A stretch of 50,435 bases of DNA from Rhodospirillaceae bacterium (GTDB taxonomy: Bacteria; Pseudomonadota; Alphaproteobacteria; Thalassobaculales; Thalassobaculaceae): the NCBI GenBank assembly GCA_002722775.1, contig PBMU01000104.1, positions 1-50,435 on the forward strand, written 5' to 3'. Made by a program: the position numbers and the translations under genes. The notes below the pieces were generated by a model. It was given only the letters and a program-made list of their open reading frames with translations. It was not told where the DNA came from and did not search any database. Shown here one piece after another: positions 1-50,435 of the stretch (its first letter is position 1; the number at the start of each line of letters is the position of its first letter).

Positions 1-161
1 CAGGTATTGTATCATTATAGAATTGTTATACCGGGGGACATGTTAGAACCAAGAATTATAGTGGAGCCCGGCACTAAAACCGTTCACAATTCTAGCATCA
101 AATACCGTTTCCGACGCGCCGGAGTTGGCGCAGCGGTTCCTTTCACCCTTTAGGAGCTTGC

Positions 162-758
162 TTGTACGCCGTGTCCGATCTAAGCGCCACAGACGGTGAT
201 CCTTATCTGACAGGACAATTGCTTCTAGCAATGCCTAACATGCGAGATCCGAGGTTCGCCAAAACCGTCATATACATGTGCGCACACAACCATGACGGTG
301 CAGTAGGCCTTATTATCAACCGTTTGGTCGGCTCGCTCTCCTTCTCGGAGTTGTTGGAACAGCTTGGCATCGAGTCAGGTTCAGTCTGTGAGCCTATCCT
401 ACCAAAGGTTCATTTTGGCGGTCCCGTTGAACCTGAACGCGGATTTGTTTTGCACAGTTCCGATTATCTTCGAGAAGAATCCATGCCAATTAGTAAAACC
501 ATGGCACTCACTGCTAACCTCAATATCCTCCGAGACATAGCCAGTGGGGAGGGGCCGCGCGATCGGATATTGGCGTTGGGATACGCTGGTTGGGGCCCCG
601 GTCAACTTGATGGTGAAATGCAAGAAAACGCCTGGCTCAGCGTTGATTCTGACCGAACGCTGGTCTTCGATGATGACATTGATGGCAAGTGGGCGCGTGG
701 GCTGGTCAAGATTGGTATCGACGCCAGCTTGCTGTCAACCGAAGCAGGTCGGGCCTAA
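162..758 (+). CDS. YqgE/AlgH family protein (UPF0301)
   Basis: About 198 residues, close to the usual 185-200 of the YqgE/AlgH (DUF179) family. The N-terminal part reads GQLLLAMPNM, then a block like VIYMCAHNHDGAVGLIINR, which is the family hallmark (bulk MP-M-D-F-VI-LC-H-GA-G-IIN pattern). A later LALGYAGWGPGQLDGEM segment matches the conserved LG-AGW-PGQLE motif. The biochemical role is not established; AlgH was named from alginate regulation in Pseudomonas. The start chosen is TTG at 162 because AGGAG lies five bases upstream (152-156); GTG at 171 is the alternative. It reads away from the window edge and is followed by a decayed regulator on the other strand. No membrane segment or signal peptide is evident, so it is probably cytoplasmic. 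Confidence 0.93.
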   Translation: MYAVSDLSATDGDPYLTGQLLLAMPNMRDPRFAKTVIYMCAHNHDGAVGLIINRLVGSLSFSELLEQLGIESGSVCEPILPKVHFGGPVEPERGFVLHSSDYLREESMPISKTMALTANLNILRDIASGEGPRDRILALGYAGWGPGQLDGEMQENAWLSVDSDRTLVFDDDIDGKWARGLVKIGIDASLLSTEAGRA

Positions 759-890
759 TCCTGTCACCAATCCGGGCGGATTAGTTCCTACTATAAAGTA
801 TTTATTTACGCGTCACTTTTCGGAAATACATCGTGAGCTGGCCAAGGGATTCTTAGATTAAAAGGAACTCTCACCGCGGAGTGGCAGCGT

Positions 891-1293
891 GTCCAACGTG
901 GAACCCGCCGAACCCACGATGTGAGTAAGATCGGTTTCGTTTTCTTTGTTCGATGCTTTTCTAAGGCACCGAATATGAACGTCGACGGTGAGGGGATCGC
1001 CGTAGACGTCCAGACCCTAGACCCGATCAAGCAACAGCTCGCGCAAGCCGCTCCGGCGGTCACGAAATCTCGGCCGTTTTGCTCCGTCCATCAGAAAGAA
1101 CGCGAGGTGCCGCGAGCCTGCCTGGATGGCGTCGGTGTTTTTCGGATCGGCCCGCAAGATGACATGGCGTTTAATCGTCGCCAGGGAAATATAGGCGTGT
1201 CGGATCAAAATCATCGTGGCGATCGCCCAGACGGTTACGTCATTCGAAAGATTGGTTACCGTCGTCGCTCGCACCGACCACGAGAAACCCAAC
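891..1293 (-). pseudogene. Relic of an OmpR/PhoB-type response regulator
   Basis: Read on the minus strand, one frame gives RELLLDRV, then a TAG at 1017-1019, then GLDVYGDPLTVDVHIRCLRK and, after a few residues, HIVGSAGSTLD. This is the recognition helix and wing of a PhoB-class winged-helix domain ([40 protein letters not shown]), with the Trp codon TGG changed to TAG. Just upstream, around 1235-1275, the frame contains a trace of the receiver signature GADDYVTKPF (GASDDGNQSF, disrupted by small deletions). Faint receiver similarity reaches about 1380, where maeB ends. The gene is truncated at its 5' end, frameshifted and carries a nonsense codon, so it cannot make a working regulator. The ORF track splits it into pieces (1017..1292 and 806..1063). 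What it once regulated is not visible. Confidence 0.75.
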
Positions 1294-1402
1294 CGCGGTC
1301 GGCGTGAACAGAACCCGCCCCGCCCGCAAGACGCTCAACCAAGGCGGAAGATGATTGAGTGGTTGCATCGGCAGACCATTGTTAATTCGGAAAGGAAAAG
1401 GT

Positions 1403-3664
1403 CTACGCGGAAATTGCGTCGTAGGCTGCGAGCTGCGCGGCTTGGACCAAATCATTGACGGTCGCGTTCATCTGGACGATCTGAACGGGTTTCTCTAGAC
1501 CGACCAACATAGATCCAATGATGGTGCCCTCGCCGACCGACTGAAGGAGTTTGTAGCTTATGTTAGCCGAATGCAGCGCTGGCATGATGAGTACATTGGC
1601 AGGCCCAGATAGTCGGCAGAATGGGTAATTGTTGCGAAGCGACATGTCGAGCGCAACGTCGACGTTCATCTCGCCATCGTACTCAAAGTCGACATTTCGA
1701 TCATCCAGTGCTTGAATGCCAGCCCTCACCCGGTGCATGTGTTTGCGATGCGGATAGCCAAAGTTAGAGAACGATAACAAGGCGACCCTCGGTTCGTGCC
1801 CAAAGGCGCGGGCGCGGGCCGCTGTTTGTATTGCGATGTCAGCGAGCGCTTCGGGGTCGGGAAGCTCGTTGATGTTTGTATCCGCGATGAACAGCGTGCG
1901 CGATCGGGTTAGCACGACGCTGCAGGTCATCAACCGTTGGCCTGGCTTTGGGTCGAGCACCCGGCTTATGTATTCGTGATTCACTCCGAAGCTCCGGGTC
2001 ACGCCGGTGACCATCGCGTCTGCGTGACCATGTTGCACCATACTCGCGCCAAAGACATTGCGGTCTTGGTTAACCATGCGTTGGACATCACGATAGAGAT
2101 GCCCGCTGCGTTGCAGACGCTGGTAAAGATGATCCGTGTACTCTGCATTGTATTCCGAAAGTCGAGCGTTATGGATCTCTAGGGAATCTGCCCCTGACAG
2201 TCCCAGTCGCGCCATTGTTTCTTGCACCGTTTCCTCGCGTCCGATTAGGATCGGTTCGCCAAATCCACCGGCCCGAAAGGCGACGGCGGCCCGGATAACT
2301 CGTTCCTCCTCGCCCTCGGCGAAAACGACGCGTTTAGGGTCCTGGCATACACGCGCGGAAATCCCACTTAACGCGTTCGCCGTTGGATTTAAGCGAGCGC
2401 CTAGCTCTGCCTGATAGGCATCGAAATCTGCAATTGGTTTTTGCGCGACCCCTGTGTCCATGGCGGCTTGTGCTACGGCAGAGGACACCCTGACGATCAA
2501 GCGTGGGTCAAAGGGTGCGGGTATGATGTAATCGCGTCCAAACTGAAGCGATTGACCGTAGGCGGCGCTTACCTCGTCAGGGACGTCCTCACGTGCCAAC
2601 TCGGCTATGGCGCGAGCGGCGGCTATCTTCATAGCATCATTGATCTCAGACGCCCGGACATCCAGGGCACCCCGGAAGATGTATGGAAAACCCAGCACGT
2701 TGTTTACTTGATTGGGGTAATCGGACCTCCCTGTCGCCATAATTGCGTCCGGCCGAATTTCGGCAACCTCCTCCGGGGTAATCTCCGGATCCGGGTTCGC
2801 CATCGCAAAAATGATCGGATTCTCGGCCAACGACTTGACCAGATCATGCGAAAAAGCGCCCTTCGCCGAGAGGCCGAATAGGACATCCGCTCCATCAGCG
2901 GCCTCCTCAAGCGTGCGGGCCTCCGTTTTCGCCGCATGCGCCGACTTCCACTGATTCATGCCGGCTTCACGACCCTGATAAACCACGCCTCGCGAGTCGC
3001 AGATCACGATGTTTTCTGGAGGCATTCCCATGGATTTTAGTAACTGAACCCCTGCGAGTGCCGCCGAGCCGGCGCCGTTGACTACTAGTTTTGCGGTCGC
3101 AAGATCGCGTCCAGTCAGGTGCAGGGCGTTGATTATGCCCGCCGCTGAAATGATGGCGGTACCATGCTGGTCGTCGTGGAATACAGGAATGTCTAAAAGC
3201 TCTCTAAGGCGTTGCTCGATGATAAAACATTCGGGCGCCTTGATGTCCTCGAGGTTGATTCCTCCGAAGCTCTTACCAAGGAAACGGACACAATTTACGA
3301 CTTCGTCGACATCCTCGGTATTAACCTCGAGGTCAATACCATCTATGTCGGCAAATTTTTTGAACAGAACCGCCTTGCCCTCCATTACTGGTTTGGAAGC
3401 CTGGGCTCCGATATTGCCGAGACCAAGGACTGCGGTGCCATTGGAGATCACGGCCACGACATTTCCCTTTGCGGTGTAGTCATAGGCGAGCGCGGGGTCC
3501 TTTTCTATCTCAAGACAGGGAACCGCCACGCCCGGCGAGTATGCAAGCGAAAGGTCGCGCTGGGTGGTTAGCGGCTTAGTTGGCGCGATCTCGAACTTCC
3601 CGGGTTTACCCTGGGCATGAAAATCAAGCGCATCCTGTTCGAGTTGGCGTTTAGCATCGTCCAT
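1403..3664 (-). CDS. maeB: NADP-dependent malic enzyme with C-terminal phosphotransacetylase-like domain
   Basis: 753 residues, the size of MaeB-type hybrid malic enzymes. It converts malate to pyruvate and CO2 with reduction of NADP, linking the TCA cycle to pyruvate and NADPH supply. The N-terminal malic domain has SLAYSPGVAVPCLEI and GTAVLGLGNIGAQASKPV; the NAD(P)-binding Rossmann part has VVNGAGSAALAGVQLL. From about residue 430 the PTA-like domain follows, with ADAMVTGVTRSFG and FIADTNINELPDPEALADIA. In this family the PTA part is considered regulatory (acetyl-CoA sensing) rather than catalytic. The ATG at 3664 is preceded by a good AGGGGA site. It is divergent from mutS, sharing the roughly 250 bp between the two starts. 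The gene is intact. Confidence 0.95.
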   Translation of the reverse strand: MDDAKRQLEQDALDFHAQGKPGKFEIAPTKPLTTQRDLSLAYSPGVAVPCLEIEKDPALAYDYTAKGNVVAVISNGTAVLGLGNIGAQASKPVMEGKAVLFKKFADIDGIDLEVNTEDVDEVVNCVRFLGKSFGGINLEDIKAPECFIIEQRLRELLDIPVFHDDQHGTAIISAAGIINALHLTGRDLATAKLVVNGAGSAALAGVQLLKSMGMPPENIVICDSRGVVYQGREAGMNQWKSAHAAKTEARTLEEAADGADVLFGLSAKGAFSHDLVKSLAENPIIFAMANPDPEITPEEVAEIRPDAIMATGRSDYPNQVNNVLGFPYIFRGALDVRASEINDAMKIAAARAIAELAREDVPDEVSAAYGQSLQFGRDYIIPAPFDPRLIVRVSSAVAQAAMDTGVAQKPIADFDAYQAELGARLNPTANALSGISARVCQDPKRVVFAEGEEERVIRAAVAFRAGGFGEPILIGREETVQETMARLGLSGADSLEIHNARLSEYNAEYTDHLYQRLQRSGHLYRDVQRMVNQDRNVFGASMVQHGHADAMVTGVTRSFGVNHEYISRVLDPKPGQRLMTCSVVLTRSRTLFIADTNINELPDPEALADIAIQTAARARAFGHEPRVALLSFSNFGYPHRKHMHRVRAGIQALDDRNVDFEYDGEMNVDVALDMSLRNNYPFCRLSGPANVLIMPALHSANISYKLLQSVGEGTIIGSMLVGLEKPVQIVQMNATVNDLVQAAQLAAYDAISA

Positions 3665-3910
3665 GACGTCGTCCCCTATCCATGGATTGCCGCGCAGGGT
3701 TTTGATGCTCGGCGGTTTGTACTCCAGAGATCATGCTAGCTGGTCGCCCACACGAGGGGAAGCGTGCCGTGGTGTTGGAGATTTTCAATTCCCACGTGCT
3801 AAGGTTAGGAATTATATAAACGCAATCGGCGAAACCGTAGCCCGGTGGCAGAAAATCCGGATTCCAACGCGCTGCAAAGTAGGGATCAGCCTTTCAACAA
3901 GGGAGACGAC

Positions 3911-6559
3911 GTGAAAGTCTCCGGACTCACTCCCATGTTGGCCCAGTACTTTGAAATTAAGCGCGAACACCCCGACGCCTTGCTGTTCTACCGCATGGGC
4001 GACTTTTACGAACTATTCTTCGACGACGCGGTCGATGCTGCGGGGGCGCTGGACATCACGCTGACTAAACGGGGCAGGCACAACGACGATCCTATCCCTA
4101 TGTGCGGCGTGCCATTCCATGCCGCCGACACCTATTTGTCTAGGCTCATCCGAAAAGGGTTTCGGGTTGCGATTTGTGATCAAATAGAAGACCCGGCGGA
4201 AGCTAGAAAGCGTGGCAGCAAGTCCGTCGTTAAACGTGCAGTCACCCGCGTGGTCACGCCGGGCACGGTCACCGAAGACACGTTACTAGAGGCTCGCAGC
4301 AACAATTATCTGGCCGGTCTCGCCGCGATCCGTGGTGAACTTGGGCTAGCCTGGGTTGACGTTTCAACTGGTGCACTGCAAATGCAACCGATCACAGAGG
4401 CAAACGTGGGGGCCGCGCTGGCGCGGATCTCACCGAGTGAGCTTCTGTTACCGGATCGTATGTTGGACGGCTCACTGGCCGATTCTGCCGTAGAAGTTGT
4501 TATCGCAGACTGGCGCTCAAAACTAGTGCCACTGCCGTCCAGTCGCTTTGATAGCACGAATGGAACAAGACGTCTGGAATCCTTGTTCAACGTCAGTGCG
4601 TTGGACGGTTTTGGAAACTTCAGCCGCGCGGAATTGGCTGCGGCCGGCGCGCTAGTAGATTACCTGGAGCTGACTCAAAAGGGTAAGATACCAAAATTGT
4701 CCGCACCTAAACGTTGGCGGACAGGCGGGGTGGTTGAGATAGACCCGGCGACGCGGGCCAATCTCGAACTTACCCGAACCTTATTGGGCGAACGACGCGG
4801 CAGTCTGCTGGACGTGATCGACCAAACTGTCACTGGGGCAGGCGCGCGTTTGCTTGCTGAACGCCTCTCAGGCCCTCCGACAGATCCGGGTGAAATAATC
4901 TATCGACTCGATAAGGTCACTCATTTTGTTGATACCGAACGGCTTCGGGCCGAGGTCCGTGCGGTGTTGAAACGTACCCCCGATCTGGAACGCGCTCTCT
5001 CGCGCTTGGCGCTGGACCGGGGCGGGCCACGCGATCTAGCCGCGGTTCGCGACGGGCTGGGTGTGAGCGGCCTAATGCGTGACATGCTGACAAGATTTGA
5101 CGCGCAATTGGCCGTTCCGCCGGCTGGTATTCTAGCTATCTGTGACGATCTCGGGCATCACGAGAAGACGGTCGATCTTCTGACCCGCGCTCTGGTCGAG
5201 GAACCGCCACTTCTGGCTCGCGACGGCGGTTTTATCGCGACTGGCCATGTTCCGGAACTTGACCGGTTTCGAACGCTTAGAGATGAAAGCCGTCGTCTGA
5301 TTGCGGGTCTGCAAGCACGTTACATTGAAGAAACGGGTATCGCTTCGCTCAAGATCAGGCACAACAATGTGTTGGGATATTTTATTGAGGTTACGGCCGT
5401 TCACGTCAACAAGGCGAAAGGGAAAGACAATTTTATCCACCGCCAAACCATGACGAACGCTACGAGGTTCACTACGATCGAACTTGGCGAGCTTGAACGG
5501 GATCTTGGTCAGGCGGCGGATAAAGCTTTAGCGCTGGAGCAAGAGAACTTCACGAAGTTAGCGAACGAAATCCTTTCCAAATCAGATGCCGTATTGCTGG
5601 CTGCCTCCGCGCTTGCTCGCGTCGATGTAGCCTCTTCGCTAGCCGAGTTAGCAATAGATCGCCGTTATGTTCGGCCAACGGTCGAGGTTGGCCTTTCCCT
5701 CGAGATCATCGCTGGTCGCCATCCAGTGGTCGAGGCTTTGACAAGAGATGGAAAGCCATTTGTAGCCAATGATTGTGACCTAGCGCCGGAACAGCGACTT
5801 TGGCTCGTAACCGGGCCAAACATGGCGGGCAAGAGCACATTCCTGCGACAGAACGCACTAATCGTCTTGCTTTCACAAATGGGATCCTATGTGCCAGCGA
5901 CCGCTGCACGAATCGGTGTCGTTGATCGACTGTTCAGTCGTGTGGGTGCTGCAGACGACCTGGCCCGCGGGCGGTCGACCTTCATGGTCGAGATGGTCGA
6001 GACGGCGGCAATCCTGAATCAGGCGACCGAGCACTCACTTGTGATCCTGGACGAACTCGGTCGGGGCACAGCGACCTTTGATGGTCTATCCATCGCTTGG
6101 GCGGCCATCGAACACCTACACGAGGTTAACCGGTGCCGTACTCTATTTGCTACTCATTTTCACGAGCTCACGGTTCTTGCGTCTAAGCTTTCAGCACTCT
6201 CCTGCCACACCATGCGAATCAAAGAATGGAAGGAAGAGATAGTCTTCCTGCATGAGGTAGGTAGCGGCGCTGCCGATCGGTCTTATGGGATTCATGTTGC
6301 TAAGCTCGCAGGGCTGCCGTCGGTCGTGATCGACCGGGCTGAGGCGGTGCTGGAACATCTCGAGAAAGGTGATAAAGCCAGTGCTGCAGGTCGTTTGGCT
6401 GACGACCTCCCACTGTTCCAGGCGATTTTGACACAACCGACACATCGGATGGAAACGAACGTGGTTGAACAGCGGTTGATAGAAACCAATCCGGACATGC
6501 TGAGCCCACTTGAAGCACTGGAGCTGCTTTACGAGTTGCGCAGAATGTCCAAGCGATAG
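3911..6559 (+). CDS. mutS: DNA mismatch repair protein MutS
   Basis: Mismatch-recognition ATPase. The N-terminal mismatch-binding domain carries [17 protein letters not shown], with the Phe-x-Glu wedge (FYE) that stacks on the mispair. The C-terminal ABC-type ATPase has Walker [17 protein letters not shown] (about residue 635) and Walker B/signature [30 protein letters not shown] is the H-loop region. GTG at 3911 is chosen because AAGGGAG sits five bases upstream; the longest ORF starts at GTG 3845 and would add 22 residues with no good ribosome site. With the short start the protein is 882 residues, normal for alphaproteobacterial MutS. The next gene begins 10 bases after its stop, so the two are probably co-transcribed although functionally unrelated. 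Full length, no lesions. Confidence 0.95.
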
Positions 6560-6569
6560 GGGATTCTCG

Positions 6570-7727
6570 ATGGAATTTAATCTGACGGACGAACAGCGCG
6601 CCATTCAAGACGTAGCCCAGCGCTTTGCCGTTGAGCGTTTAGCCCCGGGATATCTAGCACGGGACGCAGGGGGTGCGATGGATCGGGATATTGTCCGGGA
6701 GTTGGGAGCGCTTGGCTTGATTGCGCCGGAACTTCCGGAGAATTTTGGCGGCACGGGTGTCGATAGCGTCACGGCCGGCGTGATCATCGAAGCGATCAGC
6801 CATGGCGACATGAACATCGCCTATGTCCCACTTCTTACGGGCTTGGTTGGTGCTATTCTCGTAGAGCATGCAGATTTTGATCTAGCTCGCCGCGTGGTCT
6901 CGGATGCGCGCGCGGGCGAGATGTTACTCGCTCTCGCGCTAACCGAACCCAACGGCGGGTCGGATGCGGCGAACCTGCAACTCAGGGCCAGTCGGACCAA
7001 TAAGGGTTATATACTCAATGGAGAGAAAACTTCGATCTCTATCGCCGACCAGGCCGATCAGGCGCTAGTCTTCGCAAGGAGCGGCAAGCCTGAGGACCGT
7101 GCACGCGGAGTGTCCGCCTTCCTGATCGACTGCGCCACGCCGGGCTTGTCGCGAACGGCGTACAACGATCTCGGTTCCCGAATTGTTGGGCGGGGATCCC
7201 TCTTTTTCGACAACGTGCGAGTGGAAGATTCCGCACGTATCGGCGCCGAGGGCGCTGGTTTCTATCAAGTCATGGACGGCTTTGATTACTCACGTGCGTT
7301 GATTGGGTTGATGGTTCTTGGCGCGGCGCGCGCATCACTCGAGGAAAGCTGGAAATATGTCCAGGAGCGTGAGGCCTTCGGTAAGCCAATCGCGGCCTAT
7401 CAGGGTGTGACATTCCCACTTGCGGAGGCGGAGACTATGCTCGAGGCCGCTAGGTTGCTGTCGTACAAGACACTTTGGCTGCGTGACCGTGGTCTGCCTC
7501 ATACCGCGGAGGCGGCAATGGTGAAATGGTGGGCACCCAAGGTAGCCTTCGACGTGATCCACCACTGCCTTTTGGCGCATGGCCACTTGGGTTATGGTAA
7601 GGACACTCCGCACCAGCAGCGCCTTCGGGACGTTCTGGGGCTGCAGATTGGTGATGGCACCGCCCAGATTCAGAAGATGGTGATTGCGCGTGAGCGGATT
7701 GGCCGGATTGCGCTGGGACGCGACTGA
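6570..7727 (+). CDS. Acyl-CoA dehydrogenase family protein, cyclohexanecarboxyl-CoA dehydrogenase-like
   Basis: 385 residues, normal for the FAD-dependent acyl-CoA dehydrogenase fold. N-terminal helices start MEFNLTDEQRAIQD; the beta-domain has the FAD/substrate signature LALTEPNGGSDAA; the C-terminal part has GHLGYGKDTPHQQRLRD and GDGTAQIQKMVIARERIG. The catalytic base of most family members is Glu in EGT-QI; here it is Asp (about residue 362, GDGTAQIQ). From memory, Asp at this site is reported for cyclohexanecarboxyl-CoA dehydrogenases, so a cyclic acyl-CoA substrate is possible. ATG 6570 is preceded by AGGGGA at six bases; the longer ORF start at 6510 lies inside mutS and is rejected. It follows mutS by 10 bases. 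No ligase or hydratase of a degradation pathway lies beside it. Confidence 0.85.
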   Translation: MEFNLTDEQRAIQDVAQRFAVERLAPGYLARDAGGAMDRDIVRELGALGLIAPELPENFGGTGVDSVTAGVIIEAISHGDMNIAYVPLLTGLVGAILVEHADFDLARRVVSDARAGEMLLALALTEPNGGSDAANLQLRASRTNKGYILNGEKTSISIADQADQALVFARSGKPEDRARGVSAFLIDCATPGLSRTAYNDLGSRIVGRGSLFFDNVRVEDSARIGAEGAGFYQVMDGFDYSRALIGLMVLGAARASLEESWKYVQEREAFGKPIAAYQGVTFPLAEAETMLEAARLLSYKTLWLRDRGLPHTAEAAMVKWWAPKVAFDVIHHCLLAHGHLGYGKDTPHQQRLRDVLGLQIGDGTAQIQKMVIARERIGRIALGRD

Positions 7728-7732
7728 GGGGT

Positions 7733-8005
7733 TCAGAGTCTGTCGGCGATTATCTCAGCCTGCCAGATTACCGTGCCTAAGACATTCCCCCGAATAGAGA
7801 TGTCAGAATTGAGGTAACGCTCGAAATGGGAAGCGTCGCCAGCAGCAATTTCCTCGACATGACCAGGTGTATCGGAGGGCCGTGCGATCAGCAAGTACTG
7901 ATCACCATCCTCGGCTACTAGGTGTATGGGTCCATGATCGGGCAACAGCCCATCGAACATCGGTACCCGCATGACCCGACCGCGAAGCGTGGATCTCTCG
8001 CTCAA
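7733..8005 (-). CDS. Small conserved-looking hypothetical protein downstream of sco1
   Basis: I do not recognise the family. The ORF track starts at 8047, overlapping sco1, but an AGGAGG site five bases before a TTG at 8005 gives a better start and a 90-residue protein (MSERSTLRGRVMRVPMFD...) that no longer overlaps sco1 (stop at 8037). The protein is acidic, has no membrane segment or cysteine pair, and contains IHLVAEDGDQYLLIARP followed by a C-terminal SDISIRGNVLGTVIWQAEII that looks like an alternating beta-strand. It lies 31 bases behind sco1 on the same strand, so it is probably in one operon and may relate to copper or respiratory oxidase assembly; that is inference from position only. 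It converges with the acyl-CoA dehydrogenase, whose stop is five bases away. Confidence 0.7.
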   Translation of the reverse strand: MSERSTLRGRVMRVPMFDGLLPDHGPIHLVAEDGDQYLLIARPSDTPGHVEEIAAGDASHFERYLNSDISIRGNVLGTVIWQAEIIADRL

Positions 8006-8036
8006 TCCTGCCTCCTGACCTTTATTTCTGGGAAAC

Positions 8037-8627
8037 TCAAAACACATTTAGGATCGCCGCAGCGAGACGCTCCGGCGTGACATCATGTCCGAAATGGGTG
8101 ATGTATTCTCCATCTGGTGCCATCAAATATGTCACCGTGGAATGATCCATCAGATAGTCGGTTGTATCCCCGCTGTTGGTCTTGCGATAGAAAACCCGGT
8201 ACGCCTGGGCCACCAAGGCGACTTGTTCCGGCGTGCCAGTCAGATTACTGAAACTAGGGTGAAAGTGCTCGTAATAGCTGGCGAGGGCGCTGACCGTGTC
8301 GCGTTTCGGGTCGACGGTGATGAAAAGTGGTTTGACTTGTTTGGCATGCTCACCAAGCAAGTCAAGGGCGGTGCTGATCGTGGTTAGGCCACTCGGACAG
8401 ATGTCAGGACAGAAGGTGTAGCCGAAATAGACTAACTTGTGAGTACCGGCAAAGTCTGCTTCGGTCACCGTGCGACCGGTATGATCGGTTAGTTCAAACG
8501 GCCCGCCAATCAGGGACGCTTCGCCCGCTTTTTTTGATTGACTGACCATCCAAATTCCGGTTCCGGCGAACAGGATGAACATCAATGCGAGCGCACTGAA
8601 AAAAAGGGCGAATGTTCGGTTCGACAT
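8037..8627 (-). CDS. SCO1/SenC family copper chaperone
   Basis: 196 residues. An N-terminal hydrophobic anchor (LFFSALALMFILFAGTGIWM) is followed by a thioredoxin-like domain. The copper-binding CxxxC is FCPDICPSGL at about residue 75, and the distal His is in DYLMDHSTVTYLMAP. VYFGYTFCPDICP and LFITVDPKRDT are typical of the family. Sco proteins deliver copper to, or reduce cysteines of, the CuA site of cytochrome c oxidase; the protein would face the periplasm. All three metal ligands are present. No oxidase subunit gene is in the window. The small unknown gene at 7733-8005 follows in the same direction. Confidence 0.93.
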   Translation of the reverse strand: MSNRTFALFFSALALMFILFAGTGIWMVSQSKKAGEASLIGGPFELTDHTGRTVTEADFAGTHKLVYFGYTFCPDICPSGLTTISTALDLLGEHAKQVKPLFITVDPKRDTVSALASYYEHFHPSFSNLTGTPEQVALVAQAYRVFYRKTNSGDTTDYLMDHSTVTYLMAPDGEYITHFGHDVTPERLAAAILNVF

Positions 8628-8752
8628 GATTTGGCCGACTGTTTACAAAGTTTCTATTACGTCTTCTCAGAGGTGAAGACAGCCCCGCAAAAAAGATTTA
8701 CACCGCCACTTGTCGCGCAAAGCTTGTTCCGACCCGAGGGCGACCGTTAGAA

Positions 8753-9595
8753 TTGCACATGGTTATCCACGCTACCGATAGTTTTCAAGTTACACGATCC
8801 GGAGTATCTACGATCTTGGTATTGGCCGGCAACGACCTTGCCGGGCCACTATTGTGCGCCATTGAAGCGCATTTTGCGAACAGCCTCGTGACCCACGTGG
8901 TATTGTTGGGGGGCGAGGCTAAGCCACCCTTCGGTGCTGCCCAGGTGATTCAATTGGGGCGCCCCCGAACGACTTCCGATCTTAAGGACATCTTTCGCCG
9001 GTACAGGGTCGAGGCGATTATCGACGCGAGTGACCCGTTCGATTTGTCGATGGGTATGATTTGCCACGCTGCAGCCGGACAGGCGGGCATCCCTTGTTTG
9101 GTGTTACAGCGTTCGCTTTGGCGACGGCATCCCATGGACCGATGGATAGAAGTGGCCAACATCCCGGCCGCCATAAAAGCTGCGCCCGATGTTGCGAAAA
9201 AACTGCTTCTGGCTCTTCCCGAGCCCGAGTGCAAAGGCTTCCTCGAGCACTCTGAACTTGAATGCGTGGTGCGACTTGAGGGTCCGGCGATCATGTCTCA
9301 AACGAAGACCCATGCTGCCGCGGTAGAATTCGACCGCGGAGCCCGCAGCGAGCCGGGAGAGGGTTGCCTCCTAGATCGACACGATATCGGAATGGTGGTG
9401 ATGCGGGCGACCGGATGCGAACGTCTGCGCCCCCTTGTCAACGCGACTCGGGCACGGGACCTTCCTCTTTTGATGGTTCGCCGAGGAAAGCCAGGACCTG
9501 GGACCCGAACCAATCTGGTAGAAGACGCACTAGCTTGGCTTTCCGGTGAGGGCCCGTGCGGGGTATCGTCATTGGTAGCATGCAAAACGCCCTAA
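8753..9595 (+). CDS. cobK: Divergent precorrin-6A reductase (CobK/CbiJ) family protein
   Basis: 280 residues. The fold layout matches CobK: an N-terminal Rossmann-like strand (STILVLAGNDLAGPLL), a central EAIIDASDPFDLSMG in place of the usual VDATHPFA, GIPCLVLQRSLWRR matching the VP-LR-ERP-W block, and a C-terminal DLPLLMVRRGKP strand. CobK reduces precorrin-6A with NADPH in the aerobic corrin ring pathway. The usual GGT-EA nucleotide motif and the C-terminal KNSGG block are altered (AGNDLAG and MRATGCE), so activity is uncertain. The start is TTG 8753 or ATG 8759; neither has a close ribosome site. Its last four bases overlap the end of the convergent phosphatase gene, and cobS and cobT lie just beyond, which supports a cobalamin role. 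Confidence 0.75.
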   Translation: MHMVIHATDSFQVTRSGVSTILVLAGNDLAGPLLCAIEAHFANSLVTHVVLLGGEAKPPFGAAQVIQLGRPRTTSDLKDIFRRYRVEAIIDASDPFDLSMGMICHAAAGQAGIPCLVLQRSLWRRHPMDRWIEVANIPAAIKAAPDVAKKLLLALPEPECKGFLEHSELECVVRLEGPAIMSQTKTHAAAVEFDRGARSEPGEGCLLDRHDIGMVVMRATGCERLRPLVNATRARDLPLLMVRRGKPGPGTRTNLVEDALAWLSGEGPCGVSSLVACKTP

Positions 9596-10212
9596 CGTGC
9601 AGGTATATTGGTTCCCCGGACCCGCCAGCCGCCGCCGAACCCAGGTTCGGGATGCAGATAGTCAATAAGCGTGGTCGAGAGGTTCTCGGTCGCGAATGGT
9701 ATAGCATTGTTGGGTTCAATACCCAGCGCGATCGCCAGCGTCGCACGAATTGTGCCGCCATGGGCGACGCAAATAATGTCATGGCCTGCAAACCGGTTGG
9801 TGAGACCCTCTATTGCGCAGCGTACCCGTCCCACTAAATCGATGAAACTTTCACCGTTGGGCGCCCTTTCGCTGACTGGGGACAGCCAGAACCGGTTGTA
9901 AGCGCCTCCGTAGCGCTTGCGCAGCTCGTCATAGGTGAGGCCTACCCAGTCACCGAAATCCTGCTCTCCCAAGCGCTTTTCAATCACAGGGTCCCGGATC
10001 GGCAGGCCAGCGTCTCGGATAGCGTCTAGCGTTTGATGGGTGCGTCGAAGATGGCTTACCACCGATACGGCATCTTTGGGTAAACGCCGGGCGAGCGCCT
10101 CGAAGGCGATACGATCTGAAGTGTCGGCGGGTTTGTCCGAGGCGCCGTAGATCTTGCCTTCTGGGTTGTTGACGGGGGCATGGCGGACGATGTGCCAGCG
10201 GGTCTCGATCAT
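9592..10212 (-). CDS. Histidine phosphatase family protein, probable alpha-ribazole phosphatase
   Basis: 206 residues. The N-terminal catalytic motif is IVRHAPVNN (RHA instead of the common RHG), with the phosphohistidine His at about residue 10; the second catalytic His is in ICVAHGGTIRATLA. The middle VVSHLRRTHQTLDAI matches the SxxxRxxQTA segment. Histidine phosphatases beside cobS usually act as CobC, removing the 5' phosphate from alpha-ribazole phosphate or adenosylcobalamin phosphate. ATG 10212 has GAGG six bases upstream. The gene follows cobS by 24 bases on the same strand, so they form an operon. CobC by context; the sequence alone does not exclude another phosphatase. Confidence 0.85.
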   Translation of the reverse strand: MIETRWHIVRHAPVNNPEGKIYGASDKPADTSDRIAFEALARRLPKDAVSVVSHLRRTHQTLDAIRDAGLPIRDPVIEKRLGEQDFGDWVGLTYDELRKRYGGAYNRFWLSPVSERAPNGESFIDLVGRVRCAIEGLTNRFAGHDIICVAHGGTIRATLAIALGIEPNNAIPFATENLSTTLIDYLHPEPGFGGGWRVRGTNIPAR

Positions 10213-10236
10213 AAGAGCCTCAACAATATAGCTGTT

Positions 10237-11034
10237 CTACTCACTCCCAGCAGCCGTGGCGGCAAGTGCAAGTAGGATGGCAGTCTCGGCCACCTGTTCC
10301 GTGGCTCCGAGAACGTCCCCGGTATAACCCCCTATTTGCCGCTGCGCTAGCACGCCTAGCGCGGTTGTAGCAATTACCCCAGCAAACACACTCGCAATAA
10401 AGCCAGTTATGGGCAGCAGGAGTAGGCATAGAACCAATGCGATGGCCAATGATGACCATACCGTTCTGGTGCTTGGCCTGCCGGCTGTGTGCCCGATGCC
10501 GGTGTCAGTTGCGGGATTAAGCCAGCCGGCAATGAAAACCATCAGGGCTCTTCCCCCAGAATGGGCAACCACGAACGAAAGGGCCGGAACGATCAGTTCT
10601 CCAGATTCGACGAGGGACGTGATCGCGGCGACTTTCAATCCGGTGATGGTAACAAGAGCTATTACACCATAGGTGCCGATCCGGCTGTCACGCATGATCG
10701 CAATCTTGCCTTCAGCGTCATGTCCGCCGCCGAACCCGTCGGCTACATCAGCCAGTCCATCCTCATGCAAGGCACCGGTCAAGGCGACCGATGCGGTGAT
10801 TGCGAGTAGGGCCGCCACAGGTGCAGGAAGACCTACCGCTATCGCCAGCCAGAGAATAATCGCCGCCCCGGCTCCGACCACGAGCCCCACGAATGGGAAG
10901 CTCCAGGCGGTTTCCATTATTGTTCGGTCTCCCATTTCCACTCGAGGCAACGGGAGACGGGTCAGGAAAATCGTAGCCAGCAGTAGGTCGGTCCACCACC
11001 AAGGGCGGCGAGGCGATGTATTGTGATTGGTCAT
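10237..11034 (-). CDS. cobS: Adenosylcobinamide-GDP ribazoletransferase (cobalamin synthase)
   Basis: 265 residues, the usual size. CobS is an integral membrane enzyme that joins adenosylcobinamide-GDP to alpha-ribazole, the last assembly step of the nucleotide loop. The diagnostic acidic motif is GALHEDGLADVADGFGGG, with a second RDSRIGTYGVIALV block, both typical of CobS. Several hydrophobic helices are visible (VALLAITASVALTGAL, LVTITGLKVAAITSLV, LAIALVLCLLLLPITGFIASV). ATG 11034 begins MTNHNTSPRRPWWWTDLLLA. It is divergent from cobT, with about 100 bp between starts, and is followed by the phosphatase gene. No lesions. Confidence 0.95.
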   Translation of the reverse strand: MTNHNTSPRRPWWWTDLLLATIFLTRLPLPRVEMGDRTIMETAWSFPFVGLVVGAGAAIILWLAIAVGLPAPVAALLAITASVALTGALHEDGLADVADGFGGGHDAEGKIAIMRDSRIGTYGVIALVTITGLKVAAITSLVESGELIVPALSFVVAHSGGRALMVFIAGWLNPATDTGIGHTAGRPSTRTVWSSLAIALVLCLLLLPITGFIASVFAGVIATTALGVLAQRQIGGYTGDVLGATEQVAETAILLALAATAAGSE

Positions 11035-11137
11035 GGCCTTTAGCGCAGGGTTTTCAAGGGATCACAAGGGGCGTATAGGGAATCCGAAAGATTGGCAATT
11101 ACCCGTCCTTGATCAAAGCACATGTGGTGAGACCAGA

Positions 11138-12172
11138 ATGGCCGATAGCTCATCCAGCGGTGACATAGCATCCTTTGAAGAAATTCGCGCGCTCACCGCT
11201 GAGCTTCCGGGACCAGATCTGGACGCGGCGAGGGCAGCGGTCGAACGCGAGGCTGTCCTTATCAAACCGAATGGCGCGCTAGGGCGACTGGAGGAGTTGA
11301 GCCACTGGCTCGCGGCATGGCAGGGGCGCCACCCGCCAAGGGTAGAACATCCAAGAACCGCTGTTTTCGCGGGAAACCACGGCGTCACGGCCCGCGGCGT
11401 ATCGGCCTATCCCGGAGCCGTTACCGAGCAGATGGTGCGGAATTTTATCGCTGGAGGAGCTGCAGTGAATCAATTGTGCCACACTTTTGACGCTGATCTC
11501 CGGGTCTATGAATTAGCACTGGAGGAACCGACCCGTGACTTCACCCAGGCTGCAGCAATGGAAGAGGAGGAATGCTCGCGGGCGATGGCATACGGGATGA
11601 TGGCGGTCGAACCGGGCCTCGACGTGCTGTGCCTCGGTGAAATGGGGATCGGCAATACGACATCAGCCGCGGCGCTCTGCCTGGCGTTGTTCGGCGGCGA
11701 GGCCGAAGAATGGACCGGGACTGGGACTGGGGTATCCGGTGAAGCTCTGAAAGGTAAGATCAACACAGTGGCCACTGGTGTCTCGTATCATGCGGATAGG
11801 GCTGGTGATCCGCTAGCGATATTGGCAGCACTTGGTGGGCTTGAGTTGGCGGCGATCGCGGGCGCAGTTCTGGCGGCCCGGATGGCTCGAACGCCAGTAC
11901 TACTCGATGGTTTTGCCTGTTCGGCAGCGGCGGCAGTTCTTCACGTGTTGCATCCAGGTGCACTGGATCACTGCACCGTCGCCCATCTGTCTGTGGAGCC
12001 GGGGCACCGCCGGCTGTTGGACCGAATCAAAAAGCGCCCGCTGTTGGACTTCAATATGCGGTTAGGTGAGGGCTCCGGCGCGACGTTAGCACTGGGAATT
12101 CTTAAAGCCGCTGTCGCATGCCATTCCGGTATGGCGAGTTTTGCTGACGCTAGCGTCAGCGGGCCATCCTAA
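11138..12172 (+). CDS. cobT: Nicotinate-nucleotide--dimethylbenzimidazole phosphoribosyltransferase
   Basis: 344 residues from ATG 11138, which has GGTGAG six bases upstream; the longest ORF starts at 11027, overlaps the cobS start and adds an unlikely 37-residue extension. CobT makes alpha-ribazole phosphate from nicotinate mononucleotide and 5,6-dimethylbenzimidazole, supplying the lower ligand for CobS. Motifs: FAGNHGVTARGVSAYP, CLGEMGIGNTTSAAAL and the C-terminal MRLGEGSGATLAL, whose Glu is the proposed catalytic base. Length and motifs are complete. An 18-bp perfect palindrome lies inside the last codons (separate entry). Confidence 0.96.
   Translation: MADSSSSGDIASFEEIRALTAELPGPDLDAARAAVEREAVLIKPNGALGRLEELSHWLAAWQGRHPPRVEHPRTAVFAGNHGVTARGVSAYPGAVTEQMVRNFIAGGAAVNQLCHTFDADLRVYELALEEPTRDFTQAAAMEEEECSRAMAYGMMAVEPGLDVLCLGEMGIGNTTSAAALCLALFGGEAEEWTGTGTGVSGEALKGKINTVATGVSYHADRAGDPLAILAALGGLELAAIAGAVLAARMARTPVLLDGFACSAAAAVLHVLHPGALDHCTVAHLSVEPGHRRLLDRIKKRPLLDFNMRLGEGSGATLALGILKAAVACHSGMASFADASVSGPS
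12143..12160. repeat. 18-bp perfect palindrome at the 3' end of cobT
   Basis: GCTGACGCTAGCGTCAGC reads the same on both strands and lies within the last codons of cobT, 12 bases before the end of the gene. As RNA it could fold into a short hairpin near the stop codon. No T run follows, so it is not a standard intrinsic terminator. It might be a protein-binding site or chance. Confidence 0.5.
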
Positions 12173-12597
12173 AGACTTTCTTTACAGTGATGATCTCTGC
12201 TCGAGCAATCGAAGCGCGAATTCGACCGGCAATATTAAAATCGAGAGGCTGGATATGCTGGAAAAGGCTATCGCATCGATTCACTTTACAGACTAGCATC
12301 GCAACTAATCAACAGCTGCGAGGCCGTGCCTAAGCGATTACTTAGCCTCGATTCAACTCCTATTCGTCGACGGTATGTTTCCAACAAGGTTGGCTCAATC
12401 CACCGGTTGATCACCGCCTCCTGTTCCGTTGTAGTTCGTCCGATTGGGCCCTTGCGTACTAATTACATAATCCGTTAACTATTTAATAATGATGTATGAG
12501 TCGGGATGGAAAATTACGAATTAGGGGCTATTTTCGTAGGATTGATGGCGGCAAAATTCTTGATCGCTGATGTCCTTATTTGCGACTTTAATGACTT
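12173..12597. other. Intergenic stretch without a recognised gene
   Basis: About 425 bp between cobT and the broken dehydrogenase, AT-rich near 12465-12500. The minus strand has a stop-free stretch of about 57 codons ending at TAA 12286-12288 and containing EQEAVINRWIEPTLLETYRR, which looks protein-like but has no clear start and no family I recognise. It could be the tail of another decayed gene. Confidence 0.4.
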
Positions 12598-13372
12598 TCA
12601 ATCCGAGATCTCCATGGGATCATAGGCCAGCCCAGCCGCGTTATAACCGCCGTCAACATTGAGTATCGCTCCAGTCACCCATTGGCAGTCGTCTGAGGCG
12701 AGGAAAAGAGCCGCGGCTGCAATCGCTTCGACGGTCCCATAACTGCCGGTTGGGATGCGTGAGAGGTAGTTCTGCTTGCGCGACGGGCCGTGCTGGGAGA
12801 TACCAGTTTCAATCGGCCCCGGTGCAATGGCGTTAACCATTATGCCTTTGTCCGACAATTCGACCGCTAAACCCTTGCAAACGTGCATTACGGCAGCCTT
12901 AGACGCGCCATAGATTAGACCACCCATGTTGGCTCGTTGACCGGATATTGAGCCGAGCTGAATAATTCGCCCCACCCCCCTGGTTTACCATGTGTCGCGC
13001 CGCCGCCTGCGCGGTTAGGAATGAACCCGTTAGGTTGACACGAAGAATTCGCTCCCACTCGTCCAGATTTACCTCCGGGGCGAGCTTATGCAGGCTAATA
13101 CCCGCATTGTTGACCACAATGTCGATTCGCTTGAACTGTCGCACGGTCTCCTCGACCTGGGCTTCGCAATCCGCCGGGATACCAACATCTGCCTTCATCG
13201 CAACGGCAGTACCACCAGCCGCGGTGATTGCCCTAACCGTTGCTTCAGAAGCCACAATATCGATGTCGGTGCACATCAATGAAGCGCCCTCGCCCGCGAA
13301 TTGCCGCGCGATGGCACCGCCGATCCCGCCACCCGCGCCTGTGACTAGCGCAGTCTTGCCTTGCAATCGCAT
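12598..13372 (-). pseudogene. Short-chain dehydrogenase/reductase, frameshifted
   Basis: The N-terminal part (ORF 12899..13372) has the NAD(P) motif TGAGGGIGGAIA, DIVVNNAGIS and LRVNLTGSF. The C-terminal part (ORF 12598..12975) has LGSISGQ with the catalytic Ser, YGASKAA with the Tyr-x-x-x-Lys pair, and VTGAILNVDGGYNA. Together they form a complete SDR of about 255 residues, but the frame breaks near 12970: the minus strand reads CAG GGG GGT GGG GCG, and dropping one G restores GGG CGA ATT (GRIIQ), giving a continuous protein. The lesion sits in G runs, so a sequencing or assembly error is possible; otherwise this is a recent pseudogene. All catalytic residues are kept. An AAGGG site precedes ATG 13372. 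Confidence 0.85.
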
Positions 13373-13686
13373 GATGTATGCCCTTTCGAAGTGGGTTATG
13401 GATTTCAGCCTATAGTCGCACCTGCGGCAATGACTGATCCGGGAGTGACGGAAACTTTACGCCAAGATTCCGAAATTCAGTGAAGGTGATCGGCTGGATT
13501 TTGGGCCTTTTCATCGGAAGAGCGATCTTAAAATAGATGGCCTTCTAGCGAGCAAACACCTCTATCCCATAGTTGAGGTGCCTGGATCGGCTTTCTGATT
13601 TCGACAAATTAAAATTTAAGCCCGATGGATTTTCGACAGATCAAGGACCAAACTCGCGCAATGCGAATGATCAGGGGAGCGGGCAC
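13373..13686. promoter_or_regulatory. Divergent upstream region of the SDR and amidohydrolase genes
   Basis: About 310 bp between two outward-facing genes, so it must hold both promoters. I see no clear operator. A weak inverted repeat CACCTC/GAGGTG lies near 13557-13581. The longer ORF start for the amidohydrolase (13573) falls in this stretch and is not supported. Confidence 0.35.
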
Positions 13687-15405
13687 ATGGCATTCGATTT
13701 GGTGATCAAGAACGGGACGGTGGTGGATGGCTCTGGCATGGCGCGGTATCGCGCCGATGTTGGCGTTGAGGCTGGAAAGATCACCGAGATTGGACGGATC
13801 CGGGCTCCAGCGGAACAGCAGATCGACGCCGAGGGCCAGATCGTAGCACCTGGTTTCATCGACGGGCACACACACATGGATGCTCAGGTAGCCTGGGATC
13901 CGATTGGTAGCTGCTCATGCTGGCATGGGGTCACCAGCGTGGTTATGGGCAATTGTGGTTTCGCGTTGGCACCGTGCAAGGCCGACGACAGGGAATGGTT
14001 CACCAAATGCCTGGAGGCGGTCGAAGACATCCCGACCGAGGCCATGGCCGCCGGAATTGACTGGAGCTGGGAGACCTTCCCTGAGTATCTGGCTACCGTC
14101 CAGGCTCTGCCCAAGGCTATCAATTATGCCTCCTATATCGGCCACTCAGCCTTGCGCATGTATGCCATGGGCGAACGTGCACTGAACGAGGAAGCAACCG
14201 AGGACGATATGAAATTCATGGCGGCCACTGTTCAGGACGCGCTCAAGGCCGGAGCCATCGGCCTCTCGACCTCCCGGGCGACCACACATATTCGTCCGGA
14301 TGGTGGCCCCGTGGCAAGTCGCATCGCAAATTGGCGCGAGATCGCATATTTGGTCCATGCTATGGCGGAGCTTGATACTGGTATATTTCAAATTGGCCCG
14401 GACGTTTCGGGCGGAGCGGCTCAGCGCGCCTTCATGGACGAGTTGCGGGAGATAGCGGTATCCAGTGGTCGGCCTGTCATGTTCGGTACGCTCTCAACCA
14501 CTCAAGGAGATGCGCCGAACCCCTGGCAGTACCAACTCGACTGGATGGACGAGGCAGCGGCGGCAGGCGCGCGCCCCTATGGCCAGTCCACAACGCGGTC
14601 GATTAACGCGATCTTTTCATTCAAGTCCTATCTGCCCTTTGATGTTTTACCGCGTTGGAAAGAAATACGGGAACTCTCATTTGATGAGCAAAAAGCTCGT
14701 TTTAAAGACCCGGAAATTCGCGCGGCCCTGGTGGCTGAGGAGGCCGGGATGAAGCCCAAAGGCACTGAGTTCCAAGGCGGCGGCGCGGCGACCACGGATC
14801 CGAGAAAGCCGGACTATGCTAATCTTTTCGCCATGCAGGGCGTTAAGTGGGACGATCCAAGCGTTGATGACCTCGCACAGGCCCGTAACCAGAACCCAGT
14901 CGAAGTGATGATGGATCTGATCCTAGACAACGAGAACCAGATCTTTGTCCAACCTTTGGTCAACGAAAAGCCCGGCGATGTGCTGGGTATGCTTCGCCAC
15001 CCGCGCACGCTTGCAACCTTCTCCGATTCAGGCGCTCATGTCTGCCAGGAAATGGGCTCGTCGTTACAGACTCATATGCTGAGCTATTGGGTGCGCGAGC
15101 AGCAAGCCTTCACATTGGAGGAGGCGGTGCGCATGCTAACCTTCGATAACGCCTCCGCCTGGGAGTTCAACGACCGGGGGTTGATCAGGACAGGCATGGC
15201 CGCGGACATGGTGGTCTTCGACGAAGACAAAGTGCAACCGGCGCTTCCAACGGTGGAGACTGACTTGCCTGGTGACGCTCGACGGCTGGTGCAGAAGGCC
15301 GAGGGTATATCGGCCACCATCGTCAACGGTGCGGTCACGCTGGAAGATGGCCAATCAACCGGCGCACGCCCAGGCGGTGTACTGAAGGGACCACTCGCAT
15401 CCTGA
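13687..15405 (+). CDS. Amidohydrolase family protein, N-acyl-D-amino-acid deacylase-like
   Basis: 572 residues from ATG 13687, which has AGGGGAG seven bases upstream (13673-13679); the ORF track start at 13573 adds an unsupported 38 residues. The N-terminal beta-sandwich begins MAFDLVIKNGTVVDGSG; the metal site is PGFIDGHTHMDAQ (His-x-His). GNCGFALAP carries the Cys that bridges zinc in D-aminoacylases, GHSALR resembles the GH-LR block with a metal-ligand His, and TFSDSGAHVC holds the catalytic Asp. The C-terminal EFNDRGLIRTGMAADMVVFD returns to the sandwich domain. The enzyme should hydrolyse an N-acyl or amide bond, but this family is broad and often misnamed, so the substrate is open. It stands alone between a broken dehydrogenase and a TPR-glycosyltransferase. 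Confidence 0.88.
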   Translation: MAFDLVIKNGTVVDGSGMARYRADVGVEAGKITEIGRIRAPAEQQIDAEGQIVAPGFIDGHTHMDAQVAWDPIGSCSCWHGVTSVVMGNCGFALAPCKADDREWFTKCLEAVEDIPTEAMAAGIDWSWETFPEYLATVQALPKAINYASYIGHSALRMYAMGERALNEEATEDDMKFMAATVQDALKAGAIGLSTSRATTHIRPDGGPVASRIANWREIAYLVHAMAELDTGIFQIGPDVSGGAAQRAFMDELREIAVSSGRPVMFGTLSTTQGDAPNPWQYQLDWMDEAAAAGARPYGQSTTRSINAIFSFKSYLPFDVLPRWKEIRELSFDEQKARFKDPEIRAALVAEEAGMKPKGTEFQGGGAATTDPRKPDYANLFAMQGVKWDDPSVDDLAQARNQNPVEVMMDLILDNENQIFVQPLVNEKPGDVLGMLRHPRTLATFSDSGAHVCQEMGSSLQTHMLSYWVREQQAFTLEEAVRMLTFDNASAWEFNDRGLIRTGMAADMVVFDEDKVQPALPTVETDLPGDARRLVQKAEGISATIVNGAVTLEDGQSTGARPGGVLKGPLAS

Positions 15406-15477
15406 GGTCCGCGATCTTGGGCTGACCCGCACAGCCAAATTGCGTTAGGCTTGCGGTGCAACCTACTGACGCGGCAT

Positions 15478-17085
15478 ATGAACGAAATATTTGCGTACGC
15501 GACCGGCGAAGGTTTCAGCATGCTGGAGTCGGGAAGATTCGAGGAAGCTCGCAGTGCGTTTAAAAAAGCCTGCATAGACCGACCCGGGAATTCTTTGGTT
15601 TGGTACGGCATGGGATTCGCCCAGGTTCGGGCTGGCCTGCTTGACAATCCGTCGATACCTCTTGCTCGGGCAGTGGTAGCAGCTAATCGGATGACTGCAA
15701 TCCGAGTCATATCGGAAACTCACCTAACAATCGGGCTTCTATACCGGCGTGCCGGGGATCACGCTGCGGGCCGGGACGCATATAGGCGAGCGCTGCTGGC
15801 CGAACCGTCCAACGCTCAGGCTTGGAACAATCTCGCGAATCTTTACACTGACAACTCAAAAACCTCTCTTGCTGTGGCAGCGGCCTGGCGAGCGGTACGC
15901 GCCAAACCGGATTACGCCGCGGGTTGGAACAACCTCACACGGTTACTCACGGATCAGGGCCGTTTAAGCGAAACTGTCGGCCCCCAGCGGCGGTGTCTGG
16001 TCGTCACCCCGGGTGATAGGCATGGCTGGATCAACTTCGCCATCGTGGCCAAACGCCAAAACCACTTAAATAACGCAGTCAACGGATTTGGACGTGCCGT
16101 GCTGGTGGACCCGGAAGATAGTGAAGCTCGGATGAATCTAGGTCGCAACTTGTTATTGACTGGAGATCTGGAGAAGGGTTGGTGCACGTTGGAACATGAC
16201 TGGCGCCGTCAAGGTTTTCCGCCGATGAACCGGGGTTTTTCTCTGCCAGTTTGGGATGGTGGGGCCGTGCATGGAGGACGACTGCTAGTCTGGTGCGAGG
16301 AGAAGATCGGTGAGGAGATCATGTTCGCCTCGATGTTGCCTGACGTCTATGCGCTCGCGGGCAGCCTACTTTTTCTAAGCAGTCCCCGGGTCCACCAGCT
16401 CTTTGCACGGTCGTTTCCTTATCTCGATATTATCGCCTGGGATGGGGCGGGTAGGCCACCGGCGGACCTTTCGGATGTCCGCTGCTGCTATCCACTAGAA
16501 TACGTTGGACGCCACTTGCGTCGCCAATTCAAGGAATTTCCTAAACCCCGGGCTTACCTCAGACCTTCCACGAGCATGTCGTTGGGCGCCATGTCACGCG
16601 GGCTCCTTCGCGTCGGGCTATCTTGGCATAGTACTAATCCGTTGGTAGGGATCCACCAGTCGCTGGCATTAGAGCAACTCGGCCCAATTCTTCGTATCGA
16701 GGGTGCGCGCTTTGTCGATCTGCAATATGGCAACACTAATGTGGAACGCGGGATTGCCGAGGATTGTTTTGGCGTTACCATCGATCGACCGGATAGTGTC
16801 GATCAAATTGCGGACATCGAAGGGTTCGCCGATTTCGTCGCCGGCCTGGATCTTGTGATTAGTATCTCGAACACTACGGTCCACGTCGCAGGGGCCCTTG
16901 GTGTTGAGACCTGGGTCATGCTGCCCAAGGGGCCGGGTTTACCTTGGGTCTGGTTCGAGGACCACGATGTGGCGCTCTGGTATCCAAGAACCAAGCTCTT
17001 TCGCCAAGAAACTCCCGGAGATTGGCGCCCCGTGATTGATGAGGTAGCTAAGGATCTGCGCCGGTTTGTAGCGGCTAGCGATTAA
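15478..17085 (+). CDS. TPR protein with C-terminal glycosyltransferase-like (GT9-type) domain
   Basis: About 535 residues from ATG 15478; the ORF also allows TTG 15451. The N-terminal half is tetratricopeptide repeats (for example GFSMLESGRFEEARSAFKKA, RAGDHAAGRDAYRRALLAEP, NAQAWNNLANLYTDN). The C-terminal half has the pattern of GT-B proteins often fused to TPRs: LLVWCEEKIGEEIMFASMLP, LRVGLSWHSTNP, and a nucleotide-sugar-binding-like GLDLVISISNTTVHVAGALG. Such proteins are assumed to add sugars to proteins or surface glycans, but the substrate is unknown. Its last four bases overlap the end of convergent chrA. A decayed protein of the same layout lies at 18557-20310. Confidence 0.82.
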   Translation: MNEIFAYATGEGFSMLESGRFEEARSAFKKACIDRPGNSLVWYGMGFAQVRAGLLDNPSIPLARAVVAANRMTAIRVISETHLTIGLLYRRAGDHAAGRDAYRRALLAEPSNAQAWNNLANLYTDNSKTSLAVAAAWRAVRAKPDYAAGWNNLTRLLTDQGRLSETVGPQRRCLVVTPGDRHGWINFAIVAKRQNHLNNAVNGFGRAVLVDPEDSEARMNLGRNLLLTGDLEKGWCTLEHDWRRQGFPPMNRGFSLPVWDGGAVHGGRLLVWCEEKIGEEIMFASMLPDVYALAGSLLFLSSPRVHQLFARSFPYLDIIAWDGAGRPPADLSDVRCCYPLEYVGRHLRRQFKEFPKPRAYLRPSTSMSLGAMSRGLLRVGLSWHSTNPLVGIHQSLALEQLGPILRIEGARFVDLQYGNTNVERGIAEDCFGVTIDRPDSVDQIADIEGFADFVAGLDLVISISNTTVHVAGALGVETWVMLPKGPGLPWVWFEDHDVALWYPRTKLFRQETPGDWRPVIDEVAKDLRRFVAASD

Positions 17086-18395
17086 CTAAAAGCGAAATGT
17101 AATCCCAATGCCAGCGCGGATGCGACCACAAGGACCTTTGGTATGCCCCAATGCAGGCGGAGAAGCAGAAACCCGCTTATCGCCGCTAGGAACACGACCC
17201 TCCAGTCGAGCGTCGCAGGATCTGGCACCCAGAGTTGCAATGGCCAGACTTCGACTTGCTCGACCGAACGGAAGAAGACATGGAGCCCAAACCAAATGGC
17301 GAGATTTAGGATCACACCTACGACGGCCGCGGTGATCGCCGTCATCGCTCCCTTAAGACGCGGCCGCGCGTTGATCCATTCAATATACGGCGCGCCCGCA
17401 AAGACCCAGAGAAAGCAGGGCGCGAAGGTTGCCCAGAGCGTGATGGCGGCACCGGCGAGCCCAGCAAGCAAGGGGGTCTTTGGGTTGGACTGGTAGGCTG
17501 CTAGGTAGCCAACAAACTCGGTGACCAGTATCAATGGTCCTGGCGTGGTCTCGGCGAGCCCGAGACCCTCCATCATTTGCCCGGCGTCGAGCCAGCCATA
17601 GGCGGTCACCACGTCCTGGGTCATGTAAGCGAGCACCGCGTAGGCGCCACCGAAAGTGACTAAAGCGAGCTTGGAGAAAAACCAGGCAAGCTGAGTGAAG
17701 ATTGATGTGGACCCCAAAAAGAGGGCCAGGACAACGAGCGGGACAATCCAAATTGCGAGCCAGGTCAGAATGGTGCGCAAGGTGTCGGCAGGTCGGGTAT
17801 GTGTCGCCACGGTGTCGTCGTAGACGGTATCCTTCGAACTCGTGATGTAACCATAGAGGGCGGCTAGCAGGATTATCACCGGAAACGGTAGCGCTAGGAA
17901 GAAGATCATTATAAAGGACGCGGACGCAATCCCCCAGTGCTTGGGCCTAGCGAGGGCCCGGTTCGAGATCCTAAGAAGTGCCTCTATGACGATTACGATG
18001 ACAGCGGCCTGAATTCCGCGGAAAATCGCCTTGATCACAGGGACGTCGCCAAAAGTGGCGCAGATCATTGCTAGCGCTAGGACTATAGCAGCTCCGGGAA
18101 GCACGAAAGTGAGACCTGCTGCCAAACCGCCGGCGATGCCGTGCAGTCGCCAACCAGCATATGTTGCGATCTGCATCGCTTCTGGACCTGGTAGCAGCAT
18201 GCAAAAACTCAAGGCGTTGAGGAACTGTTGCTCGTTGAGCCATTTTTTCTCTTCGACCACAACCCTATGGAGCAAAGCTATCTGCCCTGTCGGTCCACCA
18301 AAGGATAGAAAGCCGATCCGCCCCCAAGTGAAGAGAGCCTCTCGGAATGAGGGGGTCTCCAACGCATCTCTCTGTCCAGGTGTATCTATCGCCAT
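17082..18395 (-). CDS. chrA: Chromate transporter, CHR family
   Basis: 437 residues with about ten to twelve hydrophobic segments arranged as two homologous CHR domains. The N-terminal domain has the family hallmark FLSFGGPTGQIALLHRVVVEEKKW and LPGPEAMQIATYAG; the second half repeats it as LVTFGGAYAVLAYMTQDVV and AETTPGPLILVTEFVGYLA. ChrA proteins export chromate, probably by proton antiport, and some members may carry other oxyanions. No chrB regulator gene is beside it. The gene is complete and starts at ATG 18395. It converges with the TPR-glycosyltransferase. Confidence 0.95.
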   Translation of the reverse strand: MAIDTPGQRDALETPSFREALFTWGRIGFLSFGGPTGQIALLHRVVVEEKKWLNEQQFLNALSFCMLLPGPEAMQIATYAGWRLHGIAGGLAAGLTFVLPGAAIVLALAMICATFGDVPVIKAIFRGIQAAVIVIVIEALLRISNRALARPKHWGIASASFIMIFFLALPFPVIILLAALYGYITSSKDTVYDDTVATHTRPADTLRTILTWLAIWIVPLVVLALFLGSTSIFTQLAWFFSKLALVTFGGAYAVLAYMTQDVVTAYGWLDAGQMMEGLGLAETTPGPLILVTEFVGYLAAYQSNPKTPLLAGLAGAAITLWATFAPCFLWVFAGAPYIEWINARPRLKGAMTAITAAVVGVILNLAIWFGLHVFFRSVEQVEVWPLQLWVPDPATLDWRVVFLAAISGFLLLRLHWGIPKVLVVASALALGLHFAFS

Positions 18396-18556
18396 AATCG
18401 TGCGTCTCGCGCATTGAGAGGGGGCCAGTAGTGGCTTACTTCCAGTCCGTCATGTGTAAGGCAGCAGAGGGCGCGACAGAACAGTATTCCCCCAACGGAT
18501 TGTGCGGGATACGAAAGCGGGGCTGTCACCATGGGACATATTGGCAAACACTCGAA

Positions 18557-20310
18557 CTATGAGGAAAATTGGATCCGATCGGCCCATTCCCGGTATTTCT
18601 CTGAGGCGCGCCGCAGTGCCTCGGTTCGGTCGAATGCACAGTCTATATCCCGGCACGGGAAAACGTTCTTGAAAAAGGCATCTCGCCCACTGGTTAGTGT
18701 CATGTAACTCGCTTCCAGTCGGATCGTGGGAATGCCACTCGCGGCTGCCACTGTGCAGATTGAGGTATCCACCGTGACCACAATGTCAAGACAAGCGATC
18801 AGCGCTGCGAGGCGTTCCAAATCGTCGCGTTGGCGATTGCTCGCAGAATCAGCTCGGGCGAGAAATAGAACTCCGAACGGTGGGTGGTGACTAGACCCGA
18901 TCGCCAGCACAGACCAACCATCAGACCGTCCCCCAGCCCGTTTAGCGAATCTTGGCACCGGGAAATCTCGTTCGCCTCCGGAAGGAGGTAGCTACCCTAC
19001 AACGCAGGACGGGCAAGACCGACTCCCAATAGGCCGGGAAGGCTACCGGACAGTAAATGCGCAGAAGGGCCCCTCTCGGCGACCAGGTAATGGTAGTTCC
19101 AGGCGCAACAACCCCAACCAGTCTCGGTAGTTGTGCGGGCGACGAATTGCGAGGCTGGAAAGCTTCGCTGGGACAGCGCAACGTTGCGAGTATCACATTC
19201 GACAATTACATCGGGGACCGTGTGGAGAAGATCTGGAAGGCAGCTTAAGAAAATGAACTCGTCTCCGACACCTTGTTCAGAACAGACTAGAACTGGTCCG
19301 CTGGGTGGGGCGCCTCGATCCCAAGCTGGTGGCGGACCATCTGGTAGGCCGGCTCGTCTCTCGCAGAGAGACCAACCCCGAGCTGTATCACCGATCGCGA
19401 AAGCGCTTTCGGACGCGACGATGGCCACCGAATCAAGCGCATCGTCGATCATTAGCGCGCGCAGTCTGGCATTACGGGACAATGCGTATCGTGAAATTCG
19501 TATCGCACAACTTGTGAAGTTGATGTGGCCCGGCAACTTTTCTGGAGCAAGAAGGACTGCGCGAACCGCGGCTTGTTTCCCAGAGGTCGTTCAAGCGTGA
19601 GGCGAGCAACCTCCAAAAAGCGATCGTCTAGCGGCGTGATGCATAGCGCGCGACGCAACGAATTGTGCGGCCTTTCACTACAACTAAGACGAACATAGGC
19701 CTCGGACATGGTGGGTTGGAGGACGGCTACCCGCAAGGAAGCGCATTCCGCTTGGTTGACAAGGCCAAGGTCGGGTAAAGCCCGAGCCTGTTCTATATGA
19801 AATCGGGCATCAATTGGCGACGATGAGCTGCACCGATCAAGAACTGCGACCGCGTCTTCCGTGCGTGTTGAGTAGCGCAATACCAAGGACAGGACTCGTC
19901 CGGCGTCTGGATTGCCGGATGTTTTTTCGAACGCTATTCGCGCAGGTTTCTCAGCTCCTTGGTGTCGACCGGCCCGAAGCAAAGCCTGAGCTATGTTGAG
20001 GGCTGGTTACAGCATGTTAGGTTGCGCTTACAACGCTGCTTGGAAAAACTTAATCGCTTCCGCATCCTCTTTCAGCGCCAGAAGGCAGGCGCCTAGATGG
20101 TTTTGGAATCCGGGGAGTCGGGTTTTGCTTTTACGGCCCGACGACGCAGTTCGACGGCCTAGGTGATACGCCCGGATTGGTGCAATGGAACGCCCATGAG
20201 GTCAAGGGTCTCGGGGTGATCCGGAACGATGCCGAGAATTTGCCGGTATTGGGCCAAGCTTCACTGAGGCGTTCAGCATCATGCAGCGCAAACCCATTTT
20301 AGAGGACTTT
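18557..20310 (-). pseudogene. Decayed TPR-glycosyltransferase gene
   Basis: Reading the minus strand downward, pieces of one protein appear in three frames. Around 20200-20300: FALHDAERLSEA, then AQYRQILGIVPDHPETLDLM and, across a TAG, AVELRRRAVKAKPDSPD. After a frameshift: FQNHLGACLLALKEDAEAIK, which are classic TPRs. ORF 19452..19982 continues TPR-like. ORF 18997..19536 has WDRGAPPSGPVLVCSEQGVGDE and FIFLSCLPDLL, matching the glycosyltransferase start in the intact gene at 15478-17085. Near 18870-18920 another frame gives GLCWRSGLVTTHRSEFYFS. ORF 18557..18958 ends with AALIACLDIVVTVDTSIC. Several stops and frameshifts make this a true pseudogene about 1.75 kb long. The edges are approximate, and the upstream end may reach further. 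Confidence 0.8.
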
Positions 20311-20565
20311 AAGTACATACTGACGCGTGACGTGCGGGCGTTGGGACACCGAATAGAACTCCGGCGTGTTAACTCTGCGCACAGAGTGTATTCAGTCCGA
20401 TTGCTTTAATCCAGACGAGCGGAGATTCGGACCGTAATCGCTCTCTTGGTTTGGTAGGCAAGATATATAACTTCGCACACTAGGCCTGGATCCACACCAG
20501 TTCCACTAATCGGTCGGTACTTCATTTGGATCCAACTGTGGATATCCACTAATAGTCGAACCAAT

Positions 20566-20940
20566 CTATATGGGTCTGCTATAGACATCTTTCTCTGTTA
20601 GCATGCCATCGCGAAATGTGTACCGTTCGATCCCAACGCGCGCGAAGGTCTTCCCCGACGCGGCTTCGGTTCCGGACATTCGGTACGTCATGAAGGTAGC
20701 GTCGGGCGCGTGGTGAAACACTACGTCCTCGAAGCGGACATTTTTGAAGCGGCCACGTCGTTCATCGAAAAACGCCGCAATCCTTTCCCGCGAATCGAGA
20801 ACACGGACAGTGTCACCATCCTGGATGGTCCAAGTGAAGTCCGGTGTCACCGCCGTGTACATGAGGTCCAGGTTTTGCTTGAAGAACGCGCGACCGAAAG
20901 TCTTAAATATTACATCGCGTTCGCCGCTGCTTGGGGTCAT
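20566..20940 (-). CDS. NTF2/SnoaL-like fold protein
   Basis: 124 residues, the typical size for a single cone-shaped NTF2-like domain. The order of elements fits: an N-terminal helix pair (FKTFGRAFFKQNLDLMYTAV), TPDFTWTIQDGDTV, the helix RERIAAFFDERRGRF, then antiparallel strands ending ERYTFRDGMLTEKDVYSRP, which resembles the DGKI-E-DVY ending common in this fold. Proteins of this fold can be enzymes, ligand binders or accessory subunits; no function can be assigned. TAGGAG lies about 11 bases before ATG 20940. It sits between the decayed TPR gene and a small TPR gene on the same strand. Confidence 0.75.
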   Translation of the reverse strand: MTPSSGERDVIFKTFGRAFFKQNLDLMYTAVTPDFTWTIQDGDTVRVLDSRERIAAFFDERRGRFKNVRFEDVVFHHAPDATFMTYRMSGTEAASGKTFARVGIERYTFRDGMLTEKDVYSRPI

Positions 20941-21003
20941 TTTGTCGCTCCTATGAGTTTCTCCTAGGCGATGATCACCACAAGTGATGCGAAAGGTAAA
21001 TGC

Positions 21004-21525
21004 TCACGGCTGTCGTGTGGATTCGGAGAAATGATCCAAGCCAAAATCGCTCGGCTCCGCGGTGTATTCTAGTATGCGACGTTTCCAATCCAGGTTTGAA
21101 TTCCGAGAAACCAACTCTGCGAGTATAGCCTTAGACTCACTGATTTTTCCCTGGGCCCAAAGGATTCGCGCCAGAAGGAAAAGGTCTTCGCCTAACCCTC
21201 TACCCCCGCGAAAAGCTGCACGAATGGCGATCTCTGACTCGGCGAACTGGCCGACTGCGTAAAGTGCCTCGGATAACCTTACTTTCACCAAAACATCAGA
21301 AGGGTCCACCATGGATGCACGCCTTAGGAGGGCGAGCGCTGTTTCGGGTAGCCCCAGGGGCGCGAAACACATTCCACATAGCATAAGGGATCGGGCCGAT
21401 TCTGGTGTTGCAACCGCAACCGCCTGGGCATGGTTAAGAGCATCAGGCCGTTTGCCTTTCATGGCCTGTTGAGCCGCCTCCCAGTGGTCATGGACGAAAG
21501 TGTCAAGCATGGTGGGGGCGGTCAT
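21004..21525 (-). CDS. Small TPR protein coupled to a surface-carbohydrate gene
   Basis: 173 residues from ATG 21525, chosen because this ATG overlaps the TGA stop of the upstream gene (ATGA), the classic sign of translational coupling; the ORF track start at 21561 lies deeper inside that gene. Repeats are visible: PESARSLMLCGMCFAPLGLP, ETALALLRRASMVDPSDVLV, AEALYAVGQFAESE-like and LLARILWAQGKISESKAILA, about four TPR units. There is no signal peptide, so it is probably cytoplasmic. TPRs mediate protein contacts; coupling suggests it partners the product of 21522-22838. Confidence 0.78.
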   Translation of the reverse strand: MTAPTMLDTFVHDHWEAAQQAMKGKRPDALNHAQAVAVATPESARSLMLCGMCFAPLGLPETALALLRRASMVDPSDVLVKVRLSEALYAVGQFAESEIAIRAAFRGGRGLGEDLFLLARILWAQGKISESKAILAELVSRNSNLDWKRRILEYTAEPSDFGLDHFSESTRQP

Positions 21526-22838
21526 GACATATGTGTCCGAGTTATGTTCGTTACATGCCACACTGCAGGACCTAGGTCGGTGATTGAAAAATTCTGGCTT
21601 GACCTAGTTTTAGTGGCCTCTCGAAGTAACGCCCGAAAAGTTTCCGTCGAGACGAATGCCTTGTCGCGTTGGCGTGATGAGTTGTACGGGTTTGTGAAGG
21701 GACCGGGTTCCAGCGCGCGGGCGCTTCCGATAGGCATGATGTCCAACACAGAATCGACGATTAACTCAGACGGCGAACTGTCCATCTCTGTCTGGAGATA
21801 GGGCTGTAGCGCCTTTATCCGATCTTGTGGGGTCGAGGTAATGGTAGGTCGTTGGTAAATTTGTTCAACAAATTCCAATGCTTGGCGCGCAGTTTCAGCA
21901 TTTTTGTTTACGATCGACGAAACGAATCTATCGTGCCAGGCTGATTTGCCTGGCCGGAGGTTGATTGCTTCACGCCCGAGCAAGCACGCCTCGAGCCCTG
22001 TAGTTGATCCGCTGTGGACCAATACGGAGCAGGACAACGTCCAGTACAAATGGTCATTGTCGGAAACTATGTACACTGACGACAGATCCCGGGCCATGTC
22101 GATCCAAGGCCTTGGGTTCTCAGATGGGTGGGGCCGCAGGATTACGGGAATGTCGGGCCGGAATTCCGAAATCATATTCAGAAATCGGACAATCTCGCGC
22201 AGATTGTCTCGCTCCCAAACACACTGTGTGTGAAAAAGTTCCATCTCGTCGGGATCACCGGGAGCCAGCACACCCACACCCACGCAGCGACGGTAGTAGG
22301 CGAACGCATCGAAATCGAATGGATTGATGGACGCATAGTTTGTGTTAACCAATACATACGGGCCATAGCGGCTCAGAAACTCCTGCGCCGGACCCGTAAT
22401 GCCTGAGCTTGCGGCGGAAATCAGGGCTTCCGATCTGGGATTTCCAACAATGCTAACCCTGTCCCACATTTCTGGAAACCGCGAGATAAGTGTGTCTCTT
22501 TGATTTATTCCCTGCGCTAGAAAGCGGTCGCAATTCGTTTCAATCCTCGGATCGAATAAAGTTAGGAACACGTCTTCGCCCTTGAGACCGAAAGCCTCCT
22601 CCTCGATCGAAAGAACTCGGTGGCCCGCCGCGCGTGCACTTGTCATCAGGTTTGCCTGGACCGAGTTATTCCCTTTCAGGAAAACGACGCCGGGTGACAA
22701 ACTAGCGAAGTTCCTGGCGAACCACCATTGCTGTCCGATGACGACTTCGAGGTTTCGCGCTAGGGCAGCGGTCGTGATGTGGGCACGCGCCCGAAGTTCC
22801 CGGAACGACTCCTCGACCAGTATGTAAAGCTTGCTCAT
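21522..22838 (-). CDS. Surface carbohydrate biosynthesis protein (GT-B-like)
   Basis: 438 residues. It resembles proteins annotated as surface carbohydrate biosynthesis, distantly like CDP-glycerol glycerophosphotransferases. Supporting segments are MSKLYILVEESFRELRARAH, GHRVLSIEEEAFGL, IPVILRPHPSENPRPW and SCSVLVHSGSTTGLEACLLG, the last like the nucleotide-binding loop of GT-B enzymes. The acceptor and donor cannot be told. ATG 22838 has AGAGGA about 13 bases upstream. It is the first gene of a two-gene unit with the TPR protein. The Gly-Asn-Pro-Arg-Ser segment in the middle (SIVGNPRSEALI) also matches this group. Confidence 0.75.
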   Translation of the reverse strand: MSKLYILVEESFRELRARAHITTAALARNLEVVIGQQWWFARNFASLSPGVVFLKGNNSVQANLMTSARAAGHRVLSIEEEAFGLKGEDVFLTLFDPRIETNCDRFLAQGINQRDTLISRFPEMWDRVSIVGNPRSEALISAASSGITGPAQEFLSRYGPYVLVNTNYASINPFDFDAFAYYRRCVGVGVLAPGDPDEMELFHTQCVWERDNLREIVRFLNMISEFRPDIPVILRPHPSENPRPWIDMARDLSSVYIVSDNDHLYWTLSCSVLVHSGSTTGLEACLLGREAINLRPGKSAWHDRFVSSIVNKNAETARQALEFVEQIYQRPTITSTPQDRIKALQPYLQTEMDSSPSELIVDSVLDIMPIGSARALEPGPFTNPYNSSRQRDKAFVSTETFRALLREATKTRSSQNFSITDLGPAVWHVTNITRTHMS

Positions 22839-23395
22839 GCTGATGGGTTAATCCTCTGATTAAACGCAGCCAGCATTAGAACCTCGGATCGTTTCATAGC
22901 TCTCCATACACCGTTCCGCATTCACCAAACGAAACGGACGCCGCGACCTAATCGTGCTGCAGACCCGGTTGTCCTGCAACCGGGTCTGCAGGAACCCAGT
23001 AACGATTGGTCCAAGATTATATCAAATACAGCCAAAGAGCGTCTTTCTATGATTGAACACAAGGTTAAGAATCAAAAACTTCTTGTGACCGCGCATACGA
23101 GAGTTGGTGACCGATATCGCGATGCGATCGGCCCGCGTAACAGAATAAGGGAGGTGTCCAGATGAATACACGTTGTGCGGCGTCAAACATGCGGATTTTA
23201 TCCGGTGATCGAAAGTCCGGACATTGAGACACTATTGCTGCGTGCTCCATCATTTGGGTAGACGCGATTTTTGACCCAAAAATTGAGCAAAGATATGAGC
23301 TGAAAAGTCAAAGTCTTTTGATCACGACGGTGATCTTGGCATGGAGCTTGTCGTCGTGGTTTGAGGTTTGCAACCGGAGACCCTAGCTTTCTGAT
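22839..23395. promoter_or_regulatory. Divergent intergenic region with a strong hairpin
   Basis: About 560 bp between the outward-facing surface-carbohydrate and monooxygenase genes. It holds the hairpin at 22957-22991. A short ORF at 23174 (20 codons) has a good GGAGG site but no recognisable product, and 38 codons starting at 23050 run into it with a TGA/ATG overlap. I see no clear gene. Confidence 0.4.
22957..22991. repeat. Perfect 15-bp inverted repeat with 5-base loop
   Basis: Arms CTGCAGACCCGGTTG and CAACCGGGTCTGCAG are exactly complementary around the loop TCCTG. This is GC-rich and would be a very stable hairpin in RNA or a cruciform in DNA. No T run follows on either strand, and it lies between divergent genes rather than after one. 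It may be a regulator site, a dispersed repeat unit, or the end of a lost transcription unit. Confidence 0.8.
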
Positions 23396-25036
23396 ATGGT
23401 GGTGCAGGAAACCAAATCGTTTCTCGCGACAGGAACGGGACCCGCGACATATGATGCCATCGTCATTGGCGCTGGAGTGTCTGGGATATATCAGCTTTAT
23501 CGGCTTCGCGAACTCGGACTCAGAACCCTAGTGTTTGAGGCCGGTTCGGACGTGGGCGGCACGTGGTATTGGAACCGCTACCCGGGCGCGCGGTTTGATT
23601 CTGAGAGTTGGTCCTACGGGTACTCATTCTCTGAAGACGTGCTGCGGGAATGGGAATGGCCCGAGCATTTCGCTGCCCAGCCAGACACACTTCGGTACTT
23701 AAATTTCGTCGCAGAAAAATTTGACCTTAAACGTGACATGCAGTTCAATGCTCGCGTTGCTTCGGCCCGCTTCGACGACGGTAGCGACTGCTGGACCATC
23801 ACGCTTGAAAGTGGCGAACGGGCGACAGCGAGCTTCCTAGTGACCGCGCTTGGTCCCCTGTCAGCGCACACTATGCCGAACATTCCGGGTGTCGGAAGCT
23901 TCGATGGCCCGGCGTTTCATACGGCGCGCTGGCCGCGTGAGCCCTTGAGTCTCGAAGGCAAGCGGGTCGGTATCATCGGGACAGGGGCCACCGCGATCCA
24001 GACTATACAGACGATCGCCAAGGAAGTCTGTCATCTAACCGTCTTCCAACGCAATCCGAACTGGGCGGCCCCTTTGAACAACAGTCGGATCAGCCCCGAA
24101 GAACAGACTCGGATTAAAGCCAGCTATTCCCAAATCTTCGAGCGCTGTCGTGAGACGGCAACATGCTTCATTCATGATCCGGATCCCCGGAAGACTCTGG
24201 ATGTTCCGCCGGACAAGCGCGAGGCGTTCTGGGAAAAACTTTACTCCGAGCCTGGATTCGGCATCTGGGTTGGGAACTTCAAGGACATTCTGATTAACGA
24301 AGAGGCTAACGCACTAGTCAGCGCATTCATGGCTAAGAAGATCCGCCAACGAGTTAAAGACCCCGGTGTCGCTGATAAATTGATTCCAAAAAATCATGGA
24401 TTCGGGACGCGGCGCTTGCCGCTCGAGAGTGGCTATTATGAGGTCTACAACCGGGATAATGTGCTTCTGGTGGACATTAATGAAACCCCGATTAATCGGA
24501 TTGAGTCGCGGGGTGTGCGTTGTAGCGACCAGCTGCATGAGTTCGACATCTTGATCTACGCTACGGGATTTGATGGCGTAACAGGCCCATATGACCGGAT
24601 TGACATACGTGGTCCAGAAGACCGCAGTCTAAAAGAGGATTGGAAGAAGCTTCCGCGCACTTTTCTGGGCATGTTGGTCGAGGGCTTTCCAAATATGTTT
24701 ATGATCCTGGGCCCTCACACTGCGCGCGGTAACATTCCGCGTAACATTGAGGAGATCGTCGACTGGCAGACGCAATTGATTAAACACATGCGGGAGCGGG
24801 GGTTCTCCCGCGTTGAGCCCAGGGCTGAAGCTGTCGATCGTTGGGTCGACGCCGTTAACAAGGCCTGTGAGGGACTGCTATTTAGTCAAATTGACTCCTG
24901 GCAGACCGGGATTAACAAAAATGTCGAGGGCCGCCAAGTTCGTCGAGTGCTCGGCTACTATGGTGGCGCGGTGAAGTACCGTAATATAAGCCAGAAAGTA
25001 GCGGCGGGTGGCTACAGAGAATTTCTCTTTGGCTGA
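23396..25036 (+). CDS. Flavin-containing Baeyer-Villiger monooxygenase
   Basis: 546 residues, normal for cyclohexanone/phenylacetone-type monooxygenases. The FAD motif is VIGAGVSGIYQLYRL, followed by GGTWYWNRYPGARFDSES, diagnostic of the family. The Baeyer-Villiger fingerprint F-x-G-x-x-x-H-x-x-x-W-P is complete as FDGPAFHTARWP. The NADPH Rossmann motif is VGIIGTGATAIQTI. LIYATGFDG is the conserved ATG motif. Such enzymes insert oxygen next to a ketone to make esters or lactones using NADPH and O2. The substrate is unknown. ATG 23396 is used; the ribosome site is weak (GGAGA at 16 bases) and GTG codons follow immediately. A methyltransferase-like gene begins 36 bases after the stop. Confidence 0.93.
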   Translation: MVVQETKSFLATGTGPATYDAIVIGAGVSGIYQLYRLRELGLRTLVFEAGSDVGGTWYWNRYPGARFDSESWSYGYSFSEDVLREWEWPEHFAAQPDTLRYLNFVAEKFDLKRDMQFNARVASARFDDGSDCWTITLESGERATASFLVTALGPLSAHTMPNIPGVGSFDGPAFHTARWPREPLSLEGKRVGIIGTGATAIQTIQTIAKEVCHLTVFQRNPNWAAPLNNSRISPEEQTRIKASYSQIFERCRETATCFIHDPDPRKTLDVPPDKREAFWEKLYSEPGFGIWVGNFKDILINEEANALVSAFMAKKIRQRVKDPGVADKLIPKNHGFGTRRLPLESGYYEVYNRDNVLLVDINETPINRIESRGVRCSDQLHEFDILIYATGFDGVTGPYDRIDIRGPEDRSLKEDWKKLPRTFLGMLVEGFPNMFMILGPHTARGNIPRNIEEIVDWQTQLIKHMRERGFSRVEPRAEAVDRWVDAVNKACEGLLFSQIDSWQTGINKNVEGRQVRRVLGYYGGAVKYRNISQKVAAGGYREFLFG

Positions 25037-25072
25037 CCTGGGTCGTGGGATGCGGTCCTAACGTTCAGGGAA

Positions 25073-25777
25073 TTGGACTATCGAGAAACAGACCTTGGTA
25101 AGTTAAGCTTGCGGCAGCGCCGCGAACTGGCACTTGGCGTGGATGTATTCGAGATAAAACTTGGCGAAGAGTTTCTGATGTCGAGTCTTTTCACGGATTC
25201 GGAGATCGCTCTAGCGCGCCTAGGCCTTGGATGGTGCGATGGGGACGTTCTCAATGTCCTCTTAGGCGGCCTTGGTCTGGGTTACACAGCCAGCGCAGTA
25301 TTGGAAGACCCGAGGGTGGGCTCTCTCTTGGTGGTCGACGCGCTAGAGGCTGTGTTCGAATGGCATGAAATGGGTATCCTCCCACTGGGTGGAGTGGTGT
25401 CAGAAGATCCGCGGACGCGCTTTGTGCTAGGCGACTTCTTTGACCACGCGGCTTCCGACGATGGGTTCGACCCCAAAGTATCAGGCCGGTTTTCCGACGT
25501 GATCCTTGTCGATATCGATCATTCGCCGGAAGCTCTATTGCACCCCGGTAACGAATCTTTCTATCAGGCTGAGGGTTTGGAACGACTGGCATCCCATCTA
25601 TCGCCCGGGGGTGTCTTTGGACTTTGGTCAAACGACCCTCCGGACGACGAATTCACGGCCCGGCTCGCATCCGGCTTTCAAGAGGCGCGCGCCAAGCCAG
25701 TTGTTTTCTTCAATCCGTTGCGCGACAGGAACGTAACTCAAACAATCTATCTCGCACGACGTGGTGCTGGGCCGTGA
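25073..25777 (+). CDS. Spermidine-synthase-like SAM-dependent methyltransferase fold protein
   Basis: 234 residues, starting at TTG 25073 with CAGGGA just upstream. The nucleotide-binding strand and loop read VLNVLLGGLGLGYTASAVLE, followed by SLLVVDALEAVFEWHE (acidic residue after strand 2), RFVLGDFFDHA and DVILVDIDHSPEALLHP. This is the layout of spermidine-synthase-like proteins. SPGGVFGLWSNDPPDDEFTA resembles the LPGGVLA-WS block seen in uncharacterised members encoded near oxidoreductases. Whether it transfers a methyl or aminopropyl group, or neither, is unknown. It lies behind the monooxygenase and overlaps the next gene by four bases (GTGA). Confidence 0.75.
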   Translation: MDYRETDLGKLSLRQRRELALGVDVFEIKLGEEFLMSSLFTDSEIALARLGLGWCDGDVLNVLLGGLGLGYTASAVLEDPRVGSLLVVDALEAVFEWHEMGILPLGGVVSEDPRTRFVLGDFFDHAASDDGFDPKVSGRFSDVILVDIDHSPEALLHPGNESFYQAEGLERLASHLSPGGVFGLWSNDPPDDEFTARLASGFQEARAKPVVFFNPLRDRNVTQTIYLARRGAGP

Positions 25778-26013
25778 CGAACAATCCGCGAAGTAATTGG
25801 ATGCGCGTCACGGCGGTTACGGGCATGCTCGGCGTGGTCTGCGGCTCGGCAGCATTGGCGGGCGATTTGCTTGGAAAATTTCTGAGGTGGTTAGACTGGC
25901 TTGCACCCGTCCCGGGGCTGAGTGGCTTGCTGATCCTGGCTTTTTTTCCGATCACCTGTCTAGTGGTCCTTCTGGTATTGAGTTGGGTCTTCGAAGGGTT
26001 CAGGAACAAGTGA
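25774..26013 (+). CDS. Small two-helix membrane protein
   Basis: 79 residues from GTG 25774, which overlaps the TGA stop of the methyltransferase-like gene (GTGA) and indicates coupled translation; the ORF track start at 25624 is rejected. Two hydrophobic segments are clear: VTGMLGVVCGSAALAGDLLG and GLLILAFFPITCLVVLLVLS, joined by a short FLRWLDWLAPVPG linker, ending in a basic tail FRNK. I do not recognise a family. Its coupling suggests it serves with the two upstream gene products, for example as a membrane anchor, but this is inference. Confidence 0.65.
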   Translation: MTNNPRSNWMRVTAVTGMLGVVCGSAALAGDLLGKFLRWLDWLAPVPGLSGLLILAFFPITCLVVLLVLSWVFEGFRNK

Positions 26014-26474
26014 TGACCAATTGGAAGTATGATTTGGCGGAAGATTTTTTGTTTGCAAGGTCATAGGAGACGGTGTTTTGCGTACCGACAGGAGCTGGCT
26101 GCGAAGCGATCCCAAAAGTTTCACATGGTTAAACACAATACCCTAATGTGAACCATGCATGGGGAGTTGGCGCAGATCAGAGCATGGTCTGCCGTCTTGG
26201 TCTTGTTCACATCAGACCGCATGTGTGCGGGAAAAGTGTGGCGGGCCTCAATACAGCCTGCTCCCGGATCGCCATATCATTCCACGAAATCAAACCCGTT
26301 GGCCCCCCCCTCCAGCCCTACAAGCCGCCCAAATCTTGGGCATTCTACTCGCTGGCCGAATTTGATCACTTGCTTATGCGCGCCGATGAACCGAACTGGG
26401 TTGACACTTGAATCACCTCCCGTCGCCCGCGCATACTTGCGTTTTTTATTCTGAAAACGCGAGAGAAAGTGGTA
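26014..26474. other. Intergenic stretch, possible coding relic
   Basis: About 460 bp upstream of the phytanoyl-CoA dioxygenase gene. A plus-strand frame ending at 26411 reads like the tail of a protein (PPKSWAFYSLAEFDHLLMRA) but has no supported start, and a C8 run at 26302-26311 could mark a frameshift. A 7-bp inverted repeat CATGGTT/AACCATG lies near 26125-26158. No function can be assigned. Confidence 0.35.
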
Positions 26475-27326
26475 ATGGGCAAGGTCCTGAGCGATGCCGA
26501 GATCCAGCACTACGAAACCCAGGGATATGTCTCACCCGTGCCGGTCCTGAGTGCTGATGAGGTTAACGAAGCGCGCGCCGAAATTGAAGCCTTCGAGGCC
26601 CGGACCGGCAAGACACTGGACTATCCGGAGAAGTCGAAGTCATACCTTTTATTTGACTGGGCTGACAGGTTGGTGCGCCACCCACATGTGCTGGACACGG
26701 TCGAGGACCTTATTGGACCAAATATCCTAGTTTATCACACCACTATGTGGATCAAGGACGTTGGAACTCCTCAATACATCCTCTGGCATCAGGACGGTAC
26801 GTATTTCTTTCTAGATCCGCAATTACATGTGACCGCCTGGGTCGCATTATCGGACGCGCCGGTGGAAGCAGGGTGTATGCACGTTCTGCCTGGTTCCCAC
26901 ACTTGGGGCCAGTACCACCATAAGGATGATCCGGGTGAGTACAATCTGATCCTGCGGGGCCAGGCTATCTTCGGGGAATTTAATGACGAGGACGGCAAGC
27001 CTATGCCGCTTCGGGCCGGCGAGATGTCTCTTCATCACACGCGTTTGGTGCATTGTTCCTATCCGAATCGGCATCACGATCGCCGTCTAGGTTTTGGTAT
27101 CAGTTACATTCCTGCCCACGTTCGCGACATTGGAAAGTCGCCGGGTTCAGCAATGTTAGTGCGCGGCACGGACCGTTGGGGCCATTTCACCCCGGAACAT
27201 CGGGTTGGTGCTGCCCTGAGCGATGAAGCTTACGAGAACCACCGCCAGCTAATGGAACGCTTCCGCGCACGGCAAGATTCCGGCGCCGATATCAAGCGTG
27301 AGGTGTCCTATACCCCAATCACTTGA
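26475..27326 (+). CDS. Phytanoyl-CoA dioxygenase (PhyH) family protein
   Basis: 283 residues from ATG 26475 (GTG 26469 is the longer option). It is a non-haem Fe(II)/2-oxoglutarate oxygenase of the PhyH type. The iron-binding His-x-Asp is ILWHQDGTYFFLDP and the distal His is probably in SLHHTRLVHCSYPN, followed by the 2-oxoglutarate-binding Arg in HDRRLGFGISYIP. VTAWVALSDAPVEAGCMHVL is the typical PhyH central block. Bacterial members hydroxylate many small molecules, so the substrate cannot be named. It converges with the TTC38-like gene; the stops are 25 bases apart. Confidence 0.92.
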   Translation: MGKVLSDAEIQHYETQGYVSPVPVLSADEVNEARAEIEAFEARTGKTLDYPEKSKSYLLFDWADRLVRHPHVLDTVEDLIGPNILVYHTTMWIKDVGTPQYILWHQDGTYFFLDPQLHVTAWVALSDAPVEAGCMHVLPGSHTWGQYHHKDDPGEYNLILRGQAIFGEFNDEDGKPMPLRAGEMSLHHTRLVHCSYPNRHHDRRLGFGISYIPAHVRDIGKSPGSAMLVRGTDRWGHFTPEHRVGAALSDEAYENHRQLMERFRARQDSGADIKREVSYTPIT

Positions 27327-27351
27327 GACTTCGGGCCATCGCGGTCTGTGT

Positions 27352-28704
27352 TCAGGCTGCCCGTGCCAAGGCGTCGCGGTAAAGGGTACGCTCCGTCACC
27401 CTTCTGAAGCCAATTCCAGAGATATCCTGCAACAGGACAGATAGCTGTACGTCGCGGCCCGCACGCGTCGCAGAATCGACTAACACCTGGAAAAATAAAT
27501 CTCGTTGGGCGTGGCTGCCGCCGATTTGGGCGAGCTCGCGGCGGATTGGCCAAAGTAGGTTGACTACACGCTCATGATCCCCCTCACCATGAGCCCCCAT
27601 AGCTTCGACCAATGGCGCGCCAAGCGACCTAGTTGCGTTCCCAAGCGGCCCAGTTTCAATGCCTACTCGGCGCATGTTGCCAGCCAGCTCATCCACCAGG
27701 TCGTGACGTCCGACCGCGGAAAGTGCGATCGCATCATGAGCACTGGAGAAAGGATTGTCATGATCCGTGACGCGTTCGGCACAAAAGTTGGCGATGGTTT
27801 TCCAGCGGCCGCCCACATCAATGCCACGCAATTCCAAGCGCTTTAGGAGCGAGGCAACGTTCTGTAGATCAATGGTAGCGTCGGGCATTGCTTTCACCAG
27901 TGGCGATTCGGGGTTTCGCACGCGGGTGTCCAGGAGCTCCAGGATACGATCGTGTTCGCCACGCTCTAGAAGAAATAGGCAGAGGTGCCACCAGTTGTGG
28001 TGAGCAATCTGGTTGGCCCGCTCCCAGTTGCCGCAAAGGTTTTCCAGCCAGTTAACGCCGTCATCAATGCGTCCTTGCATGACCAAAACATGTGCTACCG
28101 CATGGGCACCCCAGGCGCTTTCCGGTTCGCGGTCGACAGAGTCGCGCCCACAGCGTTCGGCGGTCTGGTACTCCCCAGCCTCCTCGTTCGAGAATGCTCG
28201 CACGGCCTGGAATTGTGCGAAATCAGGTGTCGTTTCGGTCCAGGCCGGTGCGGCGCGTTCAACGATGTCCCGCATCCATATGCTTTCGCCTGACCAAAAT
28301 AACTCGAACTGTAGGAGGCGATGAGCAAGAATGTCGGTCGGATGGGTGGCCACATGTGTTTCAAGCAACGAGACACCGGCTCGCAGATTACCTTCATGGG
28401 CTATCCGAACTGCGTCGGCCAAAGCTCGCTCTCGCTCCGGCGCGTCGGCCACTGCGGGCGCTGCCTCTTCCAACAGCGCGTCAACAGCAGCATTGAATTT
28501 GGCGGTGCGTGCTGAGTGGAGGATCCACGCTTTCAGGATCCGCGGCAGGGGGAAATTGGGATCGGCTTCGATCGCTTTGTTCAAGTGCCCGATGGCGTCG
28601 GCCCGCCAAGCGACAAAGGACTGTGCTCCGTCATCGAAAGCCTTAGCCGCGACAGGATCCGCCGTCGAAATCTCGAAACCATAGTGATCACTCAAACGCG
28701 TCAT
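27352..28704 (-). CDS. TTC38-like tetratricopeptide repeat protein
   Basis: 450 residues. The pattern matches the TTC38 group (a helical repeat family found in animals and some bacteria): FDDGAQSFVAWRADAIGHLN, then ADPNFPLPRILKAWILHSAR, ERALADAVRIAHEGNLRAGV, ESAWGAHAVAHVLVMQGRID and the signature AHHNWWHLCLFLLERGEHDR. Function is unknown in any organism as far as I know. AAGGAG lies eight bases before ATG 28704. It starts 18 bases after the LLM oxidoreductase gene on the same strand, so the two form an operon. No signal peptide. Confidence 0.87.
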   Translation of the reverse strand: MTRLSDHYGFEISTADPVAAKAFDDGAQSFVAWRADAIGHLNKAIEADPNFPLPRILKAWILHSARTAKFNAAVDALLEEAAPAVADAPERERALADAVRIAHEGNLRAGVSLLETHVATHPTDILAHRLLQFELFWSGESIWMRDIVERAAPAWTETTPDFAQFQAVRAFSNEEAGEYQTAERCGRDSVDREPESAWGAHAVAHVLVMQGRIDDGVNWLENLCGNWERANQIAHHNWWHLCLFLLERGEHDRILELLDTRVRNPESPLVKAMPDATIDLQNVASLLKRLELRGIDVGGRWKTIANFCAERVTDHDNPFSSAHDAIALSAVGRHDLVDELAGNMRRVGIETGPLGNATRSLGAPLVEAMGAHGEGDHERVVNLLWPIRRELAQIGGSHAQRDLFFQVLVDSATRAGRDVQLSVLLQDISGIGFRRVTERTLYRDALARAA

Positions 28705-28722
28705 TACTGTCGCTCCTTGACC

Positions 28723-29673
28723 CTAGGATTGCTTGCCCACATTCTCCATCACATTTTCTGTGAAGCTCTGCATCGCGGTGAGACTGTCCGCGATTGTCTC
28801 GCCGCGGAAGTCGAACACCAACTCATCTACCCCGACCTCTGCCATGGCCGCGATGTCGTCGATCGCCGCCGTGGTTCCGCCGGTAAACAACCGCCGCTCC
28901 TCCCCGTGTGGTGGTTTTCCGCCGTCGTATATCGGAGCCTTGTAAGAAATAGTTAAAGCATCGAAGTCACGACCCTCAGCCTCAGTCAGTTCACGCAGAA
29001 AAGCAAGCTTCACGGCCATTTCCGACGGTGGAAGCGGCGACGCGGCAGTGGCCCCGACCGGATGCCACCCGTCTCCCAGGCGGGCTACCCGCCGGAGCGC
29101 GGGGTTAGAGTGCCCACCGATCCAGATCGGTGGATGTGGCTTCTGAACCGGCGGGGGCTGGCAGTAGAGTTCTTGGAAACGGTAGAAGTCACCCTCATAG
29201 CTTACCGCGTCACCTGTCCAGAGCTTTTTCCAGATCGTAATGTACTCGTCAGTCACTCGGCCCCGTTTAGCGAAGTCGGCCGCATCGAGGGCCGCGAATT
29301 CTTCAGCCATCCAGCCCACTCCGACGCCGACCGTGACCCTCCCTTCGGACAATAGATCCGCGGTAGCGATCGCTTTAGCACAATGGACCGGGTTGCGGTG
29401 CGGAACGATCATCACACTGGAGACGATGCGTAGTTTCTCGGTGGCGGCAGCGACGAAAGTCATTAAGGTCAGTTGCTCAAGGCACTCGCCCTTACTGACA
29501 AAATTTCCGCCCACGGTATATGGATAGGCTGATTCGATGCTGGTTGGCACCACGATGTGGTCCGCAACCATCACGCTGGAGAAACCCGCCTCCTCACCGG
29601 TTTCGAGCAGCGCTTTCAAACCGCGGCGGTTTGCCAATGGTCCCCGTGTTGGCAGATAGAAACCAAATCGCAT
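28723..29673 (-). CDS. LLM class (luciferase-like) F420/FMN-dependent oxidoreductase
   Basis: 316 residues from ATG 29673, which has GGGAG eight bases upstream; the ORF track start at 29688 is five codons earlier. It is a single-domain luciferase-like TIM barrel. Diagnostic parts are MRFGFYLPTRGPLAN, GFSSVMVADHIVVPTS, SVMIVPHRNPVHCAKAIATA, GRVTVGVGVGWMAEEFAAL and HPPIWIGGHSNPALRRVARL, together matching the TIGR03619-type subgroup. Such enzymes use F420 or FMN; the sequence alone does not settle which. The downstream neighbour is TTC38-like; the substrate is unknown. Confidence 0.9.
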   Translation of the reverse strand: MRFGFYLPTRGPLANRRGLKALLETGEEAGFSSVMVADHIVVPTSIESAYPYTVGGNFVSKGECLEQLTLMTFVAAATEKLRIVSSVMIVPHRNPVHCAKAIATADLLSEGRVTVGVGVGWMAEEFAALDAADFAKRGRVTDEYITIWKKLWTGDAVSYEGDFYRFQELYCQPPPVQKPHPPIWIGGHSNPALRRVARLGDGWHPVGATAASPLPPSEMAVKLAFLRELTEAEGRDFDALTISYKAPIYDGGKPPHGEERRLFTGGTTAAIDDIAAMAEVGVDELVFDFRGETIADSLTAMQSFTENVMENVGKQS

Positions 29674-30045
29674 CGCCGAAGCTCCCATGTCATTGTTTGG
29701 AATATGATCTCATCCGGCGGAACCGATGGGCAAGGCATCATAAAAAATTACCCAGGTATTAATAAAATTAGCATCAATGCTTCGTATCTAGAGGGTAACG
29801 GGATTTGTATGAACGAATTTTAGAACCGGTCAAGCAATGTCCTAGCGACTGCGTCTGTGGGTTTTCAATCACGAAAACACGAGTGGGTTCTCGGATCTAA
29901 TCTCTCTCGGTCAACTGTTATGTCCTAGTCAAGGGTCCTGAAACAGCCCAACGTCTTTGACTGATAAAACTAACAATCAGGCCCGACTTTAAAGGCCTTT
30001 TATACAGTTGATCTGAAGCGCTAATTTTTCGTCTGCTAGTGACTT

Positions 30046-30276
30046 GACGATGACTTGCAGGCCATCTGAAAAATACCCTTCGGAATTACAACGAAGGCCC
30101 GGTCTGAGCGGGAAGACAATCTCCCGCGGGCGTTTCAACGTCGAACCCGTCTGGCAAGTCCACTCCCAGCCGGATGGTTAGGGCGCCGCAGTCCGTATGG
30201 GCTGCTGCTTCTTGCGGCGCTGTTTTGCTGCCTTGCCGTGCAGGGGCTAGGGAATTGTGGCGAGTTTCTCCGTCAT
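30046..30276 (-). pseudogene. Relic of an isopenicillin-N-synthase-like 2OG-Fe(II) oxygenase
   Basis: The minus strand has ATG 30276 with a good GAGAGGATG ribosome site, then MTEKLATIP and a TAG. After about 60 bases a different frame gives AAAHTDCGALTIRLGVDL, then DGFDVETPAGDCLP. This matches the iron-binding HTDYGALTIL and G-EV-TP-GDWLP segments of isopenicillin-N-synthase-like dioxygenases. After another shift RAFVVIPKGIFQMA resembles GAFVVNIGD-FQRW. Roughly 200 residues of the normal protein are missing between the start and HTD, and the C-terminus is gone. It is a remnant with a large internal deletion plus frameshifts. The start assignment is weaker than the HTD block. Confidence 0.6.
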
Positions 30277-30381
30277 AGGTTCATCCTCTCAATCGAGGAA
30301 GCAAGTTCCTAGTTCCATCACAAGGTTTTCCAACGGCGAGCTATCATGTTTTTTTGTGCGGTTCAGTGTAAGGCGGCGTTG

Positions 30382-30403
30382 GACCCTAAATTAATTTAGG
30401 GTC
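30382..30403. terminator. 22-bp perfect AT-rich palindrome next to the SPINDLY-type stop codon
   Basis: Each half is GACCCTAAATT or its complement, making a perfect palindrome. On the plus strand it is followed by TTTAATTATTT, as in an intrinsic terminator. It lies six bases past the stop codon of the minus-strand gene 30409-32463, where the following bases are not T-rich. It could act as a terminator for plus-strand transcription, or as a weak 3' hairpin for the minus-strand gene. Confidence 0.55.
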
Positions 30404-30408
30404 TTTAA

Positions 30409-32463
30409 TTATTTCTCGCACCATGTGCGCCACATGCGTCGATAGGCCACCTCAACAGCGCTCGCGTATTTGTCAGGGTTTCCAGCTTCACTTTGGCGAA
30501 CCTCGTCCCTCAACGTACCACGGATGGACCTTAGTGCCTTGCGATCATTGGCCAGCTTAACGGCTAAGCCGATATATTCCCCAACGTCATTAGCGATCCA
30601 TTCCCGTCGGCCAATCGCACCTAAAATGGATCCTGCGACGCGTGAAGGTTGGCTGTGCCCTAGCATGCAAACCACGGGGACCCCCATCCATAGAGCCTCG
30701 AGCGTAGTCACCCCACCACCGAAGGGGAAGGAGTCAAGGGCGACGTCTATCGCGCCGTATGTGGCGAGATGGGCGGCACGAGGCGTCGCGCCAAGGAATA
30801 CGAGGCGGTGGGCGGAGATGCCATTGGTTTCGAATTTCCTTTGGAAACGCCTTCGGATGGTGTGGTCCGACAGGGACCGGTCCTTGAACATGAGGCGAGA
30901 TTCGGTAACTTCATTCAGTATACAAGCACAGCAATCCAGCATGTCATTGGTGACCTTGCTAATGCGGTTCATGCAACCAAAAGTAATCCAACCATTCATG
31001 TCAGCGGGCGGTGGTAGGATGTCTGTCGCGTTTGGCGGTGCTTCAAGCCCGATTTGGCAGGGTAGGTCAATGACCTGTTCGCCGACAAAACTTCTAGCGT
31101 CAGCCGGTATTCCGATAGGATCGTTGAACAAATAGTCGATCCAGGATGCCCCCGTTCCGGACGCAAGGCCCCATGCTGTCACCTGGATAGGTGCAGGTCT
31201 AGCCGCGAAGACCGTCATACGATTGCCACCAAGAAACCCGGAGAGGTCCACCAGGATGTCGATCTGGTCTTTTTGAATCTTTTCCACTAATCCTGCGTCG
31301 GATAATGCGTGTACGTCCGCCCAATGATCGGCGGCTGCGCGGAATGCGCGGGTGTACCGGTCCCCTGAGATCACCCCGGAATAGCAATAGATTTCAAAAA
31401 ATTCCTTGTTGTGGTTCTTGACTGCGGGTCCGAAACAGAATGCTGCTGACTGTTCACGAAAATCGGGAGAGACGTAACCGATCCGGAGGCGTCGCTCCGG
31501 GTTCCGATCGTTGCAGAAGCGTCTTTTGGGAACTGCAAGCGCGCGGCCCCATCGTCTGTCGAACGTCGATCGCAAGTTGCCGTGGTGCTCGAACGTCAAA
31601 TCGCTGAGGAATTCGGAAATAAGGATCCGGTGGGTGGCCGGTATAGGGTTTGCAGGATCGAGAAGCTGCGAGCGTTTGAGGCTTGAGAGCGCATCACCGT
31701 GCATCTGTGAGGCAGCAAAGGTGTTTGAAAGCATGATCCATGTCCCGGATTGGGCTGGTTGGATGCAGGTTGCGTGAAGTGTTGCAAGGCGTGCCTTGTC
31801 CGTCTCACCTAGATTGGTCGATAGTAGGCCGAGATGAAGCCAAGCTTCGGAAACATCGGGCGCCAGGACCAGTGCTCGCCAAAGACAGCGCCGGCTGAGA
31901 TTGCCGCGACCGAAGTCACACCAAAATTTACCGAGCCGTATCCAATTGTTCGCGTCGTTTGGCTGGATCGCCCCAGCTCGTCGATGAAGCCGTGCATGGG
32001 ATTCACACGGGCGCTCCCTTGCTAGATGGTTCGCAAGAACCGACCAGGCTGCCGCATGTCCTGGGGACAGCACGACAGCCCTTCTTGCTGAAGGCCGACG
32101 GCCTTCTAGGTTCTGGGATTGGTCTAGGGCCAGCGCGAAATTAAAATGCGCCGCGTGTGAGGCTGGAGATGCGATGCGGCCCCGATTCAAGCAACACAAA
32201 GCAAAGGTCTTTTCATTTGCGTGCTTTGTGAGAATACCGTGATTGATCCAGGCATCTGCCGATGCCGGCAAGACCGTTAACGCCTCGCGGTACATTCGGC
32301 GCATATTTGGCCTATCCCGCTGGTCTGGACCATGGATTGTGGCCAGGGCTTCAAGAAAGTACCGAGCGGCGGCAACGGGATTTCCTTGTGAGTGAAAAGC
32401 GACAACGCGGGAAAGAAGATAGAGAAAGGGCGAAGACGGTGTTGTCGTTTGTTCAACGTTCAT
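30409..32463 (-). CDS. TPR protein with SPINDLY/OGT-type glycosyltransferase domain (GT41)
   Basis: 684 residues from ATG 32463 (TTG 32502 is possible). The N-terminal half contains degenerate TPRs (ADAWINHGILTKHANEKTFA, SEAWLHLGLLSTNLGETDKA). The C-terminal half is a GT41 domain: RLRIGYVSPDFREQSAAFCF, ILVDLSGFLGGNRMTVFAAR, PAPIQVTAWGLASGTGASWI, ITFGCMNRISKVTNDMLDCC and VALDSFPFGGGVTTLEALWM, then GVPVVCMLGHSQPSRVAGSI. In eukaryotic OGT this domain moves N-acetylglucosamine to Ser/Thr; bacterial relatives are linked to protein or surface glycosylation. Acceptor unknown. It stands alone. Confidence 0.92.
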   Translation of the reverse strand: MNVEQTTTPSSPFLYLLSRVVAFHSQGNPVAAARYFLEALATIHGPDQRDRPNMRRMYREALTVLPASADAWINHGILTKHANEKTFALCCLNRGRIASPASHAAHFNFALALDQSQNLEGRRPSARRAVVLSPGHAAAWSVLANHLARERPCESHARLHRRAGAIQPNDANNWIRLGKFWCDFGRGNLSRRCLWRALVLAPDVSEAWLHLGLLSTNLGETDKARLATLHATCIQPAQSGTWIMLSNTFAASQMHGDALSSLKRSQLLDPANPIPATHRILISEFLSDLTFEHHGNLRSTFDRRWGRALAVPKRRFCNDRNPERRLRIGYVSPDFREQSAAFCFGPAVKNHNKEFFEIYCYSGVISGDRYTRAFRAAADHWADVHALSDAGLVEKIQKDQIDILVDLSGFLGGNRMTVFAARPAPIQVTAWGLASGTGASWIDYLFNDPIGIPADARSFVGEQVIDLPCQIGLEAPPNATDILPPPADMNGWITFGCMNRISKVTNDMLDCCACILNEVTESRLMFKDRSLSDHTIRRRFQRKFETNGISAHRLVFLGATPRAAHLATYGAIDVALDSFPFGGGVTTLEALWMGVPVVCMLGHSQPSRVAGSILGAIGRREWIANDVGEYIGLAVKLANDRKALRSIRGTLRDEVRQSEAGNPDKYASAVEVAYRRMWRTWCEK

Positions 32464-33051
32464 GGTGGCCGCCGAGCGTCTTGGTGATATCAACGCAACC
32501 AAGTCTAGTAGTGACCCAAGCGTATCTACAAGAATTCGCTTAAGCTACTTTGCTCGACTTGTTGACTGTTGTTGGGAATGCATAGGGGGCAGATCATTAA
32601 AGTACATACTCGGTGCTCGTCCTCATAATTTTACCGTGGTCGAAGTTTTCATTATCTTTCTTACTAAATCCATCTTACCTCGAATCATTCGCTTTAAATC
32701 TGACGTTTCGGTGCAGGGCTCCTCAGAGAAATTCGCGAATTCGCTCCCCAAAAAAGGCCTTGTCAAAGATAGTGAGCACGCATAGCGATTGGTTGTCGGG
32801 TTTTCGCTTCGTCTTGAAAAAGGGTCTTGAGTTGGGTTTTCAATTGGATCGCAGACCGATTTGAGGCATTTCAGGGCTCGTTTCCGCTAGAAGTCTTTAT
32901 CATCCATCGCAACCCCAATCGGCAGTAGCTTTAAGAGACAAGGTTTCTGGTATATATTGGGTCAGATGTTAATCCAATCTTGACGATGCCTCGAACAGCC
33001 TTGCGCGTTCAAGTATGTGTGAGCGTTTGGAAAACAACAGAAAACTCTGCA
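32464..33051. promoter_or_regulatory. Divergent upstream region of the GT41 and RND genes
   Basis: About 590 bp between outward-facing genes, AT-rich around 32610-32700 and 32940-32960. It must contain the promoters of both. I could not identify a confident -35/-10 pair, operator or regulator gene. No coding relic was recognised. Confidence 0.3.
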
Positions 33052-34212
33052 ATGCCGCATGATTCTTACGGCCTTCAAAGCCGCTGTTTGAACCATCCCA
33101 CACTGGCTGCGGCAAGCCTTTTAGGCCTGTTGGTTACGGCGGTGTTTACCGTGGGCTTGGCGGATCCGGTTTTTGCCCAAAATCGTCCAACTCCGGTCGT
33201 TGTCGACAAAGTGATTATTCAGCCATTTGCCCAGACAATGCCGGTGACGGGCCGGTTTGTGGCAACGGAATCTGGTGTGGTCGCCGCGCGGGTGGCCGAG
33301 CGGGTGGCGAAGGTGGTCGTCCGGGTTGGTGACCGGGTCAAGACTGGTGATACGCTTGCATCACTATCGGCGGACCGACTGGGGAGCGCTCGTGCGCTTA
33401 GTGTCGCTGAACTGCGCAAGGCCGAGGCTCAGATGCGCCGCGAAAAAGCCAACCTCGCCAAGATGCGACAAACCTATGATCGGATTGTCTCCCTTAAGGG
33501 CTCGGCTGCATTCCGCAAAGATCGCCAGGAAGACTCTGAGCGTGATTTGGAGGTGGCACGGAGCGCCGTTGGCCAGGCGGAAGCCGAGCTTCTTCGAGCA
33601 AAGGCCAATCTCGATCTCTCGGACATCGCTCTGCGCGATGCCATTATCCGTGCACCCTATCCTGGGGTGGTGATCGCATGTCACACGGTATCGGGCAATT
33701 TCGTACGCGTGGGCGATCCGATCGTCACGTTGCTAAATGATGAGGACTTAGAAATCGAGGCCGATGTTCCAGCTGTCCGAACGCTGGGGCTGAGGCCCGG
33801 GACAATGGTCGAAGTAGCGCTCCAGGACGGTCGTAAGCTCGCTGCGTCGGTTCGTGTGGTGGTCCAAGAAGAAAACAGCCGCACGCGCACGCGCGGTGTA
33901 CGCCTCCATCCGAACCTACCCAAAAGTGGGTTCGGGATCGTCGGCAATCAATCGGTGATGGTCGAGATCCCAATCGGAGGTTCCCGGGACGTGGTCACCG
34001 TCCACAAGGACGCGATCGTGATCTCGAAGGGACGACCCATGGCGTATGTTGTGATAGATGGCAAGGCGGAAATCCGTCCAGTCCTGACTGGTAATGCCGT
34101 GGGAAATAGATTCGAGGTCGTACGTGGGTTAAAACCAGGTGAGATAGTTGTCGTGCGCGGCAATGAGCGCCTTCGCCCGGGGCAGTTGGTTACACCTTTC
34201 GGCTCTGGATAG
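33052..34212 (+). CDS. RND efflux periplasmic adaptor (membrane fusion protein)
   Basis: About 386 residues from ATG 33052, chosen because the signal peptide (ASLLGLLVTAVFTVGLADPV then FAQ) is then near the N-terminus; the ORF extends to TTG 32980. The lipoyl half-motifs are ATESGVVAARVAERVAKVVV-like with GDRVKTGDTLASL, and the second half is IIRAPYPGVVIACHTVSGNF followed by VRVGDPIVTL. A coiled-coil hairpin (ALSVAELRKAEAQMRREKAN) lies between. It links the inner-membrane pump to an outer-membrane channel across the periplasm. The RND permease starts seven bases after its stop. Confidence 0.92.
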   Translation: MPHDSYGLQSRCLNHPTLAAASLLGLLVTAVFTVGLADPVFAQNRPTPVVVDKVIIQPFAQTMPVTGRFVATESGVVAARVAERVAKVVVRVGDRVKTGDTLASLSADRLGSARALSVAELRKAEAQMRREKANLAKMRQTYDRIVSLKGSAAFRKDRQEDSERDLEVARSAVGQAEAELLRAKANLDLSDIALRDAIIRAPYPGVVIACHTVSGNFVRVGDPIVTLLNDEDLEIEADVPAVRTLGLRPGTMVEVALQDGRKLAASVRVVVQEENSRTRTRGVRLHPNLPKSGFGIVGNQSVMVEIPIGGSRDVVTVHKDAIVISKGRPMAYVVIDGKAEIRPVLTGNAVGNRFEVVRGLKPGEIVVVRGNERLRPGQLVTPFGSG

Positions 34213-34218
34213 ACTCTT

Positions 34219-37200
34219 TTGAATCGTTTGATATCCATATCAATCACGCGGCCAATTGCGGTGATCGCTGGGGTTCTTATGGTGGTGATGTTCGGTGGCG
34301 TCGCGCTGCAGAGTATCCCAATCCAACTCACGCCGGATGTTAACCGTCCGGTGATCACGATAACTACTTATTGGGGGGGAGCAGCGCCAGCAGAGGTGGA
34401 GCGCGAGATCGTCAACCGCCAGGAGGATGAGCTGCGGGGCGTCGAGGGGTTGAAGACGATCGTCAGCCGAGCCGAAACTGGGCGCGCGCGGGTGACCCTT
34501 GAGTTTGGTGTCGGCCAGGACATGGACAAAGCGCTGCTTTTAGTTGCCAATAGGCTGGATCGTGTCGGTGGTTATCCCAGTGAAGTGGACGAACCGACGT
34601 TGAACACTGCAGGCTCTGAGGATAATGCTATCGCGTGGCTGATTCTCCGACGAACCGGCACTAATAATCAGGCTATTCACACCTATTTCGATTTCGCTAA
34701 GGACGTGATCAAGGATCGCTTGGAACGCGTTGACGGCGTGTCTGAGGTCCGGGTCTATGGCGGTGCTGAACGCGAGATGCAGGTGTTGGCCGATCCTGAG
34801 AGCCTGGCCCAATATCGACTGACCATACCTCAGATGGTCTCCGCGCTACGCGTGGCCAACGCCTCGATCTCGGCTGGAGCGGTGGATGAAGGAAAACGGC
34901 GTTACGTCGTTCGTACTGAGGGCGACTTTCTATCGCGCGAAGCGGTCCGAAACGTGGTGCTGCGTTCAGAAAAGGACGAAATGTCCGGCCGCGTTGCCCG
35001 AGTAACAGTGGCTGATGTAGCGGACGTGGTCTTCGATTACAAGGAGCCGGTGGCCCGTATCCGCATGATGGGTCAACCAGCTTTGGCCCTGCCTGTCTAC
35101 CGAGAGACCGGCGCTAATGTCATCGAGGTAATGAAAGGTGTTAGGACCTCCGTCGAGGAAGTAAACGTCGGCTTCCTCGAGCAAGAGGAACTCCTGCTCA
35201 CCCAGGTCTATGACGAGACCACGTACATTCATTCGGCGATCGAGCTAGTCCGTCAAAATATGTATGTAGGTGGCACGCTCGCGGCGATCGTGCTTATGCT
35301 ATTTCTGCGTAGTTTCGGTGCTACCCTGGTGGTTTCTCTTGCGATCCCGATTTCGGTGATTGGGTCTTTTGTTGCCATGGCGGGGATGGGCCGATCGATA
35401 AACGTGATCTCTCTTGCCGGATTTGCCTTCGCTGTCGGCATGGTCGTCGATGCCGCGATCGTGGTGCTCGAGAACGTCTTTCGACTTCGGCAGACGGGGA
35501 TGCCGATCAAGGATGCGGCCTTTGAAGGCGCGAACCAGGTCTGGGGCGCGGTCCTCGTCTCGGCGCTCACTACGGTCATGGTATTCATTCCGATTCTGGT
35601 GATGGAACTCGAGGTTGGTCAACTTTTTCGCGACATCGCGGTGGCCATCTCCGTAGCCGTGATTCTGTCTCTTGTCGTCTCAATCACAGTCATTCCGGCG
35701 CTCTCCAGCAGAATGTTGCGCGGTGACATTCAATCCACGGTCCGACGCCGTCGGGTTCTGTGGGTCGACCAATTCGCTCGATGGTTTGTTAACGCCGTTA
35801 TGGAATTCACAAAAGCAGTATCCCAGCGCAAGGGACTTGCGATTGGCGTGGTGGCCGGGACAATGGTTATCTCTGGTGCGGTGACTACCATTTTGCTGCC
35901 GAAACTTGACTATCTGCCCGACGGCAACCGCAATTTGATCATTGGTTACGTGCTCCCACCGCCAGGCTACAACTTAAAAACAACGACAATGATCGCGAGC
36001 AAGGTTGAAGGTGTGACGAAACCCTTGTGGGATCCTGAGATGACCAGGACTGAGGTCGACGACGGAACACCGACCATTCAACGCTTCTTTTTTGTAGCAT
36101 TTCGCGCCAACACTATTGCCGGTGCCATCGCGGTCGATCCAAAACGGGTAGGGGAGCTTATTCCTATCCTTCGAAACTCTCTAAACTCAGAGCCCGCGAC
36201 ATTTGGGTTCTTCAACAAGAGATCGATATTCGGACGTGGTATTGGTGGAGCCCGTTCGATCGATTTGGATGTTTCCGGGGGGTCGCTGGAGGAGATAGTG
36301 TCCGTGGCGCAACGGGCGTTTGAGCTGGTGGGCCAGCGACTGCCTCGCAAAGAGGGCACACAGGTCCGTCCGCGACCCGCACTGAGCCTGGGTGCTCCGG
36401 AGGTCCGGGTTATGCCTGACCGAGAACGATTGGCGGACAACGGCGTGACGACGCGTGACCTGGGACAGACGGTTGATGCTTTTAACGACGGTCTGCGTGT
36501 TGCAGAAATCACTGTGAATGGAGAGAGGATTGACCTCACGTTACGGGGCCCTTATCGCCATATCACCGAGACCCAGGGTATCAACAATCTCCCAGTGGTA
36601 ACAAAAGACGGAATGATCGTCCCGGCTAGTTCTCTGGCCGACATTATAGTGACGTCGGGGCCGACTGAAATACGACACCGGGAACGCTTGCGGACGATCA
36701 CTCTTCAAATAAAACCACCAACAGACATTCCGCTAGAAGTGGCCATGGATCATGTTCGTATGGGCGTGATCGAAAAACTTCAGGCCCAGGGTCTACCATC
36801 TGGCGTCAAGCTGCAGATGTCCGGAACAGCTGATAAACTGACTGAGACCTGGGACGAAATGGTAATCCACCTGGTTATGGGATTGGTTATTGTCTATCTG
36901 GTCATGGCGGTATTGTTCGAAAGCTTCATCTATCCCCTGATAATCATCTTGTCGGTTCCGGTCGCGGCTGCAGGGGGAGTGATTGGTCTAGTTCTGCTTG
37001 CCCAGTTCCAACAGCAGACCCTGGATATGCTAACGCTACTCGGCTTCGTGATTTTGATAGGCATCGTGGTGAACAACGCAATTCTACTAGTTCACCAGAC
37101 CTTGCATCATCTGCGCATCGATGCCATGACGCCGACGGAAGCAATCCAAGAGGCAACCCGCAACCGGATCCGTCCGATTTTCATGTCTACCCTGACTAGC

Positions 37201-37407
37201 GTCCTTGGCATGTTGCCTCTCGTGGTTGTGCCGGGCGCCGGTTCTGAACTATACCGTGGCCTTGGCTCGGTGGTGATCGGAGGGCTGACCCTGTCCGCGG
37301 TGTTAACCTTATTGATCATACCGCCGATGCTTACGTTGTTCTTAGCGGTGATAGAGGAACGCCTTGGGACTGTGGGGATGAAGGAGAGGGGAAACCCCAA
37401 AGGTTGA
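34219..37407 (+). CDS. RND efflux permease, HAE1-type
   Basis: 1062 residues, normal for the family, starting at TTG 34219. It begins MNRLISISITRPIAVIAGVL, matching the first transmembrane helix. The proton-relay motif in TM4 is FAVGMVVDAAIVVLENVFRL, with adjacent acidic residues replaced as VDAA rather than VDNA (only one Asp is visible there). The second half repeats the layout with LLGFVILIGIVVNNAILLVH and RPIFMSTLTSVLGMLPL. It exports hydrophobic compounds using the proton gradient. The adaptor is immediately upstream; no outer-membrane TolC-type gene is in the window, so a shared channel elsewhere is likely. Confidence 0.94.
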   Translation: MNRLISISITRPIAVIAGVLMVVMFGGVALQSIPIQLTPDVNRPVITITTYWGGAAPAEVEREIVNRQEDELRGVEGLKTIVSRAETGRARVTLEFGVGQDMDKALLLVANRLDRVGGYPSEVDEPTLNTAGSEDNAIAWLILRRTGTNNQAIHTYFDFAKDVIKDRLERVDGVSEVRVYGGAEREMQVLADPESLAQYRLTIPQMVSALRVANASISAGAVDEGKRRYVVRTEGDFLSREAVRNVVLRSEKDEMSGRVARVTVADVADVVFDYKEPVARIRMMGQPALALPVYRETGANVIEVMKGVRTSVEEVNVGFLEQEELLLTQVYDETTYIHSAIELVRQNMYVGGTLAAIVLMLFLRSFGATLVVSLAIPISVIGSFVAMAGMGRSINVISLAGFAFAVGMVVDAAIVVLENVFRLRQTGMPIKDAAFEGANQVWGAVLVSALTTVMVFIPILVMELEVGQLFRDIAVAISVAVILSLVVSITVIPALSSRMLRGDIQSTVRRRRVLWVDQFARWFVNAVMEFTKAVSQRKGLAIGVVAGTMVISGAVTTILLPKLDYLPDGNRNLIIGYVLPPPGYNLKTTTMIASKVEGVTKPLWDPEMTRTEVDDGTPTIQRFFFVAFRANTIAGAIAVDPKRVGELIPILRNSLNSEPATFGFFNKRSIFGRGIGGARSIDLDVSGGSLEEIVSVAQRAFELVGQRLPRKEGTQVRPRPALSLGAPEVRVMPDRERLADNGVTTRDLGQTVDAFNDGLRVAEITVNGERIDLTLRGPYRHITETQGINNLPVVTKDGMIVPASSLADIIVTSGPTEIRHRERLRTITLQIKPPTDIPLEVAMDHVRMGVIEKLQAQGLPSGVKLQMSGTADKLTETWDEMVIHLVMGLVIVYLVMAVLFESFIYPLIIILSVPVAAAGGVIGLVLLAQFQQQTLDMLTLLGFVILIGIVVNNAILLVHQTLHHLRIDAMTPTEAIQEATRNRIRPIFMSTLTSVLGMLPLVVVPGAGSELYRGLGSVVIGGLTLSAVLTLLIIPPMLTLFLAVIEERLGTVGMKERGNPKG

Positions 37408-37416
37408 GGCAAGAAA

Positions 37417-38171
37417 TCAGCTCGCCCCGGGAAACCCGTTGACGGGAATTTTCAGGTAGTTGATTCCATTGGTGTCCTCTTTTGGTAAACGTCCGGCTCG
37501 CATGTTGATTTGGATCGCTGCGATGATCATATTCGGTAGGCCAAGTCGGGCGTCCCGCTCGGCCCGCATTGTGACGAACTCGTCCAGCCCAATCCCGTCG
37601 TGGATGTGTTTGTTATGCCGCTTCTGGGCGCTCACCGTGCTCTCCCACATGATTTCTCTCCCGCCGGGGCCGTAGTCGTGACCGACGAAAACCCTGGTGA
37701 CTAACGGCAGTTCGAGGATACGACGCGCGGAATGATAAAGCTGGTCGGCGGCCCCACCCAGTAAATCGCAGCGAGCGGCGCCAAAATCGGGCATGAAGAT
37801 AGTGTCGCCAACAAATACCGCGTCGCCGATCACGTAGCTCATGCAGGCCGGTGTATGTCCGGGTGCGGCAACCGCGCGAGCCCTAATGGCTACGGTCGCC
37901 CCGTGCGCTCTTTAAGATATTGTGTGCTCGTCACATGATCCGCATGCACGTGGGTCTCTAGAACCCACTGAACATCAAGTCCAGCCGCCTCTACAGCCTC
38001 CAAAACCCAATCGGCTGGAGCAGGGTCAAGTCGCCCAGTGGAGAGATCAAAATCCGCCGTCGGATCGATAAAGGCCGCCGTGCGGCTCGCGCTGTCGGAC
38101 ACTAAATAGGTGATTGTCGAGCACTGCTCGTGCAGAAAGGGAATGATTTGGGGGCGTGGAGTCATGGTCAA
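37417..38171 (-). pseudogene. Metallo-beta-lactamase-fold hydrolase, frameshifted and internally deleted
   Basis: The N-terminal ORF 37890..38171 has CSTITYLVSDSASRTAAFID and the metal motif ETHVHADHVTSTQYLKERTG, then stops. The C-terminal ORF 37417..37842 has MSYVIGDAVFVGDTIFMPDF, FVGHDYGPGGREIMWESTV and ends NYLKIPVNGFPG. Adding one G in the GGGG run near 37890 joins the frames as ERTGATVAIRARAVAAPGHT. In intact relatives (persulfide-dioxygenase-like, Blh-type) about 45 residues separate TGA from the TPGHT motif; here only about ten remain. So there are two lesions, a frameshift and a deletion, making the product unlikely to work. The metal His residues of the first motif are intact. Confidence 0.8.
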
Positions 38172-38405
38172 TTCCTTGGTTCCAATACGCGGCAGGGTCC
38201 GTTAGGCAAGCCGCGGAGAACGTCGAGGCTCTGATCCGACAACGGCGGGCTTTTTCGCCTACACCTTGATCGTGTTGGATTCAATGATACTCGGTTCGAT
38301 TGATCCACACTCCCGACGGTAGGCAACCCCCCAACCCGTGTTTTTAACGTCACAAACCAAGGCTTGCGGGACACGGAACCCATAGTATTCTCTAGGTTGG
38401 GCAAG

Positions 38406-39689
38406 ATGATCGCCGTGCGGGCGATCGTCGCGTGGGTCTGTAAGGCTAATGGCGTGACGCCACAAGAGATAGTTCAAATTCTGGTGGAACATGAGAAATG
38501 GTTGAGCCGCGGCCAGGGCGGCGCTCGGGCCGATTTCGCGCGCGCCAACCTGCAGGGCTTTACGCTAACCGAAGCTAACCTGAAATCGGCCAAGCTATCG
38601 GGGTGCGATCTCAGTAACGCCATCCTTTCGAACAGCGATCTGTCGAACTCCGATCTTTTCTGTGCGGTTCTTGACGGCGCCGACCTCAAGGCTACCAACC
38701 TCGAAAACGCCGATCTTCGCGGTGCCAACATGCGCCATGTCGATCTGGCCGGGGCTAATCTTAAGGGCGCTGACCTACGGGGAGGTTCGCTTATGTTTGG
38801 TAGTGAGTTCGGCGATGGGCCTACCCAGAATCAGGATGGTGCCGACCTATCGAACTCAGCGATGCAGAATGTCCAATTGGCTGGCGCTAACCTTTCTGGT
38901 GCTAACCTCTCCGGGGTCAATTTGCGGAATGCGGATCTTTCCGGCGCTGATCTTTCAGGATGCATACTAGCTGACACAGACCTTTCCGGCGCAAACTTAC
39001 AAGACGCGAATTTGGAAAACGCTGTGCTCGATGTCACGGTTCTAAAGCACGCAAACTTGTCCGGTGCCAATCTGGATGGTTGCGACATGGCTGCGGCTAA
39101 TCTGACTGGCGCAAACATGATGAGGCATGAGGATGCGTTGCCTCAGAAGGTTCGCGACATATTGAATAAACACTACGTTTGGATCCGTGAGGACGGCCGA
39201 CTCGGTGAACGCGCCATTTTGAAGAACGCGGATCTGTCCCATATTGACCTTTCCTCGGTCAACCTTTCCGGAGCGAATCTCTCCGGCGCTAATTTGACAG
39301 GCGCTAACCTATCGAACGTTCTTCTGGTCATGTCGGATCTGTCGAAGGCCAACCTTCAGAGGTCAAATCTTCAGGGAGCTACTTTGGAGGGGATCAATTT
39401 GAGTGGTGCTGACCTCAGTGAGGCCAACCTCTCCTACGCCGAGTTGGGCCCAGTAGATCTTGAGGATTCAGAGGGAATTCCGACAGGGCGATTATGGCCC
39501 GCTAACATATCGGGCGCCAAACTAAACAAGACAAACCTTACCCAAGCAAACATGCATTCGGCGAATTTGGCTAAAGCGGATTTGAAGGGTGCGAATCTCA
39601 AGGGAGCGAACATCGCTGGTTGCAACCTAACCGACGCCAAATTCAAAATGGAGCAATTAGAAGATGCCGTCAGGGGTGAAGATGGATGA
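38406..39689 (+). CDS. Pentapeptide-repeat protein with two modules
   Basis: 427 residues from ATG 38406; TTG 38364 would add 14. Almost the whole protein is pentapeptide repeats of the A(D/N)LxX kind (for example GANLSGANLSGVNLRNADLS). Such repeats fold into a right-handed beta-helix that can mimic DNA or serve as a scaffold; no function follows from sequence. The repeats fall in two modules, each introduced by a similar cap: VEHEKWLSRGQGGARADF near the N-terminus and NKHYVWIREDGRLGERAIL near residue 260. No signal peptide is apparent. A weak CCTAAG/CTTAGG inverted repeat lies just past the stop. Confidence 0.92.
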   Translation: MIAVRAIVAWVCKANGVTPQEIVQILVEHEKWLSRGQGGARADFARANLQGFTLTEANLKSAKLSGCDLSNAILSNSDLSNSDLFCAVLDGADLKATNLENADLRGANMRHVDLAGANLKGADLRGGSLMFGSEFGDGPTQNQDGADLSNSAMQNVQLAGANLSGANLSGVNLRNADLSGADLSGCILADTDLSGANLQDANLENAVLDVTVLKHANLSGANLDGCDMAAANLTGANMMRHEDALPQKVRDILNKHYVWIREDGRLGERAILKNADLSHIDLSSVNLSGANLSGANLTGANLSNVLLVMSDLSKANLQRSNLQGATLEGINLSGADLSEANLSYAELGPVDLEDSEGIPTGRLWPANISGAKLNKTNLTQANMHSANLAKADLKGANLKGANIAGCNLTDAKFKMEQLEDAVRGEDG

Positions 39690-40002
39690 TTAATCGCCTA
39701 AGACTGGACGGCTTAGGTTGGGTCAGCAGACAATTACGGAAGTTCAACTCTAATTTTTCTATCGATGTTAAACGCAAAAGGCACTGAGACCCTGAAACTC
39801 GGAGACGTCATCGCCGCCCACAAGCTGAAGTCGGTGAATAACGGATCATTTTGCCATAATCGTCAGGCTGAACGCAAAAGTATAGTCGGCAGAATTCGGA
39901 ATTAGCGCAGCAAAATTGAATTTGACCGCGTTGTACGGTGAGTATGATTTTAATTTGAGTTAAGCAGGTGGTGTTATTTGGCGCGATCAACCCCGCCAAG
40001 AG
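39690..40002. other. Intergenic region between convergent genes
   Basis: About 310 bp downstream of both the pentapeptide gene and the MFS pseudogene. A CCTAAG/CTTAGG inverted repeat at about 39698-39718 may be a weak terminator for the pentapeptide gene. Nothing else is visible. Confidence 0.35.
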
Positions 40003-41268
40003 TCAGGTTCTAAAACGTATGGTATCGCGAGGCAGGGCGAAGACCATGGTATTACTCAACAGCATGGTCGCGCCTAACAGATAGAACACAGCAACGAGCC
40101 CGAACGTATCAGCGACTAAGCCCCCGACTACAGGCATTAATATGCTGAATGCGCTCTGGGTCCCGAACATTAGGCTCGTCGCTGAGCCGGCCATGTGCGG
40201 GGGCACAAGATCCATCACCCAACTCTGAACCACAGGGCGTATGGCGAACAAAGCGAAGCCTAACAGCGAGATCCCGAAAACGAATGCGAGGCCGCTACCA
40301 AGGAAATTGAGTGAGAAAATGATTAATGTCGAGGCGGTGAGACCGGCCATCACCACCGAGCGGCGCCCGGCTCGATCGGACCAAATGCCCGCGAGTGGCG
40401 TTGCGATCACGCCTCCAACTTGAAGGACGGCCAATGTCAACCCGATCGTAGCAGGCCCAGCGCCTGCCACATTTACAAGATAGAGAGGTAGAAACATGAT
40501 GAGTCCATTCTGGGTCATGCTCCGCAAGGCACTCATCGTGCAGATTGAAAGCACGACTCGGTCCCGCAGAACAGCGAGCAACCCTTGAGCATATTCCGTG
40601 ATACCTAGACCGCGGGACTGGCTGGCCAACACGGCGGCGGGCGCGTTTGGACGCAACATGGCTCCGATTAGAGCGGCTATAACTATGGCCGGCAGGGCGG
40701 CCAAAAGCGCGGTGTTACGCCAATCGAACGTGAGCAGCATCATTCCGGCTGCGAGCGGGGCAAGCATGTCGCCGAGGCTTGCCCCAAGTGCATGGATAGA
40801 TAATGCATAGCCCCGAGTCTTGGCGAACTGCTCAGAGAGATAGGACAGTGCGGGCGGATGCCAAAGATTGGTTGCGGTGCTCATGACCGCGACCACCGCA
40901 ACCAACAATCAGATAGCGTAGGTATCCAGCCAGTGGCTAAAGCCGCTCAGAGCGGCGAGGGCAGCCGCACCGGCAACAACCTAAATTACCTGAAACAAGA
41001 CATGGCGCCCGGTGAGATCAACTAGTGGTCCGCTACCGACGTTGGCCATGAACGAACTCAAATGCATCACGCTGACCAGCATACCCGCCTGAGTGTAGTT
41101 CAGTCCCAGAGTGTCGGTGATGTAGGGGAGCAATATTTAGAAAGTGGTACCAATCCAATGAGTGGCAGCGTGGCCAAGACCCACGAGTGCAATTGGCGCG
41201 TTTTCACGCAAACTCAACCCGGTAAGTTTCTCAGAAAGCGTCAAGACTTGTACCTGTCGACAATGCAC
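40003..41268 (-). pseudogene. MFS transporter with three in-frame nonsense codons
   Basis: A single minus-strand frame of 422 codons, the normal MFS length, runs from about GTG 41268 to 40003. It is interrupted by TAA (41137-41139), TAG (40981-40983) and TGA (40909-40911). Before the first stop: IALVGLGHAATHWIGTTF; between stops: ILLPYITDTLGLNYTQAGML and SGPLVDLTGRHVLFQ; then GAAALAALSGFSHWLDTYAI; after the third stop the long ORF 40003..40908 with LATPLAGIWSDRAGRRSVVM-like motif and repeated hydrophobic helices. There is no frameshift, only point nonsense changes. The substrate is unknown. Different stop codons are used, so ordinary stop recoding is not a good explanation. Confidence 0.88.
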
Positions 41269-41322
41269 AGGGAAATGCTCTTATAGACGGGATGGACGGA
41301 AACGGCGATTGTTAGCCCCACT

Positions 41323-41943
41323 ATGTTGGAATTTCTTCACGCCGTATTGTCTCTGCCGGGTAGTGAGGTGGTAGCGCTGATCGTTATGATCGCTGTCGGT
41401 GTGTTGATTGGAGCTTATACTTTGATCACTGGGGTTCCACCCATGCCGACCAGCCGCCATGTGGTTCCGGTGTTGTTGGACTGGATCTCTGAGGGCGGCC
41501 GGCCACGTCTCGCCTACGATCTCGGATGCGGTTGGGGTCGGATCGCCTTCGCGCTGGCCTCTCAGTTTCCCGAAACCAAGGTGGTCGGAATCGAACTGTC
41601 ACCGGTTCCTTGGCTATTCTGTCGCCTCAGGCTGTTGGTCCAGCGGCGCCCGAACCTCGAGATCCGCCGCGGTGACTTCCTTAAAATGCCCCTCGGGGAC
41701 GCGGACCTTGTGTTCTGCTATCTGATGATCAAAGCGATGCGGCGTTTGCAGATGAAACTCGATACAGAAGCGGCTCCGGGTGCCATCGTGATTTCCAACA
41801 GTTTTGCCTTCCCAGACTGGCGTCCTCAGCGTGTCGAAATAGTGTCGATGGGCATGTCCACTTGGCTTTACCTCTACCGGGTCCCAACTGATGGCTTGTT
41901 CCGTGAGGAACGAGAGACCGAACCTCCGGAACGCATCACTTAG
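41323..41943 (+). CDS. Membrane-anchored SAM-dependent methyltransferase-like protein
   Basis: 206 residues. An N-terminal hydrophobic helix (VVALIVMIAVGVLIGAYTLI) is followed by a class I methyltransferase fold: motif I LAYDLGCGWGRIAFALA, acidic VVGIELSPVPWLF, LEIRRGDFLKMPLGDADLVF and later PGAIVISNSFAFPDW. The pattern fits small anchored methyltransferases of unknown substrate. ATG 41323 has no strong ribosome site. It is divergent from the MFS pseudogene with only about 55 bases between starts. Confidence 0.82.
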   Translation: MLEFLHAVLSLPGSEVVALIVMIAVGVLIGAYTLITGVPPMPTSRHVVPVLLDWISEGGRPRLAYDLGCGWGRIAFALASQFPETKVVGIELSPVPWLFCRLRLLVQRRPNLEIRRGDFLKMPLGDADLVFCYLMIKAMRRLQMKLDTEAAPGAIVISNSFAFPDWRPQRVEIVSMGMSTWLYLYRVPTDGLFREERETEPPERIT

Positions 41944-42188
41944 ACAGCCCGGTGCCCTCAGGATAGTTTGAGCGTTTTCTGGATTTTGTTATATTCCTAC
42001 TGTTCTTAGTCCAAGGCCCTTCGGGTGGGTTCTACACAGCGCATCGACTGTGAGGCTAGCTCGGCCCAGTCTTGTAAAGCGCCGCGCAGGAGCAGGACGT
42101 TAGAGCGGTTGGATACACAACCCAATGAAATGAAGGGCTCCAATCACCACGTCCTGCCATAAACAAACGAGCATAGCTGGATAGCGTT

Positions 42189-42911
42189 TTAGCCGAACCG
42201 ACGGGGTTTGAGCCCCATTTGGAACCAGGAAATGAAACCATACATATCAAAGACCGGCAAGCGCGTCCGGTCGGCAATCACGGCAGAGTAAGGCGTCATG
42301 TTGGTGCATTCGAGCAAGATTGCGCCAATATTTGGATGGCGATGGAGTAGTGTGTCGGTAGCTTGCAGAAGGTCGCGTTCCGCAGCGTCCACGTCCAGAC
42401 GTTCTTTATTGCCGAGTAGGACGCGAGTGAACTCCCCACCCAGTTCGTCAGTGCCGACCACCGGCGCGTCGAGTGGTACGCCGGCGGCCTCCAAGTGCTG
42501 TTCAGTCAACGATTCAGCCGAAATTGTTAGTACCCCGACCCGTCTTGCAGGCGGTAACATGGCTTGGATCATTGGGTATTGCATTAGGGAAGACGTAGCC
42601 ACCGGGACCCCGACTGTGTCGGCGAGATCGGACTGAATCAAAGAGAGAAAGCCACAATTGGTTGTGATTCCGTCACAACCAATTGCCACCAGATCCCGCG
42701 CGGCATCTAAAAAAGCGTTTCCAAGACCCGATGCACGCTGTCGCACAACACGTTCCGGGCTGGCTCCTAGAACCACACGATAGTGCACTGGAAACGGCCA
42801 GGTTCCGGCGTTTCCTATGTCGCCGGGGATACGGGGGAACCGGGCATCTAACATTAGAACACCGATGCTGGCCCCGTAGACCGCTTTGCCACCCTTCGCG
42901 ATGCGTGTCAT
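42189..42911 (-). CDS. Aspartate/glutamate racemase superfamily protein
   Basis: 240 residues from ATG 42911, which has GGAGGA about six bases upstream; the ORF start at 42926 is five codons longer. The two catalytic cysteines of the superfamily are visible: GCDGITTNCGFLSL and GAILLECTNMTPYSAV. RRVGVLTISAESLTEQHLEA is the central hinge. The superfamily includes Asp/Glu racemases, hydantoin racemases, maleate isomerases and arylmalonate decarboxylases; both Cys present favours racemase or isomerase chemistry. It is divergent from an M20 amidohydrolase, so a hydantoin- or ureido-acid route is an attractive but unproven reading. Confidence 0.85.
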   Translation of the reverse strand: MTRIAKGGKAVYGASIGVLMLDARFPRIPGDIGNAGTWPFPVHYRVVLGASPERVVRQRASGLGNAFLDAARDLVAIGCDGITTNCGFLSLIQSDLADTVGVPVATSSLMQYPMIQAMLPPARRVGVLTISAESLTEQHLEAAGVPLDAPVVGTDELGGEFTRVLLGNKERLDVDAAERDLLQATDTLLHRHPNIGAILLECTNMTPYSAVIADRTRLPVFDMYGFISWFQMGLKPRRFG

Positions 42912-43039
42912 TGAGGATCCTCCCATCCTAAGTTTGACGTATCAACGGTGCCGAAACCAGACCCAGCGCGCAACGTCGCCTTTCAACGCGGCTGAATTAT
43001 GGCTTATGATGTTTCTGGGCTAGCGTACCGGAGGTAGTG

Positions 43040-44281
43040 ATGCCGGGAATTAATCCAGACCGCCTCTTGCGAGATTTGCGTGACTTGCGGGGGATCGGAG
43101 CCCAGGGAACGGGCGTTGTTCGTCCGGCGTTTAGTGAAGCGGACATGGAAGCTCGCCGATGGCTCAAGACACGTTTCGAGAACGCAGACCTGGAAACCAC
43201 ACTGGATGGAGTGGGTAATGTGGTGGGTCGCTCGCGCAAGAGTGGGCCAGCACTGGTCATAGGTTCTCACTCGGATACCCAGCCAGAGGGTGGTTGGCTC
43301 GACGGCGCACTCGGCGTCATCTACGGGCTTGAAGTGGCACGCGCATGCGCCGAGGATCCCGCCACCGCCGATCTCGCGATCGATGCTGTCTCCTGGCAAG
43401 ATGAGGAAGGCAATTTTCTTGGCTGTATAGGCAGCCGGTCTTGGTGTGGTGTACTAACACCCGAGGACGAGGCGGCAGCTAAGGGCCGGGACGGGGAAAG
43501 TCTGGCCGACGCACTTCAACGCGTGGGGCTCGCGGGTGTGCCGCGCCTGTCCGTTGAGGAAGAACGCCATATCGGCTACCTAGAGGCTCACATCGAACAG
43601 GGCGCCTATCTTGAGGACGCGGGGGAACAAATCGGTGTGGTAACCGCGATCGTCGGCATTCGAGGCATGACTATCACCTTTACTGGCGAACAGAATCATG
43701 CGGGAACCACCACCATGGCTCGCCGGCGTGACGCCTCCGCCGGACTATACGAGATGGCACATCGGATAAACCAGGAGTTTGTGGAAATCACTGATGAGTG
43801 CACTGTCTGGACCATGGGCAACGCGGTGATTGAGCCGGGCGCGCCATCCATCGTACCGGGACGAGCCGTGTTGACTTTGCAGTTCCGTGACCAAGATGAC
43901 GCACTTCTTGATCGGCTTCAGGCGCGGGTTCAAGAGATAGGCACCGAGATCGCCACGCGTGGCAAGATCAAAGTAGATGTCCGTTCGAATCGGGCGCCCG
44001 TCCGCCCTTCAAAGATGAATGTAGATTTTCAGGCTCATATCCATCGGGCGGCCGAAGAAACGGCGCCAGGACGCTGGAGGCGCATGCCTAGTGCGGCGGG
44101 CCATGATCCCATGGTGATCCACCATCGTCTCCCTTGCGCCATGCTGTTCATACCCTCAATTAAAGGGATCAGTCACGACTTTGCTGAGGACAGCCATGAA
44201 GCGGACATTGTGGCCGGCTGTCAGGTTCTCGCAGATGCAGCAGCCTCAATACTTAGGGGATCCCGGTGGAGGGCTAGTTGA
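43040..44281 (+). CDS. M20 family Zn-dependent amidohydrolase (N-carbamoyl-amino-acid hydrolase / allantoate amidohydrolase type)
   Basis: 413 residues from ATG 43040 with GGAGG five bases upstream (GTG 43037 is too close). Metal-ligand motifs are LVIGSHSDTQPEGGWLDGAL (His and Asp) and VSWQDEEGNFLGCIGSRSW (Glu-Glu), then HIEQGAYLEDAGEQIG and, in the C-terminal half, SAAGHDPMVIHHRLPCAMLF and GISHDFAEDSHEADI with the last His ligand. The dimerisation domain has TFTGEQNHAGTTTMARRRDA. The family cleaves N-carbamoyl or ureido groups to release amino acids or ureidoglycolate. The exact substrate is not fixed. The next gene begins six bases after the stop. Confidence 0.92.
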   Translation: MPGINPDRLLRDLRDLRGIGAQGTGVVRPAFSEADMEARRWLKTRFENADLETTLDGVGNVVGRSRKSGPALVIGSHSDTQPEGGWLDGALGVIYGLEVARACAEDPATADLAIDAVSWQDEEGNFLGCIGSRSWCGVLTPEDEAAAKGRDGESLADALQRVGLAGVPRLSVEEERHIGYLEAHIEQGAYLEDAGEQIGVVTAIVGIRGMTITFTGEQNHAGTTTMARRRDASAGLYEMAHRINQEFVEITDECTVWTMGNAVIEPGAPSIVPGRAVLTLQFRDQDDALLDRLQARVQEIGTEIATRGKIKVDVRSNRAPVRPSKMNVDFQAHIHRAAEETAPGRWRRMPSAAGHDPMVIHHRLPCAMLFIPSIKGISHDFAEDSHEADIVAGCQVLADAAASILRGSRWRAS

Positions 44282-44287
44282 ATCTAG

Positions 44288-45082
44288 ATGGAAGAGACCG
44301 AGATCCAAGCTGCCGCCGAGTTTCTGGCCAGATCCCGTATAGGCGGCCCGCCAACGCCGTCACCGCCACCGCATCTAACTCCCGAAAATGAACGCGAGGG
44401 ATACGCGATTCAGGATGCGCTGCACAGCGTGCTTGCTGGCGCAGGGGGCGGTCGGTTGTCGGGCCACAAGATCGGTTGCACAACGGCTGTGATGCAAGAG
44501 TTTTTGTCGATCGACCATCCCTGCGCCGGATGCGTTTTCGAAACCACGGTTTTTAAAGGCGCGGTAGAATTACCCCTCTCGCGCTTTCACCGAATAGGTG
44601 TCGAATGCGAGATCGCCGCGCGTCTGGGAGCCGATATGCTTGGAGCCAGGGGACCCTACACGCGGGAAAGTGTAACTGACGCTGTTACCGCTTGCATGGG
44701 TGCTATCGAACTGGTGGACGATCGGTACGAAAACTACTCCGCCTTAGCCGCTCCGGTGCTGATTGCCGATGATTTTTTTAACGCGGGTGTTGTTCTAGGT
44801 GATGAAAATCAGCAATGGCGTGCGCTGGATCTTGCGAATGTTTGTGGCGTTCTCAAGATCGACGGGACCGAGCGCGCGTCAGGTTTGGGATCGGACATTT
44901 TAGGCCATCCGATGGAGGCGTTGGCCTGGCTTGCTAATCACCGCGCTGGAATCGGTCGTCCACTAAGATCCGGAGATTTCGTGTTGCTTGGCAGTGTCGT
45001 CCAGACCGTGTTCTTCGATGCGCCGGCCCATGTGGCGATTGAGCTAGAGGGGTTAAGTTGCGCCGAAGTCCGCTTTACCTGA
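44288..45082 (+). CDS. FAH superfamily hydratase, 2-keto-4-pentenoate hydratase-like
   Basis: 264 residues, usual size. Typical segments are RLSGHKIGCTTAVMQEFLSI, the metal-binding GVECEIAARLGADML (Glu-x-Glu), then AIELVDDRYENYSALAAPVL and LIADDFFNAGVVLGDENQQW, and GHPMEALAWLANHRAGIGRP with the C-terminal GDFVLLGSVVQTVFF. These match the MhpD/BphH-type hydratases that add water to 2-hydroxypenta-2,4-dienoate, although many relatives act on other 2-keto acids. ATG 44288 is six bases behind the amidohydrolase stop, so the two are in one operon, an uncommon partnership. Confidence 0.88.
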   Translation: MEETEIQAAAEFLARSRIGGPPTPSPPPHLTPENEREGYAIQDALHSVLAGAGGGRLSGHKIGCTTAVMQEFLSIDHPCAGCVFETTVFKGAVELPLSRFHRIGVECEIAARLGADMLGARGPYTRESVTDAVTACMGAIELVDDRYENYSALAAPVLIADDFFNAGVVLGDENQQWRALDLANVCGVLKIDGTERASGLGSDILGHPMEALAWLANHRAGIGRPLRSGDFVLLGSVVQTVFFDAPAHVAIELEGLSCAEVRFT

Positions 45083-45244
45083 CAGACACATTTCCGGAAG
45101 ACGCGTGACAGCCATTTTGAAGTTCGAATGGTTGCATTCATCACCAGAGTTTGGATTAACGCCGAATGGTACAGGCAACTTCTGTTATGTTGATCAAGAA
45201 ATCCAAGGCATGGAGTGGCGACCACCTGCTCAACAGCCCGTCTC

Positions 45245-45625
45245 TTATCCCACCTGGATGACATCAACCTTGTTCGCATAAAAAGCGACAAGATTTCTTA
45301 CAGCCATTGCCTCATCGAAAGGCGTCTCGTAGGCCCAGATCGTGTTTTTTGCCACTTTGTCCCCGACTGTAACGGTCCAGTACGACGCATTGCCCTTAAA
45401 AGGACAATGTGTAGATCGGCCCGTTCGACGGGCCAGGTCCATACGAACGTCAACTTGTGGGAGATAGTAAACGGGCGGGAAGTCCTCTTCCTGCAGCATA
45501 ATTGCATTAGTGCTATCGGCAACAAGGACGCTGTTAAGTATGACACGTACCCGCGATGAGGTGGGGGCGTAGTGCATGCGGCGGTCGGGCTGCCGCGTGA
45601 AACCAGGGGCTGGATTGGTGGACAT
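45245..45625 (-). CDS. DUF427 domain protein
   Basis: 126 residues from ATG 45625, which has TGAGGA about eight bases upstream; the ORF start at 45739 adds 38 unlikely residues. The single DUF427 domain shows RVRVILNSVLVADSTNAIML, PVYYLPQVDVRMDLARRT, the core STHCPFKGNASYWTVTVGDK and ending WAYETPFDEAMAVRNLVAFY. No function is established for the family. It lies between two catabolic units on the opposite strand to the hydratase. Intact. Confidence 0.9.
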   Translation of the reverse strand: MSTNPAPGFTRQPDRRMHYAPTSSRVRVILNSVLVADSTNAIMLQEEDFPPVYYLPQVDVRMDLARRTGRSTHCPFKGNASYWTVTVGDKVAKNTIWAYETPFDEAMAVRNLVAFYANKVDVIQVG

Positions 45626-45845
45626 GATTGTATCCTCAGGTCGTGGTTGTGTCAGAGGCGCGCACCGCCCCACATGATCCCTATTGTTTCGGCAGAGTTC
45701 CCGGCACCACAGGTACAGTCTGGTCCAGCACCTCATCATTCCACATCAGTTTTCAGGGTAATCGCGTCACTCATCGAGGATACAACACAGGATACGGGAA
45801 GACTGCCGAGCTTTAAACACAAACAAAACATTTGGTGGTCTTGGT

Positions 45846-47000
45846 CTAAACCCGCTGTTCATTGGCTAATTCGAGCTCCAAAGCATCGAAGAAGGTGTCG
45901 ACGTCTTTGATATCGTTGAACAGATAGGGACTAACTCGGATCGCTCCAGCACGCAGACTCACGTACACTTTTCGGTCTGCGAGACGGCTCACGAGCCCCT
46001 GGGATAAGGGTTGCTTTGGCCAAAGGCCGATGAAATGACCAACTCTGCAGTTTACTGGCGGCACCCAAAACGCCATCGCCTCCGCCTGCGCGGCGATCCG
46101 ATCCGTCAAGCGACGCAAGCTGTCCTGTATCGCGTGAACCCGCCAGTTTTGGATCTGTGTCAGCGCTGTCTTACTCATCGGAAGGTGAATCATACTGTCA
46201 GCCGCACCCATGTCGAACCGTTTGGCCCCCGATACGTACTCGTCGGAGTAACCGGATGAGATTTCCATCGACGGCGCATTGTCGCGCCCTTGGTGGTTGT
46301 TCTCCAGAGGTTCGCCGTCTTGGCGATGTGGCGCCACATACATAAAGCCCATCATGTCGGGGCAGAGCAGCCATTTGTACGCTGAGACGATAAGATAGTC
46401 GGGCTGGATCGTTTTGACATCCGTGGGCAGGGCCCCGACCGATTGGGTGGCGTCGACTATTAAAGGCACGTTGAGTTCTCGACACCGCGCGCCGATCACG
46501 ACGAGGTCAAGGTAGGAACCATCGGTCCAGTGGCAATTAGGCAGCGCGACCAGCCCTGTCTTCGGACCAAGAATTTCAAGCACAGCGGCGGTCCAGTCGA
46601 AATCGGAGGGGCGAAGCACCACGCGAAGAAGGGCATCGTCGCGGCCAGCAACCTTCTGCCAGGCGTAGTAGTTAGACGGAAACTGGCAGTCCAGAAGTAC
46701 GATTTCCTGGCCGCGTGGAACCGAAAGGTTTTTCGCCGCGATGGCAACGGCATAGCTGGTGGAAAATGTGATAGCTATGTCGGAAGCGGTCGCTCCCACC
46801 ATGCTTCCGAACAGATTCCGGCACTCTTCCATTTCTGTGGCCACGTAGGCCCGGTCCGGATCCCAGGGATTAGCTTTGCGCGCCACACCTCGTCGGCCGG
46901 CCGCGGCACTTTCCAGTAAGCATGGCGACTGGGCGGCGCAATTTAGGTAGACGAGATCGTCAGGAATATCGAAAAGATGCTTCTGATTTTCGAGAATCAT
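45846..47000 (-). CDS. Class V aminotransferase family protein (PLP-dependent)
   Basis: 384 residues. The PLP lysine is in LIVSAYKWLLCPDMMGFMYV; the aspartate and cofactor-contacting segment is PLIVDATQSVGALPTDVKTI. The N-terminus NCAAQSPCLLESAAAGRRGV and the substrate-site GYSDEYVSGAKRFDMGAADS fit the isopenicillin-N-epimerase / cysteine-desulfurase-like subgroup; no nearby NifU-like gene suggests iron-sulfur work. ATG 47000 has GAGGCGG just upstream. The reaction (transamination, desulfuration or epimerisation) cannot be told by eye. It reads away from the HTTM pair. Confidence 0.9.
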   Translation of the reverse strand: MILENQKHLFDIPDDLVYLNCAAQSPCLLESAAAGRRGVARKANPWDPDRAYVATEMEECRNLFGSMVGATASDIAITFSTSYAVAIAAKNLSVPRGQEIVLLDCQFPSNYYAWQKVAGRDDALLRVVLRPSDFDWTAAVLEILGPKTGLVALPNCHWTDGSYLDLVVIGARCRELNVPLIVDATQSVGALPTDVKTIQPDYLIVSAYKWLLCPDMMGFMYVAPHRQDGEPLENNHQGRDNAPSMEISSGYSDEYVSGAKRFDMGAADSMIHLPMSKTALTQIQNWRVHAIQDSLRRLTDRIAAQAEAMAFWVPPVNCRVGHFIGLWPKQPLSQGLVSRLADRKVYVSLRAGAIRVSPYLFNDIKDVDTFFDALELELANEQRV

Positions 47001-47121
47001 GGAGCCGCCTCTGGCCGGGTTGTGAACCGAGATTTTAACCTAAAATCCTTGGATGCGAAGGCTTTGTGGAATCTGATTTGGATAAATGCGCAAACAATAC
47101 AGGATTGATAGCAGGCCTAAA

Positions 47122-47277
47122 TCAGCGGGGATCGATAGACGGCAAGCCACTGATAGCCTTCGGATAATACATCACCTGCGTTCGACCTACCGCGCTCTTG
47201 ATATTAAATGTGTGATTCTCCAGAGAAGGGAACGACATTGTTGTCAGCGAATCTAAATTGGCCTGCGGGGCAACCAT
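47122..47277 (-). CDS. Possible small ORF upstream of the aminotransferase
   Basis: 51 codons from ATG 47277, below the length cut-off of the ORF track. The translation ends FNIKSAVGRTQVMYYPKAIS then GLPSIDPR, which looks like ordinary protein in composition. There is no strong ribosome site. It lies about 120 bases upstream of the aminotransferase on the same strand. It could be a real short gene, a coding relic, or chance; I do not recognise it. Confidence 0.3.
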   Translation of the reverse strand: MVAPQANLDSLTTMSFPSLENHTFNIKSAVGRTQVMYYPKAISGLPSIDPR

Positions 47278-47622
47278 TCCCGAAGACCGTTCCGTTTGCA
47301 CAGGCGGCTATGTGGTTGAATTATTGATCCCTTGCTGTGTTACAAAAAATCGGATTTTGTTGACGCTTGCCGAGTTTTCAGAGGACGCTGAGACACGGCG
47401 TTAATTCGTTGATTTATCCGAGCGCTTACGGATTGAAACCGTAAAGCATTGGTTTAGATATTGCCGTGTTCATAGAATTCGATCGCGCCTGCCGCATTGG
47501 TAAGAGACAATCACTGACTCGAAAGGACTACTCCTTTTCTGGAAATTTCCCGCGAACACAATGCCAGGCTGCTGTTCTAATATCTCGCTAGGCGTGATGC
47601 GTGCCGGAACGAAAGTTAGAGA
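47278..47622. other. Intergenic stretch upstream of the HTTM-like pair
   Basis: About 345 bp with no gene that I can support. It presumably holds the promoter of the pair at 47623. A small TTACGG/CCGTAA inverted repeat with a seven-base loop lies near 47427-47445. A TTGACG hexamer near 47359 could be a -35 element, but I found no matching -10 at the right distance. Confidence 0.3.
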
Positions 47623-48066
47623 ATGTTAAACTTGATTAAACTGTTATTACCGGCTTTGTTTCCATCCTGGCGATTCTTTGATGTAATCGCGCCGTCCCCG
47701 CGAGTTGAACACGTTCTTATCGACGATCCTAAGGATGAGGGTGAGAACTGGCAGGAAAGCCGCCCGACACCCCAGTACATCGTTCCGCTGGACTGTTTTA
47801 AAGCGTTTTTCTGGAACGCAGGGTGGAATGAAACGCTTTACATGTCTACTTGTGCAGAGCGGCTGGTCCAGAACCCAATGGAGTTGAACCGGCGGGAAAT
47901 CCGGCGACGCATCCGGGCGGGCCTACTGCGCAAAAATGGCGATCACGCAACGCCTAGATATTTTCGGTTCCGGTTGATTTTTGTCAGTCGTCAAGGAGGT
48001 ATGCTGCGGCGCGACATCGCGTTTGTTTCCCCGGCATATCTGTGTATCGATCCACTCGACCAATGA
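47623..48066 (+). CDS. Unknown protein coupled to the HTTM-like gene
   Basis: 147 residues; I do not recognise the family. It starts with a short hydrophobic stretch MLNLIKLLLPALFPSWRFFD, too short to be a sure membrane anchor, followed by a soluble domain with IAPSPRVEHVLIDD, PLDCFKAFFWNAGWNETLYM, a basic RREIRRRIRAGLL and a C-terminal RYFRFRLIFVSRQGG. The stop TGA overlaps the ATG of the next gene (ATGA), so the two proteins are made together. HTTM genes are known beside small thiol-disulfide oxidoreductases of the DCC type, but this protein lacks the DCC motif. A role as partner or substrate adaptor of the membrane protein is inference. Confidence 0.7.
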   Translation: MLNLIKLLLPALFPSWRFFDVIAPSPRVEHVLIDDPKDEGENWQESRPTPQYIVPLDCFKAFFWNAGWNETLYMSTCAERLVQNPMELNRREIRRRIRAGLLRKNGDHATPRYFRFRLIFVSRQGGMLRRDIAFVSPAYLCIDPLDQ

Positions 48067-48758
48067 GTGTAGAAGCCGCCATCAGGTTGACAGAAATCCT
48101 ACTGTCGATCGCGCTGATCCAACAGAGCCTGGAGCATATCTTTGGTTTACCTGATGAGCGCGGCCATTATCTAGTTCGCTTGTTCCTAGCCGCGCTGCTT
48201 ATCTCAGGCATCCAGTCGCAATGGGTTTGCGTCGCCCTATTTGTTAATGCTCTGTTCATCCTTAAACGTTTCCAGGGGCCCTATAATGGCGGTAGCGACC
48301 TATTGAGCCTTTTAATGATTTTTTGCTTGAGCCTCGCTCACATGATGCCAAGCTCATTATGGCAAGAATATGTGTTCGGTTATCTAGCGCTTCAGGTGAC
48401 TTTCTCCTATTTCAAGTCTGGCTGGTCAAAGGTGATTCAGAGGGACTGGCGCAGTGGACGCGCACTCGAAGACGTCTTCGCATTCTCGGCCTATCCGGCA
48501 AGCGAGGTCATTCGGACTTGGGCAGCGTGGCCAAGGCTTTTGTGCGCTATGTCGTGGGCTGTGATTCTGTTCGAGTTGCTATTTCCATTGGCATTTATCA
48601 CACGGTCCGCGTTAATCGCGGGCCTAACCATTGCGCTGTCGTTCCATGTTGCCAATTTTTATCTTTTCGGATTTAACCGGTTCGTCTGGGTCTGGGTTGC
48701 GGCTTTCCCATCCCTTTTGTGGCTGCAGGCTCGGTTAAATCCACTAGCCTGGATCTAG
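48063..48758 (+). CDS. HTTM-like integral membrane protein
   Basis: 231 residues from ATG 48063 (start overlapping the stop of the previous gene); the ORF track start at 48042 is rejected. About six hydrophobic segments are visible, for example LTEILLSIALIQQSLEHIFG, LFLAALLISGIQSQWVCVAL and LIAGLTIALSFHVANFYLFG. The central VTFSYFKSGWSKVIQRDWRS with the later GRALEDVFAF is the pattern of HTTM (horizontally transferred transmembrane, vitamin K gamma-carboxylase-like) proteins: a tyrosine-rich helix, then SK-DWR-G. No C-terminal soluble carboxylase domain is present. Function unknown. Confidence 0.75.
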   Translation: MSVEAAIRLTEILLSIALIQQSLEHIFGLPDERGHYLVRLFLAALLISGIQSQWVCVALFVNALFILKRFQGPYNGGSDLLSLLMIFCLSLAHMMPSSLWQEYVFGYLALQVTFSYFKSGWSKVIQRDWRSGRALEDVFAFSAYPASEVIRTWAAWPRLLCAMSWAVILFELLFPLAFITRSALIAGLTIALSFHVANFYLFGFNRFVWVWVAAFPSLLWLQARLNPLAWI

Positions 48759-48826
48759 ATGTTGCGATCAGTCTCGCGGCTGGCCGGTCACGGTTGACTA
48801 GTAAACCTCTTAGTGTTCCTGGTGCT

Positions 48827-50026
48827 TTAGGAGAAGTTTGCCATAGCTGCTGGAAATTCGATAATTTCAACACCTGGTGGTGGCGCGAGTGGCAGAGTGA
48901 ACTCCTCCGGGAAAGACGACACCAAAGGTGGCCCCGGCAAACGCCAACCTTGTACATCTGCTGTGCGTTCGAATATCTCGTTAGCAGCGGCGCAAAGTTC
49001 CGCCAAGCTATTGCGCACGAAGTGAAAACCATACCGTGCTATGACCTTTTTTACTGCCAATGTTGAGTATAGTCCTTTGGCGACGGCAACATCGCGTGGA
49101 ACGCGTTGGCCCTGCGGGCCGACAATGTGTTGCATCATCGCGAAGCTTGGTTTTTCAAGCGGGCCTAGTGTGGATAGCGCATTACATCGCGCCATTGGTA
49201 CGCCGAATGCGGAGGCGAACCCAACCGGTCCAGAGGGTGTGAGTTCCAGAAAATATCTGGCCCGGCTGACCGCGTATGCGTGCAGTAAGACGCTTTCGTT
49301 CTCACCGCTGATATCCACGAAACCAGGTCTCGCAGGGATCGGTGTCATTCCCGGGTGACCAATTCGCACAACTTGGCCATCTTGTTGTTGGATGATATGG
49401 TCGATGATTGCTTCGGGATTTTCGGCTTTTAGATCTCGATCAATTTGAGCGTCAGAATCTCGATATCCCGCTTCTCTATAGTGCAAGACGCAGAACCAAC
49501 GGTGTTTATTCACACCCGCCCGCAACAATTGTTCATGCAATGGTCCAGCCCGGCCCGACGGCACTGCAAAACGGGCGAAAGGGGCCAACCCGCGCAAACC
49601 ATCAAAATCCATAATCGACGGGGTCAGTACTAAATCCGGTTCGGCCGACAAGGAATGGAACCAGAATTTGTCGCGAGGCCGAACCGGTCGTCCACCCATG
49701 TAGTCGAAATAGTCTATTGGAATACCGTTTGAACCTTCTGACTTCCATGCCCAGGAAATGTAGGGATTCAATTCAATAATTGGATCCTTATAAGGCCGGT
49801 CTGGCCGGTAGTAGACGATCAACCTAGAATTCCGAAACCTAAGTCGAACAGTGGCCGCAAACAGATTACGGTAAATGAAATCACCTAGCGTGCGGTCTAA
49901 TAGCATCGCGAAAATGGTAAACGGTCTATTGGTTAGAAGAACCCTTTTGCGGGGGTCGTATTCCAGAGACTGGTAGTTTTTTGTGTCTTTAAGACCACGC
50001 AAATCCGGCAAATCTTCTGGATTCAT
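48827..50026 (-). CDS. TIGR04372-like putative glycosyltransferase
   Basis: 399 residues. It resembles proteins annotated as TIGR04372 family glycosyltransferases: RWFCVLHYREAGYRDSDAQI, a helix EAIIDHIIQQQDGQVVRIGH, then PGFVDISGENESVLLHAYAV, RARYFLELTPSGPVGFASAF and GVPMARCNALSTLGP. The arrangement (lone VLHYR-x-D, G-x-V-R-G, SG-S-G nucleotide-like loop) is of a GT-B type. The N-terminal third (TNRPFTIFAMLLDRTLGDFI) is distinctive. It is assumed to act on surface glycans. It converges with the HTTM-like gene, stops about 70 bases apart. Confidence 0.72.
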   Translation of the reverse strand: MNPEDLPDLRGLKDTKNYQSLEYDPRKRVLLTNRPFTIFAMLLDRTLGDFIYRNLFAATVRLRFRNSRLIVYYRPDRPYKDPIIELNPYISWAWKSEGSNGIPIDYFDYMGGRPVRPRDKFWFHSLSAEPDLVLTPSIMDFDGLRGLAPFARFAVPSGRAGPLHEQLLRAGVNKHRWFCVLHYREAGYRDSDAQIDRDLKAENPEAIIDHIIQQQDGQVVRIGHPGMTPIPARPGFVDISGENESVLLHAYAVSRARYFLELTPSGPVGFASAFGVPMARCNALSTLGPLEKPSFAMMQHIVGPQGQRVPRDVAVAKGLYSTLAVKKVIARYGFHFVRNSLAELCAAANEIFERTADVQGWRLPGPPLVSSFPEEFTLPLAPPPGVEIIEFPAAMANFS

Positions 50027-50074
50027 AATAGCGACAATCCAAACAATGGCCCGATCCCCGGGTGAGAGTTAGTT

Positions 50075-50181
50075 GCCCGCAATATTGCGGGCTCTCTAGC
50101 CGACTAAACCCCATGGTCTCACCGAAGATAGCTATTTGGGCGACACCCGAATAGTCCGGATAGACACATCCCGATATGTGT
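50075..50181. repeat. Three consecutive inverted repeats between a glycosyltransferase and tRNA-Pro
   Basis: Within 107 bp three hairpins occur. GCCCGCAATATTGCGGGC is a perfect 18-bp palindrome at 50075-50092. CTATTTGGG/CCCGAATAG (one T-G wobble) around loop CGACA spans 50132-50154. ACACAT/ATGTGT around CCCGAT spans 50164-50181 and is followed on the plus strand by a T-rich run. Located downstream of the tRNA (minus strand) and upstream of the glycosyltransferase start. They could be terminators, processing signals or operator sites. Confidence 0.55.
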
Positions 50182-50348
50182 AGTGATTTTCTTTCCTAGT
50201 ATTGGTGTCCTTTAGGCCTACGAATTACAGCGAGGGCTACTGTTTCTGACTCCTCTAAAACATGAAATTCATCCTGGCGTGGATTCTCGCCAAACGTTTG
50301 AATAACTTAGCGAAAGTATTGAAAAACAAAATTTATCAGGGATTTACG

Positions 50349-50425
50349 TGGTCGGGGAGAGAGGATTCGAACCTCCGGCCCCTGCCTCCCGAAGACAGTG
50401 CTCTACCAGGCTGAGCTACTCCCCG
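50349..50425 (-). tRNA. tRNA-Pro (anticodon CGG)
   Basis: The minus strand reads CGGGGAGTAGCTCAGCCTGG onward. The acceptor stem CGGGGAG pairs with CTCCCCG; the T-loop GGTTCGAATCC is complete. The anticodon stem CTGTC/GGCAG (one T-G pair) encloses the loop TTCGGGA, giving anticodon CGG for proline. The 3' CCA is encoded in the genome (50349-50351). No terminator is immediately downstream. Confidence 0.96.
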
Positions 50426-50435
50426 ACCGTGCCGG

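What the first reader, a model, noticed from the sequence alone, without database searches (positions are those of the whole stretch)
47623..48758. Two-gene unit: unknown protein coupled to an HTTM-like membrane protein
The 147-residue protein has no recognisable family and its stop overlaps the start of a six-helix protein with the HTTM pattern but no carboxylase domain. Known HTTM partners (DCC thiol-disulfide proteins) do not match. This is my best candidate for an undescribed system in the window.
Basis: inference. Interest (0 to 1): 0.6.

Follow-up and report, generated by a model that had tools for sequence, protein, structure and literature searches.

The report
Orphan LinL–HTTM membrane enzyme pair
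Two overlapping genes encode a small membrane-associated protein and a membrane protein built like the core of the vitamin-K carboxylase; they are distant relatives of the pair thought to dehydrate linaridin antibiotic peptides, but here stand alone in Gram-negative bacteria with no antibiotic cluster, so they may modify an unknown protein.

Summary
A 147-aa ORF (47623-48066) overlaps by ATGA the start of a 231-aa HTTM protein (48063-48758; Pfam HTTM 29.2 bits, cut-off 27.7). No Pfam, NCBIfam or PDB search recognises the 147-aa protein. The two genes are strictly linked: in the window's family, all 12 genomes with the small gene have HTTM directly after it, and the only other HTTM in 36 genomes is a full-length GGCX-like one. 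The pair recurs in other Alpha- and Gammaproteobacteria and in 32/192 Bdellovibrionota genomes (HTTM follows in all 20 loci inspected). Profile-profile comparison links the small protein over its full length to LinL-type proteins of linaridin clusters (98.4%, score 94; shuffled maximum 19.5), and its HTTM partner groups with linaridin HTTMs. The HTTM model matches the GGCX membrane core and keeps the lysine aligned with base K218, but not the Glu-binding Asn-His. Unlike linaridin clusters, the window has no alpha/beta hydrolase, precursor, methyltransferase or transporter beside the pair. Best reading: an orphan Gram-negative branch of the LinL-HTTM enzyme, modifying an unlinked polypeptide. 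Pairing and kinship are shown; complex, substrate and reaction are inferred. New variant of a known kind.

The parts
47623..48066 (+). 147-aa LinL-like partner protein (U147)
   Evidence: conserved family; full-length profile match to linaridin LinL-type proteins; AF2 model pLDDT 76
47659..47682 (+). codons of the FPSWRFFD motif (residues 13-20), invariant in the 19 sequences of alignment A2
   Evidence: P14, W16, F18 in 37/37 sequences once Bdellovibrionota are added; same place as 'P-N-W-R-F-F-A-P' in LinL-type proteins
48063..48066 (+). ATGA stop-start overlap (likely translational coupling)
   Evidence: same 4-nt overlap in 11 of 16 loci
48063..48758 (+). 231-aa HTTM membrane protein (GGCX-like membrane core, linaridin-type subfamily)
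48285..48299 (+). codons of N-G-G-S-D (residues 75-79), which takes the place of the Asn-His motif of GGCX-type enzymes
48429..48431 (+). codon of Lys123, aligned with the GGCX catalytic base K218; present in all 37 HTTM proteins compared
   Evidence: K218 role from PMC12589487

Best explanation
The two genes encode the two subunits of one membrane enzyme that modifies a polypeptide at the membrane face. The HTTM subunit is the catalytic bundle: the membrane core of the vitamin-K carboxylase fold, keeping its base lysine (K123, equal to K218) but with the Glu-binding Asn-His motif replaced by Gly-Ser-Asp, as in linaridin HTTM proteins. The 147-aa protein is a LinL-type accessory subunit that sits on or in the membrane by its N-terminal hydrophobic helix and invariant FPSWRFFD segment and completes the active site or holds the substrate. 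By analogy with linaridins, where LinL plus the HTTM protein are the suspected Ser/Thr dehydratase (and LinL a proposed epimerase), the most likely reaction is alpha-carbon deprotonation leading to dehydration or epimerisation of a residue in a substrate encoded elsewhere. Shown here: strict gene pairing, homology of both subunits to the linaridin pair, GGCX-like fold and conserved lysine. Inferred: physical complex, cofactor, substrate and reaction.
For: Gene pairing: 12/12 genomes of the family, HTTM directly 3' of U147, only one other HTTM in the 24 genomes without U147 (Fisher 1e-8); 15/15 loci of genome contigs, Paroceanicella plasmid, three further Pseudomonadota and 20/20 inspected Bdellovibrionota loci (in L088 the HTTM gene is cut by the contig end). 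Partner homology: U147 family vs LinL-type family hhalign 97.4%, 98.4% with the larger family, score 94 vs maximum 19.5 in 60 column shuffles, over the full length. The LinL-type group comes from linaridin-type clusters: precursors with the PxxxTP cleavage motif, HTTM fused or adjacent to alpha/beta hydrolase, methyltransferase, ABC transporter (motif and LinL marker role from PMC9927463). HTTM tree: this pair, Bdellovibrionota pairs, linaridin, Rhodococcus and Haloplanus HTTMs on one side of a 97/95 branch, GGCX-like and DUF5819-linked on the other. HTTM model: the first 14 PDB fold matches are all GGCX, TM-score up to 0.71; K123 aligns with K218, the base whose K218A mutation abolishes catalysis (PMC12589487).
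Against: No alpha/beta hydrolase, PxxxTP precursor or transporter lies next to the window pair and no small ORF is conserved beside the pair, so the linaridin reaction may not carry over. The dehydratase role of LinL/LinH is itself only suspected in the papers read. U147 has no PDB fold match. No complex could be modelled (the tool takes one chain). No named LinL sequence was compared directly; the LinL-type group was identified by cluster content.
Confidence: 0.55

Rival explanations
1. An SdpA-SdpB-like unit: the two proteins mature a secreted peptide toxin or bacteriocin, as SdpA and SdpB (an HTTM-type protein) do for SdpC in Bacillus.
For: SdpA/SdpB are both essential for active SDP (PMC5719810); 10 of 17 HTTM orthologues hit TIGR04033 SdpB weakly, best 5.6e-6; same architecture of small protein plus HTTM.
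Against: No match to SdpA PF17418 in any orthologue or in the own genome; SdpB scores were not seen near the curated cut-off of 178 bits; no conserved small ORF or SdpC-like gene beside the pair. No SdpA sequence could be fetched for a profile-profile test.
Confidence: 0.15
2. A split vitamin-K-type carboxylase: U147 supplies in trans the domain that follows the membrane bundle in GGCX (a segment 'SWDM' there resembles 'SWRFF').
For: By eye the order SW-R-M, strand, helix, strand is similar; HTTM fold and base lysine conserved.
Against: Profile comparison with the C-terminal part of six bacterial GGCX homologues is at chance (score 11.7, shuffled maximum 15.4); no GGCX among the listed matches of the U147 fold search; the Glu-binding Asn-His motif is absent.
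Confidence: 0.08
3. A redox unit: the HTTM protein passes electrons between quinone and thiols (DoxX/MauE/VKOR-like) and U147 is its docking partner.
For: Three HTTM orthologues have weak DoxX hits (best E 0.08); GGCX binds a quinol in the same fold.
Against: No conserved cysteine pair in either protein; no DCC or thioredoxin-like gene beside the window pair.
Confidence: 0.1
4. A conserved membrane unit with no enzymatic activity (for example envelope assembly or a receptor).
For: No substrate or conserved neighbour found.
Against: Invariant polar and charged residues within the bundle (E24, D79, K123, E171, H195, R206) match an active-site pattern.
Confidence: 0.1

Closest known systems
LinL + LinG/LinH of linaridin clusters (CypL/CypH, GrmL, CrdL/CrdG)
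   Same: Both subunits homologous; W-x-F-F motif then strand, W, N/F-P helix and F-x-F...S at the C-end in the small protein; GSD, SYxxxGxxK, WRxGxAL and FHxxNxxxxGxxRF motifs in HTTM.
   Different: No alpha/beta hydrolase fused or adjacent, no precursor, methyltransferase or ABC transporter beside the window pair; Gram-negative hosts; conserved stand-alone pair.
GGCX / vitamin-K-dependent gamma-carboxylase
   Same: HTTM membrane fold (TM-score 0.71) and base lysine.
   Different: No C-terminal propeptide-binding or carboxylase domain, no Asn-His Glu-binding motif; separate partner subunit not detectably homologous to the GGCX domain.
DUF5819 + HTTM pairs (B. subtilis plasmid CP123774, Streptomyces NZ_CP107997)
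   Same: Membrane-anchored small protein with W-x-V-F-A-P-x-P, overlapping a following HTTM gene.
   Different: Direct profile comparison at chance; HTTM in another part of the tree. The LinL-type Kocuria protein just reaches the DUF5819 cut-off.
SdpA-SdpB of Bacillus
   Same: Two-gene unit of a small protein and an HTTM-type protein.
   Different: No SdpA match; no SdpC-like gene.

Membership tests
HTTM domain (PF05090) | score over Pfam gathering cut-off | tested here: met
   29.2 vs 27.7 bits; 17/17 orthologues match
LinL (linaridin partner protein) | sequence homology over full length | tested here: met
   hhalign 98.4%, score 94, shuffled max 19.5, against LinL-type proteins identified by cluster content
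LinL (linaridin partner protein) | encoded with a linaridin-type HTTM protein | tested here: met
Linaridin cluster | alpha/beta hydrolase (LinE or C-terminal half of LinH) | tested here: not met
   HTTM protein is 231 aa without it; window neighbours are a class V aminotransferase and a TIGR04372 glycosyltransferase; not among the commonest neighbour families of the relatives (25 of 68 shown)
Linaridin cluster | precursor peptide with PxxxTP cleavage motif | tested here: not met
   none near the window pair; found in the reference linaridin loci L048, L049, L051-L054
Linaridin cluster | dehydrated peptide product | not testable with these tools
   needs mass spectrometry
GGCX carboxylase | base lysine K218 | tested here: met
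   K123 aligned, conserved in 37/37 HTTM proteins
GGCX carboxylase | Asn-His motif binding the substrate Glu | tested here: not met
   replaced by G-S-D
GGCX carboxylase | C-terminal carboxylase/propeptide-binding domain | tested here: not met
   protein ends after the bundle; U147 not homologous by profile
SdpA/SdpB | match to PF17418 / TIGR04033 cut-off and an SdpC precursor | tested here: not met
DUF5819 | match to PF19136 | tested here: not met
   no hit in any orthologue at E<=10; profile comparison at chance

The most novel reading that the evidence does not exclude
LinL-HTTM is a general protein- or envelope-modifying enzyme of Gram-negative bacteria (including Bdellovibrionota), installing dehydro- or D-residues on cellular or secreted proteins outside any RiPP cluster, and linaridin biosynthesis is one specialised offshoot of it.
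Probability: 0.3. Interest if true: 0.8.

Novelty: new variant of a known kind. Interest (0 to 1): 0.52.

Why it matters
LinL was described as associated only with linaridin biosynthesis and is used as the marker gene of those clusters (PMC9927463). A stand-alone LinL-HTTM pair, strictly co-inherited across two Gram-negative phyla, separates the core two-subunit enzyme from its antibiotic context. It gives a minimal system in which the suspected linaridin dehydratase, whose mechanism is unclear, could be studied without hydrolase, methyltransferase or transporter. It also warns that LinL alone should not be used to call linaridin clusters. The shared base lysine suggests related chemistry across GGCX, linaridin enzymes and this pair.

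Tried and rejected
Pfam, NCBIfam and PDB searches of U147 and its orthologues: nothing. Viral contigs: no relative. SdpA family model in 200 Pseudomonadota genomes: no match over cut-off. Idea that U147 is the GGCX post-membrane domain in trans: not supported at sequence level. Direct homology to DUF5819: not supported. Fold search of the U147 model: no significant match, best E 0.64. Search for an adjacent conserved small peptide or PxxxTP precursor: none; the only small matches shared with the window fall on the downstream tRNA-Pro gene. The linaridin papers PMC7680433 and PMC2941285 are not held.

Full report
What is there. The window lies in an alphaproteobacterial draft genome of 2.57 Mb whose nearest relatives with the pair include Nisaea and Thalassobaculum. 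At 47623-48066 (+) is a 147-aa ORF whose stop overlaps (ATGA) the ATG of a 231-aa ORF ending at 48758. The second is an HTTM protein (29.2 bits, cut-off 27.7). The first has no family in Pfam or NCBIfam, nor do 18 orthologues, nor the PDB. Flanks on the opposite strand are a class V PLP aminotransferase (45846-47000) and a TIGR04372 glycosyltransferase (48827-50026); neither is conserved beside the pair elsewhere.

The unit is real and strictly paired. A genome-contig scan gave 15 loci with a homologue; in all of them an HTTM gene follows on the same strand, with the same 4-nt overlap in 11 of 16 loci checked, window included, and -11 to +3 in the rest. In the window's family 12 of 36 genomes have the small gene; exactly these 12 have the HTTM gene directly after it, and the single other HTTM gene (G018) is a full-length GGCX-like protein (Fisher 1e-8). 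HTTM genes are rare in the phylum (4 of 299 genomes), so the pairing is not background. Outside the family 3 of about 397 Pseudomonadota genomes have it, again with HTTM. In Bdellovibrionota 32 of 192 genomes have it, with HTTM following in all 20 inspected loci, one of them cut by the contig end. In the window, Thalassobaculum (L018) and Nisaea (L022, L023) the pair lies near a tRNA-Pro(CGG) gene, which fits vertical inheritance.

What the small protein is. Its core is FPSWRFFD (residues 13-20), invariant in the 19 first-aligned members; with the Bdellovibrionota added, P14, W16, F18 and W43 are in 37/37 sequences and N65, N69, F116 in 35/37. A tblastn search with the HTTM protein over plasmids led to other HTTM genes, most of which have a small neighbour with a P-x-W-x-F-F-A-P-like motif. 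Most are in linaridin-type clusters of Actinomycetota: precursors with PxxxTP, an HTTM protein fused or adjacent to an alpha/beta hydrolase, then a ~180-aa protein, then methyltransferase and ABC transporter. The ~180-aa protein has the position and context of LinL, the marker protein of linaridin clusters (PMC9927463). Profile-profile comparison joins the U147 family to it over the full length: 97.4% with the first set, 98.4% and score 94 with Bdellovibrionota added; 60 column-shuffled controls reach at most 19.5.

What the HTTM protein is. A profile of 17 orthologues picks only GGCX in the PDB, weakly (E about 0.1). The AF2 model (pLDDT 89, pTM 0.85) gives GGCX as its first 14 fold matches, TM-score up to 0.71. 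Invariant K123 aligns with GGCX K218, the base that deprotonates vitamin K hydroquinone and whose mutation abolishes catalysis (PMC12589487), and is present in all 37 HTTM proteins aligned. The Asn-His motif that binds Glu in GGCX is present in bacterial GGCX homologues but is G-S-D in this family and in the linaridin HTTMs. In a maximum-likelihood tree this family, the Bdellovibrionota pairs, linaridin, Rhodococcus and Haloplanus HTTMs form one side of a 97/95 branch; GGCX-like and DUF5819-linked proteins form the other. Both subunits therefore point to the same relative.

How it probably works. In linaridins the HTTM protein with LinL (plus the hydrolase) is suspected to dehydrate Thr/Ser (PMC9927463; PMC7794033), and GrmL has been proposed as an epimerase (PMC10373908). 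Both are alpha-proton chemistries, fitting a retained membrane-embedded base lysine. I propose a two-subunit membrane enzyme: HTTM as catalytic bundle, U147 as the LinL-type subunit that docks by its N-terminal helix and FPSWRFFD segment. The substrate is not linked: no conserved small ORF, no PxxxTP peptide beside the window pair, no hydrolase. Family relation and pairing are shown; complex, cofactor, substrate and reaction are inferred.

What was ruled out or left open. Homology of U147 to the GGCX domain after the membrane bundle looked attractive by eye but is at chance in profile comparison. DUF5819 is not directly supported, SdpA does not match, and no PDB fold resembles the U147 model, which is only moderately confident (pLDDT 76). 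No named LinL or SdpA sequence was available for direct comparison. Verdict: a confirmed, conserved orphan LinL-HTTM pair, a new variant of a known kind, of moderate interest.

Noticed in passing
L041:2461-4423 (B. subtilis plasmid CP123774) and L046:1611-3519 (Streptomyces NZ_CP107997): DUF5819 protein directly followed by an overlapping HTTM gene in two phyla: DUF5819 looks like another HTTM partner family (W-x-V-F-A-P-x-P motif); no paper in the library mentions DUF5819.
   Followed up: partly
L042:3028-4438 (Haloplanus plasmid, archaeon): A 198-aa protein with IPQYNFFAPE overlaps an HTTM gene, with a SagB-type dehydrogenase, methyltransferase and M28 peptidase nearby: a possible archaeal relative of the LinL-HTTM pair.
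   Followed up: partly
L062:855-2184 (G114): A 146-aa protein with WLRSWTMF overlaps the start of an HTTM gene in another alphaproteobacterium: possibly one more partner type; profile comparison with U147 was at chance.
   Followed up: partly
L055:2464-3929 (Hymenobacter plasmid): A 168-aa protein without the W-x-F-F-A-P motif directly precedes an HTTM gene.
   Followed up: no
window 50349-50425: tRNA-Pro(CGG) near the pair; a tRNA-Pro(CGG) also lies beside the pair in L018, L022 and L023, so the pair seems to sit at a stable chromosomal place in this family.
   Followed up: yes
window 18997-19982: Two overlapping minus-strand ORFs in different frames (18997-19536, 19452-19982) look like pieces of one TPR/glycosyltransferase-like gene; other TPR-rich genes lie at 15451-17085, 21004-21561 and 30409-32502.
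   Followed up: no
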